DNA of 64,000 nt from Hyphococcus sp. (GTDB taxonomy: Bacteria; Pseudomonadota; Alphaproteobacteria; Caulobacterales; Parvularculaceae), in assembly GCA_021776245.1 (NCBI GenBank), contig JAJFGF010000039.1:124001-188000 (forward strand). Direction: 5' to 3'. Shown here piece after piece: positions 1 to 64,000 of the stretch; position 1 is the first letter of the stretch, and the number at the start of each line of letters is the position of its first letter. A program made the translations under genes and the position numbers. Below the pieces are notes generated by a model. The model was not told the origin of the DNA. It searched no databases and saw nothing but the letters and a program-made list of their open reading frames with translations.

Positions 1-335
1 TCGCGCTGCTTTTTCTCATCTGGCTGATACAGGCGGGCCGCGCGGTATTTCTTTCCGGCGATATCGGCATGGATAGTTTATTAATTTTGGCGGGGCCGGT
101 TACGGTGTTGCCGCTTGTGCTTTTCGCGCTTGCCGCGCGGCGCCTGAAACTGACGACCCTGGGGTTCATGCAATATATCGGCCCGACATTGCAGTTTATT
201 TTAGGGATCTATTATGGCGAAACCTTCACAATTGCACACGCCATTTGTTTTGGGCTGATCTGGACCGCCCTTGCAATTTTCAGTTTCGACGCCGTGCGCA
301 CCAACCGTGCGGAACGGATCAGGAAATCCGCTTAA
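1..335 (+). CDS. rarD: EamA-family transporter RarD, C-terminal part
   Basis: This reading frame is open from the left edge of the window, so only about the last 110 residues are present. The visible part holds three hydrophobic helices with the RarD-type stretches GPVTVLPLVLFA and QYIGPTLQFILG, followed by a helix ending in a basic tail (RTNRAERIRKSA). RarD proteins are ten-helix inner-membrane permeases of the drug/metabolite transporter superfamily; their substrate is usually unproven. The last 17 bases overlap the 3' end of the convergent thioesterase gene. The family call is confident; the specific name rarD is by resemblance. Confidence 0.85.
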   Translation, partial: ALLFLIWLIQAGRAVFLSGDIGMDSLLILAGPVTVLPLVLFALAARRLKLTTLGFMQYIGPTLQFILGIYYGETFTIAHAICFGLIWTALAIFSFDAVRTNRAERIRKSA

Positions 336-747
336 GCGATCCGGAAAAGCTCAAAATTGATTTTCCGTTTGCAGTAATCAGTCCACGCGCAAATATCAGG
401 CTCCTTCCGGCTTTGGTCATATCGCCCGTCGCCTCGATAAACTCGCCGACCGGTCCCGGACCGAGGAACTCAGCGTTCATGGTGACAGTTACAGCCTTGA
501 GCCGCCCCAGCGCTCGAAAGCAAACATCAAACAGCGACATATCAGCGAGCGTCAATAAAGCGCCCCCGTGTATAACACCGCCAAGATTAGCGTGATGCGC
601 TTCGGCGTAAAAACCAATGCCCGGCTCAGGACCATCCTCGCGGCGGTAAAACGGGCCGGCATGGCCGCTGAAGGTCTGCAAGTGGTTTTGCACGACCCAG
701 CCGGATGGCGCAGCTTTGACGTGCTGAAGAGGAGCGTGATCTGTCAT
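319..747 (-). CDS. PaaI-type hotdog-fold thioesterase
   Basis: This 142-residue protein has the usual length of a single-domain hotdog thioesterase of the PaaI/4HBT class, which hydrolyse acyl-CoA or aryl-CoA thioesters in the cytoplasm. The hallmark is the segment NLGGVIHGGALLTLADM around residues 53-69: the HGG turn caps the catalytic helix, and the Asp after LLTLA is the usual acidic residue. It ends inside the 3' end of the convergent rarD gene (17-base overlap). It stands alone, so the substrate cannot be inferred. A second member of the family lies at 41502-41930. Confidence 0.85.
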   Translation of the reverse strand: MTDHAPLQHVKAAPSGWVVQNHLQTFSGHAGPFYRREDGPEPGIGFYAEAHHANLGGVIHGGALLTLADMSLFDVCFRALGRLKAVTVTMNAEFLGPGPVGEFIEATGDMTKAGRSLIFARGLITANGKSILSFSGSLKRIS

Positions 748-851
748 AGATCACCGCGTCTAGCCGCGCATCGGATAAATGAAAACATAAAAGCGCAGCG
801 ATGCTGCATCTTCGGATTGCGACACAGCCTTATTCAAAGCACATTGCAGCA

Positions 852-1823
852 ATGAGTGGTGATTTTCCCGAACGGCGACTCATCGACGCTGGCGGCGTCA
901 GTCTCGCCATCTATGAGGCGGATGGAGACCCAGCGCGCATGCGCCCGCCGGTCCTTCTCATCCACGGTTGGCCGGAAATCGCCTATGCGTGGAAAAATCA
1001 AATTCATGCGCTCGCCAGCGCCGGATTTCGAACCATCGCTATCGATCTTAAGGGCTTTGGCTATTCAGATGCGCCCGCAGACAAGGCTCTTTACGATATT
1101 GAGCATATCACGGGCGATCTTGCCGCCCTGCTCGTTGCGCTGGACATTAAGCAAGCCTATTTCTGCGGCCATGATTGGGGCGGTGCTATCGTCTGGAGCA
1201 TGGGTCAATGGCGCGCTGACTGCGTTGCCGGGATCATCGGGGTCTGCACGCCATTACGTCCTCGCCCACCAGCGCCGCCCGTCACGATCCTTAAAAAGCG
1301 ATTTTCCAAAAAACACTATTTTGTGCAGTTCCAGGAACCGAATGTCGCGGAAAAGCTTTTTGAACGCGACATCGAACGCTTCGTTCAGATGATGTTTCGC
1401 AAGCCGGCGCCGCGGGAGCGATGGGCGGCGCTGATCCCGAATATTTATGATCTGCCAGGCCGGTTCCTGTCGGATATGCCTGCCCACAAAAATGATCTGA
1501 TTGTCTCAGACGAAATCATCAACATCTATATCGACGCTTTTCAGCACAGCGGGTTTCACGGCGGAATCAATCTTTACCGCAATGTCGACCGCAACTGGGC
1601 GCTAATGGAAGGCCGCGAAGAAACAGTGCGCGCGCCGGCCCTGTGGATCGGCGCTGACCTCGATCTGTTCCTGCCGCCTGAAAGCGCCGACGGTATGGAA
1701 AAAATTGTTCCCAATCTTGAAAAGCATGTGATCAAAGACAGCGGACATTGGGTCATGTGGGAACAGCCTGATCTATTGAACAAGCTCATCATCGACTGGC
1801 TGTTGCGGCAAATTTCAACTTAA
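852..1823 (+). CDS. Alpha/beta hydrolase, epoxide hydrolase/haloalkane dehalogenase type
   Basis: A 323-residue alpha/beta-hydrolase. The oxyanion-hole motif HGWPE is at residues 38-42. The nucleophile elbow is GHDWGG with Asp108 instead of Ser, as in soluble epoxide hydrolases and haloalkane dehalogenases. The late motif GHWVMWEQP carries the catalytic His, and a candidate acid lies in GADLDLFLP. The family opens epoxides or removes halides through an Asp-ester intermediate. The frame extends upstream to 801, but those residues do not fit the fold, and the ATG at 852 begins just before the first strand. The gene is monocistronic and followed by a stem-loop at 1833-1859. Confidence 0.85.
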   Translation: MSGDFPERRLIDAGGVSLAIYEADGDPARMRPPVLLIHGWPEIAYAWKNQIHALASAGFRTIAIDLKGFGYSDAPADKALYDIEHITGDLAALLVALDIKQAYFCGHDWGGAIVWSMGQWRADCVAGIIGVCTPLRPRPPAPPVTILKKRFSKKHYFVQFQEPNVAEKLFERDIERFVQMMFRKPAPRERWAALIPNIYDLPGRFLSDMPAHKNDLIVSDEIINIYIDAFQHSGFHGGINLYRNVDRNWALMEGREETVRAPALWIGADLDLFLPPESADGMEKIVPNLEKHVIKDSGHWVMWEQPDLLNKLIIDWLLRQIST

Positions 1824-1832
1824 TTTGACGGA

Positions 1833-1859
1833 GTTTTGCCAGACAGTTTGAGGCAAAAC
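1833..1859. terminator. Stem-loop after the hydrolase gene
   Basis: A perfect 8-bp stem (GTTTTGCC / GGCAAAAC) with an 11-base loop starts 10 bases after the hydrolase stop codon. No T-run follows, so it may be a weak terminator or an mRNA 3'-end stabiliser. The same 8-bp stem recurs at 33339-33357. Confidence 0.4.
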
Positions 1860-1932
1860 CCGGGCGTTCGACTAAAATTTCAGTCACCTCGAGCTCACAC
1901 AATTTGGCCACAAGACAAAAGCGGAGGGACTT

Positions 1933-2208
1933 ATGAAACTTCGAGCAATTGCCTTTGCGACATTATTTACGTTTTGCAGCGCGCCGGCGCTGGCCATTGA
2001 CTACACCGCCGTTCGCCCGTCGCCGAAACCGATCGCCCGTTTTCAACTCGGCGACCAGCAGTTCGAAATGCGCGCCGTCGGCCGCAACGCTCGCGCCGAT
2101 ACGGCGCGGGGGCGCGAACATCTCCTTGAAAGCCGCGCCATGGGCAAGGTCTATCCGGGCTATCAGCAGCCAGCTTTCGTGACGTTTGATATTCGACTTA
2201 AATTCTGA
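1933..2208 (+). CDS. Small secreted hypothetical protein
   Basis: A 91-residue protein with a clear Sec signal peptide: positive MKLR, a hydrophobic core, and an ALA cleavage motif near residue 22. The mature part of about 69 residues is basic and rich in Arg (SPKPIARFQLG, GRNARADTARGRE) and contains no Cys. A purine-rich GGAGGG ribosome site lies 6-8 bases before the ATG. I do not recognise a family. It is flanked by stem-loops on both sides, which suggests a single-gene transcript for a small periplasmic protein. Confidence 0.65.
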   Translation: MKLRAIAFATLFTFCSAPALAIDYTAVRPSPKPIARFQLGDQQFEMRAVGRNARADTARGREHLLESRAMGKVYPGYQQPAFVTFDIRLKF

Positions 2209-2215
2209 GGGTCCC

Positions 2216-2251
2216 GATCATCAGGCGGTTCGTTGAGATTGCCTGATGATC
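2216..2251. terminator. Bidirectional stem-loop between convergent genes
   Basis: A perfect 11-bp inverted repeat (GATCATCAGGC / GCCTGATGATC) with a 14-base loop sits between the ends of the small secreted protein gene and the convergent serine hydrolase gene. Its position fits a shared terminator. The downstream sequence CCAGTTTCTT is only moderately T-rich. Confidence 0.6.
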
Positions 2252-2278
2252 CAGTTTCTTCGCTGCGCCTGTCCCACT

Positions 2279-3421
2279 CTAAAGGCCATCATATAATGCA
2301 TTGATGAGGCGTAAAGCGCGCGGGTCGCCGACGAGAAAAGGCGACATTTTATTCATCACATAGGCGGCGGTGAGTTTTCGCTCAGGGTCGATGACGACGC
2401 ATGAGCCGCCAAAACCCGCATGGCCAAATGCATTTTCATTGGGCCCGAAATGGCCGTTGATATTGCGCATCAAGCCTGCCGACCAGGAAAGGTGAAACGG
2501 CAGGACAAGATCGTCGCCGCGAATGCGTTCTTTTAAGGCGCCGGAGATTGCTTCCTGCGTCAAATACGCCTCGCCGTCCCATTTGCCGCCATTGACCAAA
2601 GGCTGGAGAATACGCGCCAACGACCGCGCATCGGCGTGCATATTGGAGGCGGGTATTTCAGCCGCCATCCAGGCATCACGGTCGACCCGCGCGGCGGCGG
2701 ACCAAGGCTTTAAAAAAGCAATTTTTGTAAACTCGTTCAGCTCGCCCAAATCAGGCGCTTTCGGTGGCTTTGGCATGAACGCTGCGCGGGCGATTTCGCT
2801 CGGTCGCATACCGCAGAAAATTTGCAGACCATCCGATGCGTTGAATCTGCCGATTAACTCGCCGACACTGCGCCCGGCAGCGCGTCGCAAGAGTTCGCCG
2901 GCTATGAAACCAAATGTCTGCGGATGGTAGCCATTGGCTGTTCCCGGCGGCCAAAGCGGCGACATCGCCGCCAGTCGTTCTGTGATTGTTTCCCAGTCAA
3001 GCCAGTCCTGCGGCGCCATCTCGTTCGGAAAGCCGCAAAGCCCCGCCTGGTGCGATAGGGCCTGCGCCACAGTAATTCGGTCTTTGCCGTTCGCGGCAAA
3101 TTCCGGCCAATAACCGGCAACAGGAGCGTCATAGTCGAGCCTGCCATAAGATGCTTCATGCGCGACCAGAAGCGTCAGCACAGCTTTGCCGCTCGAATAA
3201 ATGCAGGCGAGCGTATTTTCAGTCCAGGCTTCTTCCCGCGCCCTGTCGGTGTGACCGCCGCGAATATCAGCAATCATTTCCCCGTCGATGATTGCAGAAA
3301 AGGATGCGCCAAGTTCCAGGCCCTCGGCAAAATTTCCGGCAAATGCATCGCCAATGTGGTCGAACCTGGCGGCTAATAATCCGGACGCGTGAGGCACGCG
3401 AGAATCAACCCAGCCTGTCAT
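2279..3421 (-). CDS. Beta-lactamase-fold serine hydrolase (EstB/class C esterase type)
   Basis: This 380-residue protein belongs to the serine beta-lactamase/penicillin-binding fold. The SxxK motif is S76-S-G-K79 (in YSSGKAVL). A candidate Tyr motif is in GYHPQTFGFIAGELL, and the third motif is FGHAGFGG, an HxG in place of KTG, as in EstB esterases and LACTB-like proteins. No signal peptide is visible, so a cytoplasmic esterase or peptidase is more likely than a true beta-lactamase. The frame continues to a TTG at 3496, but the ATG at 3421 removes an overlap with the upstream lipoprotein gene. The natural substrate is unknown. Confidence 0.8.
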   Translation of the reverse strand: MTGWVDSRVPHASGLLAARFDHIGDAFAGNFAEGLELGASFSAIIDGEMIADIRGGHTDRAREEAWTENTLACIYSSGKAVLTLLVAHEASYGRLDYDAPVAGYWPEFAANGKDRITVAQALSHQAGLCGFPNEMAPQDWLDWETITERLAAMSPLWPPGTANGYHPQTFGFIAGELLRRAAGRSVGELIGRFNASDGLQIFCGMRPSEIARAAFMPKPPKAPDLGELNEFTKIAFLKPWSAAARVDRDAWMAAEIPASNMHADARSLARILQPLVNGGKWDGEAYLTQEAISGALKERIRGDDLVLPFHLSWSAGLMRNINGHFGPNENAFGHAGFGGSCVVIDPERKLTAAYVMNKMSPFLVGDPRALRLINALYDGL

Positions 3422-3464
3422 AGTGACTGACGAAAAATCAGGCGCAGGCAAGAGCCAGGCGTCA

Positions 3465-3767
3465 TCAAAAAGCGCAGGCAATTCCGGCGCGCGCAATTGC
3501 CGCTGCGGCGCGCGGATTGTCGATACCGATCAGCGCATCCAACGTCTCACCCGGCGATGAGGCTGCGTTGAGATCACCAATAAAATCCGCCACCGCTTCG
3601 AGATCGCTCCGATCAAGGCGTTCGTCCAGTTCCTCAGCGAGACAATCTGCCCGCTCCGCGGAAAATCCAAATTCGATCAGGCGGTTTTCGATGCGCGCAT
3701 GAGGTGAAATCGTCGCGCAGGAGGTTATCATCAGACTGGCGCCGATGAGTGATGCAAGGCGTTTCAT
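3465..3767 (-). CDS. Small hypothetical lipoprotein
   Basis: A 100-residue protein starting MKRLASLIGASLMITSC. The hydrophobic segment and Cys17 suggest a lipoprotein signal, so the protein is probably membrane-anchored in the periplasm. The mature part is acidic and helical (ERADCLAEELDERLDRSDLEAVADFIGDL), with Cys pairs that could form disulfides. The ATG at 3767 has a good AGGGAG site; the longer frame to 3821 does not begin with a signal peptide. It may be co-transcribed with the serine hydrolase 43 bases downstream. No family is recognised. Confidence 0.7.
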   Translation of the reverse strand: MKRLASLIGASLMITSCATISPHARIENRLIEFGFSAERADCLAEELDERLDRSDLEAVADFIGDLNAASSPGETLDALIGIDNPRAAAAIARAGIACAF

Positions 3768-3826
3768 ATGCTCTCCCTTAAACTGCGTTGAAATATATGC
3801 CGATTGGGTTACGGCGTCCACGCGCC

Positions 3827-4468
3827 TTAATCGCGCTTGAGGCCAAGCCCGTCCAGGCGCCAGACAAGCGATTCAAGACGGTCTTGTCCAAAAAACGGCT
3901 CGCCATCAAGGACCATTAGCGGAACACCCCAATGATGATTTAGTTGCGCCGCCTCATTGCGAATGATGGTTTTCCGGATAGTTTCTTCATTGTCCTTAGC
4001 CCATGCGGCAAGCGCCTCAAGTTCAAACCCCGCTGCGCCAAGAGTTTTTGCAAGTTGCTCCGTTTCGTGCCAGTCCGCGACCCCGCCCCAGATAGACCGG
4101 CTGGCGCAACGCGCAAATTCAATCCCGCGCGCTTGCGCCGCTGCAGCGATCCCAAGGCCCATTATTCGATCCATAATCGGCTGCGCAGAGGCAACCGTTC
4201 CTGACGCCAAATCCATATCAATCGGATCCGGGTTTGGCGGCATAAACGGTATCCCCAGCCGTTGAGATTCGCGCAAAACGTCCTTGAAGAGATAGGGCAG
4301 AAACTGTTTCCGGCCGCGTTCAAAAAAATCCGGCTCACGCATCGCCAGAGGGCGCACAGGCCGGAAGTCTACGTCGATTTCATAGTCGCGCCCAATATCC
4401 GCCAGCCGGTCAATTGCAAGATAGGAGTAGGGGCTTCGGAAAGACCAGTAAATTTCGAGCGTCGCCAT
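3827..4468 (-). CDS. 2-hydroxychromene-2-carboxylate isomerase / kappa-class GST-like protein
   Basis: This 213-residue DsbA-fold protein begins with a beta strand and the active-site segment WSFRSPYSYLA, in which Ser replaces the redox Cys, as in NahD-type isomerases and kappa GSTs. Later parts fit the family: RPVRPLAMREPDFFERGRKQ, the Pro-rich FMPPNPDPIDMD segment, and the C-terminal cis-Pro region HHWGVPLMVLDGEPFFGQDRL. NahD uses glutathione to isomerise 2-hydroxychromene-2-carboxylate in naphthalene degradation, but no aromatic-degradation genes are adjacent, so another glutathione-dependent role is likely. An AGGAAA ribosome site precedes the ATG. Confidence 0.85.
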   Translation of the reverse strand: MATLEIYWSFRSPYSYLAIDRLADIGRDYEIDVDFRPVRPLAMREPDFFERGRKQFLPYLFKDVLRESQRLGIPFMPPNPDPIDMDLASGTVASAQPIMDRIMGLGIAAAAQARGIEFARCASRSIWGGVADWHETEQLAKTLGAAGFELEALAAWAKDNEETIRKTIIRNEAAQLNHHWGVPLMVLDGEPFFGQDRLESLVWRLDGLGLKRD

Positions 4469-4567
4469 GGATGTTTCCTATCTAGAGCGCCAGTGATTGC
4501 AACTTCATCAACGCGCCACTATGCGTCAATCCCGGAGCGCATATAGCGTCTCCATGGGAGACGGCAT

Positions 4568-5419
4568 ATGGCCCGCAAACTGAACATCGCGATTATTCAA
4601 GCCGCTTTCGGCGAGGATATGGCGGCCAATATCGGCAAGGTTGAAAATTTCACGCGCGCCGCCGCAAAAAACGGCGCGCAATTGATCTTGGCGCCTGAGC
4701 TCTTTCAGGGCCCTTATTTCTGCAAGACTAAAGATCCGCGATATTTCGCATCTGCTTTTCCAGTTGATAAACACCCTGTTGTTACGACGCTGGCGCCATT
4801 GGCGGGTGAGCTTGGCGTGCTCATGCCGCTGTCGATTTTCGAGCGCGACGGCGGGAATTATTATAACAGCCTGGTGATGGCGGATGCAGATGGATCGATC
4901 ATGGGCGTCTATCGCAAAAGCCACATACCCGATGGGCCGGGCTATGAAGAAAAATTTTATTTCACGCCCGGCGCTGCCGGTTTTAAAACGTGGAAAACAA
5001 AATTCGGCACGATCGGCATCGGCATATGCTGGGATCAATGGTTCCCGGAAGCCGCCCGCGCGATGATGCTCGGCGGCGCCGAGATTTTGCTGTATCCTAC
5101 CGCGATCGGATCAGAGCCTGAAAATCCGTTCCTTGATACGCAATCGCGGTGGCGCCGCGCCATGATCGGGCATGCGGTATCGAATGTCGTCCCCGTCGCC
5201 GCGGCAAATCGCATTGGCGATGAAGACGGCCAGATATTTTATGGATCGTCCTTCGTCGCAGATGATGGGGGCGATCTTCTCGCCGATATGTCGCGGACAG
5301 AAGAAGGCTTTGAAATTGTGACACTCGATCTCGATGAGATCGCCGCGCGGCGCGCTGATTGGGGGTTGTTCGGCGACCGCCGCCCGGAGCTTTATGGTGC
5401 GCTGACAGAAGAAAAATAG
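4568..5419 (+). CDS. aguB: N-carbamoylputrescine amidase
   Basis: A 283-residue nitrilase-superfamily amidase with the complete Glu-Lys-Cys triad: E44 in LAPELFQG, K117 in YRKSHIPD and C154 in GICWDQWFPEAAR. The segments GPGYEEKFYFTPG and AIGSEPENP and the ending GDRRPELYGAL are typical of AguB, which hydrolyses N-carbamoylputrescine to putrescine, CO2 and ammonia in the agmatine route. A GGGAGA site precedes the ATG. The usual partner, agmatine deiminase AguA, is not in the window, so the full pathway is not shown here. Confidence 0.9.
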   Translation: MARKLNIAIIQAAFGEDMAANIGKVENFTRAAAKNGAQLILAPELFQGPYFCKTKDPRYFASAFPVDKHPVVTTLAPLAGELGVLMPLSIFERDGGNYYNSLVMADADGSIMGVYRKSHIPDGPGYEEKFYFTPGAAGFKTWKTKFGTIGIGICWDQWFPEAARAMMLGGAEILLYPTAIGSEPENPFLDTQSRWRRAMIGHAVSNVVPVAAANRIGDEDGQIFYGSSFVADDGGDLLADMSRTEEGFEIVTLDLDEIAARRADWGLFGDRRPELYGALTEEK

Positions 5420-5440
5420 ATCTTCTTTTGGTGCGGGGCC

Positions 5441-5653
5441 TCAGTCTTTTTTGATGAACGTCACAGAAAATAGCGGCTCACCATCGAACATATCTTTTGG
5501 CTGTTCCAGGCCTTCAATCATCTTAAAAACGCGCGGCGTAATCGAACCCTCCATCCGGTAGCCTTTTTCGGCCATCTTGCCACGATGAAATTCAAGGGCG
5601 GCTGCAGTGAATTCCCGTGCGAGAATGGTAATACGCTCTGGATCGTTTGACAT
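5441..5653 (-). CDS. Small hypothetical protein
   Basis: A 70-residue cytoplasmic protein without Cys, signal peptide or membrane segment. It has a helical first half (LAREFTAAALEFHRGKMAEKGY) and a strand-rich second half ending PLFSVTFIKKD. The ATG at 5653 has a GAAGG site 7-9 bases upstream; the longer frame to 5734 starts without one. The gene is convergent with aguB, 21 bases from its stop. The compact fold and good ribosome site support a real gene, but I recognise no family. Confidence 0.6.
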   Translation of the reverse strand: MSNDPERITILAREFTAAALEFHRGKMAEKGYRMEGSITPRVFKMIEGLEQPKDMFDGEPLFSVTFIKKD

Positions 5654-5784
5654 TTTCTGGCCTTCTTCGTCTCGTGATTTGATTTTTCGCCGGTTTTGCG
5701 GCGGAATATGGCCAGTTGCGGTTGCCTTGTCCACAATAGGCGACGGCTTTTACGGGCGGCCGCATCAAATCGAGGCAGTGCATT

Positions 5785-6813
5785 ATGGCGACAAGGCATA
5801 TACTGGCGATTGACGGCGGCGGGGTGCGCGGACTGGTTGCGGCGATCGTCCTTGAGGCCCTTGACCAGGAATTCAAAAGCGCTGGCAAAAAAAGTGCTGT
5901 TGGCGACTGTTTTGACTTGATCGCCGGAACGTCCAGCGGCGCGCTGATTGCGGCGGCGCTCACACTACCGGCGCCGGATGGCGGGCCGAGTCCGACACCG
6001 CGGGCGCTGCGCGGCTTTTTTGAGCAACATGCGCGAACGATCTTCCCGCCGCGGCCATTCTGCAATATTCCGGTCATCGGGCGCCTGCCGCAGCTATTTG
6101 GCCCATTGCACGACCCGGCGCCGTTTGAGGCGCTGTTGAAAATGCAATTTGGCGATATGGTTTTTGCCAGCGCGCGACGCAATTTAATGATCCCCGCCTA
6201 TTCTATCGATCCGCGCGATATCGTCCTGTTCCGCGGCGGGCCGGCCTATGCCGAACGCGAGGAAGGCGAGCGCTACGGCATGATCCGCCTGCGCGACGCG
6301 ATTATGGGATCAAGCGCTGCGCCAACTTTTTTTCCGCCGCACCGCGTCACAAACCCCGATCGCTCTCTCGCCTGGACGACGATTGACGGCGGCGTTTATT
6401 TGAATGATCCGGCGATGGCGGCCGTTGCCGAAGCGGCGCGGCTTTTCCCCGGCGACGATGTTCGCGTTGTCTCTCTCGGATCGGGCCGGCAAACGCGCAA
6501 TTATCCGTTTGAGCAGGCCAGGCGCTGGGGATTTTCGCAGTGGGTCTCGCCAACAGGGCGCTTTCGCACGCCCTTAATCTCGGCCATTCAGGACGGCCAG
6601 GCGCGCGCCGTTGGTCGCCAGCTGCATTATCTTCTCGGCGACAACTATTATCGCTTCGATTATCGCCTCGAGAAAGGTCGCGGTTCAGACAAGCTTGACG
6701 ATGCGTCGAAGAAAAACCTTAAACGCCTGACACGCGGCGCACTGGAGATGGTCGAGGAAATGCGGCCAAGATTGCGCGAGCTGGCGGCAAGCCTAAAGCC
6801 TGTCGAGCGCTAG
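5785..6813 (+). CDS. Patatin-like phospholipase
   Basis: A 342-residue patatin-fold lipid acyl hydrolase. The oxyanion hole GGGVRG is at residues 11-16, the nucleophile is Ser50 in GTSSG, and the catalytic Asp is D201 in IDGG, so the Ser-Asp dyad is complete. The N-terminus (ILAIDGGGVRG) is of the long-known CapV/plant patatin type rather than the YlbK/RssA type. CapV-like proteins serve as CBASS effectors, but no nucleotidyltransferase, E1/E2 or HORMA gene lies nearby, so a housekeeping or lipid-turnover role is more likely. It is probably cytoplasmic. Confidence 0.88.
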   Translation: MATRHILAIDGGGVRGLVAAIVLEALDQEFKSAGKKSAVGDCFDLIAGTSSGALIAAALTLPAPDGGPSPTPRALRGFFEQHARTIFPPRPFCNIPVIGRLPQLFGPLHDPAPFEALLKMQFGDMVFASARRNLMIPAYSIDPRDIVLFRGGPAYAEREEGERYGMIRLRDAIMGSSAAPTFFPPHRVTNPDRSLAWTTIDGGVYLNDPAMAAVAEAARLFPGDDVRVVSLGSGRQTRNYPFEQARRWGFSQWVSPTGRFRTPLISAIQDGQARAVGRQLHYLLGDNYYRFDYRLEKGRGSDKLDDASKKNLKRLTRGALEMVEEMRPRLRELAASLKPVER

Positions 6814-7073
6814 AACCGGTCGTGTTCCAATAGGATCGCCCAAAAAGACTCCAGATCGTCGGGCGAATAAAAGGAACGCCCGATGATCTTTTTCTTTGCC
6901 GCGCGCCGCCCCGCGCGCGAAGGCGCGCTTGCTAAAATCTCGACCGCCTTCGCGGTCGGGAGGGCGGAAGTCGAACGTTACATTTTTGCGCGGCGCCATG
7001 GACCTGCTGAGAACCCTTTTTCAACGTCGCTGCATGGCTTATTGTCTCTCACGAATATGGGAGGACTTTAACG

Positions 7074-8309
7074 ATGAGAATATTAGCAATAGGGGCCGCA
7101 GCCCTGACGATATCGGCCTGTGGCGAACAATCGCAGAGCCCGGCCCAATCTGACGCCGATGACAGCTTTCAGGAAGCGTTGATGGTAAAGCTGCTCGATG
7201 CGGCGCCCGGTGACGTCATCGATATCCCCGAAGGACTCTATTCGTTTGACCGGTCGTTGAGCCTTACCGTGGATGGCGTCACCATTCGCGGCGCCGGCAT
7301 GGACAAAACGGTGCTGTCGTTCAGAAATCAGGTCGCGGGCGCCGAAGGACTGTTGGTCACCGCCAGCGATTTCACCATTGAAGATCTGGCGATCGAAGAT
7401 GCAAAAGGCGATGCCTTAAAAATCACCGAAGGTGAAAACATCATTGTCCGGCGCATAAGAACAGAATGGACGGGCGGTCCGAAAACGTCGAACGGCGCCT
7501 ATGGCATATATCCTGTGCAAACGAAAAATGTATTGATGGAAGAAAACGTCGCGATCGCTGCTGCGGACGCCGGCATTTATGTCGGCCAATCGCAAAACGT
7601 TATCGTACGCAATAATCGCGCAGAATATAATGTTGCGGGCATCGAGATTGAAAATACATTCGACGCGGATGTTTACAACAATGTCGCGGTTAACAACACC
7701 GGCGGCATCCTGGTTTTCAACATGCCGAATTTGAAACAGCCCGGCGCCCGCACGCGGGTTTTTAACAATGAAGTCTTTGAAAACAACACAAGGAATTTCG
7801 GACATCCCGGGACGCCGGTCGCCACAATTCCCGCGGGGTCGGGCATTGTAGTCAATTCCAACGACCAGGTGGAGATTTTCGATAATGATATTCGCGATAA
7901 CAAAACCGCCAATGTGATTATCGCCAGCGTATTTTCAGCCGGCCTTGCTGAGGACGGCATGGAAGATGATTTTGATCCTTATCCGGAAGGCGTCTTCATT
8001 TATGGCAACCGCTTCGAAGGCGGCGGCAATAATCCAGACGGTCTGGATCTTCAGGCGTTAAAATTAGCAGTGGCTGGACCGATGGGGCGCATTCCAGACA
8101 TCCTCTGGGACGGCTATGTCAATGTCGATAAACTCATCGACGGCGTATTGCCGCAAACGCTGCGCCTTTGTGTTCAAAATGACGGCGCGCAGGTTCTCAA
8201 TGTTGACGGACCAAACGGAAACAAAAACCCGGGCATCATCGATGGGGCCCATGATTGCAGTCTGGAAAAATTGCCTGCTATTCAACTCACCGGAAAACTG
8301 GCGGAGTAA
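7074..8309 (+). CDS. Parallel beta-helix lipoprotein (TIGR03805-type)
   Basis: A 411-residue protein with a signal peptide and a likely lipidation Cys (MRILAIGAAALTISAC). From about residue 75 to 330 it has regularly spaced right-handed beta-helix coils such as NIIVRRIRTEW, NVLMEENVAIAAADAG, NVIVRNNRAEYNVAGIEIEN and QVEIFDNDIRDN. Such folds occur in polysaccharide lyases and surface proteins. This subfamily is known as a partner of the SO2930-type diheme cytochrome, and the next gene is exactly that: its ATG overlaps this stop codon by one base. A strong GGGAGGA site precedes the start. The function of the pair is not established. Confidence 0.85.
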   Translation: MRILAIGAAALTISACGEQSQSPAQSDADDSFQEALMVKLLDAAPGDVIDIPEGLYSFDRSLSLTVDGVTIRGAGMDKTVLSFRNQVAGAEGLLVTASDFTIEDLAIEDAKGDALKITEGENIIVRRIRTEWTGGPKTSNGAYGIYPVQTKNVLMEENVAIAAADAGIYVGQSQNVIVRNNRAEYNVAGIEIENTFDADVYNNVAVNNTGGILVFNMPNLKQPGARTRVFNNEVFENNTRNFGHPGTPVATIPAGSGIVVNSNDQVEIFDNDIRDNKTANVIIASVFSAGLAEDGMEDDFDPYPEGVFIYGNRFEGGGNNPDGLDLQALKLAVAGPMGRIPDILWDGYVNVDKLIDGVLPQTLRLCVQNDGAQVLNVDGPNGNKNPGIIDGAHDCSLEKLPAIQLTGKLAE

Positions 8310-9436
8310 TGACGCCGCGCGCCATATTTTTGCTGTTCGCCTGTCTGAGCCTGGCGGCGTGCGAAGGGCGCGACGCCAGACCAACGCCAGTGTTTCATGA
8401 GAGCGGCAATCCGGCGCTGTTAAGCGACTGGGGAGTGGTCACAACCCACAGCGGCGCCCTTCGGCTTGGCGATGGCGTAACGCCTTATGACCTGGCGACA
8501 CCGCTTTTTTCTGACTATGCATTAAAGCTGCGCACGATCTGGATGCCTCAAGGAAAATCTGCACAATATAGCGCCGATGGCGTTTTTGATTTCCCCGTCG
8601 GCGCCGTCATCTCGAAAACTTTTTACTATCCAATGACGGGCCCGGCCTGGAACGGCTCGGTGACCTACGGATCATTCCCGACTGTCCAAAATGGCGCGAT
8701 GCCGCTTGGAAGTCTGCGGCTTATCGAAACGCGGCTTCTGGTCCGGCGCAAAGGCGGATGGGTCACACTGCCTTATGTGTGGAACGACGACCAGACCGAC
8801 GCGGTCCTCACGCGAACCGGCGATATCAAACATTTGACGCTGATGCGCCCAGACGGGCGGCGCGAGGACTTTCCGTATGTTGTTCCAAACGCCAATCAAT
8901 GCGCAGGGTGTCACGCAACCAACGCAACGACCAAGGCAATTGAGCCAATCGGGCCCAAAGCGCGGCATCTCAATAAAGCCTCTTTATATGCGGAGGGCGC
9001 AAACCAGCTCGACCATTGGGCGGCGATCGGTCTTCTTGAGGACGGTTTTTCCGGCGCCGCCGCAGCACCCCGCAATGCCGTGTGGAACGACGAAACCGAA
9101 AATCTGGACCTGCGCGCGCGCAGCTATCTCGACGCCAATTGCAGCCATTGCCATAACCCCAACGGCGCAGGCGACACGTCCGGGCTTAACCTCGAACCGG
9201 ACGCGACCGGGCCGGCGCTCGGGTTTTATAAAACGCCAGTAGCCGCGGGCGGCGGCACAGGAGGGCGGCCCTATGATATTACGCCCGGCAATCCTGACGC
9301 CTCAATTACGGTGTTCCGCATGGAAACCACTGATCCCGGCGCCATGATGCCGGAACTTGGCCGCGCCGTCGCCCACGAAGAAGGCGTTGCGCTGATTAAG
9401 GCGTGGATCGAACAGCTGGACGGCGGCCGCTATTAG
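8309..9436 (+). CDS. SO2930-family diheme c-type cytochrome lipoprotein (TIGR03806-type)
   Basis: A 375-residue protein starting MTPRAIFLLFACLSLAAC, a lipoprotein signal. Two haem-c motifs are visible: CAGCH (about residue 196) and CSHCH (about residue 278, followed by NPNGAGDTSGLNL). The C-terminal PGNPDAS and MMPELGRAVAHEEG segments supply possible Met/His axial ligands. It should be anchored in the periplasm or outer membrane and carry electrons. The start overlaps the stop of the beta-helix gene (TAATG), so the two are co-translated. The longer frame from 8255 is not credible because it begins inside the upstream gene. The redox partner and substrate are unknown. Confidence 0.88.
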   Translation: MTPRAIFLLFACLSLAACEGRDARPTPVFHESGNPALLSDWGVVTTHSGALRLGDGVTPYDLATPLFSDYALKLRTIWMPQGKSAQYSADGVFDFPVGAVISKTFYYPMTGPAWNGSVTYGSFPTVQNGAMPLGSLRLIETRLLVRRKGGWVTLPYVWNDDQTDAVLTRTGDIKHLTLMRPDGRREDFPYVVPNANQCAGCHATNATTKAIEPIGPKARHLNKASLYAEGANQLDHWAAIGLLEDGFSGAAAAPRNAVWNDETENLDLRARSYLDANCSHCHNPNGAGDTSGLNLEPDATGPALGFYKTPVAAGGGTGGRPYDITPGNPDASITVFRMETTDPGAMMPELGRAVAHEEGVALIKAWIEQLDGGRY

Positions 9437-9633
9437 AGCACGATGCGAAGTCGAAAGCGGCGAAAAAGCAGGCAGCGTCATCACCTTTCCGGCCCTGTAT
9501 TCTTTGCCAGAGTCAGATCACCGCAATTGTCTTCACCGCTTCTTCAAATGCATTGAGGTCATCAAGGCTTCGCGCGAGGATCATAGCGTCTTAAACCGTG
9601 GCGACGGCGCCATGGGCTTTTCGCCGCGCTTGA

Positions 9634-11664
9634 TCAGGCAACCATCTTTTTTATACGGCCCATCGCCATCATCGGAAAATAATGCCGGTAAAGATTGTAG
9701 TTGATCATGAATGCCCGCGACAGTTCCGGCCCCTGCTTCAAACGCTCCGCCAACAAAGGATCGCCGAGCTTGATGGTCGCGCCGACGCCATAGCCGGGAA
9801 AGCCGGCGCCGGTATATTCCGGTTCTTCCCAGGTTCCGTCTTTTTGCCGTTCCATCAGGAAAGCAACGCCTTTGGCCATGGCGTCGCGGTCGGCTTCGCG
9901 CCCGGCCGCCGCAAGACCCATCAGGGCCCAGGCTGTCTGCGACGCCGTTGTCGGCCCGCGCCCGGCCATCTTTGGGTCCATGTAAGACGCACATGATTCG
10001 CCCCAGCCGCCGTCATCCTGCTGCTTCGACAGCAACCAATCGGCGGCGCGCGCAACATAAGAAGCGGACATGTCTTCGCCGATCGCCTCCAGCGCCGGCA
10101 GGACCGCGCCCGTGCCGTAAATATAATTGACGCCCCAGCGGCCAAACCACGACCCATCCGGCTCCTGTTCGTTTTTTAGATAGTCGATTGCACGGGCGAC
10201 ATTGGGATGATCGATGCGGAAACCGAGCTTGCCGAACGCCTCAACAACATGCGCGGTGACATCCACCGACGGCGGATCCAGGGCCTCGCCAAAATCGCAA
10301 AATGGGATGCGCGTCAAATAGGTTTTGTTGTTATCCTTGTCGAATGCGCCCCAGCCGCCGCCTTTGCATTGCATGGCGAACAGCCAGTTGACGCCGCGCT
10401 CGATAGCTTTTTCGACGCCTTTTGCTTTCCACTTTTGATCATTGCGACACTGCGCCAGCACAATCAGCGCCACAGCCGTATCGTCGGTATCGGGATAAAA
10501 GTAGTTTTTATATTCAAACGCCCAGCCGCCCGGCTCAACATTGGGAACTTTCACCTGCCAGTCGCCCGGCTTTAAAACCTGCTGCGCAAGCACCCAGTCG
10601 AGCGCTTTTTCAACTTCGCTTTCGTGGCGGGTATTGAGTTCACAATCGTCAAAAGCGAGCAGCGTCAACAATGTGTCCCAGACCGGACTGGTTGACGCCT
10701 GTATCCAGGTCGCGTCACCGACATCGGCGCGCCAGCGCGGATCATCAAGGGCGCCAAGCCCCGCCGCCACGACGGCATGATCGATGGCGTAGCCTTCATT
10801 ATAAAGCGCCATCAGCGAATAGATCCATGGGGGCTGAATGCCGCCCCATACGCCATCGGCGTCCTGATGTTGGATGATCCATTCAAGGACACGCTTGACA
10901 GCGCCGTTGCGCAACGGCGCAAAGCCGAGCGACTGCCCCCAATGCAGCAGGCGGTCCGCCGCCAAAAAGAATTGATCAACGAGATCGGCGCCTGGCTTTT
11001 CCGGATAGGCGTAATCAAACGCGCTGCGCCCATGGGGAAATAATTCATCGAGCCGGTTTGCCTGCGGCAGCGGCCGTGAGGGCCGCCGCGCGGAAAGAAC
11101 CGCAATCGGCATCAGGGTGGCGCGCGCCCATTGCGCAAAATTATAGATCGAAAACGGAAACCAGTTTGGGAAGTAAATTACTTCCGGCGGAATGTTCGGC
11201 GTTTTTTCCCAGGGAAATTCGCCGATCAAGGCGAGCCAATAACGCGTAAAAACGCGGATGTTTTTAAGACCGCCTTTTGACATGATCCATTGATGTGCGC
11301 GTTTAAGCGCCGGGTCATTCGCGGGTGCGCCCATGGAGCGCAAAGCCGCATAGGCCTCAACCGTTGTATTGATGTCGCCCGCCGGCGCGCCGTGATAAAT
11401 CTCCCAGGCCCCGTCTTCGCGCTGGGTCTGACGCAGGCTTTGCGCAAGGCGCGGGCGCAAATGGTGGGTTTCGAGCCCCATGAACCACAACGCCAAAATC
11501 CACTGGGCTTCCATACAGCCATTGGATTCAAGCCTGCCAACCCAATAGCCTTCAGGCTTCTGACGTTGCGCCAGCCAGTCCGCCGCCGCTTCTATCGAAG
11601 CATTGAGCTGATTATCAAAATTGGACCGCGCCGCAGCGCCGCCTTCCACTTGCTCGTCAAACAT
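9634..11664 (-). CDS. shc: Squalene-hopene cyclase
   Basis: A 676-residue type II terpene cyclase of normal length for SHC. The protonating motif DTDD is at residues 392-395, and QW repeats appear through both halves (QREDGAWEIY, QDADGVWGGI, GGGWGAFD, QEPDGSWFGRWG, QQDDGGWGES, QKDGTWEEPEYTG). The enzyme folds squalene into hopene/hopanol at the membrane and makes hopanoid sterol analogues. No other hopanoid genes (hpnC-E, hpnH) are in the window. The gene is transcribed alone; the 195-base region upstream contains a small stem-loop (11745-11764). Confidence 0.97.
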   Translation of the reverse strand: MFDEQVEGGAAARSNFDNQLNASIEAAADWLAQRQKPEGYWVGRLESNGCMEAQWILALWFMGLETHHLRPRLAQSLRQTQREDGAWEIYHGAPAGDINTTVEAYAALRSMGAPANDPALKRAHQWIMSKGGLKNIRVFTRYWLALIGEFPWEKTPNIPPEVIYFPNWFPFSIYNFAQWARATLMPIAVLSARRPSRPLPQANRLDELFPHGRSAFDYAYPEKPGADLVDQFFLAADRLLHWGQSLGFAPLRNGAVKRVLEWIIQHQDADGVWGGIQPPWIYSLMALYNEGYAIDHAVVAAGLGALDDPRWRADVGDATWIQASTSPVWDTLLTLLAFDDCELNTRHESEVEKALDWVLAQQVLKPGDWQVKVPNVEPGGWAFEYKNYFYPDTDDTAVALIVLAQCRNDQKWKAKGVEKAIERGVNWLFAMQCKGGGWGAFDKDNNKTYLTRIPFCDFGEALDPPSVDVTAHVVEAFGKLGFRIDHPNVARAIDYLKNEQEPDGSWFGRWGVNYIYGTGAVLPALEAIGEDMSASYVARAADWLLSKQQDDGGWGESCASYMDPKMAGRGPTTASQTAWALMGLAAAGREADRDAMAKGVAFLMERQKDGTWEEPEYTGAGFPGYGVGATIKLGDPLLAERLKQGPELSRAFMINYNLYRHYFPMMAMGRIKKMVA

Positions 11665-11859
11665 CGCCTATCCCTCTGGACGCGCTGTCTTAGCGCGCAG
11701 GCGCGGACTGGGCTAGGCCAAATTGCGTAAAATGGAAAAGGCCGGAAGCCAAAAAGCTGGCTTCAATGCCGGAAGAATAAGGGGTAATCTCAATCTCACG
11801 ATTCTATCATTGGTTCATCAGTGCGGCGATTCGCGTAAGCGCTAAAAGGGAGATCGATC

Positions 11860-12723
11860 ATGGCGCCGGAAGTAGAGAGCTTTTTTGACGAAAATACTTT
11901 TACCGCCAGTCATATCGCATCTGACCCGGAGACCGGCCAATGCGCCATCATCGATTCCGTGCTCGATTATGACGCGGCGTCAGGGCGGACGGGAACGCAG
12001 GCCGCTGACAAAATTGTTGATCATGTCAACAGCAATAACCTCACCGTTGCATGGGTTTTCGAAACCCATGTCCATGCCGACCATTTATCCGCAGCGCCTT
12101 ATTTGAAAGGTAAACTCGGCGGCAAGATCGCCATCGGCGACAAGATTCCTGTCATCCAGAAAACATTCGGAGAAATATTCAACGCAGAACCGGAATTTGC
12201 GCGCGACGGCAGCCAGTTTGACGCACTGTTTTCGGACGGCGCTACATTCTCGCTGGGCAATATCGAGGCGCAGTTTCTTCACACGCCGGGGCACACGCCC
12301 GCTTGCGCAACGATCATCATTGGCAACGCCGCTTTTGTCGGCGATACATTGTTTATGCCGGATTATGGCACGGCGCGCTGTGATTTCCCCGGCGGCGACG
12401 CACGCCTCCTTTATCGTTCAATTCAGAAAATTTTTGCATTGCCCGATGAAACAAGGCTGTTCATGTGTCACGATTATAAAGCGCCGGGCCGCGATTATTT
12501 TTCCTGGGAGACGACTGTCGCGGACGAAAAAGCAAACAATATTCATGTGGGCGGCGGCGTCAGTGAAGATGAATTCGTTAATATGCGTGAAACGCGTGAT
12601 GCGACCCTCAACATGCCGCGACTGATCCTGCCATCGGTTCAAGTCAATATGCGCGCAGGCGCGCTGCCGCCGCCTGACGAAAACGGCATTCGCTATCTTA
12701 AATTGCCGGTCAACGCTCTCTAG
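11860..12723 (+). CDS. MBL-fold hydrolase, persulfide dioxygenase (ETHE1/Blh) type
   Basis: This 287-residue metallo-beta-lactamase-fold protein carries the motifs of ETHE1-like persulfide dioxygenases: THVHADHLSAAPYL (HxHxDH), HTPGHTPACATI, GDTLFMPDYGTARCDFPGG and CHDY. These enzymes use one iron to oxidise glutathione persulfide to sulfite. The fused rhodanese domain of some homologues is absent. A GGGAGA site precedes the ATG. It is first in a compact same-strand run with a SulP transporter 36 bases downstream, which fits oxidation of sulfane sulfur followed by movement of sulfite or sulfate across the membrane. Confidence 0.85.
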   Translation: MAPEVESFFDENTFTASHIASDPETGQCAIIDSVLDYDAASGRTGTQAADKIVDHVNSNNLTVAWVFETHVHADHLSAAPYLKGKLGGKIAIGDKIPVIQKTFGEIFNAEPEFARDGSQFDALFSDGATFSLGNIEAQFLHTPGHTPACATIIIGNAAFVGDTLFMPDYGTARCDFPGGDARLLYRSIQKIFALPDETRLFMCHDYKAPGRDYFSWETTVADEKANNIHVGGGVSEDEFVNMRETRDATLNMPRLILPSVQVNMRAGALPPPDENGIRYLKLPVNAL

Positions 12724-12759
12724 ACGGAAGCGCGTCAAAACCAGTCAGTGACTATTTAA

Positions 12760-14523
12760 GTGAAAAACTATCTGCCGATCACACGCTGGGCCAAACGCTA
12801 TTCGCCCGGCGCCTTTGCCGACGACGCACTGGCCGCCGTGATTGTGACGATCATGCTGATCCCGCAATCTCTCGCCTATGCGCTGATCGCCGGGCTGCCG
12901 CCTGAAGTTGGTCTCTACGCCTCAATTTTACCGCTGATCGCCTACGCGATTTTCGGGACCAGCAATACGCTCGCTGTCGGTCCTGTTGCTGTCGTGTCGT
13001 TAATGACTGCCGCCGCAATCGGGCGCATTGCCGAAACTGGAAGCGCCGATTATATCGCCGCCGCAGCAGTGCTGGCGTTCTTGTCCGGGCTCATTTTGTT
13101 GGGACTCGGTATTTTAAGGATGGGGTTTCTCGCAAATTTTCTCAGCCATCCGATTATCGCCGGTTTCATTACAGCGTCTGGAATATTAATCGCCGCCAGT
13201 CAGCTCAAACATATTTTTGGCGTTGCCGGCGGCGGTCATACTCTCATTGAAATCATTCAAAGCCTCATGTCGGATATCGCCAGCTTCAATCCGGCAACGC
13301 TCGGGATCGGCGTTGTGTCGATTTTGTTTCTGCTTTGCGCGCGCGCCTGGCTCGCAAAACTACTTACGGGGTTGGGGATCCCGGAAAAAACTGCCGCTTC
13401 CATTTCAAAAGCGGGACCGCTGCTGGCCGTGATGGGCACGACGGCGGCGGTCGCATGGTTCGGGTTCGATGCGCGCGGCGTCGCGATCGTTGGCGAGGTT
13501 CCCCGTGGATTGCCGACGCCGGGCCTGCCCGAATTCGATGCTGCGCTATGGCGACAACTGGCCGGTCCCGCCCTGCTGATTGCGATCATCGGCTATGTGG
13601 AATCCGTTTCCATCGCGCAGACGCTTGCAGCGAAACGCCGCGAACGGATTGACCTCAATCAGGAACTGATTGGTCTCAGCGCGGCGAATCTGGCGGCCGG
13701 AACATCCGGCGGTTTTCCGGTTACTGGCGGATTTGCCCGGTCGGTCGTCAATTTCGACGCGGGCGCACGCACGCCTGCCGCCGGCGGTTTTGCAGCCTTG
13801 GGGATCGCCCTTGCCGCCCTCTTTCTGACGCCGCTGCTTTATTTTCTGCCCAAAGCCACGCTCGCCGCAACAATCATCGTCGCGGTTTTGTCGCTGGTGA
13901 ATATCGGCGCGATCCAACGCACCTGGCGTTATTCGAAAAGCGACTTTGCGGCGATGATGATCACAATCGCCGGCGTCTTTGCATTTGGCGTTGAGGTCGG
14001 CGTCGTCGCCGGCGTTGCGCTGTCAATCGCGCTGCTTTTGTACCGCTCGTCAAAACCGCATTATGCCATTGTCGGGCAAGTGCCCGGCACAGAGCATTTT
14101 CGTAATATCCATCGCCATGACGTAACGACGAGTCCCAGCGCTGCGTCGATCCGCGTTGACGGCAATCTCTTTTTCGCCAATGCGCGCTTTTTGGAAGACC
14201 ATGTGCTCGGCGTGGCTGCGGACCAGCCCGATGTCAAACATATTGTCTTGATGTGTTCGGCGGTCAATGAAATCGACGCCAGCGCGCTTGAGAGTCTCGA
14301 AGCGATCAATGAGCGGCTGAAACATGCAGGCGTTACGTTTCACATGTCCGAAGTCAAAGGTCCCGTCATGGACCGGCTTGAGCGCTCGCATTTCCTTGAA
14401 GCGCTGACGGGCCGCGTGTTTCTCAGCGAATTCGAAGCCATGCACACGCTCGATCCGGAAACTTTTGCGGCGCCAAATGGCGAGCCCTCGCATGGCTCAG
14501 CAAAACCGCCTAAAATAACCTGA
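12760..14523 (+). CDS. SulP-family anion (sulfate/bicarbonate) transporter with STAS domain
   Basis: A 587-residue inner-membrane protein. The SulP signature is near residues 28-60 (MLIPQSLAYALIAGLPPEVG, then YASILPLIAYAIFGTS), followed by about 12-14 hydrophobic helices to residue 430. A cytoplasmic STAS domain follows (about 450-560; AASIRVDGNLFFANARFLED, VNEIDASALESLEAINERL). SulP proteins move sulfate, bicarbonate or dicarboxylates. The start is GTG with no obvious ribosome site, so translation may depend on coupling to the upstream MBL gene. The stop overlaps the next ATG by one base. Substrate sulfate or sulfite is inferred from the neighbour only. Confidence 0.88.
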   Translation: MKNYLPITRWAKRYSPGAFADDALAAVIVTIMLIPQSLAYALIAGLPPEVGLYASILPLIAYAIFGTSNTLAVGPVAVVSLMTAAAIGRIAETGSADYIAAAAVLAFLSGLILLGLGILRMGFLANFLSHPIIAGFITASGILIAASQLKHIFGVAGGGHTLIEIIQSLMSDIASFNPATLGIGVVSILFLLCARAWLAKLLTGLGIPEKTAASISKAGPLLAVMGTTAAVAWFGFDARGVAIVGEVPRGLPTPGLPEFDAALWRQLAGPALLIAIIGYVESVSIAQTLAAKRRERIDLNQELIGLSAANLAAGTSGGFPVTGGFARSVVNFDAGARTPAAGGFAALGIALAALFLTPLLYFLPKATLAATIIVAVLSLVNIGAIQRTWRYSKSDFAAMMITIAGVFAFGVEVGVVAGVALSIALLLYRSSKPHYAIVGQVPGTEHFRNIHRHDVTTSPSAASIRVDGNLFFANARFLEDHVLGVAADQPDVKHIVLMCSAVNEIDASALESLEAINERLKHAGVTFHMSEVKGPVMDRLERSHFLEALTGRVFLSEFEAMHTLDPETFAAPNGEPSHGSAKPPKIT

Positions 14524-16049
14524 TGATGTCGGATAATTTTTACGGCTTGCTGCAGACACGGTTTCGACCCGCAATGAAAAAGCCGTTTCTAACGGCGCCA
14601 AACGGGCGTCAGGTTACCTATGGCGAAATTGATGCGCTGGCGGCGAACATGGCCGGCGCACTTGCCGGCGCCGGCGCCCGGCCCGGCGACCGCGTGCTCG
14701 TTCAGGTGGAAAAATCGCCGGAAAATATTGCACTCTATTTCGGCGCGCTGCGGGCGGGGCTGATCTATGTGCCCCTTAATACCGCATACACCCGCGGCGA
14801 AGTCGGTTATTTTCTGAAAGACGCCGAACCGGCGATATTTATTTGCGATCCCGCAAAGGAAGCTGCACTGGCGCCGATGGCGCGAGACGCAGGCGTCGGG
14901 ACAGTATTGACGCTTGGCAGCCGGAGCGGCGGATCACTTAGCGATGCAGCAGGCAATGCGAAAGTTTCTGACGACATTTGCGTGCGCCATCAGGATGATC
15001 TGGCGGTAATCCTTTATACGTCCGGCACCACCGGGATGTCCAAAGGCGCGATGCTGAGCCACGGTAATCTGGCGTCCAATGCCCTGGTGCTGAATGAATT
15101 GTGGGGATTTACGCCCAGCGACGTTTTGCTTCATGCCCTGCCGGTGTTTCACATCCATGGTCTTTTTGTCGCGTTGCACACGGCGATGCTGAGCGCATGC
15201 GAAATACTCTTCCTGCCCAAATTCGATGTTGCAGAGATCAGGCGTCAATTGCCAAAGGCGACATTGATGATGGGCGTGCCGACTTTTTATACACGACTTT
15301 TACGTGAGAATGATTTCGGCAGAACCGAATGCGCGCATATGCGTTTGTTCATTTGCGGATCAGCGCCCCTGACCGTCGAGACCTTTGACGCATTCAAAAC
15401 CCGCACCGGCTTTACGATCCTTGAACGATACGGCATGTCGGAAGCAGGCATGATTGCATCGAATCCGCTCAACGGCGATCGCATCGCCGGAAGCGTCGGT
15501 TTTGCCCTGCCGGGCGTATCTTTGCGCATTGCTGAAGACAGCGGCGTCAGCGCGCCAGCAGGCGTCCCCGGCAATGTCGAGATCAGCGGTCCGAATCTTT
15601 TCAAAGGCTATTGGCGCAATCCGGAAAAAACAAAAGAAGCATTCCGAAGGGACGGCTTTTTCATTACCGGCGATGTGGGCAGTCTTGATGAAGAGGGCCG
15701 GCTGACCCTTGCCGGGCGGTCAAAGGATCTGATTATCGCCGGCGGCTATAACATTTATCCAAAAGAGATCGAACAGGTGCTCAACGCTCTCCCGGGAATT
15801 ATCGAAAGCGCAGTGATTGGCGCGCCGCATGCGGATATGGGCGAAGGCGTCATCGCCATTCTGGCCGGCGAAGAGAGTGCGATTGACGATACAGTTCTAC
15901 ATGGAGCGATGACGGGCCTTGCGCGGTTCAAACATCCGCGAAAATATTTCTGGCTTGACGCACTGCCCCGCAACGCCATGGGAAAGGTGCAAAAGCAGGT
16001 TTTGAGAGAACAGTTCAAGGACGCATTCGCAGCGCCGCAAACATGTTGA
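14523..16049 (+). CDS. Acyl-CoA synthetase, malonyl-CoA synthetase (MatB) type
   Basis: A 508-residue ANL-superfamily enzyme. Its P-loop is YTSGTTGMSKGAMLSH (about residue 165), the adenylate motif is YGMSEAGM, and the hinge and catalytic segments are DLIIAGGYNIYPKEIE and PRNAMGKVQKQVL, with the catalytic Lys in GK. The early region LRAGLIYVPLNTAYTRGEVGYFLKDAEP closely resembles MatB, which makes malonyl-CoA from malonate, ATP and CoA. It overlaps the SulP stop (TGATG) and its last 7 bases overlap the sulfotransferase start, so all are likely one operon. No malonyl-CoA decarboxylase is nearby, so the substrate is only a guess. Confidence 0.8.
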   Translation: MMSDNFYGLLQTRFRPAMKKPFLTAPNGRQVTYGEIDALAANMAGALAGAGARPGDRVLVQVEKSPENIALYFGALRAGLIYVPLNTAYTRGEVGYFLKDAEPAIFICDPAKEAALAPMARDAGVGTVLTLGSRSGGSLSDAAGNAKVSDDICVRHQDDLAVILYTSGTTGMSKGAMLSHGNLASNALVLNELWGFTPSDVLLHALPVFHIHGLFVALHTAMLSACEILFLPKFDVAEIRRQLPKATLMMGVPTFYTRLLRENDFGRTECAHMRLFICGSAPLTVETFDAFKTRTGFTILERYGMSEAGMIASNPLNGDRIAGSVGFALPGVSLRIAEDSGVSAPAGVPGNVEISGPNLFKGYWRNPEKTKEAFRRDGFFITGDVGSLDEEGRLTLAGRSKDLIIAGGYNIYPKEIEQVLNALPGIIESAVIGAPHADMGEGVIAILAGEESAIDDTVLHGAMTGLARFKHPRKYFWLDALPRNAMGKVQKQVLREQFKDAFAAPQTC

Positions 16050-16747
16050 TTTCCTGGAAGCATAAATTTCTTTTCATTCACATAGCCAAGACCGGCGGCA
16101 CGGCGCTGACGAGAGCGCTGGCGCCCCATGCGCGCGTCAAGGACCGCATCGCTTATATAGGCGGCGCAACGCCTTTCCTGCGGCGCGGCCTCATTCAGTT
16201 TTGCGGCGGCTCCAACTATATTGAGACCATTACCGGATTTAACCCCCATGCGACTTATCGTTTCGTGGAACAGGCGCTAGGCGGCGAGGCGCTGGGGCCG
16301 CTGACAAAGGCGGCCTTTATCCGCAACCCGTTTACCCGCGCCGTCAGTCTTTACGCCCATATCAAACGCAACGCTCTCCATGCGCAATATCAACAACTGC
16401 GCAATCTTAGTTTTGAACAGGCATTGCCGCTGATGTGTGAATCAGGCGCGACGAAGCAGACGAATTACCTGTTCCGTCCCGACGCAAGGGAAATCGCGGT
16501 GGATTTTATCGGCAGTTTTGAACAGCTCGCTCAAGACAGCGCAGCGCTGGCCGAACGTCTTCAATTGCCAAAACCGTTGCGCATAAAGCGCGTCAACGTA
16601 GATCCAGGCCCTGCGCCGGACCTCAGGGAAATGTTTGGTATGCAGCTCAGTAGTTTCATCGCCGCGCATGAGGAAGAGTTCGACCTGCTTGGCTATTCGC
16701 GCGACATTGATCGTGCATCAGAACCGCCGGCGCGCACCGCTCAGTGA
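16043..16747 (+). CDS. Sulfotransferase-family protein
   Basis: A 234-residue protein of the Sulfotransfer_2 (heparan/chondroitin sulfotransferase-like) type. The 5'-phosphosulfate loop is FIHIAKTGGTAL (residues 10-21) and the 3'-phosphate site is AAFIRNPFTRAVSLY (about 92-106), which identify a PAPS-binding fold. It has no signal peptide or membrane segment. It overlaps the synthetase by 7 bases and is last in the run with the persulfide dioxygenase and SulP genes. It also overlaps the convergent ECF41 gene by 7 bases. The acceptor could be a polysaccharide or lipid; nothing here identifies it. Confidence 0.8.
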   Translation: MLISWKHKFLFIHIAKTGGTALTRALAPHARVKDRIAYIGGATPFLRRGLIQFCGGSNYIETITGFNPHATYRFVEQALGGEALGPLTKAAFIRNPFTRAVSLYAHIKRNALHAQYQQLRNLSFEQALPLMCESGATKQTNYLFRPDAREIAVDFIGSFEQLAQDSAALAERLQLPKPLRIKRVNVDPGPAPDLREMFGMQLSSFIAAHEEEFDLLGYSRDIDRASEPPARTAQ

Positions 16748-17631
16748 AATAAAGCCGGCGCCGGCAGCGCCTTTAGTTTTTCCGGATTGCGCACCGCATA
16801 TATCGCAACAATATGATCGCCGTTCACGTCAATGCTGATTGTCTGATCCATGGCCCCGTCGAAATAGACCAACAAACCCGGCAGCCGGTTAATCTCCGTT
16901 GGAACCACCTCGACTTTCAGTCCGTTCCTTTTCGCTTTTCGGGAAAGGCCGGCAAAAAAGCGCGCGACTTTGTCAGCGCCGTAAATAGGGTTCAGCGCTG
17001 CCTGTTTGACGCCGCCGCCGTCAGAAATCGCGATGGCGTCATCCGTCAACAATGTTTGCAGCCGGCTTGCATCGCCGCTCGCCATCGCTTCAACAAAACC
17101 CGCGAGCAATGTGCGGTGCTGATCCTCTGATGTTTGCGACGAGGGCCTCTCCTGACGCACAGCCTTGCGCGAACGCGCCGCCAATTGCCGGCACGCCGCT
17201 TCACTTTTCCCGAGCATCGCCGCAATTTCCGAAAATGGCGTTTCGAACACGTCATGCAATAGAAATGCAGCGCGTTCCGAGGCGGAAAGACGTTCAAGCG
17301 TCAGCATTAATGCGAACGAAAGGTCGTCCGCAAGCTCTACAGCGGAGTCCGGTGAAATCTGATCCGCATCGAATACCGGCTCAGGCAGCCACGGACCCAC
17401 ATAGATTTCGCGTTTTGCCCGAGCGGATTTCAACTTGTCGATGCAAAGCCGCGTCACGATCGTCACCAGATAGGCTTCCGTCGAGCGAATGGCTTTGCGG
17501 CCTGCGCCCGCATAGCGAAGATAAGCGTCCTGCAGCACATCTTCCGCATCAGCAAAGCTGCCGAGCATACGATAAGCGAGGCCCAGCAATTTGCTGCGGC
17601 TGGCGCTTAATGGATCATCTGCACGCTTCAC
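16741..17631 (-). CDS. ECF41-family RNA polymerase sigma factor (SigJ type)
   Basis: A 296-residue sigma factor. Region 2 is at residues 1-80 (LLGLAYRMLGSFADAEDVLQDAYLRY), region 4 at 115-170 (RLSASERAAFLLHDVFETPFSEIAAMLGKSEAACRQLAARSRK), and a C-terminal SnoaL-like extension at 175-290 contains ISDGGGVKQAALNPIYGADKVARF. That extension with its DGGG motif defines ECF41, where it replaces an anti-sigma factor and tunes activity. ECF41 genes are typically linked to a carboxymuconolactone-decarboxylase-like gene, which lies just upstream here with an ATGA overlap. A consensus ECF41 promoter precedes the operon at 18691-18717. Confidence 0.92.
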   Translation of the reverse strand: MKRADDPLSASRSKLLGLAYRMLGSFADAEDVLQDAYLRYAGAGRKAIRSTEAYLVTIVTRLCIDKLKSARAKREIYVGPWLPEPVFDADQISPDSAVELADDLSFALMLTLERLSASERAAFLLHDVFETPFSEIAAMLGKSEAACRQLAARSRKAVRQERPSSQTSEDQHRTLLAGFVEAMASGDASRLQTLLTDDAIAISDGGGVKQAALNPIYGADKVARFFAGLSRKAKRNGLKVEVVPTEINRLPGLLVYFDGAMDQTISIDVNGDHIVAIYAVRNPEKLKALPAPALFH

Positions 17632-18173
17632 GCCGCCTCTTTCACGACCTCAACTGGAGTCTCGTCTATCTTGAGCCGCTGACAGGTTTTCGCATATCCG
17701 AGCCCTGCTTTCACCATTGGATAAAGGCGGCCAATCTGCAAATTCAAGGTCAGGTCGATAACGCCCTTTTCGCCCCATTGCGCGCGAATGGCCTCACGCA
17801 CTTCATCTGCTTCCGGCGAGCGGCCAATGACAGCTTCTGCAAAGCGGAATCCAAGCGCTGTATCGCCATTCATGGCGGAAACGTTGCGTGTCAAAACAGC
17901 CCCAATCTGGTCTCGGCCCATACCCGCCTCGCGCGCCATATTGACCACCAGTTGAGCACAGGGCCCGCAATCTTCGGCGACCGCCCCGACCAGCGAAGCG
18001 GCGAATGAGGCGTCCCTCGGCGCCGCTTCACGATGCGCTGCAGCGCCGTTAAGTTTTGAAAATTTGAAAAACGCTGATGGCGACACTTCGAGCATGTGCC
18101 GCATGTAACTGACATCATAATCATAGTGGTTGGAAAAACGCTTCAACCACCGGTCGGCAAAGAACCTAAACAT
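17628..18173 (-). CDS. Carboxymuconolactone decarboxylase-like (AhpD-fold) protein
   Basis: A 181-residue all-helical protein of the CMD/AhpD fold with the redox motif EDCGPCAQLVVNMARE (CxxC about residues 82-85), typical of AhpD-like peroxidase partners. Later helices (DTALGFRFAEAVIGRSPEADEVREAIRAQWGEKGVIDLTLNL) fit this fold. It is the standard companion of ECF41 sigma factors and probably their target, acting in the cytoplasm against an undefined oxidative or organic substrate. The ATG at 18173 (MFRFFADRW) is preferred over the longer frame to 18233. It overlaps the membrane-protein gene upstream (8 bases) and the sigma gene downstream (4 bases). Confidence 0.85.
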   Translation of the reverse strand: MFRFFADRWLKRFSNHYDYDVSYMRHMLEVSPSAFFKFSKLNGAAAHREAAPRDASFAASLVGAVAEDCGPCAQLVVNMAREAGMGRDQIGAVLTRNVSAMNGDTALGFRFAEAVIGRSPEADEVREAIRAQWGEKGVIDLTLNLQIGRLYPMVKAGLGYAKTCQRLKIDETPVEVVKEAA

Positions 18174-18549
18174 AGCCTTCTCCTTTCGCTGGCAGCGAAG
18201 CCCACAAGGCAAGCACCGATGGCAGAACGACACTCAATGTCTCGAACCCCGCGTGATGGGAATGGCCGCCCAGAATATCGAGAACATGGATGAGACCATG
18301 AGCGCATAAAAAGCCTGCGCCTGCGAATGCCGCCGGCCAGTATTGAGGCCGCCAGGCGCGTGCGGCGAGCGCCAGGCCTGCGATCAAAAAAGCAGCGCCA
18401 ATATCCGCCACGAAATGCGGATTAAATGGCCCGGTTTCGGAAACGCCGGGAATTGTCGCGTACCAGTGTTGACCATCGACAAGCATCATAACGCCATTAC
18501 CGGCGGCCATGGCGCCCAAACCGCCGGAAAGCCATCTTTTCATCACCAT
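18166..18549 (-). CDS. Small integral membrane protein of the ECF41 operon
   Basis: A 127-residue protein with about four hydrophobic segments: GGLGAMAAGNGVMMLV, FVADIGAAFLIAGLALAA, FAGAGFLCAHGLIHVLDIL and LSVVLPSVLALWASL. A His-rich loop (HVLDILGGHSHHAGFE) sits between the last two and could bind metal. An AGGAG site lies 7 bases before the ATG at 18549, which decides the start; the longer frame to 18684 crosses the promoter and leader. It is first in the operon, overlapping the CMD-like gene by 8 bases. I do not recognise a named family. Confidence 0.75.
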   Translation of the reverse strand: MVMKRWLSGGLGAMAAGNGVMMLVDGQHWYATIPGVSETGPFNPHFVADIGAAFLIAGLALAARAWRPQYWPAAFAGAGFLCAHGLIHVLDILGGHSHHAGFETLSVVLPSVLALWASLPAKGEGYV

Positions 18550-18651
18550 CACTAATCTCCTTTCGCCCACCGGAGCGCATTCACAAAAAGTGTTCGCGTT
18601 CGGCTCGTTTCGAGCCTCACCTGGAGTCGAATGGGCGGCAGACATCAAACC

Positions 18652-18689
18652 AGGCCATGTTCGCCGCAATGTTTGGGCGAACATGGCCT
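18652..18689 (-). other. 14-bp hairpin at the start of the ECF41 operon leader
   Basis: A perfect 14-bp inverted repeat (AGGCCATGTTCGCC / GGCGAACATGGCCT) with a 10-base loop lies directly downstream of the predicted -10 element, so it would form the first structure of the 5' leader or act as a DNA operator over the start site. A second small hairpin, GGCTCG-TTT-CGAGCC, follows at 18602-18616. The leader is about 135 bases long. Confidence 0.6.
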
Positions 18690-18690
18690 A

Positions 18691-18717
18691 GACGAGACAG
18701 GAGGGGAGAATGTGACA
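18691..18717 (-). promoter_or_regulatory. ECF41-type promoter
   Basis: Read on the minus strand, the sequence has TGTCACA (18717-18711), a 16-base spacer, then CGTC (18694-18691). This is the published ECF41 promoter pattern (TGTCACA at -35, CGTC at -10). It points at the operon of membrane protein, CMD-like protein and ECF41 sigma factor. The sigma factor therefore probably drives its own operon. Confidence 0.75.
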
Positions 18718-18771
18718 AACCGCAGTGATTTTATTTGAGGCGCATTTTTCAGACCGCCTTTTACGGCGTGG

Positions 18772-19293
18772 CTATCCGATCTCGCGGTGAAATAACGCGA
18801 TGTCTTCATCGTGATAGGTTGCGACGCCGGTTTTTTTAAAGCCGCATTTTTCGGCGATGCGGATCGACGCCGCATGTTCCGGATCGATGATACAGGACAT
18901 GCGCTTGGCCTTGAAGTTTTTGTCGCCCCAGGCAACAGCAGCTAAAGCCGCTTCACTCGCATACCCCTTGCCATGGACAGAAGGGGTCAAGGCCCAGCCA
19001 ATTTCCGGCTCGCCCTTTATCGATGGTTCGATGACGCGTTTGAAATCGCTAAAGCCGACTTCGCCAATCGCCTGTCCGCTGTCGCGCGCCTCCACCAGCC
19101 AATAGCCAAATCCCATCACCGCCCAATGACCGATCGACCGCAGATATTTGGTCCACGAATCTTCTTCCGACAGCGGCTCGCCGCCGGTATAGCGCGCGAC
19201 TTCCGGATCGGCGCGCAATTCGCGATAAAATGCAAAATCATCGGGCTGCGATCCGCGCAGGATCAGCCGTTCGGTTTCTACAACAGGAATCAC
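18772..19293 (-). CDS. GNAT-family N-acetyltransferase (RimJ/RimL type)
   Basis: A 173-residue acetyltransferase starting with the RimJ/RimL-type segment VETERLILRG. Motif A, the acetyl-CoA pyrophosphate loop, is PSVHGKGYASEAALAAVAW (Q/RxxGxG/A variant HGKGYA), and motif B is CIIDPEHAASIRIAEKCGFKKTG. The family acetylates N-termini of ribosomal proteins or small amines; the acceptor is not predictable. Translation starts at GTG. It is 8 bases downstream of the DUF885 peptidase gene and probably shares its transcript. Confidence 0.85.
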   Translation of the reverse strand: MIPVVETERLILRGSQPDDFAFYRELRADPEVARYTGGEPLSEEDSWTKYLRSIGHWAVMGFGYWLVEARDSGQAIGEVGFSDFKRVIEPSIKGEPEIGWALTPSVHGKGYASEAALAAVAWGDKNFKAKRMSCIIDPEHAASIRIAEKCGFKKTGVATYHDEDIALFHREIG

Positions 19294-19301
19294 GTCTTAA
19301 A

Positions 19302-21050
19302 TCATTCAGCTTGTGTTTCGGCGATGTAGCGATCAATTTTAACGCGCAGCATGTCGAGCGGCAACCCGCCTTCGGTCAGCACCGCGTCATGGAAGTCGCG
19401 AATATCAAACTTGTCGCCGAGTTCGCGCTCGGCTTTGGCGCGCAATTCCCAGATCGTCAGCTCACCCATTTTATAAGCCAGCGCCTGACCGGGCCAGGCG
19501 ATGTAACGGTCAACTTCGGTTTGCACATTATGCAGCGACAGCGCGGTGTTTGAGGCGAGATAATCGAGCGCCTGCTGACGGGTCCATCCTTTCGAGTGCA
19601 GCCCCGTGTCGATCACTAATCTGCAGGCGCGCCACATCTCATAGGAAAGCCGGCCAAACTCATCATAGGGTGTTGTGTAAACCCCCATTTCAACGCCGAG
19701 TTTTTCCGAATAAAGCCCCCAGCCCTCGCCGAAGGCGTGCGGATAGAATTGCTTGCGGAAATCCGGAACGTTCTCGATCTCAAGCGCGAGGGCGCCTTGC
19801 AGATGATGGCCGGGCACCGCCTCATGCAGCGACAGCGCAATCAGCTGATATAGCGGGCGTTTGTCAAGCCCATACGTATTGACCCAATATTGTCCGCCGC
19901 GATCTGCATCCAGCGGCGCGCCCACATAGCGCCCGGTGGTGTAATTCGGCGCGATCTCCGCCGGCACTGGCTCGACCGAATAGGGCTGGCGCGGCAGCTT
20001 GCCGAAATAGGCAGGCAGACGCCCGTCAATATCCTTTGATATCCACGCCGCCCGCTCCAAAAGCTGCTCAGGCGTTTTGGCGTAGAATTCCGGGTCTGTA
20101 CGCAGGAAATCCAAAAACGCGTTAAACTCGCCGCGAAATCCGGTCTTCTTGATGACCCCGTTCATTTCCGCCCTGATGCGCGCAACCTCTTTCAATCCCA
20201 GCTTGTGAATGGCGTCAGGCGTCGCGTCATCAAGCGAAGTATAATAGCGCACCATCGCCGCATAATACGCCACGCCATCCGGCAGTGCGCTCGCCCCGAC
20301 GGTTTCTCGCGCATTCGGCAAATATTCATCCTTCATGAATGCCGCTGCGCGGGCATAAGCAGGGATCACCTGATCGGCAAGTACGGCGCGGGCTTCAGTC
20401 CGCAGCGCCCGCTGACGGCGCGCCGATATTGTCGCGGGCATGATTTCAAACGGCGCGTAATGAGGATGCGCCGCAGCGTTGTCTTTTATCTGCGCTTCAA
20501 ACGACGGAAGGATGAAGGGAAGGATTTCCTTCGGCTGCGTGAAACCGTCGGCGAGCCCCACACGCATATTCTCGATATTCTGGTCGATAAAACCCGGCAG
20601 CGCGCGCAGCCGCGCCAGGTAATCTTCGTAATCTTTTGCCGTCCGGAACGGCGTTGCGCCGACAACATAACCGAACGACATGTGGAACCCGCCATCGGCG
20701 AGGAACGGAATGCGCCAGGTGTCAAATTCCGCACGGGCAATTTGATGGCGTAAAATGAAGCGCAGCAGATCAGCGTTGAGACGCTGTGCATCATCAAGCG
20801 CATTGGCGTCGATGGCATTCAGGCGGTCGAGAAAAGCTACCCGTTGTTTGGTGCGCTGTTGATAATCTTCCGGCGCGACAGCCGGGACCCGGTCGTTATA
20901 GTCATAATTTCCCGAGCCGGTGGCGCCAAACGGATCTGACGCAAGATCATAGGCTTGATAGTCGTCAATGAGCGCCTCGAGATCGTCTGCAGGCGCAGCC
21001 TGCGCCGCCGCAAAAAAAACAAGACAGAAAAATGGTGCACGTTTCAGCAT
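19302..21050 (-). CDS. Secreted DUF885-family protein (putative metallopeptidase)
   Basis: A 582-residue protein with an N-terminal signal peptide (MLKRAPFFCLVFFAAAQA-AP). It has the DUF885 layout: a helical first half with YDYNDRVPAVAPEDYQQR, the GGFHMSFGY segment and, at about two-thirds, LSLHEAVPGHHLQGALALE. The HExxxHH-type motif plus a downstream Glu resembles the zinc site of gluzincin-like peptidases, so these proteins are predicted periplasmic peptidases, though activity is proven for few. The segment HAFGEGWGLYSEKLGVEMG is also characteristic. GNAT follows on the same strand. Confidence 0.88.
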   Translation of the reverse strand: MLKRAPFFCLVFFAAAQAAPADDLEALIDDYQAYDLASDPFGATGSGNYDYNDRVPAVAPEDYQQRTKQRVAFLDRLNAIDANALDDAQRLNADLLRFILRHQIARAEFDTWRIPFLADGGFHMSFGYVVGATPFRTAKDYEDYLARLRALPGFIDQNIENMRVGLADGFTQPKEILPFILPSFEAQIKDNAAAHPHYAPFEIMPATISARRQRALRTEARAVLADQVIPAYARAAAFMKDEYLPNARETVGASALPDGVAYYAAMVRYYTSLDDATPDAIHKLGLKEVARIRAEMNGVIKKTGFRGEFNAFLDFLRTDPEFYAKTPEQLLERAAWISKDIDGRLPAYFGKLPRQPYSVEPVPAEIAPNYTTGRYVGAPLDADRGGQYWVNTYGLDKRPLYQLIALSLHEAVPGHHLQGALALEIENVPDFRKQFYPHAFGEGWGLYSEKLGVEMGVYTTPYDEFGRLSYEMWRACRLVIDTGLHSKGWTRQQALDYLASNTALSLHNVQTEVDRYIAWPGQALAYKMGELTIWELRAKAERELGDKFDIRDFHDAVLTEGGLPLDMLRVKIDRYIAETQAE

Positions 21051-21317
21051 CGAACCCTCCCGAATCGATCCGGCGCCAAAACTGGCGCAAGAATCGGCTC
21101 CCCGGTTCTTTTATCACGCCTCGCCCCTGGCCCGAATACGCGAATTCCCGGTGTGTAACCTGCCGAAATGATGGACTAAGTTTTCAACAGGGCAGGATTT
21201 ACCGGACCGGCCGTGCGAATCAGGCAGCGTTCTGTCCATTCGCGTCAATGTGAAATATTGTTTATTTACCGGCGATGCCGGGAGGCGATACCAACGCCCA
21301 TCGACAGGGAGCGCGTC

Positions 21318-21782
21318 ATGAACCGCAGTTTTTTCAACATAACCATTCCAGTCTTAACATGTCTGATCGCGTTTATTGCCGCATCCACAAATGCTCAGGC
21401 CGCAGATGCGATTTATACTTCGCCTTTCAACAACAATGCAGCGGGCGGTTATGATGTGGTCGCCTATTTTAGCGACGGCGCACCAGTCAAAGGCTCGGCT
21501 GAATTTCAATTGGAATATGAAGGCGCCAATTGGCGCTTTTCATCAGCGGAAAATCTCGCAGCGTTCGAAGCCAGTCCCGACGCCTATGCGCCGCAATATG
21601 GCGGCTATTGCGCCTGGGCCGTGAGCCAGAATTACACCGCGCGCGGCAATCCGAAAAACTGGACCATTGTCGATGGCAAACTTTATCTCAATTACAGCGA
21701 CAAGATTCAGGCGCGCTGGGAAAAAGACAGGGCGGGTTTTATCGCCCTTGCGAACCAAAACTGGCCGGGAGTGTTGGAGTAG
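21318..21782 (+). CDS. Secreted YHS-domain protein
   Basis: A 154-residue protein with a signal peptide (MNRSFFNITIPVLTCLIAFIAAS, cleavage near AQA-AD). The mature part is the YHS-domain (seleno)protein family core: GYDVVAYFSDGAPVKGSAEF, WRFSSAENLAAFEASPDAYAPQYGGYCAWAVS and WTIVDGKLYLNY. The conserved Cys lies in GGYCAWA; some relatives carry selenocysteine nearby, which is not the case here. The role is unknown, with metal binding suspected. The ATG at 21318 follows a GGGAG site; the frame upstream to 21213 is non-coding in character. It stands alone. Confidence 0.85.
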   Translation: MNRSFFNITIPVLTCLIAFIAASTNAQAADAIYTSPFNNNAAGGYDVVAYFSDGAPVKGSAEFQLEYEGANWRFSSAENLAAFEASPDAYAPQYGGYCAWAVSQNYTARGNPKNWTIVDGKLYLNYSDKIQARWEKDRAGFIALANQNWPGVLE

Positions 21783-21814
21783 GGAGCCCTCAACGAGGAC
21801 TGTTTGGCGCTTAA

Positions 21815-23656
21815 CTACTCTTCATCGAAATCGCCAACGCCGGAGTCGCCTAAAAGTCTGCGGATTTCTTCAACTTTGTGCGGAATTCCGATTTTTACGT
21901 AGAGATCATAAGCTTTGCGCCGATAAGAAATTGCGTTGTTGAGATTGCCTCTGGCCTGTTCCAACGCGCCTAGATTAGCGTACTGGATCGCCGTTCCTTC
22001 TTTGCTACCCAGCTTCACATGGATCATCAGCGACTTTTCAAAAAATTCAGCCGCTAAATCGAAACTGCCCCGCGCCTTTGCAACAAGGCCAAGATTGCAA
22101 TAGTCAGCGGCTACGCCTTCCATGCAGTTCAATTCCTGATTGATCGCCAGCGCTTTTTCGTAGTAGTCGACCGCCGCATCAAGGGCGCCCCGCTGGTGTT
22201 CCACAATGCCAAGATTGCTGTACCGGATAGCCATTCCCTCTTTGCGACCCAGCCTTTTGTCGATCTCCAGTGCTTTTTCGTAACAGTCAGCTGCAGCGTC
22301 CAAATTGCCTCGGCTTTTCTCTACAATGCCGAGATTGCTAAAGTGGACAGCCGTCCCTTCGATATATCCCAACTCCTGATCGATCGCTAACGCTTGTTGA
22401 TGGTAACTGGCAGCAACATCAAGATTGCCTCGGATTTGCTCCACATTGCCGAGATTGCCAGAAATCGTCGCGATCCCTCGGTTAAAGTTTAGCTCTTTAA
22501 AGCTCGCGAGTGATCTGTTGAAATACTCCACCGCAACATCGAAATTTCCGCGGATTGCCTCCACCGTGCCGAGATAACAGTACACTGAAGCTACATCCCG
22601 TTTGCGATCAAGGTCCTGTGCAAGCGCTAACGCTTTCTTGTAAAAATCAACCGCCACACCGAGATTACCGCGGGTCTGCTCCACCATGCCGAGATTTGAG
22701 TAAGATGCGGCCACCCCCTCGCGTTGGCCTAGCTTTTCATTGATCGCCAGCGCCCGCTTGTAATATTCGATTGCGGCATCGAGGTCGCCGCGCGTCTGCA
22801 TCAATGTGCCAAGATTACCGAGCGCGACTCCAACAAAAGCTTTGTCAACACTCTGATTGCCGAGCGCCAGCACCTTCTCGAAGGCACCTTTGGCTCCAGA
22901 TAGATCACCGATCCGGCGATACAAAAGCCCAAGCTGGTTATAAGCCTCCGCGTCGTTGGGATCGCACCCGACCGCACGTTCATAACTGTCGATGGCTTTA
23001 GCAGTAAAATTGTTGAAGGCGATGGCTCCCCGCGCTTTCCAGTGCTCAGCAGCCTGTGCCGCATCTTCTTCCGCCAATTCTTCAAGCAGCGCTAGCGCCT
23101 CTTCGGTTTTGCCTTCTGCATCGAGCGCCGCCGCCTCGCGTTCTCTTTTATTTTTTGACAAGGCAAGGCGAACAACTTCGCGAATGAATTCGTCAGTAGG
23201 CTGATCCTCGGTTGGCATTTTGCCCGACATAGCAGAAGATTTTTCAAAACGACTGCTGGCCTCTGCATGTGCAAATGCACTTGCTTGCGCTTGAGTTATG
23301 ACGCCATCACGGATAGCAGCAACATAATCAAATGATCGCTTTGGCGTTTCGAATTTTGGCTTAACCCACTTCGTATCGGTAATTTCAAATTTATCGTTGT
23401 TAATGCCTTCAAGCGCGCCTTCCGCTAGCGTCACGCCTTTAAACTTCGCATTTCGTAGATCGGCATGTGAAAAATTAAAATTGCTCAGATTCTCGCCTTC
23501 AAGTCTGATTCCAGCCAGATTTGCGCGGATAAAGTCTTTTCCCGGATCAAGGCCACAAGCCGCTACCAGATCTTCGAAACTATCATAGCGCCTTTCCAAA
23601 GCTTCTTTTATCCTAAGAAGCTCTTCTTCTAACTCGTCACAAGCATCGTTACTCAT
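21815..23656 (-). CDS. Tetratricopeptide repeat protein with pentapeptide-like N-terminus
   Basis: A 613-residue cytoplasmic protein. Residues about 40-75 show pentapeptide-like steps (ANLAGIRLEGENLSNFNFSHADLRNAKFKG). A charged linker follows (130-190). Then come about ten TPRs, eight of them with a strict 40-residue period around NLGxVExxRGNLDxAxxYYEKALAI, as in the long TPR_12 class used for protein binding. The end is acidic (GVGDFDEE). The start at 23656 has GGGAG 7 bases upstream; an ATG six bases earlier is possible. Base composition is clearly more AT-rich than flanking genes. It overlaps the upstream unknown gene by 8 bases. No enzymatic domain is visible. Confidence 0.85.
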   Translation of the reverse strand: MSNDACDELEEELLRIKEALERRYDSFEDLVAACGLDPGKDFIRANLAGIRLEGENLSNFNFSHADLRNAKFKGVTLAEGALEGINNDKFEITDTKWVKPKFETPKRSFDYVAAIRDGVITQAQASAFAHAEASSRFEKSSAMSGKMPTEDQPTDEFIREVVRLALSKNKREREAAALDAEGKTEEALALLEELAEEDAAQAAEHWKARGAIAFNNFTAKAIDSYERAVGCDPNDAEAYNQLGLLYRRIGDLSGAKGAFEKVLALGNQSVDKAFVGVALGNLGTLMQTRGDLDAAIEYYKRALAINEKLGQREGVAASYSNLGMVEQTRGNLGVAVDFYKKALALAQDLDRKRDVASVYCYLGTVEAIRGNFDVAVEYFNRSLASFKELNFNRGIATISGNLGNVEQIRGNLDVAASYHQQALAIDQELGYIEGTAVHFSNLGIVEKSRGNLDAAADCYEKALEIDKRLGRKEGMAIRYSNLGIVEHQRGALDAAVDYYEKALAINQELNCMEGVAADYCNLGLVAKARGSFDLAAEFFEKSLMIHVKLGSKEGTAIQYANLGALEQARGNLNNAISYRRKAYDLYVKIGIPHKVEEIRRLLGDSGVGDFDEE

Positions 23657-24509
23657 CGCCATCTCCCATAGATGGGTGTGACAATTTCTTCAGCAACAAT
23701 GATCCAGAAATCGCTCTTTGAACCGCCATTCTACCAACAATTTCTTTATTGTTGTCGGTTTCGAGTAACTTTTTTTCTAAATCCAATAGTGGGGATTTCT
23801 CATTGGCTGTAAACTCAGTAATAAGAACATCATTCGTCCGTATTTCTAAACTAAGTTTTACGGAATGATCTTTGTTACTAACATCTATCGCGCCCAAGCC
23901 GCCTTCAGCATCGGCAAGTCGTTGACCATTTAGGCAGTTTGCGGGTGCCTCGCCCTCCAAGTTTGTATGAAACGTTTCACATGGATCAGGCTCAATTCGC
24001 CATGAAATGCAACTCGGGGCTCTACCCAAATTTGCTTCAACAAGGGGTTTGTCTATTTCTCCAGCCACTACGGAACTACGTGTTTTGACGCTAGCGCCTT
24101 CAGCTGCCTTACTCCCTTTGGCGCTGAGTTTTGCACTTGGCGCTTCCGTGAGGCCAGCCGAAATAGACCCGCTAATTTTTCCTGAATGCGATTTCTCGTT
24201 TACAAACTTGTCAGAACGGCTTGCTTCTTCTGTAACGCTGTCACGCCCTTTTTTTCGAAACGCAATGGAGTCCGGGTCGAACTCACAATTATTGCACTCG
24301 GCGATCAGATCTGCGCCTCTTAGTCGGAAGCGAATTGTTCCACTTTCGAGTTTGATTGTGACCTCGTTAAAATCAATTGATCCAAGCAGCAAGAACCGAT
24401 CGCCACTAGGCTGCACCGCTTTGAAATCGTGATAGACAACGCCGATTTCTGACAGCAGCTTTGAAAGCCGGACAGAACCAAGTTTTTTCTTGTCCCAAGG
24501 AAAGTCCAC
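23649..24509 (-). CDS. Hypothetical protein paired with the TPR protein
   Basis: A 286-residue protein that I do not recognise. It starts at GTG (MDFPWDKKKLGSVRLSKLL) and has no signal peptide or membrane helix. Residues 1-80 look like a compact alpha/beta domain with a CNNC pair near residue 75. Residues 90-150 are Ser/Ala/Lys-rich and low-complexity (GKISGSISAGLTEAPSAKLSAKGSK). Residues 155-250 form a strand-rich domain with further Cys, and the tail is helical. It overlaps the TPR gene by 8 bases, so the two are translationally coupled. AT-richer composition than the neighbours suggests transfer as a unit. Confidence 0.65.
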   Translation of the reverse strand: MDFPWDKKKLGSVRLSKLLSEIGVVYHDFKAVQPSGDRFLLLGSIDFNEVTIKLESGTIRFRLRGADLIAECNNCEFDPDSIAFRKKGRDSVTEEASRSDKFVNEKSHSGKISGSISAGLTEAPSAKLSAKGSKAAEGASVKTRSSVVAGEIDKPLVEANLGRAPSCISWRIEPDPCETFHTNLEGEAPANCLNGQRLADAEGGLGAIDVSNKDHSVKLSLEIRTNDVLITEFTANEKSPLLDLEKKLLETDNNKEIVGRMAVQRAISGSLLLKKLSHPSMGDGDE

Positions 24510-24700
24510 TAAATAATCTCACAAAATCCGGCGCAACAAACTCCAAAAGACTAAATACTCACCGTTTATAACCGAAAGAAAGCACCTAGCACAACTTAAG
24601 TATCGCGTTAGCGTTCAGCTGTTTCCACGATCTACTATGCTTCCTTTCCGCGCACCGGACCCCGCTGTTCATTCCCGGCGCGCGCAGCTATCGTCGCGCC

Positions 24701-25939
24701 ATGTCCGTCACCGCTGAAAACCAACCCGCCATCGCTGATCTTGATGTCAGCGATATGGCGCTATGGGATAGTGAAAAATACTGGCCGCTTTTTGCGCGCC
24801 TGCGCCGGGAGGACCCGGTGCATTATTGCCGCGACAGCGCCTATGGCCCCTATTGGTCGGTGACCGGCCACAAGGATATCCTGGCGGTGGAAACCAATCA
24901 TCAGGTTTTTTCTTCCGCCAGTGAGCATGGCGGCGTCGTGATCCATGACGACATCTCCATGAAATTCGCCAACCATACGCTTGAAGGGCTGATCACCATG
25001 GACCCGCCGCGCCATGGAGAACAGCGCAGTGCAGTCTCCGGCATTGTGGCGCGGCCTAACATGGAACATTTCGAAAAGATCATTCGCGAACGCACCGCTG
25101 CGGTGCTCGATGCGCTGCCGGTCAACAAAAGTTTTGACTGGGCGCCCGCGGTTTCCGTGGAACTGACAACGCAGATGCTGGCGACGCTGTTTGATTTTCC
25201 CTTCGAGGATCGGCACAAGCTGACACGCTGGTCGAATGTAGCCACGTCGGAGCCCGGTCTTGGCGTTGTCGAGACTCATGAACAGCGCGTCCGCGAAATG
25301 AAGGATTGTCTTTTCTATTTCACCAAACTCTGGCGCGCCCGCAAACAAAACAGCGGCGGTTTCGATTTCATTTCAATGCTGACCCAAAACCCCGCCACCG
25401 CGACGATGCAGCCGATGAACTATCTCGGCAATGTGCTGGTGCTGATCGTCGGCGGCAATGACACAACGCGCAATTCCATGACCGGCGCTGTCGTCGCCTT
25501 CGATCAAAATCCCGGCGAGCTGGAAAAACTGAAAAGCGATCCGGCGCTGATGGAGAGTGCTGTTTCGGAAATTATTCGCTGGCAGACGCCGATCTCGCAC
25601 ATGCGCCGCACCGCCCTTGCCGACACAGATCTTGCCGGCAAGGCGATCAAAAAGGGCGACAAGGTGGTGATGTGGTACATTTCCGGCAATCGCGATGAGA
25701 GCGTTTTCGAGGACGCCGAGCGCTTCGACATTACCCGCGCCAATGTGCGCCAGCACCTTTCTTTTGGCGGCGGTATTCACCGCTGCATGGGACGGCGGCT
25801 TTCCGAGCTGCAACTGAAAATCCTCTGGGAAGAGATTTTGGGGCGCTGGACCCGCATTGAAGTTACCGGAGACCCGGCGCGCATCCGGTCGAATTTCGTC
25901 CATGGCTATGACAGCCTGCCGGTGCGGATTATTCCCTAG
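24701..25939 (+). CDS. CYP153-type cytochrome P450 alkane hydroxylase
   Basis: A 412-residue soluble bacterial P450. The I-helix oxygen-activation motif is VGGNDTTRNSM, the ExxR pair is in EIIRWQTP, and the heme loop is FGGGIHRCMG with the thiolate Cys362. The segment PISHMRRTALADTDLAGK and the later VVMWYISGNRDESVF are characteristic of CYP153 terminal alkane/fatty-acid omega-hydroxylases. No ferredoxin or ferredoxin reductase gene is adjacent, although CYP153 enzymes need both, so redox partners must lie elsewhere. It lies head-to-head with the AT-rich pair, with 191 bases between. Confidence 0.9.
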   Translation: MSVTAENQPAIADLDVSDMALWDSEKYWPLFARLRREDPVHYCRDSAYGPYWSVTGHKDILAVETNHQVFSSASEHGGVVIHDDISMKFANHTLEGLITMDPPRHGEQRSAVSGIVARPNMEHFEKIIRERTAAVLDALPVNKSFDWAPAVSVELTTQMLATLFDFPFEDRHKLTRWSNVATSEPGLGVVETHEQRVREMKDCLFYFTKLWRARKQNSGGFDFISMLTQNPATATMQPMNYLGNVLVLIVGGNDTTRNSMTGAVVAFDQNPGELEKLKSDPALMESAVSEIIRWQTPISHMRRTALADTDLAGKAIKKGDKVVMWYISGNRDESVFEDAERFDITRANVRQHLSFGGGIHRCMGRRLSELQLKILWEEILGRWTRIEVTGDPARIRSNFVHGYDSLPVRIIP

Positions 25940-25960
25940 CGTTTTCTTCCGCCTGCACCC

Positions 25961-26113
25961 CGCTCCTCCCGGCGAAAGCCGGGACCCAGCGGCGGTGCGT
26001 TTTCAACGAATTCAGTATTCTCATTAAAGCGACTGGCCTGCCGCCATTCCTTCCACGCTCGGGCTGCTTAAGACTCACAGCAAACTGGTTCCCGGCTTTC
26101 GCCGGGAAGAGCG
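25961..26113. repeat. REP-like inverted repeat pair
   Basis: Two 29-base arms, 25961-25989 and 26085-26113, are inverted copies matching at 27 of 29 positions. Each arm contains its own 6-bp hairpin with a tetraloop (CCCGGC-GAAA-GCCGGG on one strand). The 95-base segment between them has no coding potential. Paired GC-rich hairpins like this are typical of REP/BIME-like intergenic elements and may also end the P450 transcript. Confidence 0.75.
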
Positions 26114-26190
26114 GAAATAAGAAATCAGCGCTGGCCAAACCAACCGCACCCTCCTGACATTCCGGGCTTTTCTTTTCGCGCGCTCTACCT

Positions 26191-28566
26191 ATGTTCGCAG
26201 GCATGCCCGCGCCCAAAACAACACGCCGCAAAAACGCGCCATCAAGCCAGCCGACGACGCCGAAAAGCGAGGTGACGCCCGGCGGCTTTTCCGAGGCTGT
26301 CGCCGCCTATCATGACCGTCTGGCTGTCCCTTTGGACGAGTGGACGCCGCACCGGCCAGAGCGTCCGACAACAGCAAAAACCCTGTCGAAGCCCCTGCGC
26401 GTGGTGTCGGCTTATGAACCCGCGGGCGACCAGGTCACAGCGATCCCGGAACTTGCCGAGGGTGTCGCCGCGGAAGAATGGGACCAGGTGCTGCTCGGCG
26501 CCACGGGCACCGGCAAGACATTTACGATGGCGAAAGTCATTGAGGCGGCGCAGCGTCCGGCGCTGATCCTCGCGCCCAACAAGACCCTCGCCGCACAGCT
26601 TTATGGGGAGTTCAAGGCGTTTTTTCCCGATAATGCGGTCGAGTATTTCGTTTCCTATTATGATTACTACCTGCCCGAAGCCTATATTCCGCGTACGGAT
26701 ACTTATATCGAGAAAGAAAGCTCGATCAACGAGCAGATCGACCGCATGCGCCATGCGGCGACGCGGGCGCTGCTGGAGCGGGACGATGTGATCATCGTCG
26801 CATCGGTTTCCTGCATTTACGGCATCGGTTCGGTTGAAACCTATACGGCAATGACGTTTTCCCTGAAGCTGGGCCAGGAAATCAGCCGCAAGAAACTGCT
26901 CGCGGATCTTGTCGCCCTGCAATATCGCCGCAACGACAACGCATTCGCCCGCGGCTGTTTCCGCGCCCGGGGCGACGTCATCGAGATTTTCCCGGCCCAC
27001 TATGAAGACCGCGCCTGGCGGGTTTCCATGTTTGGCGATGAAATCGAAACCATCACCGAATTCGACCCGCTGACCGGCCAGAAATCCGGCGAGCTTGAAG
27101 AAATTACGCTTTACGCCAACTCGCATTATGTGACGCCGCGCCCAACGCTCAATCAGGCGATCGAGGGCATCAAGAAAGAGCTCAATGAAACCCTACCGAT
27201 CATGCGCGAGGAAGGACGATTGCTGGAGGCCCAGCGCCTCGATCAGCGGGTGCAGTTCGATCTTGAAATGATGGCGGCGACCGGCGCCTGCGCCGGCATT
27301 GAAAACTATTCCCGTTATCTCACCGGCCGCCGGCCCGGCGAACCGCCCCCGACATTGTTTGAATATCTGCCGGAAAACGCCCTGATCTTTTGTGACGAAA
27401 GTCACGTTACCGTGCCGCAGATAGGCGCGATGTTTCGCGGCGACTTTTCACGCAAGCGGACGCTGGCGGAATATGGCTTCCGGCTGCCGTCCTGCATGGA
27501 CAACCGGCCGCTCAAATTTGAGGAGTGGGAAAAGATGCGGCCGCAGACCGTGCATGTCTCGGCGACGCCGGGCCCGTGGGAGCTGGAGCGCACCGGCGGC
27601 GTCTTTACCGAACAGGTGATCCGTCCGACCGGGCTGGTCGATCCGGAAATCGAAGTCCGTTCGGTAACATCTGATACTGAATCCGGTCGCGCAAGCGCTC
27701 CCGGTGGGGCGAAAACCAATCAGGTCGATGATGTGATCGCCGAATGCAAACAGATTGCAAAAGACGGCGGACGCGTATTGGTCACAACGCTGACCAAGCG
27801 CATGGCCGAAGACCTTACGGAATATATGCACGAACAGGGCGTCAAGGTGCGCTACATGCATTCAGACATCGACACGATGGAACGCATCGAGATTATCCGC
27901 GATTTGCGCCTCGGCGCCTTTGACGTGCTGGTGGGGATCAATCTGCTGCGCGAGGGACTCGATATTCCCGAATGCAAATTGGTTGCGATCCTCGACGCCG
28001 ACAAGGAAGGGTTTCTGCGGTCGGAAACCTCGCTGATCCAGACCATCGGCCGCGCAGCACGCAATGTGGACGGCAGGGTTATTCTCTATGCGGACCGCAT
28101 CACCGGCTCCATGGAGCGGGCGATTGGCGAGACTGACCGGCGCCGCGAAAAACAGGTCGCCCATAACAAAGCGCACGGCATTACCCCGGAAAGCACCAGG
28201 GCCGCCATCGCCGATATCGCCGCCTCAGACGATGAAGGCAAGAAAGCCGCAGCGGGCCAGACATTTGTCGGGCATAGGGGGATCAGGGCGGCAAGACCCG
28301 GGGCTGGTTTTGCCGAGGATCAAAAAGAATTTGAAGGCGCCCCCGGCCATAACCTCAAGACGCATATCGAGCATCTTGAAAAACAGATGCGCGAAGCGGC
28401 GAGCAATCTCGAATTTGAAGACGCCGGCCGCATCCGCGACGAAATCAAACGCCTGCAGGAAGTGGAATTGGTGATTTCGGACGACCCTTTTGCAAAGCAG
28501 GAAAGCATCCGGGCCGAAAAAGGCGACAACGATCCCCTCCGACCGCGACGGCGGTCAAGGAAATAA
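26191..28566 (+). CDS. uvrB: UvrABC system protein B
   Basis: A 791-residue excision-repair helicase that loads damaged DNA onto UvrC. It has Walker A GATGTGKT at residues 103-110, the beta-hairpin [21 protein letters not shown], the Walker B DESHV, helicase motifs ([35 protein letters not shown]) and a C-terminal UVR motif ([28 protein letters not shown]). It is about 100 residues longer than E. coli UvrB: a 70-residue basic N-terminal extension and a GAP-rich insert before the UVR motif. The exact start is uncertain (26191 or 26203). The C-terminal tail may have been altered (see findings). Confidence 0.97.
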
Positions 28567-28725
28567 TCAGCGTCAGTCGGTGATTGAACAAAGAGTCGAG
28601 GAAGCGAGTCGCCCGTTCGCGAAGGCGGACAAATCAAACCCCCGGATCAAAAAGTCAGAGGGAACGGTTTCAAATGTGCGCTCTAAGCCAAAGGGCGCGA
28701 AGGGAAGAAGGCGGCGTTAGCGGCT

Positions 28726-29103
28726 TTATCTGACTCGCCGGCAACAGCCCGGCGCAGCAGGCGATCTCGGAAACAGCGCCGCGAGATCTGTTTCAAATTC
28801 AAATTCTGTTCCCGCTTCGCTGAAGCATTGCCGCCTTGTGATCGCATAACTCACGCCTTGCCCGCGCCACTCAACTGCGCCATCGCTCAAATCCACGTCA
28901 ACCCATTCACCCGCCATGTCAGCACTTTGTATGCCGTGATCATCCGGCGTCTTTAGTGTCGCGTTGTATGCATCAATGTCGAGTGACCAAAACGGTTCAG
29001 CGCCAGAGCAGGCAAATGCTCGACCGGCAGGCGCCTCCCCTGCTGGAGCGTGGGTACATGCGGCGCACGCGATACATGCCAGTCCGGCAAATATGCGCAT
29101 CAT
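28726..29103 (-). CDS. COG3650-like small lipoprotein
   Basis: A 125-residue protein with a lipoprotein signal (MMRIFAGLACIACAAC). The motif FACSGAEPFWSLDID near residue 30 is the signature of the COG3650/HslJ-neighbour lipoprotein family, in which (G/S)xEPFW precedes strands of a small beta domain. Several Cys (CSGAE, RQCF, GCC near the end) could form disulfides. A GGGAGA site is close to two successive ATGs, and the second (29100) has the better spacing. The gene is convergent to uvrB. The function of the family is unknown. Confidence 0.7.
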   Translation of the reverse strand: MMRIFAGLACIACAACTHAPAGEAPAGRAFACSGAEPFWSLDIDAYNATLKTPDDHGIQSADMAGEWVDVDLSDGAVEWRGQGVSYAITRRQCFSEAGTEFEFETDLAALFPRSPAAPGCCRRVR

Positions 29104-29164
29104 CGTTTCTCCCTGTTTTCAAAGGATACACAGAGAATATCCGGTTGATCAAATCAGGCGCAGG

Positions 29165-29278
29165 GCTCGTGTAAACAGGAACTTTTCACTGCAAAAATGC
29201 TACGCAGGTTTATTTGACCCTGCGTGGCAGCGGGCGCACAATTAGCGCGATCCATATTGAGACTGATGGAGAATTTTT
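29165..29278 (+). promoter_or_regulatory. Duplicated promoter/leader, copy A
   Basis: This 114-base segment aligns without gaps to 30572-30685 (92 of 114 positions identical). It holds a sigma70-like promoter TTGACC (29214-29219), 17-base spacer, CACAAT (29237-29242), a GC-rich leader, and a GGAGA ribosome site before the ATG at 29279. Similarity continues into the first signal-peptide codons. Confidence 0.7.
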
Positions 29279-29779
29279 ATGAAATGGAGCTATAGCCTGA
29301 GCGTCCTCGCATTTTCAGGGCTGATGGCGGCAACACAGCCATCATATGGTAATTCATATGAAGGCGCTTCCCACGCGTCTGCCGGGAACGCTCTCATAGG
29401 CAAATGGCGGAGTGGCAAAGTTTATCTTACACGAGGCGGCCTCGACGAGGCCTATTACTTCACGATCACGCTCAGCATGAACGACACTGGTGAAGTCTCC
29501 GGTTTAATGGACATAGAGTAATTTTCAGTGGCGACACCTGACAGTCACCACATCATTCGACAAAGTCTAACGACTGCACAGAACGAGGCAAAAGATCAAA
29601 TCATCCTGATGGGAAGCAATCCAGCATTGATTTCAGGCCCGGCTATTGTCGGCATTTACGAACCCGATCAACTTTTCTGTTCCATACCTATCGCGCAGGA
29701 ACCCTCTGAAATTAATTGTGATTGGGGCAGCAGCGCACATGGGATTGCCCCGAAGGTCACACTGACAAAGATGTCGTAG
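29279..29779 (+). pseudogene. Secreted hypothetical protein interrupted by an in-frame TAA
   Basis: The first segment (29279-29518) encodes a signal peptide beginning MKWSYSLSVLAFSG and a strand-rich domain (GKWRSGKVYLTRGG, YYFTITLSMNDTGEVSGLMDIE). A TAA at 29519-29521 stops it, but the same frame stays open to 29779, giving FSVATPDSHHIIRQSL and IYEPDQLFCSIPIAQEPSE, which read as a continuation of a small beta-barrel of about 165 residues. A GTG at 29528 could restart translation, but without a ribosome site or signal. I read it as one gene broken by a nonsense change; a stop readthrough is possible. It is AT-richer than its neighbours, and the family is unrecognised. Confidence 0.55.
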
Positions 29780-29928
29780 GCGCCCGATGAACCCCGTCAA
29801 GCCGGGCCGGATAGCTTCTATGAGATGATGAAAAGGAAGAAACCGGACCTGTAGCGAATCTCGTGGCTATCCGGGGTGCAGTTGATGCGGCGTCTTGTTC
29901 CCTTTCTTCAAGGGTTGATTGGAGCGCC

Positions 29929-30471
29929 ATGACGACATTTTTCTATTTCGCTTATGGCTCGAACATGCTGACGCAGCGGCTGCAGGCGCGCTGTCCGAGC
30001 GCCGCGCCGGTTGGCCCTGCGCGCGTTTCGGGATTTGGCATTGCGATGAAAAAGAAAAGTAAGGATGGTTCAGGTAAAGCGACACTGGCGCCCGCTTTCC
30101 GAGGAATTTCACAAGATACGTTTGGTGTCGTTTTCGAAATTCCTGAGAATGAACGCCAGCTGTTGGATCATGCTGAAGGGTATGGCTATATTCGCGACGA
30201 CGCGTATTCGGTCACGCTGACTCGGAGCGATCGGCGTTTCACCACATCGACCTATCTGGCGGCAGACGATCATATCGCGACGAACCTTTATCCATTTTGC
30301 TGGTATCGCGCATTGATCATCGCCGGCGCCGAACAGCACAGGTTGCCCCAAGACTATGTTGCTGATTTACGCGCGCAGGCATTTCAACCGGATCCCGACC
30401 CGCATCGCGCTTCACGCAAGGAGGCGATCGGCGTTTTAGAGGCGGCCGGTTTTGCACATCTTTTGCCTTGA
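29929..30471 (+). CDS. Gamma-glutamylcyclotransferase-fold protein
   Basis: A 180-residue protein with the GGCT-like signature near its N-terminus, FYFAYGSNML (YGSN), which binds the gamma-glutamyl group, and a candidate catalytic acid in LLDHAEGYGYIRDDAY. The fold acts on gamma-glutamyl peptides or amines; this cytoplasmic AIG2-like type has many orphan members. The ATG at 29929 directly precedes the fold; the longer frame to 29863 adds unrelated residues. It lies between the two copies of the duplicated promoter, on the same strand, and seems to be a separate unit. Confidence 0.85.
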   Translation: MTTFFYFAYGSNMLTQRLQARCPSAAPVGPARVSGFGIAMKKKSKDGSGKATLAPAFRGISQDTFGVVFEIPENERQLLDHAEGYGYIRDDAYSVTLTRSDRRFTTSTYLAADDHIATNLYPFCWYRALIIAGAEQHRLPQDYVADLRAQAFQPDPDPHRASRKEAIGVLEAAGFAHLLP

Positions 30472-30571
30472 CGGCGCGCGGCGCCGCACATAGCGGCTAT
30501 TCTTCGACGGCGCCGGCGCGCGGCCTTTCCCGTTTGAGCTGGTTTGATCGGCGCGGGCGCCTGCCTGTCAG

Positions 30572-30685
30572 GCTCATGTGAACAGGGACTTATCGCCACA
30601 AAAAGGCCACACAAGTTTATTTGACCCTTCGCGGCAGCGGGCGCACAATCGGCGCGGGCGATAGTGAGACTGACGGAGAAGCTTT
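30572..30685 (+). promoter_or_regulatory. Duplicated promoter/leader, copy B
   Basis: This copy matches 29165-29278 in length and in about 81% of bases. TTGACC is at 30621-30626 and CACAAT at 30644-30649, again 17 bases apart, and GGAGA precedes the ATG at 30686. The promoter boxes are identical in both copies although the leader around them has diverged, which suggests selection on them. Confidence 0.7.
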
Positions 30686-30958
30686 ATGAAATGGATCTGT
30701 AGTCTAAGCGCCATCGCCTTAACCGGCGCGGTGACCGCCACTGCCGCCTGCGCAGCGCCAAAAACCGATGCTGATTATGCCGCGATGAGCACGAGCGATC
30801 TCGAGGATTCCTGCGCGGCTGCGATGGCGCAAACGCGCGAAGCCAAACCTGGTCGCGACAGCACCGTAACGCCCGGCGAGGAAGATGGCGCGTATGATGA
30901 CGGCGCCATGGAGGCCTGCGTCATATTGCAGGAACGGCGTGAAGCCGAAGGCAATTAG
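30686..30958 (+). CDS. Small secreted acidic hypothetical protein
   Basis: A 90-residue protein with a signal peptide (MKWICSLSAIALTGAVTATAACA). Its first 14 residues resemble those of the disrupted gene at 29279. The mature part is acidic and helical, with two Cys (DLEDSCAAAMAQTREA and GAMEACVILQERREAEG) that may pair. The rest of the protein has no similarity to the product at 29279, so only the promoter, leader and export signal are shared. No family is recognised; periplasmic location is likely. Confidence 0.65.
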   Translation: MKWICSLSAIALTGAVTATAACAAPKTDADYAAMSTSDLEDSCAAAMAQTREAKPGRDSTVTPGEEDGAYDDGAMEACVILQERREAEGN

Positions 30959-31054
30959 GCGCCGCGCTCATTGACCTCGATCAATAGCGCCCTCGCGCCG
31001 GCCTGATAAGCTCAGCATAAGCAAACAGGGACGGCGCCCTTGCCGCCGGTTTCA

Positions 31055-31594
31055 ATGGCCTATGTGAAAAAGACCCTGGCGCCGGGCGAGGAATATATCT
31101 ACCGCGCGCATTTTAACTGGACATATGATCTGGAGAGCTGGTTCTGGCTTGCATTCGGTCTCATCCCGTCAGCGATCTGGATAAACGCCCTGGTGCGGAA
31201 TTATCTTTATACGTCCGGTCTCACCAACGCATTTTTCGGCCTCTGCGTTCTATCCATTCTCTTCGCGGCGATCATCGCGCTGCAGCGTTATATTTATAAA
31301 TGGACGACAGTGGTCGCTGTGACGACAGCGCGGCTGATCCTCAAAACCGGATTGATTGCCCGGGACACACACGAAGTCACGCTCGACAAAATTGAGGAGG
31401 TGCTGGTGCATCAGTCTTTTCTTGACCGTCTGGTCGGGCGCAGCACACTGACCATCCGCGGCACCGGCATTGCCGTTATTGAGTTTCCTGTATTGGCGCG
31501 GCCAACACAAATCCGCCGAAAGATTGAGGAGGCCGTCGTCAGCGCCCGCGGCCTGGTTACGCAACAGGCCGCCAGCCCAAAGAACGCCGCGTAA
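31055..31594 (+). CDS. Membrane protein with bacterial PH domain
   Basis: A 179-residue protein with two transmembrane helices (FWLAFGLIPSAIWINALV and FFGLCVLSILFAAIIAL) followed by a bacterial PH-type domain (old DUF304; about residues 80-165). Characteristic segments are TTVVAVTTARLILKTGLIARDTHEVTLDKIEEVLVHQSFLDRLVGRSTLTIRGTG. Such proteins sit in the inner membrane with the PH barrel in the cytoplasm and often have unknown roles. The ATG at 31055 (MAYVKKTLAPGEE) is preferred; the TTG at 31040 has no support. Confidence 0.85.
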   Translation: MAYVKKTLAPGEEYIYRAHFNWTYDLESWFWLAFGLIPSAIWINALVRNYLYTSGLTNAFFGLCVLSILFAAIIALQRYIYKWTTVVAVTTARLILKTGLIARDTHEVTLDKIEEVLVHQSFLDRLVGRSTLTIRGTGIAVIEFPVLARPTQIRRKIEEAVVSARGLVTQQAASPKNAA

Positions 31595-31694
31595 TTTGAA
31601 CGCTGTCAGAATTCCCGTGACGCTCTCTGCATCAAACGCTATAATGCGGTTTCAGTCTTGCCGGGAACGTCACAGCCATTCAAAGGGGAGCATC

Positions 31695-32156
31695 ATGAAA
31701 AGAATATTTGTCGCCACCGCCTTCGCCGGGTTCATCGCCGCGCCTGCACTGGCCCAGGAAACACCTGCAGCTTTGCAGGCGGCATTTTCAGCAGGCATCG
31801 TCGCTGAAGACGCCGATGCAGTTGCTGCGCTCTATACTGCGGATGCCGACTCTTATCCGCCGGGCGGCGCTGTCGCGAAAGGAACAGAGGCGATCGCCGC
31901 AAGCTGGGCGGGTTTCTTTGACGCCTTTGACGGATTTTCTATTTCCCTCGATCAGCAGGGCGAGCGGAAAATGGGCAAAAACGACCACGCTGCCTGGGGG
32001 CTTTGGACAATGTCGGCGACCCCCGCGGATGGCGGTGACCGAGTCGTCTGGACCGGGCGGTTTCTTGACGTTTCAATCAAGACCAAAGAGGGCTGGCGCT
32101 ATATCGTTGATCATGCGTCGATGACGCCGCCGGAACCTGATGCAGTGAATGAATAA
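31695..32156 (+). CDS. Secreted SnoaL/DUF4440-like protein
   Basis: A 153-residue protein with a signal peptide (MKRIFVATAFAGFIAAPALA-QE) after a strong AAAGGGGAG ribosome site. The mature part has the NTF2-like cone fold of the SnoaL/DUF4440 group: LQAAFSAGIVAEDADAVAALYTADADSYPPGGAVAKGTEAIAASW, ending in strand-rich WRYIVDHASMTP. These domains bind small hydrophobic ligands or act as isomerases; an exported version has no known substrate. The frame is open further upstream (to 31470) only by chance. Confidence 0.8.
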   Translation: MKRIFVATAFAGFIAAPALAQETPAALQAAFSAGIVAEDADAVAALYTADADSYPPGGAVAKGTEAIAASWAGFFDAFDGFSISLDQQGERKMGKNDHAAWGLWTMSATPADGGDRVVWTGRFLDVSIKTKEGWRYIVDHASMTPPEPDAVNE

Positions 32157-32190
32157 ATCGTCGCACTCGGCGGCAGGCTAGGCGCAGCCG

Positions 32191-32421
32191 TTACTTCGCG
32201 AAACGGTTGCGGCGCGCCGCCATGAATTTCGCAACGGCCGGGCTGGCATTTTCATTTTCAATGCGCAGTTGACGCAGACGCTTCGACTTGGCGCGTTTCG
32301 CCGCCTGTGCATTTGCCAGCTCCGCCAGCGCCGCTTCCTGCGCGCGTTCGCGATCAGCGCGCACCCGTGTCGGCGAGCCTTGTGACGGCGGTGTGGATTT
32401 ATTTGCTGTGGATACACTCAT
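32191..32421 (-). CDS. Small basic helical protein
   Basis: A 76-residue protein rich in Arg, Lys and Ala. It has a probably coiled-coil middle (RERAQEAALAELANAQAAKRAKSKRLRQLR) and a basic end (KFMAARRNRFAK). It has no signal peptide and may bind nucleic acid or the ribosome, which is inference from charge. Its ATG overlaps the TGA of the 48-residue gene upstream (ATGA), so the two are translationally coupled. No family is recognised. Confidence 0.6.
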   Translation of the reverse strand: MSVSTANKSTPPSQGSPTRVRADRERAQEAALAELANAQAAKRAKSKRLRQLRIENENASPAVAKFMAARRNRFAK

Positions 32422-32564
32422 GATTTACCCGATCCCCGCCCTTTCTCGAGAGCGGTCTTGCGAAAAATTTCACTCGTCTGCGACGCGCCTGTAACGGCCT
32501 TTTTCGGCTTGTTTTGCTTCGGCTTCTTTTTCTCTTTGTTACTGCGCTGTTGGCCTTTAGCCAT
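32418..32564 (-). CDS. Very small basic cytoplasmic protein (48 aa)
   Basis: The ATG at 32564 follows a clear AGGAG site and encodes 48 residues beginning MAKGQQRSNKEKKKPKQNKP and ending EIFRKTALEKGRGSGKS. The Lys-rich MAKGQxRSNxExKKPK start is one I recall from small conserved alphaproteobacterial proteins of unknown function. It overlaps the next gene by four bases, which supports translation. It probably binds nucleic acid by charge. Its size makes it easy to miss in automatic annotation. Confidence 0.65.
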   Translation of the reverse strand: MAKGQQRSNKEKKKPKQNKPKKAVTGASQTSEIFRKTALEKGRGSGKS

Positions 32565-32632
32565 GTCGATCTCCTGAAATTCAACTCGCTCAGAGCGGTT
32601 TAACCGCGCACATCGATATTCTGGCCGCGAAC

Positions 32633-32845
32633 TCAGTTCTGAGGCCGCAAAATGAGCTCGTTTTCTGCAGCGATCCGTTCAAATTTCTCATCGCCATTGC
32701 GAATGCGATACTGAAAGTGGGCGCCATTTGTCGGCAACTGCCCGATAATCTCAAAGGAGGCAGTGATATCTTGCGAATAACCAAATCCGCGCGTCAGCGA
32801 GACAATTTGGCCGATGCTATATTTGTGCGCATCCTCATTAATCAT
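32633..32845 (-). CDS. Small conserved alphaproteobacterial protein
   Basis: A 70-residue cytoplasmic protein with the pattern HKYSIGQIVSL near the start and a middle resembling a common alphaproteobacterial family of unknown function: FEIIGQLPTNGAHFQYRIRNGDEKFERIAAENEL, where (I/V)xxxLPxxxGxxQYRI(K/R) and ERVxxExxL are the usual conserved parts. It looks like a small all-beta SH3-like barrel. It is transcribed in the same direction as the small-protein pair downstream and the cold-shock gene upstream. Confidence 0.7.
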   Translation of the reverse strand: MINEDAHKYSIGQIVSLTRGFGYSQDITASFEIIGQLPTNGAHFQYRIRNGDEKFERIAAENELILRPQN

Positions 32846-32951
32846 CGGATCTCAACATTCAAATCGGGAAAGCGCACCGGCATAGCCGGCGCCCTTCCCC
32901 GCTTATTTAATCAACAGGCGTTTTCATCTGGAAAACGCTTAACCGGTATTT

Positions 32952-33155
32952 TTACTCGGCTTTTAATGACGTCGCGGATGTTTTGCCGCGCTCTTCGGTA
33001 AGCTCGTAGCTAACCTGTTGTCCGTCATTAAGGCTGCGAAGGCCTGCGGCCTCCAACGCGGTTGCATGGACGAAAACGTCTTTGCCGCCGTCGCTAGGCT
33101 CGATAAAGCCGAAGCCCTTTTGGGCGTTGTACCATTTTACGGTTCCTGAAGCCAT
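32952..33155 (-). CDS. CspA-family cold shock protein
   Basis: A 67-residue single cold-shock domain with both RNA-binding motifs: KGFGFIEP (RNP1) and [10 protein letters not shown] (RNP2). The length is normal for CspA-type single-stranded nucleic-acid chaperones. The start follows an AAGGAGAT ribosome site. About 300 bases of gene-free DNA lie upstream, which would allow the long structured leader typical of cold-shock mRNAs, though I cannot place the promoter. Confidence 0.95.
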
Positions 33156-33461
33156 TTGTATCTCCTTTAAGACATGGCGTTAACGGACAGAAAGAAACTG
33201 GCCGCGTAGAAAGCTACCGATGCATTAGAGGAGTGTATTAAGCTTGAGGCAGAGGCCTAGTAGACGGCTCGAAATCATTGGTGCTGGGGGTATGTGGGCC
33301 CTAATCGGCAAAAATTCAAGTTTTTTCGCCTGTTTACGGTTTTGCCCGCGGCAAAACACCGGAAACGCGCATAAAAGCTGGCGCAGCCGCCTCTCGGACT
33401 GATTCGCACCGGCTTTTCCTGTGGGCGCAATCAGCGTGAATCCCGTCTTAATGCGCCGTCT
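33156..33461. other. Gene-free region upstream of the cold shock gene
   Basis: No credible open frame is seen here. The stretch probably holds the cspA-like promoter and leader. It contains a perfect 8-bp hairpin with a 3-base loop (GTTTTGCC-CGC-GGCAAAAC, 33339-33357), whose stem is identical to the one at 1833-1859, and a T-rich run at 33321-33326. Confidence 0.5.
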
Positions 33462-33884
33462 TTATTGGCCGCCCGCATCCACATTCACCATCCAGTGGAC
33501 GCCGAATTGATCCTTACACATGCCAAAATAAGCGCCCCAGAACGTATCTGCGAGCGGCATGGAGACGCCGCCGCCTTCAGCAAGCAGCGGAAAAATACGG
33601 TCCGCTTGTTCCTTGCTGTCGGGCGCAACTGAAATGGCAAAACTGCTGGCCGGTTTTGCCGGCTCCCCATGGCTGGACACCGTATCCGAACCCATCAGCA
33701 CGTCGCCGCCGATCGGCAGCGACACATGCATGATGCGGGATTTTTCCGCGTCGGACACGCCCATCTCTGGCGGACCGTCACCGAATGTCTGCATGACGGC
33801 GTACTCGCCGCCAAAAACTGATTTGTAAAAGTCGAATGCCTCGGCGCACTGACCATCGAAATATAAATAAGTATTGAGCTTCAT
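33462..33884 (-). CDS. VOC-family (PhnB-like) protein
   Basis: A 140-residue glyoxalase/bleomycin-resistance-fold protein of the PhnB/3-demethylubiquinone-like type: NTYLYFDGQCAEAFDFYKSVFGGE at the start, then MQTFGDGPPEMGVSDAEKSRIMHVSLPIGGDVLMGSD, and the ending FWGAYFGMCKDQFGVHWMVNVD. Proteins of this type are dimeric and cytoplasmic, and most lack an assigned activity. The ATG at 33884 is chosen because GGGAGA lies 6-7 bases upstream; an ATG six bases earlier is too close to that site. Confidence 0.88.
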   Translation of the reverse strand: MKLNTYLYFDGQCAEAFDFYKSVFGGEYAVMQTFGDGPPEMGVSDAEKSRIMHVSLPIGGDVLMGSDTVSSHGEPAKPASSFAISVAPDSKEQADRIFPLLAEGGGVSMPLADTFWGAYFGMCKDQFGVHWMVNVDAGGQ

Positions 33885-33929
33885 GTACATTCTCCCGTGA
33901 TGTTCTGCCGGAGCGTTTTCAACGGATGC

Positions 33930-33952
33930 GTTTGGCGGCGAAGCCGCCAAAC
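33930..33952. other. 10-bp GAA-loop hairpin
   Basis: A perfect inverted repeat GTTTGGCGGC-GAA-GCCGCCAAAC lies between the VOC gene and the end of the acyl-CoA carboxylase operon. On the minus strand it is about 140 bases after the last operon gene. There is no T-run on either side, so it may block exonucleases or act with Rho. Confidence 0.5.
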
Positions 33953-34091
33953 TCGCGGTTCGTGTGAGGCGAGAAAGCGCCGAACGCGACCAACCAAAAT
34001 CTAACCGGATTGACTACATTGGAAACCTGTCAATCCGCGCGACCTTAACAGAAAATGCCGGCTTCGGAAACGAACCGCGCAAATGTGTTCG

Positions 34092-34949
34092 CTATAATCC
34101 CAACGCTGCGCGGGTTTCAGCGGAGCTGGCGACGCCGCGCCCCGCGCCATGGGCGCAGGCCGCCAGGGCCTCGATCATCGGACCGTTGGACGACGCCTTT
34201 TCGCCATCAGGCAGATAAAAACAATCTTCAAGCCCGGTGCGCAAGTTTCCGCCAAGTTCGGCGGCGCGCATATGCACCGGCCAGACATCCTCGCGTCCGA
34301 TCACTGTCGCCTGCCAGGGCATATCCGGTTTTCTATATTTGATCAGCAGCGGCAACAGATCCGGATCGGCGGGCATGCCCGAGGCGACACCCATCACAAA
34401 ATTATAGTCCGCGTGATCCGTCATGCCGTTTTCCAAATAAAGCCCGACTGAACGCACGATGCCGATATCGAAGCACTCAAATTCCGGAATAATGCCGCAT
34501 TCCTTCATCACATTGATGTAGTCCGTTACTTTCTCCACGGGGTTATCGAATACCATCGGCGGCCATGCCCACGCGCCGCTTTTGCGCGTCTTCAAATAGT
34601 TGAGCGTGCCGGCGTTGCAGGCCGCCATTTCGGGTTTACAGGCGCGCAGATAATCAAGAACATAGTCATAGTCCGGTCCAACGACGCCGGTGGTCATATT
34701 GATCACCACATCAGGACAGGCAGCGCGGATCGCATCGTTGATTTCATTGCACAGCGCCGGGTCCCAGCTCGGCAGATGGCCCATGCCTTTTTCCTGCTGG
34801 CGGTAATGAACATGCATGATGGCGGCGCCCGCATCATAGGCGCGCTTCGCTTCCGCCGCCATTTCTTCCGGCGTCACCGGCACGGGATGTTGTTCGGGAT
34901 TGGTGAGAACACCCGTCACGGCGCAAGTGATGATGGCTTTTTCCGTCAT
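34092..34949 (-). CDS. BKACE-family beta-keto acid cleavage enzyme (DUF849)
   Basis: A 285-residue TIM-barrel enzyme of the BKACE family (first known as 3-keto-5-aminohexanoate cleavage enzyme, Kce). It begins KAIITCAVTGVLTNPEQHPVPVTPEEMAAEA, has the zinc-binding pair in MHVHYR, then INMTTGVVG, NAGTLN, FECFDIG and NLRTGLEDCFYLPDGEKASSN, all typical. These enzymes exchange acetyl-CoA with a beta-keto acid to give acetoacetate and a new acyl-CoA. It is the last gene of the carboxylase operon, overlapping the alpha subunit gene by 4 bases, so it probably works in that pathway. Confidence 0.9.
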   Translation of the reverse strand: MTEKAIITCAVTGVLTNPEQHPVPVTPEEMAAEAKRAYDAGAAIMHVHYRQQEKGMGHLPSWDPALCNEINDAIRAACPDVVINMTTGVVGPDYDYVLDYLRACKPEMAACNAGTLNYLKTRKSGAWAWPPMVFDNPVEKVTDYINVMKECGIIPEFECFDIGIVRSVGLYLENGMTDHADYNFVMGVASGMPADPDLLPLLIKYRKPDMPWQATVIGREDVWPVHMRAAELGGNLRTGLEDCFYLPDGEKASSNGPMIEALAACAHGAGRGVASSAETRAALGL

Positions 34950-36907
34950 GTCTTATCCTCTGTCTCAAGAACAATGAGCTTTGCACGAATGGCGATTTGA
35001 TCGCCTTCCCTGACAGGCGTCTCGGCGACAATGCCGTCGCGCGGCGCCTTCAGCTGGTGTTCCATTTTCATCGCTTCAATGGTTGTAACGATCTGTCCTT
35101 TGGCGACTTTGTCGCCGGGCCTGACCGCAACGCTGGTGACCAGACCAGCCATCGGCGCAACAACGCTGTCCGTTGCGCCGCCGGCGCCAGAAGACGGCGC
35201 ATAAGTTACGTCGTCAAAGGTAAAATGCACATCATTATGTTTGATGTTGATCGCCGTACCGCGCCGCAGCGCGATTGCCGTTTGCTGGCGCCCGGCGGAG
35301 CGAAAGACAAGATGCGTTCCGTCATGAGAAATAACTTCAATCGAACAGCTTTTCTCAGCGAGGCGTCCGGTGATGATGCGTCCGTCAATCTTTGCAGCGC
35401 CTTCTGTCAGTTCATCGCCGCAATGCAGCTTCAATGGAAAAAACTGCGCGCCCCGTGAATTCCAGCCGGTCAGCAAACCGCCCTGCGGGGCGTCGATTGA
35501 AACCGCTGCGGCAATGGCAATGTCGAGGGCGCCCGGCGTCCACCCCTCGCCGCAGATCGCGTCAAGATTATCTTCTATATACCGTGTGTCTGCGTCGCCT
35601 TTGGCAAATGTCTCATCCTCCAGCAGGCGAATGAGAAACGCCGCATTGGTTCCGACGCCGAAAAGGATTGATTCACGCAAACCAGCGATGAGGCGCGCAC
35701 GCGCCTCATCGCGTGTCGCCCCATGGGCAATCACTTTTGCGATCATCGGATCATAATGCGCCGTTACCTGATCGCCGGTTTCTATGCCGGCATCCACGCG
35801 CAGACCGGCGCCCGCCGGAAAATCAAGAAACGCAATGTCGCCGGTTTGCGGCATGAATTGGTTCGCGGGATCTTCGGCGTAGAGCCGCGCTTCCATTGCC
35901 CAGCCGGACAGCGCTACATCTTTCTGCGCCAGCGGCAGCTTCTTACCTTCGGCAACATCGAATTGCAGCGCCACGAGATCCAGTCCGGTGACCATCTCGG
36001 TCACAGGGTGTTCCACCTGAAGGCGGGTGTTCATTTCAAGAAAATAAAATTCCGCGCGCATGGGATCATAGAGAAATTCAACCGTGCCCGCGCCGACATA
36101 ATCAACCGCCGCTCCCGCCTTTATGGCGGCGGCGCCCATGGCGGCGCGCGTTTCCTCGTTGATCACCGGCGATGGCGCTTCCTCAATGACTTTCTGGTTG
36201 CGCCGCTGCAGGGAACAATCGCGTTCGCCCAGATGAATAACATTGCCGTGGGCGTCGCCGAAAATTTGAATTTCAACATGGCGCGCGCCGATGACGGCGC
36301 GCTCAAGCAACAGTCTGCCATCGCCGAACGCGCTTTGCGCTTCGTTGCGCGCCGAAAGAAGCGCGGCAGGCAATTCATTTTTGCCGTGAACAATGCGCAT
36401 GCCGCGGCCGCCGCCGCCGGCGGACGCTTTGACCATCACCGGAAAGCCAATCCTGTCCGCCTCAGCAACAAACGTATCATCGGATTGATCGTCGCCCTGA
36501 TATCCCGGCACGCAGGGAACGCCCGCATCGATCATGCGGCGTTTCGCAATCGACTTGTCGCCCATGGCGGCGATCGCCGGCGCCGGGGGACCCATGAAAA
36601 TTATTCCCGCATCCACGCAGGCTTTTGCCAAATCAGCGCGCTCCGACAAAAATCCATAGCCCGGATGAATAGCATCGGCGCCCGTTTGTTTCGCAGCGCC
36701 GATAACAGCATCCACTTTGAGATAGCTTTCCGACGGCGCCGCGCCGCCGATATGGACGGCTTCATCGGCGCATCGCACATGCAGCGCATTGGCGTCGGCG
36801 TCGGAATAAACCGCAACGGTTTTAACGCCGCGCGCTTTGGCGCTGCGCATGACGCGGCAGGCAATCTCACCGCGATTGGCGACCAGAACTTTATGAATCG
36901 CCGTCAT
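34946..36907 (-). CDS. Biotin-dependent acyl-CoA carboxylase alpha subunit (AtuF/LiuD type)
   Basis: A 653-residue protein with biotin carboxylase domains at residues 1-445 (KVLVANRGEIACRV, ATP loop KASAGGGGRGMR, EMNTRLQVEHPVTE), a variable BT region, and a C-terminal biotinyl domain with the lysine K614 in EAMKMEH. It carboxylates the biotin arm; the beta subunit then carboxylates an acyl-CoA. The length fits methylcrotonyl- or geranyl-CoA carboxylase alpha. The order beta, acyl-CoA dehydrogenase, hydratase, alpha is that of atuCDEF. It overlaps both neighbours (1 and 4 bases). Confidence 0.92.
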   Translation of the reverse strand: MTAIHKVLVANRGEIACRVMRSAKARGVKTVAVYSDADANALHVRCADEAVHIGGAAPSESYLKVDAVIGAAKQTGADAIHPGYGFLSERADLAKACVDAGIIFMGPPAPAIAAMGDKSIAKRRMIDAGVPCVPGYQGDDQSDDTFVAEADRIGFPVMVKASAGGGGRGMRIVHGKNELPAALLSARNEAQSAFGDGRLLLERAVIGARHVEIQIFGDAHGNVIHLGERDCSLQRRNQKVIEEAPSPVINEETRAAMGAAAIKAGAAVDYVGAGTVEFLYDPMRAEFYFLEMNTRLQVEHPVTEMVTGLDLVALQFDVAEGKKLPLAQKDVALSGWAMEARLYAEDPANQFMPQTGDIAFLDFPAGAGLRVDAGIETGDQVTAHYDPMIAKVIAHGATRDEARARLIAGLRESILFGVGTNAAFLIRLLEDETFAKGDADTRYIEDNLDAICGEGWTPGALDIAIAAAVSIDAPQGGLLTGWNSRGAQFFPLKLHCGDELTEGAAKIDGRIITGRLAEKSCSIEVISHDGTHLVFRSAGRQQTAIALRRGTAINIKHNDVHFTFDDVTYAPSSGAGGATDSVVAPMAGLVTSVAVRPGDKVAKGQIVTTIEAMKMEHQLKAPRDGIVAETPVREGDQIAIRAKLIVLETEDKT

Positions 36908-37737
36908 CAGCCGTCAGACTCCTCATAAATCTCCACCCAGTCCGGCGCCTTTTTGGCGGCGAACGCCATGGCGCCGTCTTTGCCCCTGCCGCGCAGGCAG
37001 GCTGCAAATTCATTTGCCGCCATATCGAGAACAGCGGGATCGATCCTCGGGCCGGCGGCGTTAAAAACCCGCTTGGTCGCGGCATTGGCTTCGGGCTCGC
37101 AGCGCCCCACTGCGTTGAGTGAATCGAGAAGCGCCGCGTCAAGCGCATCGCCGGTGACAACCTTATCCACAAGACCAAGGCGCAATGCCTCAACGGCAGA
37201 AAAATGGGCGCCGGTGAGCGCGAGGCGGCGGGCGCCAAAGAGACCGATCTTGCGCAAGACAAATGGTCCGATTTGCGCGGGAACGACGCCAAGCGCCGTT
37301 TCCGAAAGCGAGAATTTTGTTGCCGCGTCGGCAATTGAAATGTCCGCCACCGAAATCAACCCATTGGCGCCGCCAAAGGCTGCGCCCTCGACAAGCGTGA
37401 TAAATACCTGCGGCACGGCATCGAGTTTCAGGAGCAGATCCCCGAAAACACGGTTGCCTTTGGCGACGGGATCGACTGCGTCCGGCGGCGGTTCGGGAAG
37501 CATCAACTGGTCGCCGAACTCCTTGATGTCGCCGCCGGCGCAAAAGCACCCGCCGGCGCCGCGCAGGACAAACACGCGGATCTCGCGATTTGCGGCGAGC
37601 CAATCGCAAAGAGCGGCCAACCCTTCAACCATCGCTGCAGTCAGGGCGTTTCTCGTGTTCGGACGATTGAGCGTTGCGATCAGCGTCGATTGACGCTGTT
37701 CAAGCACGATGTCCGTCAGATTCGGAAGTGCGGTCAT
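36907..37737 (-). CDS. Enoyl-CoA hydratase/isomerase family protein (AtuE/LiuC-like)
   Basis: A 276-residue crotonase-fold enzyme. The CoA/oxyanion segments FVLRGAGGCFCAGGDIKEFGDQL and GAAFGGANGL are present, followed by FSLSETALGVVPAQI with a candidate catalytic Glu. In Liu/Atu pathways this enzyme hydrates the 3-methylglutaconyl-type product of the carboxylase. The stop overlaps the alpha-subunit start by one base, and the start is 9 bases from the end of the acyl-CoA dehydrogenase gene. Operon position, rather than sequence alone, supports the substrate class. Confidence 0.85.
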   Translation of the reverse strand: MTALPNLTDIVLEQRQSTLIATLNRPNTRNALTAAMVEGLAALCDWLAANREIRVFVLRGAGGCFCAGGDIKEFGDQLMLPEPPPDAVDPVAKGNRVFGDLLLKLDAVPQVFITLVEGAAFGGANGLISVADISIADAATKFSLSETALGVVPAQIGPFVLRKIGLFGARRLALTGAHFSAVEALRLGLVDKVVTGDALDAALLDSLNAVGRCEPEANAATKRVFNAAGPRIDPAVLDMAANEFAACLRGRGKDGAMAFAAKKAPDWVEIYEESDG

Positions 37738-37746
37738 TTCATTGCC

Positions 37747-38928
37747 TCATTGCCTGTTCGTCTTGCCCGGCAGCGTGCCCATATATTTGCAGATGATCGA
37801 CAGCATGACTTCGTCAGCGCCGCCGCCGATCGATCCGAGACGCCCGTCGCGAAAGGCGCGCGAAACCAGCGTTTCCTCCATAAAGCCCATGCCGCCCCAA
37901 TATTGCAGGCAGCTGTCATTGACTTCGCGCGCGAGGCGGCCGGCTTTCAGTTTCGCCATAGACGCCAGCAGGGTCACGTCTTCGCCGGACATCATGCGGT
38001 CAACGGCGTCCCAGGAAAGCGACCGCAGCGCCTGGACTTCGGTTTTGAGTTCCGCCAGCCGGAAATGCACCACCTGATTATCAAGAATGCTCTTGCCGAA
38101 CGCCTTGCGCTGACCGCAATATTCGGCGGTCGCGTCGATCGTCGCATCAAGGCTGATAAGCCCGGAGAGCGCCGCCCAAAGCCGCTCCTCCTGGAACTGC
38201 ACCATCTGGTACATAAAGCCTGCGCCTTCATCGCCAATCCGATAACGCTGAGGCACGCGCACATCATCGAAGTAAAATTCCGCCGTATCGGAACTCCGCA
38301 TGCCGAGTTTTTTGAGCTTGCGCGCCACTTCGATGCCCTTGCGATGCTTGCCCTTGCCGTCTTTCAGGGGCAGGCAAATCAGCGTCTTGTTGCGATGCGC
38401 GGGATCGTCCGACGTATTGGCGAGAAGGCACATCCAGTCGGCCTGGGTGCCGCTGGTCGTCCACATCTTGCCGCCGGAAATCACATAATCATCGCCGTCT
38501 TTTTTCGCGGTCGTCTTGATCGAGGCAACGTCCGACCCGGCGCCGGTCTCCGACACGCCGAGACAGGCAACATAATCACCGGAGATCGAAGGACGCAGGA
38601 AATCTTCTTTCGCCGCATCGGAACCAAAGCGGGCGAGCGCCGGCGTCGCCATGTCGGTCTGAACGCCGATCGCCATCGGAATGCCCCCGCAATGAATATG
38701 GCCGAGGGTTTCAACCATCACGGCGCCATAGGACCAGTCTAACCCCATGCCGCCATATTCGGTCGGTTTGGTGATGCCGAGCAGGCCGAGATCGCCAAGC
38801 CCTTTGAACACCTGATGCGCGGGGAAAATTTCCGCTTCTTCCCATTCCTCGACGTAAGGATTGATCTCAGCGTCGATATATTTTTTCAGGGTCGCGCGGA
38901 TCTGTTCATGTTCCGGTGTGAGTTTCAT
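37747..38928 (-). CDS. Acyl-CoA dehydrogenase (AtuD/LiuA-like)
   Basis: A 393-residue flavoprotein of the acyl-CoA dehydrogenase family: CLGVSETGAGSDVASIKTTAKKDGDDYVISGGKMWTTSG (FAD-binding middle region), QFQEERLWAALSG, AFGKSILDNQVVHFRLAEL and the C-terminal GGMGFMEE and RLGSIGGGADEVML. It oxidises a branched acyl-CoA before carboxylation, passing electrons to ETF. The position between carboxylase beta and the hydratase matches atuD of the citronellol pathway. A repeat-rich 167-base gap separates it from the upstream beta gene. Confidence 0.9.
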   Translation of the reverse strand: MKLTPEHEQIRATLKKYIDAEINPYVEEWEEAEIFPAHQVFKGLGDLGLLGITKPTEYGGMGLDWSYGAVMVETLGHIHCGGIPMAIGVQTDMATPALARFGSDAAKEDFLRPSISGDYVACLGVSETGAGSDVASIKTTAKKDGDDYVISGGKMWTTSGTQADWMCLLANTSDDPAHRNKTLICLPLKDGKGKHRKGIEVARKLKKLGMRSSDTAEFYFDDVRVPQRYRIGDEGAGFMYQMVQFQEERLWAALSGLISLDATIDATAEYCGQRKAFGKSILDNQVVHFRLAELKTEVQALRSLSWDAVDRMMSGEDVTLLASMAKLKAGRLAREVNDSCLQYWGGMGFMEETLVSRAFRDGRLGSIGGGADEVMLSIICKYMGTLPGKTNRQ

Positions 38929-38984
38929 TTTGGACCTCTAAAATTCTCGTTGTCCCCGACGCCGCGCAGCATGAAATGATGCGC

Positions 38985-39029
38985 TGCAGATCCGGGATCT
39001 ATTCGACTTCTCTGGATCCCGTATCTGCA
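38985..39029. repeat. Imperfect inverted repeat in the operon gap
   Basis: The 15-base arms TGCAGATCCGGGATC (38985-38999) and GATCCCGTATCTGCA (39015-39029) pair at 14 of 15 positions around a 15-base loop. It resembles the scattered REP-type hairpins found between alphaproteobacterial genes and sits in the only sizeable gap in the carboxylase operon. Confidence 0.6.
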
Positions 39030-39061
39030 CAGCAGCAATCCTTGCCGCAGTGCGTACGGGA

Positions 39062-39098
39062 TGACGATTATGATCTTTTCGCATAATCATAATCGTCA
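39062..39098 (-). other. 13-bp stem-loop over the carboxylase beta stop codon
   Basis: TGACGATTATGAT and ATCATAATCGTCA form a perfect 13-bp stem with an 11-base loop. The TGA of the beta-subunit gene lies inside one arm. In the mRNA it would sit between the beta gene and the acyl-CoA dehydrogenase gene, where such structures set relative transcript stability or partial termination. The stem is AT-rich. Confidence 0.6.
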
Positions 39099-40712
39099 CA
39101 TCCTCGCCACGCCGAAAACATTCGGCCGTAACTGACGCGAAGCGGCTTCCGCAGCGGTATCAAGACAAAATGCCAGCACCTTGCGGCTGTCGCGCGGGTC
39201 GATCAGCCCGTCATCCCACAGCCGCGCCGTCGCAAACAGCGCACGGGATTCCGCGTCATATTGATCGACAATGTGTTTCGCCATGCCGTCGAGGAATTCC
39301 TTGTTTGGCTCTTCGCCTTTGCGCTTGGCGCCCTCTTCGGCGACGATACGCATGGTCTTCGCCGCCTGTTCGCCGCCCATCACCGCAATCCGGTTATTGG
39401 GCCAGGCGAAAATGAAGCGCGGATCAAAGGCGCGGCCGCACATACCGTAATTGCCGGCGCCGAAGGACGCGCCGATATGCAGCGTAAATTTCGGCACGGT
39501 CATATTGGTGACCGCCTGAATCATTTTTGATCCATGCTTGACGATGCCGCGCTGTTCCGCGTCCGTGCCGACGAGATAACCGGTGGTGTTTTGTAAAAAG
39601 ATCAGCGGCGTTCCCGCCTGCTCCATCAGCTGAATAAACTGCGCTGCCTTGGCGGCTCCGTCGGCGTCAATGGGACCATTATTGGAAATAATCCCCACTT
39701 GATGACCGGCAATCGCCCCGTGCGTACAAACCGTCGCCGGGCCGTAACCGTCCTTAAAACCCAGCATGTCCGAACCGTCCACGAGCCGCGCGATCACTTC
39801 TCGGGAATCATAGGGCTGGCGGTAATCGATCGGGACAACGCCAAGCAATTCTTCCGGGTCGTAACGCGGCTCCGCATAATTGACGGCGCGAGGCGGCTGG
39901 TTTTTGTTCCAGCCAAGCTTCGCGATAATTTCACGCGCGATGCGCAAACCGTCAGCGTCATTTTCAGCCATATACTCCGCCGTGCCGGAGACATGATAAT
40001 GCATCTCCGCCCCGCCAAGATCTTCGTCCGTGGCAATTTCGCCGGTCGCCGCTTTCAAAAGCGGCGGTCCGGCGAGAAAGATTTTCGAGCGCCCGCGCAC
40101 CGCAACCACATAATCCGACAAACCCGTCTGATAGGCGCCGCCCGCCGTTGATGATCCGTGCACAATGGATATGAGTGGGCAGCCGGCGGCGGACAGCCGC
40201 GCCATATTGGCGAAGGTCTTGCCGCCGGGCACAAACAAATCCGCCTGACGCATGAGATTGGCGCCGGCGCTTTCAATCAGCTGCACGAAGGGCAGTTTGT
40301 TCTGCAGCGCAATCTCCTGCCCCCGCAACGCTTTATGAATGCCCATGGGCGTCGCCGCGCCGCCCTTGATGCCGCTGTCGGACGCAGAAATAAAACAGCG
40401 CACGCCGGAAATGAAACCGATGCCCGACATGCCCCCGCCGCCGGAAATATTATGGTCGCCGTCATCATCGTGCATTTTATAGCCGCACAGGGTCGCAAGC
40501 TCGATAAAGGGCGCGCCGCGATCGAGCACCATCGCCAGGCGCTCGCGCGGCAGCAATTGCCCGCGCTTGTCGAATTTCGGTTTGGCGCGCGCGGAGGTCG
40601 CGACGATCTTGTTTTCCAGCGCCCGGAATTCCTCAATCAGCGCCAGATGGTCTGCGCGGTTTTTCGCAAACGCTTCGGCGCGGGGATCGATCTCGCTTTC
40701 AAAGACAGGCAT
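39096..40712 (-). CDS. Acyl-CoA carboxylase beta subunit (AtuC-like carboxyltransferase)
   Basis: A 538-residue carboxyltransferase of the crotonase superfamily with two CT domains. Segments such as FDKRGQLLPRERLAMVLDRGAPFIELATLCGYKM, GIKGGAATPMGIHKALR, VHGSSTAGGAYQTGLSDYVVAVRG, FLAGPPLLKAATGEIATDEDLGGAEMH and SFGAGNYGMCGRAFDPRF are present. They agree better with what I recall of geranyl-CoA carboxylase beta (AtuC) than with LiuB, which suggests a longer or bulkier substrate than 3-methylcrotonyl-CoA. First gene of the operon, divergent from a TetR gene with a palindromic operator in the 39-base gap. No good ribosome site is visible. Confidence 0.88.
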   Translation of the reverse strand: MPVFESEIDPRAEAFAKNRADHLALIEEFRALENKIVATSARAKPKFDKRGQLLPRERLAMVLDRGAPFIELATLCGYKMHDDDGDHNISGGGGMSGIGFISGVRCFISASDSGIKGGAATPMGIHKALRGQEIALQNKLPFVQLIESAGANLMRQADLFVPGGKTFANMARLSAAGCPLISIVHGSSTAGGAYQTGLSDYVVAVRGRSKIFLAGPPLLKAATGEIATDEDLGGAEMHYHVSGTAEYMAENDADGLRIAREIIAKLGWNKNQPPRAVNYAEPRYDPEELLGVVPIDYRQPYDSREVIARLVDGSDMLGFKDGYGPATVCTHGAIAGHQVGIISNNGPIDADGAAKAAQFIQLMEQAGTPLIFLQNTTGYLVGTDAEQRGIVKHGSKMIQAVTNMTVPKFTLHIGASFGAGNYGMCGRAFDPRFIFAWPNNRIAVMGGEQAAKTMRIVAEEGAKRKGEEPNKEFLDGMAKHIVDQYDAESRALFATARLWDDGLIDPRDSRKVLAFCLDTAAEAASRQLRPNVFGVARM

Positions 40713-40727
40713 TCATCAGGCCTTGAC

Positions 40728-40751
40728 AAAACAATATGATCGTATTGTTTT
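40728..40751. promoter_or_regulatory. Palindromic operator between carboxylase operon and tetR
   Basis: A 24-base near-perfect palindrome whose half-sites agree at 11 of 12 positions (outer arms AAAACAATA / TATTGTTTT). It fills most of the 39 bases between the divergent starts. A TTGACA box at 40723-40728 touches it. A TetR dimer bound here would block transcription in both directions, as AtuR does in Pseudomonas. Confidence 0.75.
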
Positions 40752-41402
40752 ATGCTGATGAGCGAGTCCGGTCAAGAGCAAAAAGCGCCGTCGCGGCGTC
40801 ACGAAAAGCCGCCTTCGCGGCAGGAGCAAAAGTCGGAGGCCACCCGCCGGCGCATCTGCGAGGGCGCGGCGCGCTGTCTGTTCGCCAATGGCTATCACCG
40901 GACGTCGATTAAACAGATTACCGAATATGCCGGGGTCAGCCAGGGCGCCCTGCAACATCATTTTCCGTCCAAAGATGATCTTGTTGAAGCGGCGGCAGAG
41001 TTCCTGCTGACACGTTCGCTGAAATGGTTCGCGATGGTCAAGATTGAGCTCGCGAAAGATCGCGGCGCCTTTGGCGACGTCATTCGGCGCTCCTGGCGCG
41101 AGCAGTTTACGACGGACGAATATGGCGCCCTGCTGGAAATCATGACCGCAGCGCGCACTGACGACAATCTGCGCGCACGCATTGCACCGAAACTCGATGA
41201 CTGGCGCGTCGCGATTGAAAACGAACTGCGCGACATTCTCCATCCGTATGCAGGAAATGTAGAAAGTCTGTCAGCGCTGCTTAACATTTCTCTTTGCATG
41301 ATGACCGGCCTGCTCGTGCATGAAGGGCTGCTCGGCGACGAAACCCGCATGAATATGATGCTTGAGCAGTGGATTTCGCTGGTCGTCGAAAGCAAGGGCT
41401 GA
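40752..41402 (+). CDS. TetR-family repressor, likely regulator of the carboxylase operon
   Basis: A 216-residue regulator. After a charged 26-residue N-terminal extension comes the TetR HTH: ATRRRICEGAARCLFANGYHRTSIKQITEYAGVSQGALQHHFPSKDDLVEAAAEFLL. The C-terminal ligand domain is helical. It starts at the edge of the 24-base palindrome and is divergent from the AtuC-like gene, the arrangement seen for atuR. The ligand is expected to be an acyl-CoA of the pathway (inference). The mRNA leader would be very short or absent. Confidence 0.9.
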   Translation: MLMSESGQEQKAPSRRHEKPPSRQEQKSEATRRRICEGAARCLFANGYHRTSIKQITEYAGVSQGALQHHFPSKDDLVEAAAEFLLTRSLKWFAMVKIELAKDRGAFGDVIRRSWREQFTTDEYGALLEIMTAARTDDNLRARIAPKLDDWRVAIENELRDILHPYAGNVESLSALLNISLCMMTGLLVHEGLLGDETRMNMMLEQWISLVVESKG

Positions 41403-41501
41403 GCGTTCACAGCTTTGTGCAGTTCGAGCTGCCAAAACCGTTTTATCGGCTGATCGCCGCGCGATATTCTGCGCTCAACATTCATTTTTCACAGCGAGCG
41501 T

Positions 41502-41930
41502 ATGATGACCAATGAAACCAACGATTTTGCGGCGCAGGCGAACAAGTTTGGCGCTGATTATCTGCCCGGCCTGCTGGGCCTTCACTTCACGCGCGCCGGC
41601 GAGGGCTGGGTCGAGGCGGAAGTCGAGGTGAGAAAAGCGCTGATGGCGCCGAACGGTTTTCTTCACGCCGGCGCCGTCGTCAGCCTCGCTGACACCTGTT
41701 GCGGTTATGGCTGCGTGCGCGCGCTGCCCGAAGGCGCGACGGGATTTACAACGATCGAACTTAAATCCAATTTTCTAAGTTCCACTCATGACGGGCTTAT
41801 CACCTGCCGCGCAGAAGCGGCGCATCTGGGGCGCATGACGCAGCTCTGGGACGCCACCGTCAAAAGCGAAGCGACCGGCAAAGTCATGGCGCATTTTCGC
41901 TGTACGCAAATGGTGCTGTGGCCGCGATGA
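41502..41930 (+). CDS. PaaI-type hotdog thioesterase
   Basis: A 142-residue hotdog protein with the motif NGFLHAGAVVSLADTCCGYGC (residues about 49-69), where HAG replaces the commoner HGG, and TTIELKSNFLSS as the central strand. It probably hydrolyses an acyl-CoA or aryl-CoA thioester in the cytoplasm. It lies downstream of the TetR gene in the acyl-CoA island and may release CoA from a dead-end intermediate (inference). It is convergent with the alpha/beta-hydrolase gene, 3 bases away. Confidence 0.85.
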   Translation: MMTNETNDFAAQANKFGADYLPGLLGLHFTRAGEGWVEAEVEVRKALMAPNGFLHAGAVVSLADTCCGYGCVRALPEGATGFTTIELKSNFLSSTHDGLITCRAEAAHLGRMTQLWDATVKSEATGKVMAHFRCTQMVLWPR

Positions 41931-41933
41931 GAC

Positions 41934-42977
41934 TTACTCGGCGGGTGGCGCGGCGACCGCGTCGATCAACCGGATAATTTCCTGCGCAACAGCGTCTGCG
42001 GAATCTTCATGGGCGATAATCGCCAGATGATTATCTGCGTCCACTTCGACAACGCCGAAATCACGAGACGACGTCGCGGTGGTTTTGCCCCAGGCCACTT
42101 TTTGCGCCTCAAGATCGCTAAGCCTGTCTTCTTCGGTTTCTGAATCGCCAAACAGAGTGCCGGCGCCGGCGCCATAAATCACCATCACCGGCATATCGCC
42201 CAGGGTCTTGTTGTCCGCAGTCTCATGAAAAATCGTGCCGACATAGCGCCCGAGCCGCAGCATGGCGCGAACATTGGGCGACAGCGACATCCGCGCCTTA
42301 TAGGCAGCGATTGCATCTTGCGGAAAACCGGGATCGTCGAGTTCCGGTATGTCGCCACTCAAAAAGAGGCGCGTGACACCCAGCTCAGTAAATATTGTCG
42401 CCAGGGTGCATTTGACGGGACAGCCCTTCTGGCCTGACCGGCGTTCCGTTGGCGCGCCATCGTCGGCTTCAAATTCATGAAGGATGATTTCCGGATCAGC
42501 CGGCTCAATCATGACAAGGCCGGCCATGTCATTGGGGTAATGATCATAATAAATACGCCCGAGCATGCCGCCAAGGGAATGGCCAACAAGAATAAATGGT
42601 TCATCCATGCCCGCAGCATCACGCAACGCTTTCAAATCGCGCGCATGATCGGCGCCGTAACGCGGCCCAAAATCTTCATCGCTCCAGCCATAGCCCGCCC
42701 GGTCATAAGCACAGACCCGGGTTTCCTTTGCGAGCGGTTTCATCACCCGTTCCCAGCCCGACGCAATAAACGTAAAACCGCCCTCAAGGATCACCGTGGG
42801 CTTGTCGGTCTCCTCCCCAATGCACCAAAGGTGAAGTTTTCGGCCGCCGATATCGACGAGATCGCCGGGCGGTGGAAACGCAGCGCGATCTTTCGCCGCT
42901 GAAATCTGTTGATAGGCGCCGCCCGCGACAATCAGCGCGACAATGACCCAGCCAAAAAACTTCAATACCCGCAGCAT
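41934..42977 (-). CDS. Membrane-anchored alpha/beta hydrolase
   Basis: A 347-residue protein with an N-terminal signal-anchor (MLRVLKFFGWVIVALIVAGGAY) followed by an alpha/beta-hydrolase domain. The nucleophile elbow is GHSLGG, preceded by CAYDRAGYGWSDE; the C-terminal VDADNHLAIIAHED contributes the catalytic His. The domain should face the periplasm. A long frame continues upstream to 43580, but it is antisense to the divergent TetR gene and lacks the fold. It is divergent from that TetR gene, its likely regulator. Confidence 0.82.
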   Translation of the reverse strand: MLRVLKFFGWVIVALIVAGGAYQQISAAKDRAAFPPPGDLVDIGGRKLHLWCIGEETDKPTVILEGGFTFIASGWERVMKPLAKETRVCAYDRAGYGWSDEDFGPRYGADHARDLKALRDAAGMDEPFILVGHSLGGMLGRIYYDHYPNDMAGLVMIEPADPEIILHEFEADDGAPTERRSGQKGCPVKCTLATIFTELGVTRLFLSGDIPELDDPGFPQDAIAAYKARMSLSPNVRAMLRLGRYVGTIFHETADNKTLGDMPVMVIYGAGAGTLFGDSETEEDRLSDLEAQKVAWGKTTATSSRDFGVVEVDADNHLAIIAHEDSADAVAQEIIRLIDAVAAPPAE

Positions 42978-43130
42978 AGCCAATCCCAATCTGTTGCCCC
43001 GCTCTCCATACCGGCATATATAAAAGTAATCAACCGTTATCGGATTAACTGCATTGGATTTGCGGCGAAGCGATTGACGGGCCGGGCAAATATCCGGACT
43101 TTCGCAGCATCGCAGCGAATTGGAGGCGAA

Positions 43131-43724
43131 TTGAAAACCACGCGGCGCGATATTGCCGAGGCGGCTATGGCGCTCATGGCGGAGAACGGCTATCGCGGCG
43201 CATCCATCGGCGCCATCGAGGAAGCCGTTGGCCTCGCGCCGCGCGCCGGCGGGTTTTACCGGCATTTCAAAAACAAGGAAGAGATTCTGTTCGAGGCGAT
43301 GTCGGCTTATTCCGAGGAAATTCTGACCGAGCTCGACGAGATTAAATCCATGCCCGCGGGAACGCCGCGCGAGGAACTCACCTGGATGACACAGCGCATC
43401 GTTAAACATGCAGCGCGCCATCGTAATCTGCGGCTTGTGCTGCGCCGCGACGGACGCAATCTGCCGCGTGTCAGGGAAGCGATCAGAAACTACAATCAGG
43501 GCGACGCATGGGACATTTTTGTTGAATGGACGAGAAAACAAATTGGCAAAAAACGCATTGATCGAGCCGTCAAGCAACACACTTTCCTGATCTTCAGTAC
43601 GCTGGCGCTGATCCTTTATTTACAGGATTACGGCGAATTCCCGTTATCCCTTGACAAGGATGACGTGCTCGAACATTGGGTCGCGCGGTCGATTGATTAT
43701 CTGGAGGCGTATATCGGAACGTGA
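43131..43724 (+). CDS. TetR-family regulator divergent from the anchored hydrolase
   Basis: A 197-residue TetR regulator with the HTH TTRRDIAEAAMALMAENGYRGASIGAIEEAVGLAPRAGGFYRHFKNKEEILFEAM at the very N-terminus. A TTG at 43131, with GGAGG 5 bases upstream, is the best start; the frame upstream to 42909 is antisense to the hydrolase promoter region. The C-terminal domain is helical and ends YLEAYIGT. The neighbouring divergent hydrolase is its likely target; I found no convincing palindromic operator between them. Confidence 0.85.
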   Translation: MKTTRRDIAEAAMALMAENGYRGASIGAIEEAVGLAPRAGGFYRHFKNKEEILFEAMSAYSEEILTELDEIKSMPAGTPREELTWMTQRIVKHAARHRNLRLVLRRDGRNLPRVREAIRNYNQGDAWDIFVEWTRKQIGKKRIDRAVKQHTFLIFSTLALILYLQDYGEFPLSLDKDDVLEHWVARSIDYLEAYIGT

Positions 43725-43777
43725 TCGGCGGGCGGGCGCAAGAAAACAAAACTGCTTTCCCGCTTCTAGCATCCACA

Positions 43778-44512
43778 CTAATTCGGCGACAGCCGCTCGC
43801 CCAACGCACGCAACAGGTTAGCGCCATCGCCGCGCCAGGCAGATCCATGCATGCACGCCAGCATAGCTGGTTCGAACGCGGCCAGCTTATCGATGAGTGC
43901 AGCGCTATCTTTGGTGTGGGAATAATAATCCACGGCGCCTCGCATTGCTTCGCTTGATTCCAGAACGTCATCTTCCGTCACTGGCGGATGCATGTCGCCC
44001 GGTTGTGTGAATAAATCACCACAAAACAGCGTCCGGGTCGAGTGTTCAAACATGTGGCCGCATTCCCAGGCATGCGGAAGGTGTGGCGTTGCGATCCACG
44101 TGACCCTGTGCCTGCCGAGATCAATACTCTCTCCGTCGGCCATCGCCCGCGGCGGCCGATCAGCCATATCGCCAACTGAAACCATCGCGGCCACATCACC
44201 GCACAACGGTTCGGAGTTCGGCGACACAGCGAGAAACTCGTTGAGTGCGCCACACTCATCCGCCTCAAAATGGGAAAATGCGATATACCGCAATTTATCG
44301 ATGGGCATGACACGCTCTATGGCCGCGCGCGTGACCGGAAACAATTGGCGCAATCCCGTGTGGTAAAGAAGCGGCTTTTGATCATCGATCAAATACTGGT
44401 TAAAGCTAAAGCCTGTTGGCAAATCATCACTCGGCGCCACGGGCGTACTAATCCGATAAATGCCATCGGCTATTTCATCAATTGAAGTTCCGGTTTCGCT
44501 ATCAGCTGACAT
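43778..44512 (-). CDS. MBL-fold diiron protein (oxygen-binding/flavodiiron-like)
   Basis: A 244-residue metallo-beta-lactamase-fold protein. Instead of HxHxDH it has AFSHFEADECGALNEF, the HxExDx pattern of flavodiiron proteins, with further ligands in PHLPHAWECG (His), LFCGDLFTQ (Asp) and CMHGSAW (His). This fits an oxygen-binding diiron site like ODP rather than a hydrolase. No flavodoxin domain is fused. The residue after the Asp is Glu rather than the usual His. It may sense or reduce oxygen or NO; the partner is unknown. The gene stands alone on the minus strand. Confidence 0.8.
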   Translation of the reverse strand: MSADSETGTSIDEIADGIYRISTPVAPSDDLPTGFSFNQYLIDDQKPLLYHTGLRQLFPVTRAAIERVMPIDKLRYIAFSHFEADECGALNEFLAVSPNSEPLCGDVAAMVSVGDMADRPPRAMADGESIDLGRHRVTWIATPHLPHAWECGHMFEHSTRTLFCGDLFTQPGDMHPPVTEDDVLESSEAMRGAVDYYSHTKDSAALIDKLAAFEPAMLACMHGSAWRGDGANLLRALGERLSPN

Positions 44513-44625
44513 TGCGTTTCCCCAATTGTCGGTTTTGTAAAAGCAAGTTCTAAATTGATACGCCCTAAGTCACAATCGACAAAATTGCGCTGGAATTGGG
44601 CGGCCCAGGCGAACAAAAAATTTGC

Positions 44626-45231
44626 CTACCGCGCTACCGCCCTCTGATATGCCTCATGCGCCACAAGCCGTTCCCACCATTTTTCAACATTCGGCGTAAA
44701 GGCTTCCTCAATCTTGAGCGTATTGGCGAGATAAAGCGCATAGCCGACGGCGATGTCAGCCATGGTGAACCGCCCGCCGCAAAGATAGTCGCGGCCATCA
44801 AGCCCCGCCTCAACCGAACGCCAACGGCCGAGGAACCATTTACGGTAATCCTCCGCGACTTGCGGCTGGCGGCGCTCTTCTGGCTCCAGCATGGTGTAAC
44901 GCAGCACCAGCGTCTGCGGAAAGGTCAGCGTCGCATCGGAACGGTGCAGCCAGTTCACATAAGCGCCGTAATCTTTTTCATCCTTTGTCACCGCGAGCGG
45001 CGTCGGCCCGTGTTTTTCACCGAGATAATGACAGATCCCGGCAGACTCCGTCATGACAGTGTCGCCGTCGATGAAACAGGGCACTGTGCCAAGCGGGTTC
45101 ACCTCCTTGTAGTCCTTGTGAAAAACGCGCGGCGGGAACTGAAGCTTTACCAATTCATAATCGAGGCCCATTTCCTCCAGCGCCCATACGGCCCGAAGCG
45201 ATCGCGCGCCCTCGCAGTGATAAAGCTTCAT
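44626..45231 (-). CDS. Glutathione S-transferase family protein
   Basis: A 201-residue cytosolic GST. The thioredoxin-like N-terminal domain begins MKLYHCEGARSLRAVWALEEMGLDYELV and includes NPLGTVPCFIDGD (cis-Pro) and TESAGICHYLGE (glutathione gamma-Glu site). The helical C-terminal half has the GGRFTMADIAVGYAL motif with the capping Asp. Possible active residues are Ser11 or Cys6. The start at 45231 matches the fold; the longer frame to 45285 runs into the divergent promoter. It sits beside acyl-CoA dehydrogenase and MBL genes and may conjugate a reactive intermediate (inference). Confidence 0.9.
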   Translation of the reverse strand: MKLYHCEGARSLRAVWALEEMGLDYELVKLQFPPRVFHKDYKEVNPLGTVPCFIDGDTVMTESAGICHYLGEKHGPTPLAVTKDEKDYGAYVNWLHRSDATLTFPQTLVLRYTMLEPEERRQPQVAEDYRKWFLGRWRSVEAGLDGRDYLCGGRFTMADIAVGYALYLANTLKIEEAFTPNVEKWWERLVAHEAYQRAVAR

Positions 45232-45305
45232 GTTGGTCCTTTGCTGTGCGAGTCGAACTGTAACCTTGCGTTGACGGCGGCTCAAATACCAAACACAGTC
45301 GCGCC

Positions 45306-46481
45306 ATGAGCCAGCCCCTTGATTTTGATGCGACCCGCCTGCCCTCGCCGCATATGAGTGAGAGCCACGAGGCCTGGCGCCAGTCAGTGCGCAGCTTTGT
45401 GACCCGTGAAATCGCGCCGCATATTAATGAGTGGGACGAGGCTGGCGAATTTCCGCGGGAGCTTCACAACAAGGCGGCGGGGGTCGGCCTTATTGGTCTC
45501 GGCATGCCGGAGGAATATGGCGGCGTCAAAACCGGCGTCGATGTGTTTCACACCATCATTGCGTCGGAAGAACTCGCGCGCGCCGGGTCCGGCGGGTTGA
45601 TCGCCGGATTGATGACCCATGGCATCGGCCTGCCGCCAATCATCGCGCTGGGTTCCGACAAACTTAAAGCGCGGATTGCGCCGCCGGTGCTTGCGGGCGA
45701 AAAACTGATCGCCCTGTGCGTCACGGAGCCTTCCGGTGGCTCCGATGTCGCTAACATCAGAACCAATGCTGTGCGCAAGGGCGATAATTACATCGTCAAT
45801 GGCGAAAAAACCTTCATCACCACCGGGTGCCGCGCTGACTATCTGACGGTTGCTGCGCGCACCGGCGGAGACGGCGCCGGTGGATTGTCATTCCTGCTCA
45901 TCGAGTCAGACCGCAAAGGCGTGTCGCGCACGCGTTTGAAAAAAATGGGCTGGTGGATGTCGGATACGGCGAGCATTCATTTTGACGACGTGGAAGTGCC
46001 GGTTGAAAATCTGATCGGACAGGAAAATGCAGGCTTTGCCGGCATCGTCACCAATTTCAATATGGAACGCCTGACCATGGCGGCGCAGGCGATTGCTTTT
46101 GCGCGCGTGTGCATCGAGGACGCCGCCGCCTGGGCTCTGGAACGTCGGACCTTCGGCAAGCCGCTTGCGAAGCATCAGGTAATCCGCCACAAATTTTCCG
46201 AAATGGTCCGGCAGGTGAACGCCTCCGCCGCCTATCTCGACCATTGCGCATGGCAGGTGCGCGAAGGTCAGTCGCCCATCGCTGATCTGTCGCTGTTAAA
46301 GGTGCAGGCGACCCGTACCATGGAATTTTGCGCCCGCGAGGCGATGCAAATTCTCGGCGGCGCCGGGTTCATGCGCGGCTGCCGCGTCGAGCGCATCTAT
46401 CGCGAAGTGCGTGTTATGGCGATTGGCGGCGGCTCGGAAGAGATCATGAACGATCTCGCGGCACGGCAGATGGGGTTGTAG
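45306..46481 (+). CDS. Acyl-CoA dehydrogenase
   Basis: A 391-residue FAD enzyme: LCVTEPSGGSDVANIRTNAVRKGDNYIVNGEKTFITTG in the middle domain, ERRTFGKPLAKHQVIRHKFSEM and the C-terminal QILGGAGFMRGCRVERIYREVRVMAIGGGSEEIMNDLAARQMGL. It oxidises an acyl-CoA to the 2-enoyl-CoA with ETF as acceptor. It is distinct from the AtuD-like paralogue in the carboxylase operon. It is divergent from the GST gene across 74 bases and transcribed alone. An inner ATG at 45354 is a possible alternative start. The chain length is not predictable. Confidence 0.9.
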   Translation: MSQPLDFDATRLPSPHMSESHEAWRQSVRSFVTREIAPHINEWDEAGEFPRELHNKAAGVGLIGLGMPEEYGGVKTGVDVFHTIIASEELARAGSGGLIAGLMTHGIGLPPIIALGSDKLKARIAPPVLAGEKLIALCVTEPSGGSDVANIRTNAVRKGDNYIVNGEKTFITTGCRADYLTVAARTGGDGAGGLSFLLIESDRKGVSRTRLKKMGWWMSDTASIHFDDVEVPVENLIGQENAGFAGIVTNFNMERLTMAAQAIAFARVCIEDAAAWALERRTFGKPLAKHQVIRHKFSEMVRQVNASAAYLDHCAWQVREGQSPIADLSLLKVQATRTMEFCAREAMQILGGAGFMRGCRVERIYREVRVMAIGGGSEEIMNDLAARQMGL

Positions 46482-46569
46482 GGCCGCGCTCAAAATTTGA
46501 AGTCGTGCAACAGCAGAGACGCCGTTTTCCGCCAAAAGTGGGCTTCGACGCATTAAGATTGGAACGGCC

Positions 46570-47430
46570 TTAAGACCCTTCGTGATAGGTCAACCCTTCC
46601 AAAGAGACATAATAGTGAGTTTCGTCCATCTTGATGCAGTATACGGTGGGATAGTAGCCAGATACTTCCCAACTCTCCGGCTGCTTCAGCTCGAAACAAG
46701 CATTGGGGTTGTTAATGAGCGTCTCCGACGTGATCATTGGTTCAATAAAAATGACGTGTCCGTCATAAGAACCATAAATCATCACATGCTCCGCTTTTGC
46801 AAAAGGCGGCCCCATCTGCGGTGACGTTGAATCAATGAGATGATTGCCCATTTCTGAAACAGCAGCGCCTATATCGATGTAACCTAGAGGAACGTATTTT
46901 GCGGGGACAGGTTTTACCGCTAACTCAAAATCATCGCAGTTAATCAAGATCCCACATGGCCCTGTGCGAATGGCCGCGATCTCCTCCATGGAAACCATAT
47001 TGAAATGGAAATCGAAATGCGGAACCACCCAATTCTCTGGGATATGCCCTTCCGGGTTGAAATTTACGCTGGCCCATTTGAATGGCAGGCCTAAATCAGC
47101 GGCCTCAGCGGGCAAGGCAAGCTTGCGTTCTTCATCGCCCTCACATTCCATGTCATCGAGCACGCCATTGCCGTTCACGTCAAAACAGCGGCTCGTCTTG
47201 TTTCGCTTTTCCGGAAGGCCGGATAGCGCCGACTTCATCATTTCAACGCCGATCGTCTTAGGCGTCCCGTCGTCCCTGGTTTCCAGCCAGGTCCGGACAG
47301 ATCCTTCTCCAAGTTCTTGCGCATCCCCATAATATATCGCCGACCCAGATTCTGTTTTTGCGCAACCTGCTAGAAGAACCGTTATACTGAAAATACCGCA
47401 AGCAAAGTCGAATAAATGTTTCCGAAACAT
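46570..47430 (-). CDS. TTHB210/DUF5602-like lipoprotein with an EF-hand loop
   Basis: A 286-residue lipoprotein (signal with LLAGC). The body follows the DUF5602/TTHB210-like pattern: GEGSVRTWLETRDDGTPKTIGVEMMKSALSGLP, LPAEAADLGLPFKWASVNFNPEGHIPENWVVPHFDFHFNMVS. Between the two, residues about 82-96 contain CFDVNGNGVLDDMEC, which fits a calcium-binding EF-hand loop (D1, N3, N5, D9, E12). The histidine-rich PHFDFHF segment may bind metal. Composition is AT-richer than most neighbours and its termini are isolated by gaps, which suggests transfer. Function unknown. Confidence 0.8.
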   Translation of the reverse strand: MFRKHLFDFACGIFSITVLLAGCAKTESGSAIYYGDAQELGEGSVRTWLETRDDGTPKTIGVEMMKSALSGLPEKRNKTSRCFDVNGNGVLDDMECEGDEERKLALPAEAADLGLPFKWASVNFNPEGHIPENWVVPHFDFHFNMVSMEEIAAIRTGPCGILINCDDFELAVKPVPAKYVPLGYIDIGAAVSEMGNHLIDSTSPQMGPPFAKAEHVMIYGSYDGHVIFIEPMITSETLINNPNACFELKQPESWEVSGYYPTVYCIKMDETHYYVSLEGLTYHEGS

Positions 47431-47708
47431 TTCTCATCTCCCATTCATCATTCCATTTGCGTGAAATAAATACGCTGCGTCCCCATTGCTCAACAAAGCG
47501 CGCCCACAGACTTTGTTGGCCTTTGTAGACAAGCCTATCACAGTGCATAGATATTGTCATGCTTGTTTGACAAAACAGCAATGTCCGCCATCCAAAGACA
47601 TGGGACAGGCGAGCGTACTCCGTAACAGTTTGCCGGGCCCATTTGGTGTTTCATTTTAAGCGCAAATTTTGGTGTGCGACTCGTAAGCTGGGATGGCGGC
47701 CAAGGGCT

Positions 47709-49265
47709 TTAATTACCCTGCCCCCCATGCATCTTCCGTAATTCCGTTTTTAAAATCTTGCCGGACGGGTTGCGCGGCAGCATCGGAATAAATTCAACGA
47801 GTTTCGGCATTTTGAAACTGGCGATTTTGTCTTTGAGAAAATCGAGAACGCCGGCCTCGTCGAGATCGACCGCAATGCGTTTGACCGCGACGACTTTCAC
47901 GACCTCGCCCCATTTTGGATCGGGAACGCCGATCACCGCGACATCGGCGATCTCAGGGTGTGCGGCGAGAATATTTTCAATTTCCGCCGGGTAAATATTT
48001 TCACCGCCGGAAATAATCATGTCCTTGATGCGGTCAACAACGTGAATGAACCCGTTCTCGTCCTTAAAGCCCGCATCGCCGGACCAGTACCATCCGTCCC
48101 TGATCGCTTCAGCGGTTGCGTCTGGACGATTCCAGTAGCCAGCCATAATGAAATTGGATTTGGCGACAATTTCGCCGGTCTCGCCTATTGGAACTTCCTC
48201 ACCGGTCGCCGGGTTGCAGATTTTCACCTCGCATCCGGGCAAAGGCTTGCCGGCGGAAAGGCGCTGTTTTTTGCCTTTTGCGTGATCTTCGTGTTTCAGC
48301 ACTGTGACGCCGCCGGTCGTTTCCGTCATGCCGTAAAATTGTGTGAATTCCGCATTGGGCATTGCCGCGATCGCGGCGTCCAGCAGCGCCTCGGGCATCG
48401 GCGCCGCGCCATAGGAAACGCAGACGAACTTGTCGAGGGAGAGTTTCATTTCTTTTGCCGCCTCAATGATCATCATGATCATCACCGGAACAAAGAATGA
48501 ATTGAGCGGCGCCGGTCCTTGCGTGTCTTTGACAATTTCCATGGGGTTAAACTGCCGATGCTGAATGACCGGCATGGATCTCGAAAAGCCCATGAAGCCG
48601 AAATTGACACCGGCGACATGGAAATGCGGCAAGGCATGCAGGATCGCTTCATCATCGGTTTTCGGCATTACGACTTGCGCTTCGCGCCCCGCCTCGCCGA
48701 CTTCAAAATAGCAGCGATTGGTGAGCAACACGCCCTTTGGCAACCCTGTAGTGCCGCTGGTATAAAGCTGCACGATGACATCATCACTGCGCGGCTGATA
48801 ATCCGGCTCGATTGCCGCCTGCGCATCTATGAGCGCGTCGAAGCTTTCATCGCCGCCTTCTACCATCATCGTCGGCGGCGGTGCATACGCCTCTATGGTT
48901 TTAAGCGGATCGATAAACATCGCTTCGCCGATAAAGATATTGGCCTGCGCATCGCCGAGAATCTGCACAACTTCCGCCGGGGCGAGGCGCCAATTGATCG
49001 GCGTCATGACGACGCCGATTTTCGCCGCGCCAAACAGCGCGTCCCAGAATGTCGCCAGGTTGCGCGCCAGCCAGGCGACCCGGTCGCCGGGTTTCAGGCC
49101 GAGAGACAACAACGCCTGCGCGGCCCGGTTTGAGCGCTCATTCATTTCGCGATAGGTGAAGCTCTTGCCCTCGAATATCAGGCCAATTTGCTCCGGGCGA
49201 CGCCGCGCCTGCTCGCGGATTAAGTCGGTTATGAAAGGGGGATTGAGTATTTCCCGGGTCGTCAT
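47709..49265 (-). CDS. Fatty-acid/aryl-acid CoA ligase (AMP-dependent)
   Basis: A 518-residue ANL-superfamily synthetase with the P-loop [17 protein letters not shown], the adenylate motif [48 protein letters not shown], and the C-terminal [17 protein letters not shown] with the catalytic Lys. It activates a carboxylic acid to its CoA ester and could feed the acyl-CoA dehydrogenases nearby. The ATG at 49265 is preferred to a TTG at 49295. It is divergent from the nitronate monooxygenase gene (131 bases). Confidence 0.9.
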
Positions 49266-49396
49266 GGATGCGGCGCTCCTCGAAATGTTCCGCAACTATG
49301 CCGGGATTTCTCCGGAAGGCAAATCGACTGCGGCCGCCGGTTGCGCCTCCCGGGCCTTGTCCACTAGCTTGCGCGAAAGCTTCAGGAGCCTTGTTC

Positions 49397-50362
49397 ATGC
49401 CCAGCATTGCAGAAATCAAATCACGCCTTCGCATCCCGGTGATCGGCGCGCCGATGTTCATCGTTTCGACGCCAAAGCTGGTGATCGCCCAGTGCAAAGC
49501 GGGCATTATCGGCTCGTTTCCATCGCTCAATGCGCGTCCCGCCGAGGCGCTCGATGATTGGCTGACCGAAATCAAAGCGGCGCTGGCGAAGCATGATGAG
49601 GAAAATCCCGACCAGCCGTCCGCGCCTTATGCGGTCAACCAGATCGTTCACCGGTCGAACGATCGCCTGATGCACGATCTTGAAGCCTGTGTGAAGCACG
49701 AAGTCCCTATTGTCATATGCTCCCTCGGGGCGCGCGAAGACGTTTATGAGGCAATTCATTCCTATGGCGGTATTGTTCTTCATGACGTGATCAATAATAA
49801 ATTTGCGCAAAAAGCGATCTCAAAGGGCGCCGACGGGTTGATCCCGGTCGCGGCTGGCGCCGGCGGTCATGCAGGCGTCTTGTCGCCTTTCGCTCTGGTG
49901 CAGGAAATCCGCGAATGGTTTGACGGCCCGCTCGCCCTTTCAGGCTGCATCGCCCGCGGTCAATCGGTTCTCGCCGCCGAAGCCATGGGCGCAGATTTCG
50001 GTTATATCGGCTCGGCCTTCATCGCCACCGAAGAAGCCAATGCCGACGACGCTTACAAAAACGGCATCGTGGACGGCAAAGCAGACGATATTGTCTATAC
50101 GAATTACTTTTCCGGCATACATGGCAATTATCTCGCGCCGTCAATTGAAAATGCCGGCATGGATCCCCATAATTTGCCGGAATCGGATCCTTCAAAAATG
50201 GATTTCAAATCCGCGGGCGAAGGCGCGAAGAAAGTCTGGAAGGATATTTGGGGCTGCGGCCAGGGCATCGGCGCCGTCAAAGAAGTGACAACGACGGCGC
50301 AGTTTGTCCATAAGCTCGCGGCGGAATATGAAGCCGCCAAAGTGGCGCTTTGCGGGAAATAA
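49397..50362 (+). CDS. Nitronate monooxygenase-family flavoprotein
   Basis: A 321-residue TIM-barrel FMN protein. It starts IKSRLRIPVIGAPMFIVSTPKLVIAQCKAGIIGSFPSLNARP, has the phosphate-binding KGADGLIPVAAGAGGHAG, then LSGCIARGQSVLAAEAMGADFGYIGSAFIATEEA. The motif GAGGHAG carries the usual catalytic His. Nitronate monooxygenases detoxify alkyl nitronates such as propionate-3-nitronate; some relatives are 2-nitropropane dioxygenases or enoyl reductases. The ATG at 49397 follows AGGAG. creA starts on the next base after its stop, so the two are co-transcribed. Confidence 0.9.
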   Translation: MPSIAEIKSRLRIPVIGAPMFIVSTPKLVIAQCKAGIIGSFPSLNARPAEALDDWLTEIKAALAKHDEENPDQPSAPYAVNQIVHRSNDRLMHDLEACVKHEVPIVICSLGAREDVYEAIHSYGGIVLHDVINNKFAQKAISKGADGLIPVAAGAGGHAGVLSPFALVQEIREWFDGPLALSGCIARGQSVLAAEAMGADFGYIGSAFIATEEANADDAYKNGIVDGKADDIVYTNYFSGIHGNYLAPSIENAGMDPHNLPESDPSKMDFKSAGEGAKKVWKDIWGCGQGIGAVKEVTTTAQFVHKLAAEYEAAKVALCGK

Positions 50363-50854
50363 ATGACAAAAAACCTGATTCTGACGATCTGCGTGCTCGC
50401 CATCGCCGCCTGCAGCCGCAACAAGGAAACCGAGATCGGCGAATTCAAGAACGATTTTGTCGGCAATGAGATCAAGGTTCAGGCGCTCGCTGATCCGAAA
50501 GTCACAGGTGTCACCTGCCATTTGTCGCATTTTGATCGGGGCTTCTGGGACCGGGTTGCAAAGGGCAACTGGTTCGAAGATCCGTCCAACGCGTCGATCG
50601 CCTGCCGCCAGACCGGCGCGATCGCCATCGGCGATATCGATCTCGACAAAAGCGGCGAGGAAGTCTTCTCCCAGCGCATGAGCCTCGTGTTCAAATCGAT
50701 CGCCGTCCGGCGCATCTATGACGCCGAAAACGACACGCTTGTCTATGTCGTTTATTCGCGCAAACCGATTGAGGGCTCAGCCAAGATGTCGATCTCGACG
50801 ATTTCGCTCTATGGGCAGGATGCGACGCGCCCGGGCGCCGCCCTCGCCGAATAA
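50363..50854 (+). CDS. creA: CreA family protein
   Basis: A 163-residue lipoprotein-like exported protein (MTKNLILTICVLAIAAC). The CreA family pattern is clear: IGEFKNDFVGNEIKVQALADPKVTGVTCHLSHFDRGFW, DPSNASIACRQTGAI, then FSQRMSLVFKSIAVRRIYDAENDTLVYVVYSRKPIEGSAKMSISTISLYG. The role of CreA is unknown despite its wide distribution. It begins one base after the nitronate monooxygenase stop and precedes pyk by 74 bases. Confidence 0.93.
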   Translation: MTKNLILTICVLAIAACSRNKETEIGEFKNDFVGNEIKVQALADPKVTGVTCHLSHFDRGFWDRVAKGNWFEDPSNASIACRQTGAIAIGDIDLDKSGEEVFSQRMSLVFKSIAVRRIYDAENDTLVYVVYSRKPIEGSAKMSISTISLYGQDATRPGAALAE

Positions 50855-50928
50855 ACCCTCCCGCCTCCGGTTCTCATACGCAGAAAATGCGCGTAAGTAG
50901 ATTGCCCGCTTATTCGCGAGCCCGCTTG

Positions 50929-52347
50929 ATGAGAAACCGTCTCTGTAAAATCGTTGCGACCATTGGACCGGCAAGCTCGTCGCCGTCCATGTTGCGGCTG
51001 ATCCACGATGCCGGGGTCGATATTTTCCGCCTCAATATGAGCCATGGCGGCCATGACAAATTGAGAACCGTCGTTCAGTCCATTCGCGATATCGAAAAGA
51101 CGCTTGCCACGCCGCTGGCGATATTCGCCGACCTCCAGGGCCCGAAGATAAGAACAGGCGCCTTCGCGGCAGGATCGATCAATTTGAAATATGGCGGCGA
51201 ATATCGGTTAACGCTTTCCAATGACGCTGCTGACGAGGATACGATCCCGATCCCCCATAAAGAGCTCCTCGATGTTTTAGAGCCTGGTGATATTTTAAAG
51301 CTTGATGACGGCAAGTTGCAGATCACAGTAAAAGAAAAAACCGAACGCCATCTGATCGCCCGCGCTGATACGCCGGGAATTTTGAGCGACCGAAAAGGCA
51401 TTAATGTCCCCGGGCGGCGCTTGCCGATATCAGCGATGACCGACAAGGATCGCGAGGACCTTGCTTTTGCGCTGGATCTCAATGTTGAGTACATCGCGTT
51501 ATCTTTCGTACAACAGCCTGACGATGTCAGGGAAGCGGCCGAGCTGATCAAAGGCCGCGCCGGCATCATTTCAAAAATTGAAAAGCCTTCGGCGGTCGAA
51601 CGGCTTGATGAAATCATTGAACTGTCTGACGCAATCATGGTGGCGCGGGGCGATCTCGGCGTTGAGTGCGCCCCCGAAGACGTGCCGCTCATACAGCGCC
51701 GCATCATTCGCGATTGCCGCACAGCGGGGAAACCGGTGATCGTCGCTACGCATATGCTGGAATCCATGGTCGAGTCGATTGCGCCGACCCGCGCAGAAGC
51801 GTCCGATGTTTCTACGGCGGTCTATCAGGGCGCAGATGCGGTGATGTTATCCGCCGAAACCGCAGTGGGACGTCACCCGCCGACCGCGGTGGCCATCATG
51901 GATCGGATTATCGCGGCGACGGAAAAGGACGATGAGTCTGGAAGCTATAAAAGCGCCGAACGCGAAGCCGAAACCTATACCACCGCCGACGCTATTACCC
52001 TTTCGGCGCGGCGCATCGCCGAAGTCCTCGATTGCTCCCTCGCTGTCGCCTATACTAAAACCGGATCGACCGCGCGGCGGCTTTCCCGCGATCGTCCCCA
52101 TTGCCGCGTCATCGCCGCAACGCCCGATGAAAAGGTCGCGCGGCAGCTCGCGCTATATTGGGGCGTGCAGCCTGTCGTCACCGAAGACATTTCACACTTT
52201 CACGAAATGGTCGAGAAAGCCGATACGCTCGCCAAGACCCATGGCGGCAAGGACGGCGATCGCATCATTATCATTGCCGGCTATCCGTTTGGAAAACGGG
52301 GCAGAACCAACACATTAAAGATCAGCCGCATCGGCGCGATCGAATAG
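50929..52347 (+). CDS. pyk: Pyruvate kinase
   Basis: A 472-residue glycolytic enzyme that makes pyruvate and ATP from phosphoenolpyruvate and ADP. Key parts are KIVATIGPASSS, FRLNMSHGGHD, ADLQGPKIRTG (substrate/K+ region), ISKIEKPSAV with the catalytic Lys, MVARGDLGVE (Mg2+ site) and PVIVATHMLESM. Both the B-domain and the regulatory C-terminal domain are present. The ATG at 50929 puts the protein start just before the first strand; 50887 is an in-frame alternative. The methyltransferase gene follows after 5 bases. Confidence 0.97.
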   Translation: MRNRLCKIVATIGPASSSPSMLRLIHDAGVDIFRLNMSHGGHDKLRTVVQSIRDIEKTLATPLAIFADLQGPKIRTGAFAAGSINLKYGGEYRLTLSNDAADEDTIPIPHKELLDVLEPGDILKLDDGKLQITVKEKTERHLIARADTPGILSDRKGINVPGRRLPISAMTDKDREDLAFALDLNVEYIALSFVQQPDDVREAAELIKGRAGIISKIEKPSAVERLDEIIELSDAIMVARGDLGVECAPEDVPLIQRRIIRDCRTAGKPVIVATHMLESMVESIAPTRAEASDVSTAVYQGADAVMLSAETAVGRHPPTAVAIMDRIIAATEKDDESGSYKSAEREAETYTTADAITLSARRIAEVLDCSLAVAYTKTGSTARRLSRDRPHCRVIAATPDEKVARQLALYWGVQPVVTEDISHFHEMVEKADTLAKTHGGKDGDRIIIIAGYPFGKRGRTNTLKISRIGAIE

Positions 52348-52352
52348 CCGCC

Positions 52353-53108
52353 ATGTCGCGACCGGTCGAAATTGCCACAAAACAAACTGTCGAGTTTATC
52401 CGGGCTTATGCTCGCGAAAAAGGCAATGTGCTTGAAATTGGTTGCGGGGAAGGCGACGTCGCGCAATCGCTCGGAAATTTCGGATTTTATGTAACTGCGA
52501 TCGACAGCAACAACGACGCTGTCGCCGCGGCCCGCAACAAAAACGTTAATGCGTTTACTGCGCGCTGGCCGGACTTTGCCTGCGATATGATGGATGCGAT
52601 TATTTTCACCCGATCGCTGCATCATATCCACGATCTGACGGACGCCATAACTGGCGCCCGCAACCGATTACGTAAAAGTGGCGTCCTCCTCATCGAAGAT
52701 TTTGGCTTTTACCAAGCTGATGAGCGCACCAGCGGCTGGTTTGCGGCACAGCTGCGGTCGGAACGCGTCGCCGCCCTGCTATCGGCGTCACCAGATAGCT
52801 TTGCCGGTCAGATTCTGGCGGCGCCGAAGGCGCACGATGCCTGGCACAGCAATCACGGCCATGATCTTCATTCAATCGATGCGATGAATGCAGCCATCGC
52901 CGCCGAATTTGACATCACCGCCCGAGAGCGCGTTCCCTATCTTTATCGATACCTCATTCCAGCGCTGCCCGAAACTGCAGAGGCTGCGGACATTGTTGAG
53001 AACTTTTTTAATGCCGAAGAACAGATGATCGCCTCTGGCGATATTATTCCCATCGGCAGGCGCATCATCGCATCTTCAAAGAATGGAGGCCCCGGCAATG
53101 ACGATTGA
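52353..53108 (+). CDS. Class I SAM-dependent methyltransferase
   Basis: A 251-residue Rossmann-fold methyltransferase: motif I VLEIGCGEGDVAQSL (residues about 27-41), motif II VTAIDSNNDAV, and motif IV/V FTRSLHHIHDLTDAITGARNRLRKSGVLLIEDFG. The HHI and LLIEDFG segments resemble small-molecule methyltransferases. The substrate is unknown. It starts 5 bases after pyk and overlaps the dienelactone hydrolase gene by 11 bases, so the three are one transcript. Confidence 0.88.
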   Translation: MSRPVEIATKQTVEFIRAYAREKGNVLEIGCGEGDVAQSLGNFGFYVTAIDSNNDAVAAARNKNVNAFTARWPDFACDMMDAIIFTRSLHHIHDLTDAITGARNRLRKSGVLLIEDFGFYQADERTSGWFAAQLRSERVAALLSASPDSFAGQILAAPKAHDAWHSNHGHDLHSIDAMNAAIAAEFDITARERVPYLYRYLIPALPETAEAADIVENFFNAEEQMIASGDIIPIGRRIIASSKNGGPGNDD

Positions 53109-53808
53109 AACACGCACGCTCGCCTATGAGATCGATGGAAATATCTATGAAGCGGTGATCGCAAGCGGCGGCGACAAACGTCCTGCGGTGCTGGTCGCCC
53201 ATGCCTGGGCGGGGCGTTCCGAATTTGAAGTGAACAAGGCAAAGGCGCTTGCGGAACTTGGCTATACGGGCGTTGCCATCGATCTTTACGGCAAGGACGT
53301 TCTTGGAACATCCACGGAAGAAAACCAGGCGTTGATGACGCCTTTTGTCGAAGACCGCGCCATGCTGCAAGCAAGGCTGCTGAATATTGTCGAGATCGTG
53401 AAAGACCAGCCCGAAGCAGACGCGACGAAAATAGCGGCAATCGGCTTTTGTTTTGGCGGCTTGTGCGTGCTCGATATCGCCCGCACTGGCGCAAACCTCG
53501 CCGGCGTGGTCAGTTTTCACGGTTTATTGGGCGCGCCGGGCAATACCGCCGGAAAGAAAATCACCGCCAGCATACTCGCCCTTCATGGTTGGAACGACCC
53601 AATGGCCCCGCCTGCCGATGTCGAAAGCTTCGGCAGGGAAATGACAGAGGCGAAAGCTGACTGGCAACTTCACGCTTATGGCGGCGTGATGCACGCTTTC
53701 ACAAATCCCGCAGCGAATGATCCTGAATTTGGCACGGTTTATAATGCCGGCGCTGATAAACGTTCATGGGCGGCAATGCGAAATTTTTTAAGCGAAATAT
53801 TTTGCTGA
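53098..53808 (+). CDS. Dienelactone hydrolase family protein
   Basis: A 236-residue alpha/beta-hydrolase with Cys as nucleophile: AIGFCFGGLCVLDIAR (residues about 113-128). A candidate Asp lies in LHGWNDPMAPPADVE and the His in GGVMHAFTNPAAND, completing the Cys-Asp-His triad of dienelactone hydrolases. These act on dienelactones of chloroaromatic degradation, but most members are broader carboxylesterases. A GGAGG site lies 9 bases before the ATG inside the methyltransferase gene. No ring-cleavage genes are nearby. Confidence 0.88.
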   Translation: MTIETRTLAYEIDGNIYEAVIASGGDKRPAVLVAHAWAGRSEFEVNKAKALAELGYTGVAIDLYGKDVLGTSTEENQALMTPFVEDRAMLQARLLNIVEIVKDQPEADATKIAAIGFCFGGLCVLDIARTGANLAGVVSFHGLLGAPGNTAGKKITASILALHGWNDPMAPPADVESFGREMTEAKADWQLHAYGGVMHAFTNPAANDPEFGTVYNAGADKRSWAAMRNFLSEIFC

Positions 53809-53820
53809 CACTTCTTCACC

Positions 53821-53926
53821 TAGAGCCGTTCCGGTCTTAACTGAATCGCGGACCGGCTCTAAGTTATTGTTTGGTCGCATTTCCTTCACGCGAACCGGTT
53901 CCCGCTTCGCTCGGAAATGCTCTAGA
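53821..53926. repeat. Dispersed alphaproteobacterial intergenic repeat
   Basis: The gene-poor stretch 53809-54185 begins with this two-hairpin element. On the minus strand it reads TCTAGAGCATTTCC, then GGGAACCGGTTCGCGTGAAG, a spacer, and a second arm ending in GGCTCTA. One stem is GCATTTCC / GGAAATGC (53877-53884 with 53913-53920), the other TAGAGCC / GGCTCTA. I recall the AGAGCATTT...ACCGGTTCGCGTGAAG pattern as a repeat scattered through alphaproteobacterial genomes. The remainder to 54185 is AT-rich with no convincing gene and presumably holds the regulator's promoter. Confidence 0.65.
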
Positions 53927-54185
53927 GGACGATAAGAAACTACTATCGACAGCTGTCATTTGCTGGGAAATTGTCATACACATGACAATACTCAGCGCAC
54001 CAACAGTGGCAGTGATTATTATAAGCGGCGGTGAGGACGTTGGCGTTTATATCTGTCTTGCACCGCAATCAAAATAACTAATCGTATGGACTAATAAGTG
54101 AGACCTATCAGCCATTTGATGCAAATTCCTAAAAATTGAAAAACTTTTGAAAAAAAGGGCAGCAAAAACCTTACAAGATCGAATT

Positions 54186-55922
54186 ATGGCAATCCGTGAA
54201 ATTCAACCTGGCGGCTCTCAAGATGAAGGCGCCGCAATTCCAGACCGCGCAGACGCCTCAAATGCACCGGAAGACTCGCTGATAGTATTAGGGTCCTGGG
54301 CGAAACTTCTTGAGCATCCGGAAAACTGGCCGGAAGTCTGCCTTAAATGGGCGGAACGCATTGACGATGATGATGCAATGGCCCGGCTGCGGCCAATCCT
54401 CAATAATCTGTTCGATTATGCCGCGGCAAAAGACGGCGATTCAATCGAGATCCTCCGCGAAAAGATGCGCCGCGCCATCGACAATGCCGGTCGAAACACG
54501 CTGCATATCGACCGCACGGGCAGAATCAAGGCGATTGGCGAAGATGCAGCACAGATTCTTGGCTTTGCCGCCGGAGAAAAAATCAAGGAACAGCTTCTTG
54601 AACCCCTCCCCAATCTATTTGACGGCGAAGAAACTTTTGCCGCCGGATCTCTGTCAGAGATCTTTGGCCGCGACGGCGTACGCCGCCTCGTCAATATCAG
54701 TAAAGTTGACAGCAATCGCGACGATGCGGAAACGCTCAGGATTTCCGTCTGCCATGTCTTTCTTCCATCGCTTGCGGAAAACTATTTGAGAAAAACACTC
54801 TCGCTCACTGACGCCGAGATCGAAATTTTGTCGCTGTCAATTCAACGGCGCAATATCGAAGGCATCGCCCGAATACGAAACAACTCCGTCAATACGATCC
54901 GCACTCATATTAAAAATATTACGAGCAAACTCGGCTGCAAGAATTTCAATGATGTCATCGTCCGGACGCTGGAAATCATTGCCTATCATCAAAAAAACCG
55001 CCCAACTGCACTCGATGAAATTGGCGACTTTTTGCCAATGCGGCAGGCCGCGAAAATTCATAAGCTGGAGCGCCATAAAGGTCACATCGAATATTCCCTC
55101 TATGGCGATCCGAATATGCGGCCGCTTATGATCCTGCACAGCCTGGATTACGGATACGAACCCTCGGACGAATTTATCTCACTCGCGAAGAAATCGGGCT
55201 TTTGCGTTTATTCCACGCGCAGGCCGGGGTTTGGCCTTTCATCGCCCGGCGAGTCCGCCTGCGAGGATGCGGCAAGGTTGGATGAGTTTCTGGCCCTCCT
55301 CAATCTCGAAGATGTCGTTGCGGTTTCATTCTCGACAGCGTCTCCGGTCGCCCTGGAATTAACCCGCACCAGCAAACGCCTCGCTCAAACGATTCTTGTC
55401 AATTATGCATTTAATGCGCCGTCCAAAATAAAAAATATAAAACCAAAATGGCTAAAGGGCCTGCTCGATCTTTGCCTGGCATCGCCGGCAAGCTTTGCCT
55501 TCGCGCATATGTTGACCGGCAATCTGATCAAGATCGGCGGCTATAGCGGGTTCTATGAAAAACTCTATGAAAACTGTTCCGAAGATCTGGCATATCTGCG
55601 TGGGCATGCAGTTGAGTTCAAAAAAGCGGCAAATTTTTTGCTGTCAGCAGACAGAGACACCGTCCGCCGCGAGATCGTCGGCAGTTATCTGTTTAACCCC
55701 GAAGTTAATGAAATGCTGGCCGGCCGCCATAATACGCTCAACGTGATCGGCGAGCACACGCACGGCGTGCCGCTTGAGAGCGCCATGAATGAAGCCGCCA
55801 AGCACAAATCACCGTTTTTTGTGATAAACGCCGCCGGTCGAAACTGTGTTTTTCAACGACCGAAAGCGTTTTTCGAGATCGTCAACAGCTTTCACGACGC
55901 CAAATCCGCTCAATTCATGTAA
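54186..55922 (+). CDS. LuxR-type HTH regulator fused to a degenerate alpha/beta-hydrolase domain
   Basis: A 578-residue protein. Residues 1-195 include a PAS-like part (RNTLHIDRTGRIKAIGEDAAQILGF). A LuxR-type HTH follows at about 204-265 (LSLTDAEIEILSLSIQRRNIEGIA, NNSVNTIRTHIKNITSKLG). Residues about 297-572 form an alpha/beta-hydrolase domain. Its elbow reads SFSTAS instead of GxSxG, the acid position reads GEHTHGVP, and the usual GH before the C-terminal helix reads GRN. The HTH is therefore central, not C-terminal, and the hydrolase probably senses a ligand rather than catalysing. No signal peptide. The ATG at 54186 is chosen over a TTG at 54147; neither has a strong ribosome site. Confidence 0.82.
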   Translation: MAIREIQPGGSQDEGAAIPDRADASNAPEDSLIVLGSWAKLLEHPENWPEVCLKWAERIDDDDAMARLRPILNNLFDYAAAKDGDSIEILREKMRRAIDNAGRNTLHIDRTGRIKAIGEDAAQILGFAAGEKIKEQLLEPLPNLFDGEETFAAGSLSEIFGRDGVRRLVNISKVDSNRDDAETLRISVCHVFLPSLAENYLRKTLSLTDAEIEILSLSIQRRNIEGIARIRNNSVNTIRTHIKNITSKLGCKNFNDVIVRTLEIIAYHQKNRPTALDEIGDFLPMRQAAKIHKLERHKGHIEYSLYGDPNMRPLMILHSLDYGYEPSDEFISLAKKSGFCVYSTRRPGFGLSSPGESACEDAARLDEFLALLNLEDVVAVSFSTASPVALELTRTSKRLAQTILVNYAFNAPSKIKNIKPKWLKGLLDLCLASPASFAFAHMLTGNLIKIGGYSGFYEKLYENCSEDLAYLRGHAVEFKKAANFLLSADRDTVRREIVGSYLFNPEVNEMLAGRHNTLNVIGEHTHGVPLESAMNEAAKHKSPFFVINAAGRNCVFQRPKAFFEIVNSFHDAKSAQFM

Positions 55923-56124
55923 AACACACTGGCGATTTTGCGCGTCGAGCGTTGCCGCAGCCCGAAGCGACAGCGAAATATGCTACTGAAACAGCGCATT
56001 ACTGCGACTACGGAGCATTTTCTGCTCGCTCCGGCAAGATTATATTAACCTTGGTTAACAAAACGTAAATCGTGAATATAGTTAACGCGGTTTGTTGTTG
56101 ACGGCGGCGCGTCGGCGTTATCTG

Positions 56125-56340
56125 ATGTTCCTTGTAGGTACTATTCCCCTCCGCCTACAGAGTATATTGATCGACTGAACCGAACTCGAAAGGAAAGTTG
56201 CGCCGAAAAATCAATATGATTGAACTAATCATTCATCCTGCTCCGCACAACGGTACAATACTGAAAAGCACAGACCTGTTCGAACGGATATGGATGCATG
56301 GAATAGGCGCGGCAGCAACAACTCTGCCGCGCCTGTTTTA
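56125..56340 (+). ncRNA. Candidate small RNA
   Basis: About 215 bases with features of an independent noncoding transcript. It begins after a possible promoter (TTGACG at 56098-56103 with a weak -10 near 56119). A stem (TGTAGG / CCTACA, 56133-56159) displays CCCCTCC, an anti-ribosome-site sequence, in its loop. It ends in a strong intrinsic terminator. Alphaproteobacterial sRNAs often expose such C/U-rich loops. Start point and function are inferred; the 5' end is uncertain. Confidence 0.4.
56306..56340 (+). terminator. Rho-independent terminator
   Basis: A perfect 10-bp GC-rich stem (GGCGCGGCAG / CTGCCGCGCC) with an 8-base loop is followed by TGTTTTATTT on the plus strand. This is the clearest intrinsic terminator in the window. 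It lies 384 bases past the regulator stop, so it more likely ends a separate short transcript. Confidence 0.8.
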
Positions 56341-56342
56341 TT

Positions 56343-56816
56343 TCATCCTTGCCGTTCTAACCGCCCTAGCAACAAGTCCCGGGCTTCATTGATCTTCGCC
56401 GCAAGATAGTCCGTCCCCCCTTTATCAGGGTGGATTTGTGCGATCAGTTTGCGATGAGCGGCGCGTATCTCTTCCGCTTCCGCGTCAACACCAAGCCCTA
56501 AAACCGAGGCGGCTTCTTCATGACTCATGGCGCGCGGCGACACTCGCGCTGGTCGGACGTCCGATTCCGCGTTTTCAATGCGATCGCCGCGCCAGAATTC
56601 GATCGCCATGACGGCGCCAGCGGCAAACAGAACCATGAATGCAAGCGGCCATAATTTGACCGCGAACAACGCAGCAACGAGCCCGAGCCAGATCACGGCT
56701 TTTAGCAGCGTGACATTGCGCGCGCCGCCTTCAGATTCTACGCCGCGCGCCACGCGGAGCAACAACCAACCGGCAGCGCCAGCAGCGACAAAAAGAGCAA
56801 GAATTCCCAATGACAT
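56343..56816 (-). CDS. Membrane-anchored J-domain protein
   Basis: A 157-residue protein. Two or three transmembrane segments occupy residues 1-70 (LGILALFVAAGAAGWLLLRVA, LLKAVIWLGLVAALFAV, FMVLFAAGAVMAIEF), followed by a charged linker and a C-terminal J-domain (100-155) with the HPD motif in IAQIHPDKGGTDYLAAKINEARDLLL. C-terminal J-domain, TIM14-like topology places the HPD loop in the cytoplasm to stimulate DnaK. It lies 72 bases downstream of mipZ on the same strand, an arrangement common in alphaproteobacteria. Confidence 0.9.
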   Translation of the reverse strand: MSLGILALFVAAGAAGWLLLRVARGVESEGGARNVTLLKAVIWLGLVAALFAVKLWPLAFMVLFAAGAVMAIEFWRGDRIENAESDVRPARVSPRAMSHEEAASVLGLGVDAEAEEIRAAHRKLIAQIHPDKGGTDYLAAKINEARDLLLGRLERQG

Positions 56817-56888
56817 CGAGCAGTGCCCTGATTGATCGGCGGCGGCGCCGTTGCCGCCAGCATAGGCCGGTCTCGCCGCCGGCGCTAA

Positions 56889-57710
56889 TCAGGCGGCCGC
56901 CTGTACCGCAGATTGCGGCAGGTTAAGCGCCGCGACAAGGGACCTGATTTCAAGCCGCGCCGTCACATGGCTCATCGTTGTCAGGCGGACCGGTGAATTG
57001 ACGCCGCCAAGATCGAGCAAGGTGAGACCGACCGGAAACAGTTCGCGATAGATCACCCGGTCGCCGAAGCCGCGCGCCAGGCGAAAGCCGATGCGGCTCG
57101 CCAACTCGTCCAGCTTTTCGCCCATATGTTTTTTGTTGCGGGCATGGGTCGCCGAAAGTCGGTTGCGCATCACCACCCAATCAATCGCGCTGGCGGCGCC
57201 CGACATGGCGCGCTGCTTACGCGCCATCCACACCATCTCGCTATAAAGGCTCGGGCCTGTAACCTTGCCGGTTTCCGGATCAAGACGCGCCAGCAAATCG
57301 AAATCGACAAAGCTGTCATTCAGGGGCGTTATGATCGTATCTGCATGGAGATGCGCCAGCCGCGAAAGATGCGTATTTGCGCCAGGACAATCGATCACCG
57401 CGTAATCACATTCTTCAAACGAGGCCAGCGCGGCCTGAAGATTTTCCGTTTCCTGTTTTTGCGCGGCGACGCGGCTGTCGATGTTTGAGGGTTCAACCTT
57501 CGCGACTTTCGGAAACAAAAGGTCCTTGTTTTTGATTTCACAAAACCGCTGGCGATTTTCCAAATAGCGCGACAAGCTGCCTTGTCGCAGATCAAGATCG
57601 ATTGCGCCGACGCGCCGCCCGGATTTCAACAACGCGACAATGACATGCATCGCGGTTGTCGATTTTCCGGACCCGCCCTTTTCATTTCCGAGGACGATGA
57701 CGTGAGTCAT
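56889..57710 (-). CDS. mipZ: Division-plane positioning ATPase MipZ
   Basis: A 273-residue ParA/MinD-superfamily ATPase. The deviant Walker A is GNEKGGSGKSTTAMHV (residues 8-23), switch I GAIDLDLRQGSLSRYLENR and switch II YAVIDCPGA. The sequence NEKGGSGKSTTAMH with the DLRQ-SL-RYLENR run is specific to MipZ. MipZ forms a gradient from the ParB-bound poles and inhibits FtsZ polymerisation, so division happens at midcell. It marks the host as an alphaproteobacterium that lacks Min-only control. A J-domain gene follows; a chaperone gene is divergent. Confidence 0.95.
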   Translation of the reverse strand: MTHVIVLGNEKGGSGKSTTAMHVIVALLKSGRRVGAIDLDLRQGSLSRYLENRQRFCEIKNKDLLFPKVAKVEPSNIDSRVAAQKQETENLQAALASFEECDYAVIDCPGANTHLSRLAHLHADTIITPLNDSFVDFDLLARLDPETGKVTGPSLYSEMVWMARKQRAMSGAASAIDWVVMRNRLSATHARNKKHMGEKLDELASRIGFRLARGFGDRVIYRELFPVGLTLLDLGGVNSPVRLTTMSHVTARLEIRSLVAALNLPQSAVQAAA

Positions 57711-57847
57711 ATGGTTAACCCAGTTAATTGCACCAAAGCGGTAAATTTCACGATTCTTGCTTACCTGTCTGAAACGAACCTGCAGCTATGATTAATCCTG
57801 ATGCGATTCTCAATCCAGTGACCAATTGCATTCTGGCGGCGGCAAAT

Positions 57848-58651
57848 ATGAAAAAAGCATTGCTCGGACCCTTGATGAGCCTGTTGGCGCTGCAAAATGC
57901 ATCTGCCGATATGATGTTAAGCCCCCTGCGCCAGGTGATTACGCCGGAAACGCCCGCCGTCATTTTTGATATTTCCAACCCGTCGGACCGAATGCTCGAC
58001 GGCCGCGTCAGCTGGATCGACCTGACAGCGACGGAAACCGGCTACGCGCCGGCAACGATCAATGAGCGTCCAAACCTCAGCGCTGCACCCTATCTTGTAA
58101 TTTCGCCGGCGCAGTTCACGCTTGAACCGGGAGGTCATGTGCAAATCGCTGTGCGCCTGGCGGCGGGCGCCATGATCCCCGAGGGTGAGCGGCGCTCACA
58201 TTTCCTGGTCGAAACAGCAGCTGCGCGCACGCCGATCCGCAAAGCAAGCAATAGCGGATTGCAGGTTGATATCGGGCTGGGCGTTTCGGCGCCGGTGATA
58301 TTGCGGAATGGCGGCGGGAGCGCAAAGGCGGAGATCGGTGAGACAAAGCTCGTTCGCGACAAAAACGGCCTTTTGTCGCTGGAAACATCGATTATTCCCG
58401 GCGGCGTGCGCTCGTCATATGGCCGCATTGCGGTGTTTTTTGAGGCTTATGACAGCGGCGAGGGAAAACGCCTTCTCGGGGTCAGAGAAAATGTCGCTGG
58501 GTTTCTCGATGCGCCGCTCAGGAAAGTGGAAACGCCGCTTGGCTTTGGATCGCTGGAGGCGGGCGAGCTTACTGTTCGCTATGAAGGCGCCGCTGAATAT
58601 GACGGCCGTGTTTTTGACATGCGCAGTTTTGAGATTGCGCCGCCGGAATAA
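57848..58651 (+). CDS. PapD-like periplasmic pilus chaperone
   Basis: A 267-residue exported protein with a signal peptide (MKKALLGPLMSLLALQNASA-DM). The N-terminal Ig-like domain has the chaperone pattern: LSPLRQVITPETPAVIFDISNPSDRMLDGRVSWIDL, YLVISPAQFTLEPGGHVQIAVRLA and EGERRSHFLVE. The remainder forms the second Ig-like domain. It resembles fimbrial/Csu-type chaperones (FGS/FimC fold), but no usher or pilin genes are adjacent, so its client is unknown. The frame extends to 57788; the ATG at 57848 begins the signal peptide. Divergent from mipZ. Confidence 0.82.
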   Translation: MKKALLGPLMSLLALQNASADMMLSPLRQVITPETPAVIFDISNPSDRMLDGRVSWIDLTATETGYAPATINERPNLSAAPYLVISPAQFTLEPGGHVQIAVRLAAGAMIPEGERRSHFLVETAAARTPIRKASNSGLQVDIGLGVSAPVILRNGGGSAKAEIGETKLVRDKNGLLSLETSIIPGGVRSSYGRIAVFFEAYDSGEGKRLLGVRENVAGFLDAPLRKVETPLGFGSLEAGELTVRYEGAAEYDGRVFDMRSFEIAPPE

Positions 58652-58657
58652 GCGCGA

Positions 58658-59419
58658 TTATTCCTCAGCGAGCGAAAGGCGCTGGCCCTGGAAGCTAACC
58701 ACGGAACAAAACAGGCCTTTTTGCTTTAAGTTTGCGCATAAGGCTTGCGCCTTTTCATTGGACGAAAATCCACCGCCAATGAGGCGCAGGAACATCCCTT
58801 TGTCCGGGATTGTCACCGGTTCGGTGCGCGGCTCCAAAAGTCCAAGTTCGTCAGGATTTTCCCGCTGCAATTTTCTCCAGCCCTCGCGCGCTTCCTCAGA
58901 CAGACGGTAAGAGGCAAGATGCACACCGAATAAAACGCTGGCGGTTTGAATCTCGCCTTCGGCTTCGTTTTCAAAAACCATTTCGTTCGAAGCAAAGGCC
59001 GGCTGAACCAGTCTTGGCGAGTCTTCGATGGGAACATCTGTCTTCGCCAGCGCGGGCGCATTTGCATCGTCAACGACAGCTTGATTGCGTAACTGAGGGC
59101 TGAGGACAGTGATTGCGGTCGTTTCCGGCGCCGCGGCTTCTGCGATTTCAGTATCGCCGGGACCACCGGCCTTAATTTGCGCGGCAAGGCGATCGCGATC
59201 CCGTTTCGCGGCAAGAACTTGCTTTTCCAGCTCTTCGTTTTCTGATTTCAGCGTCGCAACCTCAACTTCGAGGGACGCAACGCGGGTGCGCGCCGCATTC
59301 ATCGCATCGGCATTTGCAGCTTTTGACGACGAATTCCCGCCAGGCAAAGATGCGCAGGCAGAAAGCAGGCTGAAGAATAAAAAGACGCCAATTCTCTTTG
59401 CGCTGGGCACAGGCCGCAT
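58658..59419 (-). CDS. SPOR-like envelope lipoprotein with coiled coil
   Basis: A 253-residue lipoprotein (signal ending FFSLLSAC). A coiled coil covers about residues 40-85 (ARTRVASLEVEVATLKSENEELEKQVLAAKRDRDRLAAQI). After an acidic linker, the end (165-250) resembles a SPOR domain: ASVLFGVHLASYRLSEEAREGWRKLQRENPDELG, FLRLIGGGFSSNEKAQALCANLKQKGLFCSVV. SPOR domains bind denuded glycan strands at division sites, so an envelope or septal role is likely. The exact start is uncertain: ATG 59419 is very near its AAGGAG site, and a GTG three codons on is possible. Confidence 0.78.
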   Translation of the reverse strand: MRPVPSAKRIGVFLFFSLLSACASLPGGNSSSKAANADAMNAARTRVASLEVEVATLKSENEELEKQVLAAKRDRDRLAAQIKAGGPGDTEIAEAAAPETTAITVLSPQLRNQAVVDDANAPALAKTDVPIEDSPRLVQPAFASNEMVFENEAEGEIQTASVLFGVHLASYRLSEEAREGWRKLQRENPDELGLLEPRTEPVTIPDKGMFLRLIGGGFSSNEKAQALCANLKQKGLFCSVVSFQGQRLSLAEE

Positions 59420-59571
59420 TCTCCTTAAGGGGTCGCGTTTACTGCGATTCTCGAATTGCTGGACCATAGGCGGGTCAGGGCGTCAGGCCAATCCCAAATT
59501 TCCGGTAGAAATACGCCAAATCCGCGCGCCTACTGATGGCGGCGGCCACCGCCCGGAGCGCCGGTGAGGAC

Positions 59572-60003
59572 CTATAACAGACCCAGTTCCGCGAGCTCAA
59601 TAGCGAGTTCCGGTGGTGGGTTTTTCCGGGAACCTTTTTTTACATCAGGCGGCGCATCTTCCGACCGCAGATACCGCCAGCCCTGAAACGCCCGGCGCGA
59701 CTGCGGTTTGGTCGGGATCAATGCCGGATCGATCGAAATTGCGCATCGGCGGATACCGTCAGCGCCGTCACGCCTTTCGAAGCCCAACAGACGCTGGCGC
59801 ACCAAAATGACTCCCTTGATCACCCAGTAAATGGACCCGCCGTCGAGAAGTGCGGCCTCACGCCGGGGGTGCATACGCGTCACGTGCTCGTGAACGCGCC
59901 CACGACCAACCCTTTCATTGTCGCCTGACCGTTTTTCAACCCAAGCCGCTAGATCGCTGACGCTTTCTGCGCCCACGCAAAGTTTCACCAGATGCACTGT
60001 CAT
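59572..60003 (-). CDS. DUF1489-family protein
   Basis: A 143-residue cytoplasmic protein with the DUF1489 start TVHLVKLCVGAESVSDLAAWVEKR, the segment EHVTRMHPRREAALLDGGSIYWVIKGVILVRQRLLGFE, CAISIDPALIPTKPQSRRAFQGWRYL and the usual ending PPELAIELAELGLL. DUF1489 is essentially limited to Alphaproteobacteria and its function is unknown; the His/Arg-rich middle and the GWRYL motif suggest nucleic-acid or nucleotide binding. The lysozyme gene lies 30 bases upstream on the same strand. Confidence 0.93.
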   Translation of the reverse strand: MTVHLVKLCVGAESVSDLAAWVEKRSGDNERVGRGRVHEHVTRMHPRREAALLDGGSIYWVIKGVILVRQRLLGFERRDGADGIRRCAISIDPALIPTKPQSRRAFQGWRYLRSEDAPPDVKKGSRKNPPPELAIELAELGLL

Positions 60004-60033
60004 TAAAATCGATCGCGGTCTGTCGGACGGAGA

Positions 60034-61005
60034 TTACTCGGCAACGCGCAATCGCGCCAAATCTCGCGCACGCTCACGTTTCAATTCATGGCGCGCCGTG
60101 CGCTTCACGAGAATATAAAGAATGAAATAACACATGGCGGCGCCAATGGCGGAAAGCCAAATCGGAAGGTGTTCAAAAATCGCTGAAAATCTATCATAGC
60201 TGAGCCCAAGCGCTTCGGCCAATCCAGGCGCCTCCTGTCCCAGCAGCAGCAACGCGCCGATACCGGTAAGCCCGAAGGCCAGCAGCCCTGCGAGAAGGGC
60301 CCCGATCGTCACGCCCATATCGGCATATTCCTCAGCCTTCGACACAATCATTTTTGACGGCTCGCCAGAAAGCGCTTGCGTCGCGGCAAACAGCGCGCGC
60401 GTACGCGCGGCTTTTTCTTCCGGCGCCAGTATTCTGTTTTTGTCCGCCCTGATCTCATCGAAATTTACCAGGGGCCTCGCCTTACGCACCGCGTCTGACA
60501 CATAATCGAGCTCGCATTCTTCAGCTGGCTTAACATCGGAACTGGGCACCACGAGAGAGGCGTCGGTCGGCATCAGGAAAAGCGATTTTTCAGCGGAACG
60601 CCTGCGCACCAAACCGTCCAGCGTCACCAGTTCATTATTGACGTGGGCTTTCGTCCACATTTCAAAGGCATTGGCGGCGCCGAGCTTGTCGCCGGCATTT
60701 AATTTGCGCAGCACTGTAGATCGGCGCCAATTGTCTTCGCCGATATTGAAAACCAGCGAGACGATCGCATCATGTTCATTTTGGTTAAGCGGCGCACGCA
60801 CAGTATCGCCTATCAATTGCTCAATGGGTTCCACATCCTGTTTCAGCAGATGTTCAGCGTCGCCCTCGGTGACGCTCATGCCATGGCGCGCGGTTGCCAC
60901 ATGACCGTACCCCACCGTCCATTGTTCGGTCGGCGCGTAATGGGCCGCCATGCGCAGCCCTTCATAGCCTTTGATCAGATTGAGACCGGTTTCTCCCGTC
61001 CGCAT
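60034..61005 (-). CDS. Phage-type lysozyme (GH24) with C-terminal membrane hairpin
   Basis: A 323-residue protein. Residues 1-145 form a T4/GH24-type lysozyme domain: catalytic Glu in IKGYEGLRMAAHY, WTVGYGH, VTEGDAEHLLKQDV, LNQNEHDAIVSLVFNIG and RRSAEKSLFL. A linker follows, then two transmembrane helices (GVTIGALLAGLLAFGLTGIGALLLL; LSAIGAAMCYFILYILV) and a basic tail. No phage genes are near, and no signal peptide leads the domain, so an SAR-like or cytoplasmic-facing enzyme is possible. The Asp expected nine residues after the Glu is not evident. It starts at ATG 61005, not the TTG at 61026. Confidence 0.85.
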   Translation of the reverse strand: MRTGETGLNLIKGYEGLRMAAHYAPTEQWTVGYGHVATARHGMSVTEGDAEHLLKQDVEPIEQLIGDTVRAPLNQNEHDAIVSLVFNIGEDNWRRSTVLRKLNAGDKLGAANAFEMWTKAHVNNELVTLDGLVRRRSAEKSLFLMPTDASLVVPSSDVKPAEECELDYVSDAVRKARPLVNFDEIRADKNRILAPEEKAARTRALFAATQALSGEPSKMIVSKAEEYADMGVTIGALLAGLLAFGLTGIGALLLLGQEAPGLAEALGLSYDRFSAIFEHLPIWLSAIGAAMCYFILYILVKRTARHELKRERARDLARLRVAE

Positions 61006-61434
61006 CAGAGCCGCCTTACCCCTCAACTCAATTTCCAGGACCCGCCTGAAAACCCCAATTGAAAACCATCACCGCGAATGCCCCTGGCCATCCGCGTTAA
61101 CGAATCCAATAGCACGCCGCGCCCCGGTTGTGTAGCCGGATGCAGGGCGTCCCAGGGCTCTTGCCGCCCGATTGTGTCATAATCGCACAGACCGGGGCCC
61201 CGCGCGTCCGGGACAATCGCCACGCGCATTGGCAGCGGCCTCTGCAACCACATGTAAGCGTGCAAATTTCCCCGGCAAATCAGCGATTTGCGGGTCATTT
61301 CCCCATAACGAAGGCGGGCTGTGCTGGCATGAGAATTGGGTAAATAGGGACGCATCGCCATGCTTGCCCGCCGGCGATGCGGGGTTTGCCATCAATTGGC
61401 GCGGGAAAAACGGGCAGGAACAGGCTTTGGAATT
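61006..61434. other. Gene-poor region between the lysozyme and the PEP-CTERM gene
   Basis: This interval has no gene that I can support. A minus-strand frame of 112 codons (61023-61361) is open, but it has no recognised fold and shows uneven codon use. The interval contains a 7-bp hairpin with a 3-base loop (GCAAATC-AGC-GATTTGC, 61275-61291) flanked by two copies of ATTTCCCC. It presumably carries the divergent promoters. Confidence 0.4.
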
Positions 61435-62015
61435 ATGTATATCGGCAATGGTTGGACCAATGTCCTCGCCGCCGCCATTATCGCGCTGGCGATTGTCTGG
61501 ACTGGCGGTTTCGGTGGAAAAAAATCCGCAAGCGATGAGGATTACGCCGCCTGGACCGCGCGTGCAGTCGGCGATATTCGCAACGATATTGTCGTCAATT
61601 GCGGATGCTGTGGCGACGAAGGCAAACGGAGGGCCGCCGCCCCTTTTTAGCCCCCCGCCCCGTTCCGCAGCGAATCGCCGGTTATGAACCGGCGCCTCCA
61701 GTGGAAACCGGGCGGGATCCGCACCAACAGGATGTCGCCATCAGGCCGGCGGCCGAAACTATACCCGAGCCGGTATTTCCGCCGCGCGAGCCGATTCATT
61801 TTCCTCCCTGGTTTTTGAACCCGCCGCCTTTTCCCGAGCCCCCTGTTGTGATTCCGCCGGAACCGCCCTGCGATCCGGAAGAAGATCCAGATTGTGAAGA
61901 ACCGCCTGAAGAACCGCCTACGGACGTTCCTGAACCGGGCGTATTGGCGATCTTGATGAGCGGCGGCGCAATCTATTGGTTGTTGCGAAGGCGCCGGGAT
62001 CGCCACACAACGTAA
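61435..62015 (+). CDS. PEP-CTERM-type protein encoded across a -1 frame change
   Basis: The first frame (61435-61650) gives a 71-residue start with a hydrophobic export-like segment (MYIGNGWTNVLAAAIIALAIVW) and a Cys-rich NCGCCGDEG, then TAG. The -1 frame, open from the slippery site to 62015, encodes a Pro-rich stretch (PEPVFPPREPIHFPPWF, PPFPEPPVVIPPEPP) and a classic sorting tail: PEPG, the helix VLAILMSGGAIYWLL, and RRRRDR. The tail lacks its own export signal, and PEP-CTERM proteins need one, so the frames probably make one 193-residue exosortase substrate. Programmed shifting or a frameshift mutation could explain the split. No exosortase gene is in the window. Confidence 0.6.
61641..61647 (+). 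other. Slippery heptamer C CCT TTT
   Basis: In the reading frame of the upstream part this is C-CCT-TTT, followed at once by the stop codon TAG. It fits the X XXY YYZ rule for -1 frameshifting, and a -1 slip leads into the Pro-rich/PEP-CTERM frame. Confidence 0.5.
61676..61694 (+). other. 8-bp hairpin downstream of the slippery site
   Basis: A perfect stem CGCCGGTT-ATG-AACCGGCG with a 3-base loop begins 28 bases after the heptamer. Classic stimulators sit 5-9 bases away, so its role in frameshifting is uncertain. Confidence 0.5.
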
Positions 62016-62021
62016 TGAAAT

Positions 62022-63467
62022 TCACGCACCGGGCAACAACACCAGCGCGGCCAATCCAAGGAATACGAAAAAGCCGACAATATCGGTGACCGTGGTGACA
62101 AACACCGCCGACGATACTGCCGGGTCAGCGCCGGCCCGTTGCAACCCGATGGGCACAAGAATGCCGGCCAGTCCCGCCGCCAAAAGGTTGATGATCATTG
62201 CAGCGCCGACAACCGCGCCGAGCCGAATAGCGGCGGCTTGATCGCCCCAGTCATTAGCGAAATACCAAACGCCCGCAAGCGTTCCCATAATCACCGCAAA
62301 AATGACGCCGTTCAAAAACCCGACGAGCGTTTCGCGCATGACGACACGCGCTGCATTGGTCGCGGTCAAATCCTTTGTTGCAATGGAACGCACAACGATT
62401 GTCAGCGTCTGGGTCGCGGCATTGCCGCCCATCGAAGCGACAATCGGCATCAAAATCGCCAGCGCTACAATTTGCTCAATCGCGCCCCCAAACAGCGCAA
62501 TAACAAGGGATGCCATGATCGCTGTCAGGAGATTGACTGCGAGCCATGAAAACCGTGACCGAACTGTCTCCAGCACCGTATCGGAAAGGCCGGTGTCGGC
62601 TTCAACGCCCGCGAGCGCCAGCATGTCCTCCTGGGTTTCCTCGCGCACCATTTCAACAACGTCGTCAACGGTAATCATCCCGATGAGCCGATCGCTGGCG
62701 TCTATAACGGGCGATGAAATGAGATTATATTGCTCGAAGAGATAGGCGACTTCTTCCTGATCCATCGAAACGGGAATGGTGCGCAGGTCCTGGCCGGTCA
62801 TGATGTCTTTGATGACTGTCTCGCGCGGCGCTCTCAGCAGCCTTGAAAGCGGCACGGCGCCGATAGGTTTGAACGCAGGATCGACAATAAAAACTTCGTA
62901 AAACTGGTCGGGCAGTTCCTCGGTACTGCGCATCCGGTCGATGATCTGACCAACCGTCCAGTAAGCGGGCGTTGCGAAAAACTCACGCTGCATCAAGCGG
63001 CCGGCTGTGTCCTCGCCGAAATCGAGCGCCGCACGCACAGCAAGGCGGTCTTCCAACGGCACTTCCGCCAGAATTTCCGCGCGTTTTTCCTCATCCAGCT
63101 CTTCGAGAACAAAGGCCGCATCGTCGGTTTCAAGCTCCGCGACAGCTTTGGCGACTTTTCCCGGCTCCATGGCCTCAATGACATCTTCGCGCAGATCATC
63201 ATCGAGTTCCGCGAGCACATCAGCGGGCAGCGCCCCGCCAAGCAGGGCGATCAGCACATTGCGCTCTTCATCGCGCAACAGGCCAATCAGATCGGCGATG
63301 TCCGCCGGGTGCATATCCTGGGTTAGAAAGTGAAAGACTTTCGCGTCGCGCTGATCGATTGCCTCGGAAACCGCGCGCATGAATTCGGCCGACAGCGTCT
63401 GGTCATCGGCGAATTGAGCATCGTCGCCGTCTGGCCTGGTTTCATCGACGGGCGTGGTTTCACTCAT
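62022..63467 (-). CDS. mgtE: Magnesium transporter MgtE
   Basis: A 481-residue Mg2+ channel/transporter. The N domain occupies residues 20-135 (superhelical; FHFLTQDMHPADIADLIGLL, MEPGKVAKAVAELETDDAAFVLEEL). Two CBS domains follow (about 140-265; IKDIMTGQDLRTIPVSMDQEE, LIGMITVDDVVEMVREE), and five transmembrane helices with the pore-lining MPIVASMGGNAATQT. The CBS and N domains sense cytosolic Mg2+ and close the pore. The ATG at 63467 is preferred over a GTG two codons earlier. It ends 6 bases from the convergent PEP-CTERM gene. Confidence 0.95.
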   Translation of the reverse strand: MSETTPVDETRPDGDDAQFADDQTLSAEFMRAVSEAIDQRDAKVFHFLTQDMHPADIADLIGLLRDEERNVLIALLGGALPADVLAELDDDLREDVIEAMEPGKVAKAVAELETDDAAFVLEELDEEKRAEILAEVPLEDRLAVRAALDFGEDTAGRLMQREFFATPAYWTVGQIIDRMRSTEELPDQFYEVFIVDPAFKPIGAVPLSRLLRAPRETVIKDIMTGQDLRTIPVSMDQEEVAYLFEQYNLISSPVIDASDRLIGMITVDDVVEMVREETQEDMLALAGVEADTGLSDTVLETVRSRFSWLAVNLLTAIMASLVIALFGGAIEQIVALAILMPIVASMGGNAATQTLTIVVRSIATKDLTATNAARVVMRETLVGFLNGVIFAVIMGTLAGVWYFANDWGDQAAAIRLGAVVGAAMIINLLAAGLAGILVPIGLQRAGADPAVSSAVFVTTVTDIVGFFVFLGLAALVLLPGA

Positions 63468-63582
63468 AAACACCCCTCGCCTCGACTAGCGAAGCCATGG
63501 AAACGATTGATTGTGGAGGTGCTAAGCCACGCCCCGGATTTTCGCAAGACCGCGGAAAGGACTACTCCCGGGCGGAAAAGGG

Positions 63583-63828
63583 CTAACCCCGGAAGTTAAT
63601 GACGCCGCTTATGATGATCGCCACAGTGACGGCCCACAAACCGGCGGCGATTTTGGTCGCAAGCCAGACCTTCCTTTTTATTTCAGGCGAGACCGGCGCG
63701 CCCGGGTCAGCGCCCTTGACGCCGTCGTCCGGAGCCTCCCACCGGCCTGTCACATTGCGCGGCAGAACAGCGAGAAAAGAGACCCACCACCAGATGATAA
63801 AGATAACGATGGCGCCCGGAATATTCAT
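63583..63828 (-). CDS. DUF1467-family membrane protein
   Basis: An 81-residue inner-membrane protein with two transmembrane helices: GAIVIFIIWWWVSFLAVLP at the start and LWAVTVAIIISGVI at the end. The loop contains GADPGAPVSPEIKRKVWLATKIA, the DUF1467 pattern (GxDPGAPxxPxxxxK). This alphaproteobacterial family has no known function. The long frame upstream to 63975 is rejected because the fold begins at MNIPGA. The remaining bases to the right edge of the window hold no gene that I can support. Confidence 0.9.
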   Translation of the reverse strand: MNIPGAIVIFIIWWWVSFLAVLPRNVTGRWEAPDDGVKGADPGAPVSPEIKRKVWLATKIAAGLWAVTVAIIISGVINFRG

Positions 63829-64000
63829 AAGTTTTGTTTCTGGTTGTAGTGAGTATTGCGAAGGGGCAAATACCGGAAACAACCTTAACGGCATGTGGGG
63901 CGCGGTCTCAATGATTAAATTCAGAGCCGGAAGCCAAAGGCGCTCAACAAAAAGCTGCTGACATCGCCGCTTCATCCCGGAAACAGGGGCGTTGGCCTAG

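Follow-up and report, generated by a model that had tools for sequence, protein, structure and literature searches.

The window analysed here, a 64,000-nucleotide stretch of the Hyphococcus sp. genome, holds a gene whose two halves lie in different reading frames, and it raises the question of whether this gene is broken or is decoded by a programmed change of frame. On the forward strand, a frame-0 ORF runs from ATG 61435 to TAG 61648–61650 and encodes 71 amino acids with a hydrophobic N-terminus, a RAVGDIRNDIVVNCG core and the C-terminal end AAAPF. The TAG stands immediately 3′ of the heptamer C_CCT_TTT at 61641–61647. From TTA 61647–61649 onward, the −1 frame continues for 122 codons to a stop that ends at 62015, and its product begins LAPRPVPQRIAGY and ends VPEPGVLAILMSGGAIYWLLRRRRDRHTT. 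These coordinates confirm the split at C_CCT_TTT, with TAG next to it, that an initial annotation of the locus had described; that annotation left the choice between programmed −1 frameshifting and a recent frameshift. We are highly confident that this is a cellular gene that ribosomes decode with a programmed −1 frameshift: the signals and their conservation are directly observed, and from them we infer the slippage itself. The features of the locus are as follows.

61435..61650, + strand: zero-frame ORF of 71 amino acids, giving the short unshifted product with its hydrophobic N-terminal segment (reading frames; pN/pS)
61459..61512, + strand: hydrophobic N-terminal segment NVLAAAIIALAIVWTGGF, a probable signal anchor or signal sequence (sequence; hydrophobicity)
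61561..61614, + strand: nearly invariant core RAVGDIRNDIVVNCGCCG (invariant columns in the 23-row alignment A3)
61628..61633, + strand: Shine-Dalgarno-like GGAGGG, candidate upstream stimulator (predicted anti-SD pairing)
61641..61647, + strand: slip site C_CCT_TTT, with T_TT(T/C) as its conserved part (orthologue comparison)
61648..61650, + strand: zero-frame stop TAG right after the slip codon (a stop there in 38 of 38)
61654..61716, + strand: downstream hairpin, putative stimulator, in which 61654–61660 pairs with 61710–61716 (folding; compensatory pairs; synonymous recoding)
61676..61681 with 61689..61694, + strand: terminal hairpin inside 61654..61716
61647..62015, + strand: −1 frame of 122 amino acids, comprising Leu, an RPVPxR[IL]AGY segment, a Pro-rich region and a PEP-CTERM tail (translation; pN/pS)
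61926..61997, + strand: PEP-CTERM sorting domain with VPEP, transmembrane helix and Arg cluster (TIGR02595 above its curated cut-off)

The N-terminal segment is hydrophobic in every full-length orthologue, and the core RAVGDIRNDIVVNCGCCG matched no NCBIfam family and gave only a Pfam match below the cut-off.

Each half of the gene was used as a separate query in 60 relatives, and the genomes with one half also carried the other, adjacent to it. The full comparison spans 38 species, drawn from the DNA of 30 genomes, 7 further ones and 1 found when 62 family genomes were searched. The initial annotation had held that a continuous frame in relatives would speak against its reading; the gene is continuous in none of the 38 orthologues, the search of the 62 family genomes included, and is split at one and the same codon in all of them. 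A split shared at one codon by 38 species is far beyond chance. While a single base would explain the split in any one genome, the reading that in this genome the gene is a pseudogene, was recently put out of frame by mutation or was misassembled is excluded because the identical split is conserved across independent assemblies, two isolates included; purifying selection on both parts also argues against it, and we consider its probability negligible. Also on its side is a metagenome-assembled genome (MAG; L107, the same as G444 and L150) in which a sense codon has become TAA roughly 33 nt ahead of the slip site with all else kept, either a consensus error or a decaying copy. Thus, of the two readings initially proposed, programmed frameshifting is supported by the conserved splits and by the signals described below, and the recent frameshift falls away.

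The orthologues span several genera of Parvularculaceae, including Marinicaulis, Amphiplicatus and MAGs. The two isolates are Marinicaulis flavus SY-3-19 (L102, identical to G022) and Amphiplicatus metriothermophilus (L098), and the remaining named carriers are MAGs assigned to Parvularculaceae, or unplaced Alphaproteobacteria that group with them. The gene is carried by 38 of the 62 family genomes and was absent from all 384 genomes sampled elsewhere in the class. Across carriers it adjoins the same lysozyme gene and usually also an MgtE gene. In the window this neighbour (60034–61026, − strand) encodes a phage-type lysozyme (PF00959) with hydrophobic C-terminal segments, and it is syntenic with the frameshift gene genus-wide. 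Each gene-carrying genome gave one strong match to the cassette; two weak extra matches, in G017 and G021, proved to come from this locus itself, on its other strand, and were discarded as additional copies. In one genome of the same genus (L076; G002:C21:381800-382500), the lysozyme and MgtE neighbours stand about 330 bp apart and the gene is missing, and from this apparent clean loss the gene is dispensable. Separately, three genomes of genus g4 carry a weakly similar N-terminal segment on a continuous frame of 366–393 amino acids, whose membrane segment reads MNGITNVIAALILGGAIIWG (L075 in G030; also G464 and G465). The G030 frame, the sole g4 frame that we read, ends without a PEP tail. This segment may be distantly related to the frameshift gene's N-terminal part.

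Both halves of the gene evolve as protein-coding sequence, each in its own frame. Summed over 32 sequences, pN/pS upstream of the site was 0.36 in frame 0 vs 1.4–1.5 in the other two forward frames, and downstream it was 0.66 in the −1 frame vs 1.2–1.3 in the other forward frames. The closest pair behaved likewise, with upstream values of 0.17 in frame 0 against 1.8 and 3.3, and downstream values of 0.34 in the −1 frame against 1.3 and 1.5. Because the ratio is low in frame 0 upstream and in the −1 frame downstream, protein-level selection changes frame at the site. An antisense ORF of 119 amino acids lies opposite the Pro-rich part (window 61647–62006, − strand); it gave no sign of coding of its own, and its pattern of change is roughly the mirror of the −1 frame.

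The initial annotation had placed the split at a canonical slippery heptamer. C_CCT_TTT is indeed present in the window, as it is in the nearest relative (G021) and three others, with C_CCT_TTC in one more species; it is nevertheless not the conserved unit, since the full heptamer occurs in only 6 of 38 species, and most have N_TCT_TTT. We therefore rejected the classical two-tRNA heptamer as an essential element: relatives kept the split frame and, in all but six species, not the heptamer. Immediately ahead of the stop, 37 species have TTT and one has TTC; the base preceding this codon is always T, and the codon ahead of TTY varies (TCT, CCT, GCT or GGT). Directly 3′ of TTY stands a stop in 38 of 38 species (TAG in 22, TGA in 10, TAA in 6), never a sense codon and never TGG, even though a tree built from both protein parts implies at least seven changes from one stop to another. 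The conserved slip unit is thus a U_UUY tetramer with a directly following stop. The first −1 codon after the slip always encodes Leu, as TTA, TTG or, in the TTC species (L105), CTA, and the residue after that Leu is variable (A, T, G, R or D). In E. coli, U_UUC and U_UUU rank next after A_AAG among tetramers for −1 slippage (PMC4066793). Single-tetramer slips with a pseudoknot reached only 0.26–5.6% in that host (PMC4066793). Frameshifting at the present site could be very inefficient.

A C-T5 run marks the site in nearly all species, and it would also suit slippage by RNA polymerase, which would add a base at the run and yield an edited mRNA translated normally into the long protein. We consider such transcriptional slippage very unlikely. 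The T run never exceeds five, and in L105 (the same as G454) TTTC interrupts it, yet the slippery U_UUC and the Leu are kept. Moreover, the adjacent stop, the fixed 6-nt spacer, the hairpin and the Shine-Dalgarno-like element suit ribosomes and are unneeded by a polymerase.

These last signals point back to ribosomal frameshifting. The spacer between the slip codon and the hairpin is 6 nt, constant across species, and stimulatory structures usually begin 5–8 nt downstream (PMC4066793). In the window, CCCGCCC pairs with GGGCGGG in a GC-rich stem that closes an extended hairpin with a minimum free energy (MFE) of −40.1 kcal/mol (z −4.7 vs dinucleotide shuffles); across species the MFE ranges from about −31 to −56 kcal/mol. 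The arms lie within coding sequence. The hairpin was also compared with recodings that preserve the −1 protein, using for all species codon weights from the window's long ORFs. It was more stable than the mean of these recodings in 37 of 37 species (mean z −2.6, range −0.85 to −3.9), only slightly so in G017, G011 and G013. Furthermore, two-sided changes were found in 7 hairpin pairs, vs 2.3 expected in shuffles and 0–2 in slid controls; covariation as good was seen in 0 of 500 shuffles, and the slid controls were worse. Compensatory examples include C-G to U-A in G013 and G003 and G-C to A-U in G024. A search for a known RNA element returned an Rfam match at chance level only (E 0.59). Upstream, predicted anti-SD pairing of GGAGGG amounted to −10.0 kcal/mol vs −5.5 for synonymous recodings, with a mean z of −2.8 for the element. 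The element is strong in about 28 of 36 species; in the closest relative (G021) and most g6 genomes it is weak or missing.

The same GGAGG resembles a ribosome binding site, and it could be taken to serve two overlapping genes, with the C-terminal protein made from an internal start aided by GGAGG or by termination-reinitiation. Candidate starts exist: TTG 61599 and ATG 61605 lie in the window's −1 frame upstream of the site, and in species with TGA a TTG coincides with the slip. However, in 14 of 37 species the open −1 frame, which closes 7–34 nt upstream of the slip, contains no ATG, GTG or TTG; 11 of these also lack a start at the slip, while three have TTG there. The candidate starts lie 5′ of GGAGG rather than downstream of it, and stop adjacency and the hairpin would be left unexplained. 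It would also be anomalous for a PEP-CTERM protein to have no N-terminal export signal, as 97% have one (PMC1569441). Overlapping genes are accordingly an exceedingly improbable account of the locus. Programmed frameshifting, by comparison, brings together what was found here: a slippery motif, a structure within 5–8 nt downstream, an optional SD-like stimulator, a conserved split and frame-wise coding selection. The architecture of these signals is dnaX-like.

The initial annotation was also right that the −1 frame encodes a Pro-rich stretch followed by a PEP-CTERM tail. The tail (61926–61997) scored 21.6 bits against TIGR02595, whose NCBI curated cut-off is 16, and is the best match to that model in the genome; against Pfam PF07589 it scored 18.6, just under the cut-off of 20.7. 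Only 14 of 24 tails matched TIGR02595 at E 0.01. The N-terminal segment and the tail would share a polypeptide only via the frameshift, and a basic n-region, usual at such N-termini, is missing; an N-terminal export signal is found in 97% of PEP-CTERM proteins (PMC1569441). From the N-terminal segment and the PEP-CTERM helix, the positive-inside rule would place the Cys core and the Pro-rich region in the periplasm. The proposed search of the genome for an exosortase was also borne out, with two PF09721 matches in the window's own genome (G000). One exosortase adjoins an ordinary PEP-CTERM gene (C41:196992-197762 and 198025-198099). The tail of that neighbouring gene (G000:C41:196992-198099; L118) is of the VPVPAALPLLFSGLAGLAF type, unlike the frameshift gene's own tail, which is of the VPEPG type, and the two tail types may serve two different exosortases. 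An exosortase was present in 30 of 30 gene carriers checked, and also in genomes without the gene (G002, G018, G028, G030 and G034). The other clear PEP-CTERM genes read in this genome each occupy one uninterrupted frame and begin with a classical signal peptide; the frameshift is therefore special to this gene.

We propose that most ribosomes probably stay in frame 0, stop after the Phe codon and release a membrane-inserted protein of about 71 amino acids with its NCGCC core. Some would pause with Phe-tRNA on UUU or UUC just before the stop codon, delayed by the hairpin that starts 6 nt downstream and, in most species, additionally by anti-SD pairing with the upstream GGAGG. Phe-tRNA would then re-pair one base back on UUU, a Leu codon would follow, and a protein of about 193 amino acids would result, gaining the Pro-rich stretch and the C-terminal PEP-CTERM tail as a putative exosortase substrate. 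The signal would thereby set the ratio between an untagged protein and a form sent to exosortase processing and surface display; because the unshifted product is without the tail, frameshifting would set the fraction tagged for exosortase.

The resemblance to E. coli dnaX (tau/gamma) lies in the upstream SD-like element, slippery codons, downstream hairpin and two products that share an N-terminus. The closest match is with dnaX of a few bacteria, where shifting yields the long form and the frame-0 stop directly follows the site (PMC5009743), as in the PEP-CTERM frameshift gene. In contrast to the A_AAA_AAG of dnaX, the slip site here is U_UUY (Phe) with a stop beside it; the gene is unrelated, and what the shift adds to the product is a sorting tail. 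Transposases of the IS1 and IS3 families also use U_UUY tetramers with downstream structures and sometimes an SD element (PMC4066793); unlike these, the present gene is a syntenic chromosomal gene beside lysozyme and MgtE genes, in one copy per genome and with no transposase. Few cases of conserved frameshifting are known in chromosomal genes outside mobile elements (PMC5009743). Among rare cellular bacterial genes, csoS2 and copA yield two proteins via −1 frameshifting (PMC5009743), but there the shift shortens the product, whereas here it lengthens the product and adds the PEP-CTERM tail. The gene shares with PEP-CTERM/exosortase proteins the VPEP motif, the transmembrane helix, the C-terminal basic cluster and an exosortase in the genome; ordinary PEP-CTERM genes of the genome are continuous, whereas its tail is reached only by frameshifting. 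We found nothing in the open-licence PMC literature that pairs PEP-CTERM with frameshift or frameshifting, or Parvularculaceae with frameshift. What appears to be new is the gene itself, a slip on a single codon abutting a stop, and an output that consists in gaining a sorting tail.

Gene callers are predicted to miss such genes or to report them in pieces. The small size of the U_UUY-stop-hairpin cassette makes it directly testable in E. coli or in cultured Marinicaulis flavus. As a speculative and rather doubtful extension, the 'shifty stop' may be regulated, such that the share of tailed product would vary with release-factor activity, the state of Phe-tRNA or the speed of translation; if so, surface display would be tuned by the state of the ribosome. 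For the Parvularculaceae that carry this gene, the frameshift would represent a new kind of output, in which a membrane protein gets its C-terminal surface-sorting tag only if the frame is shifted.
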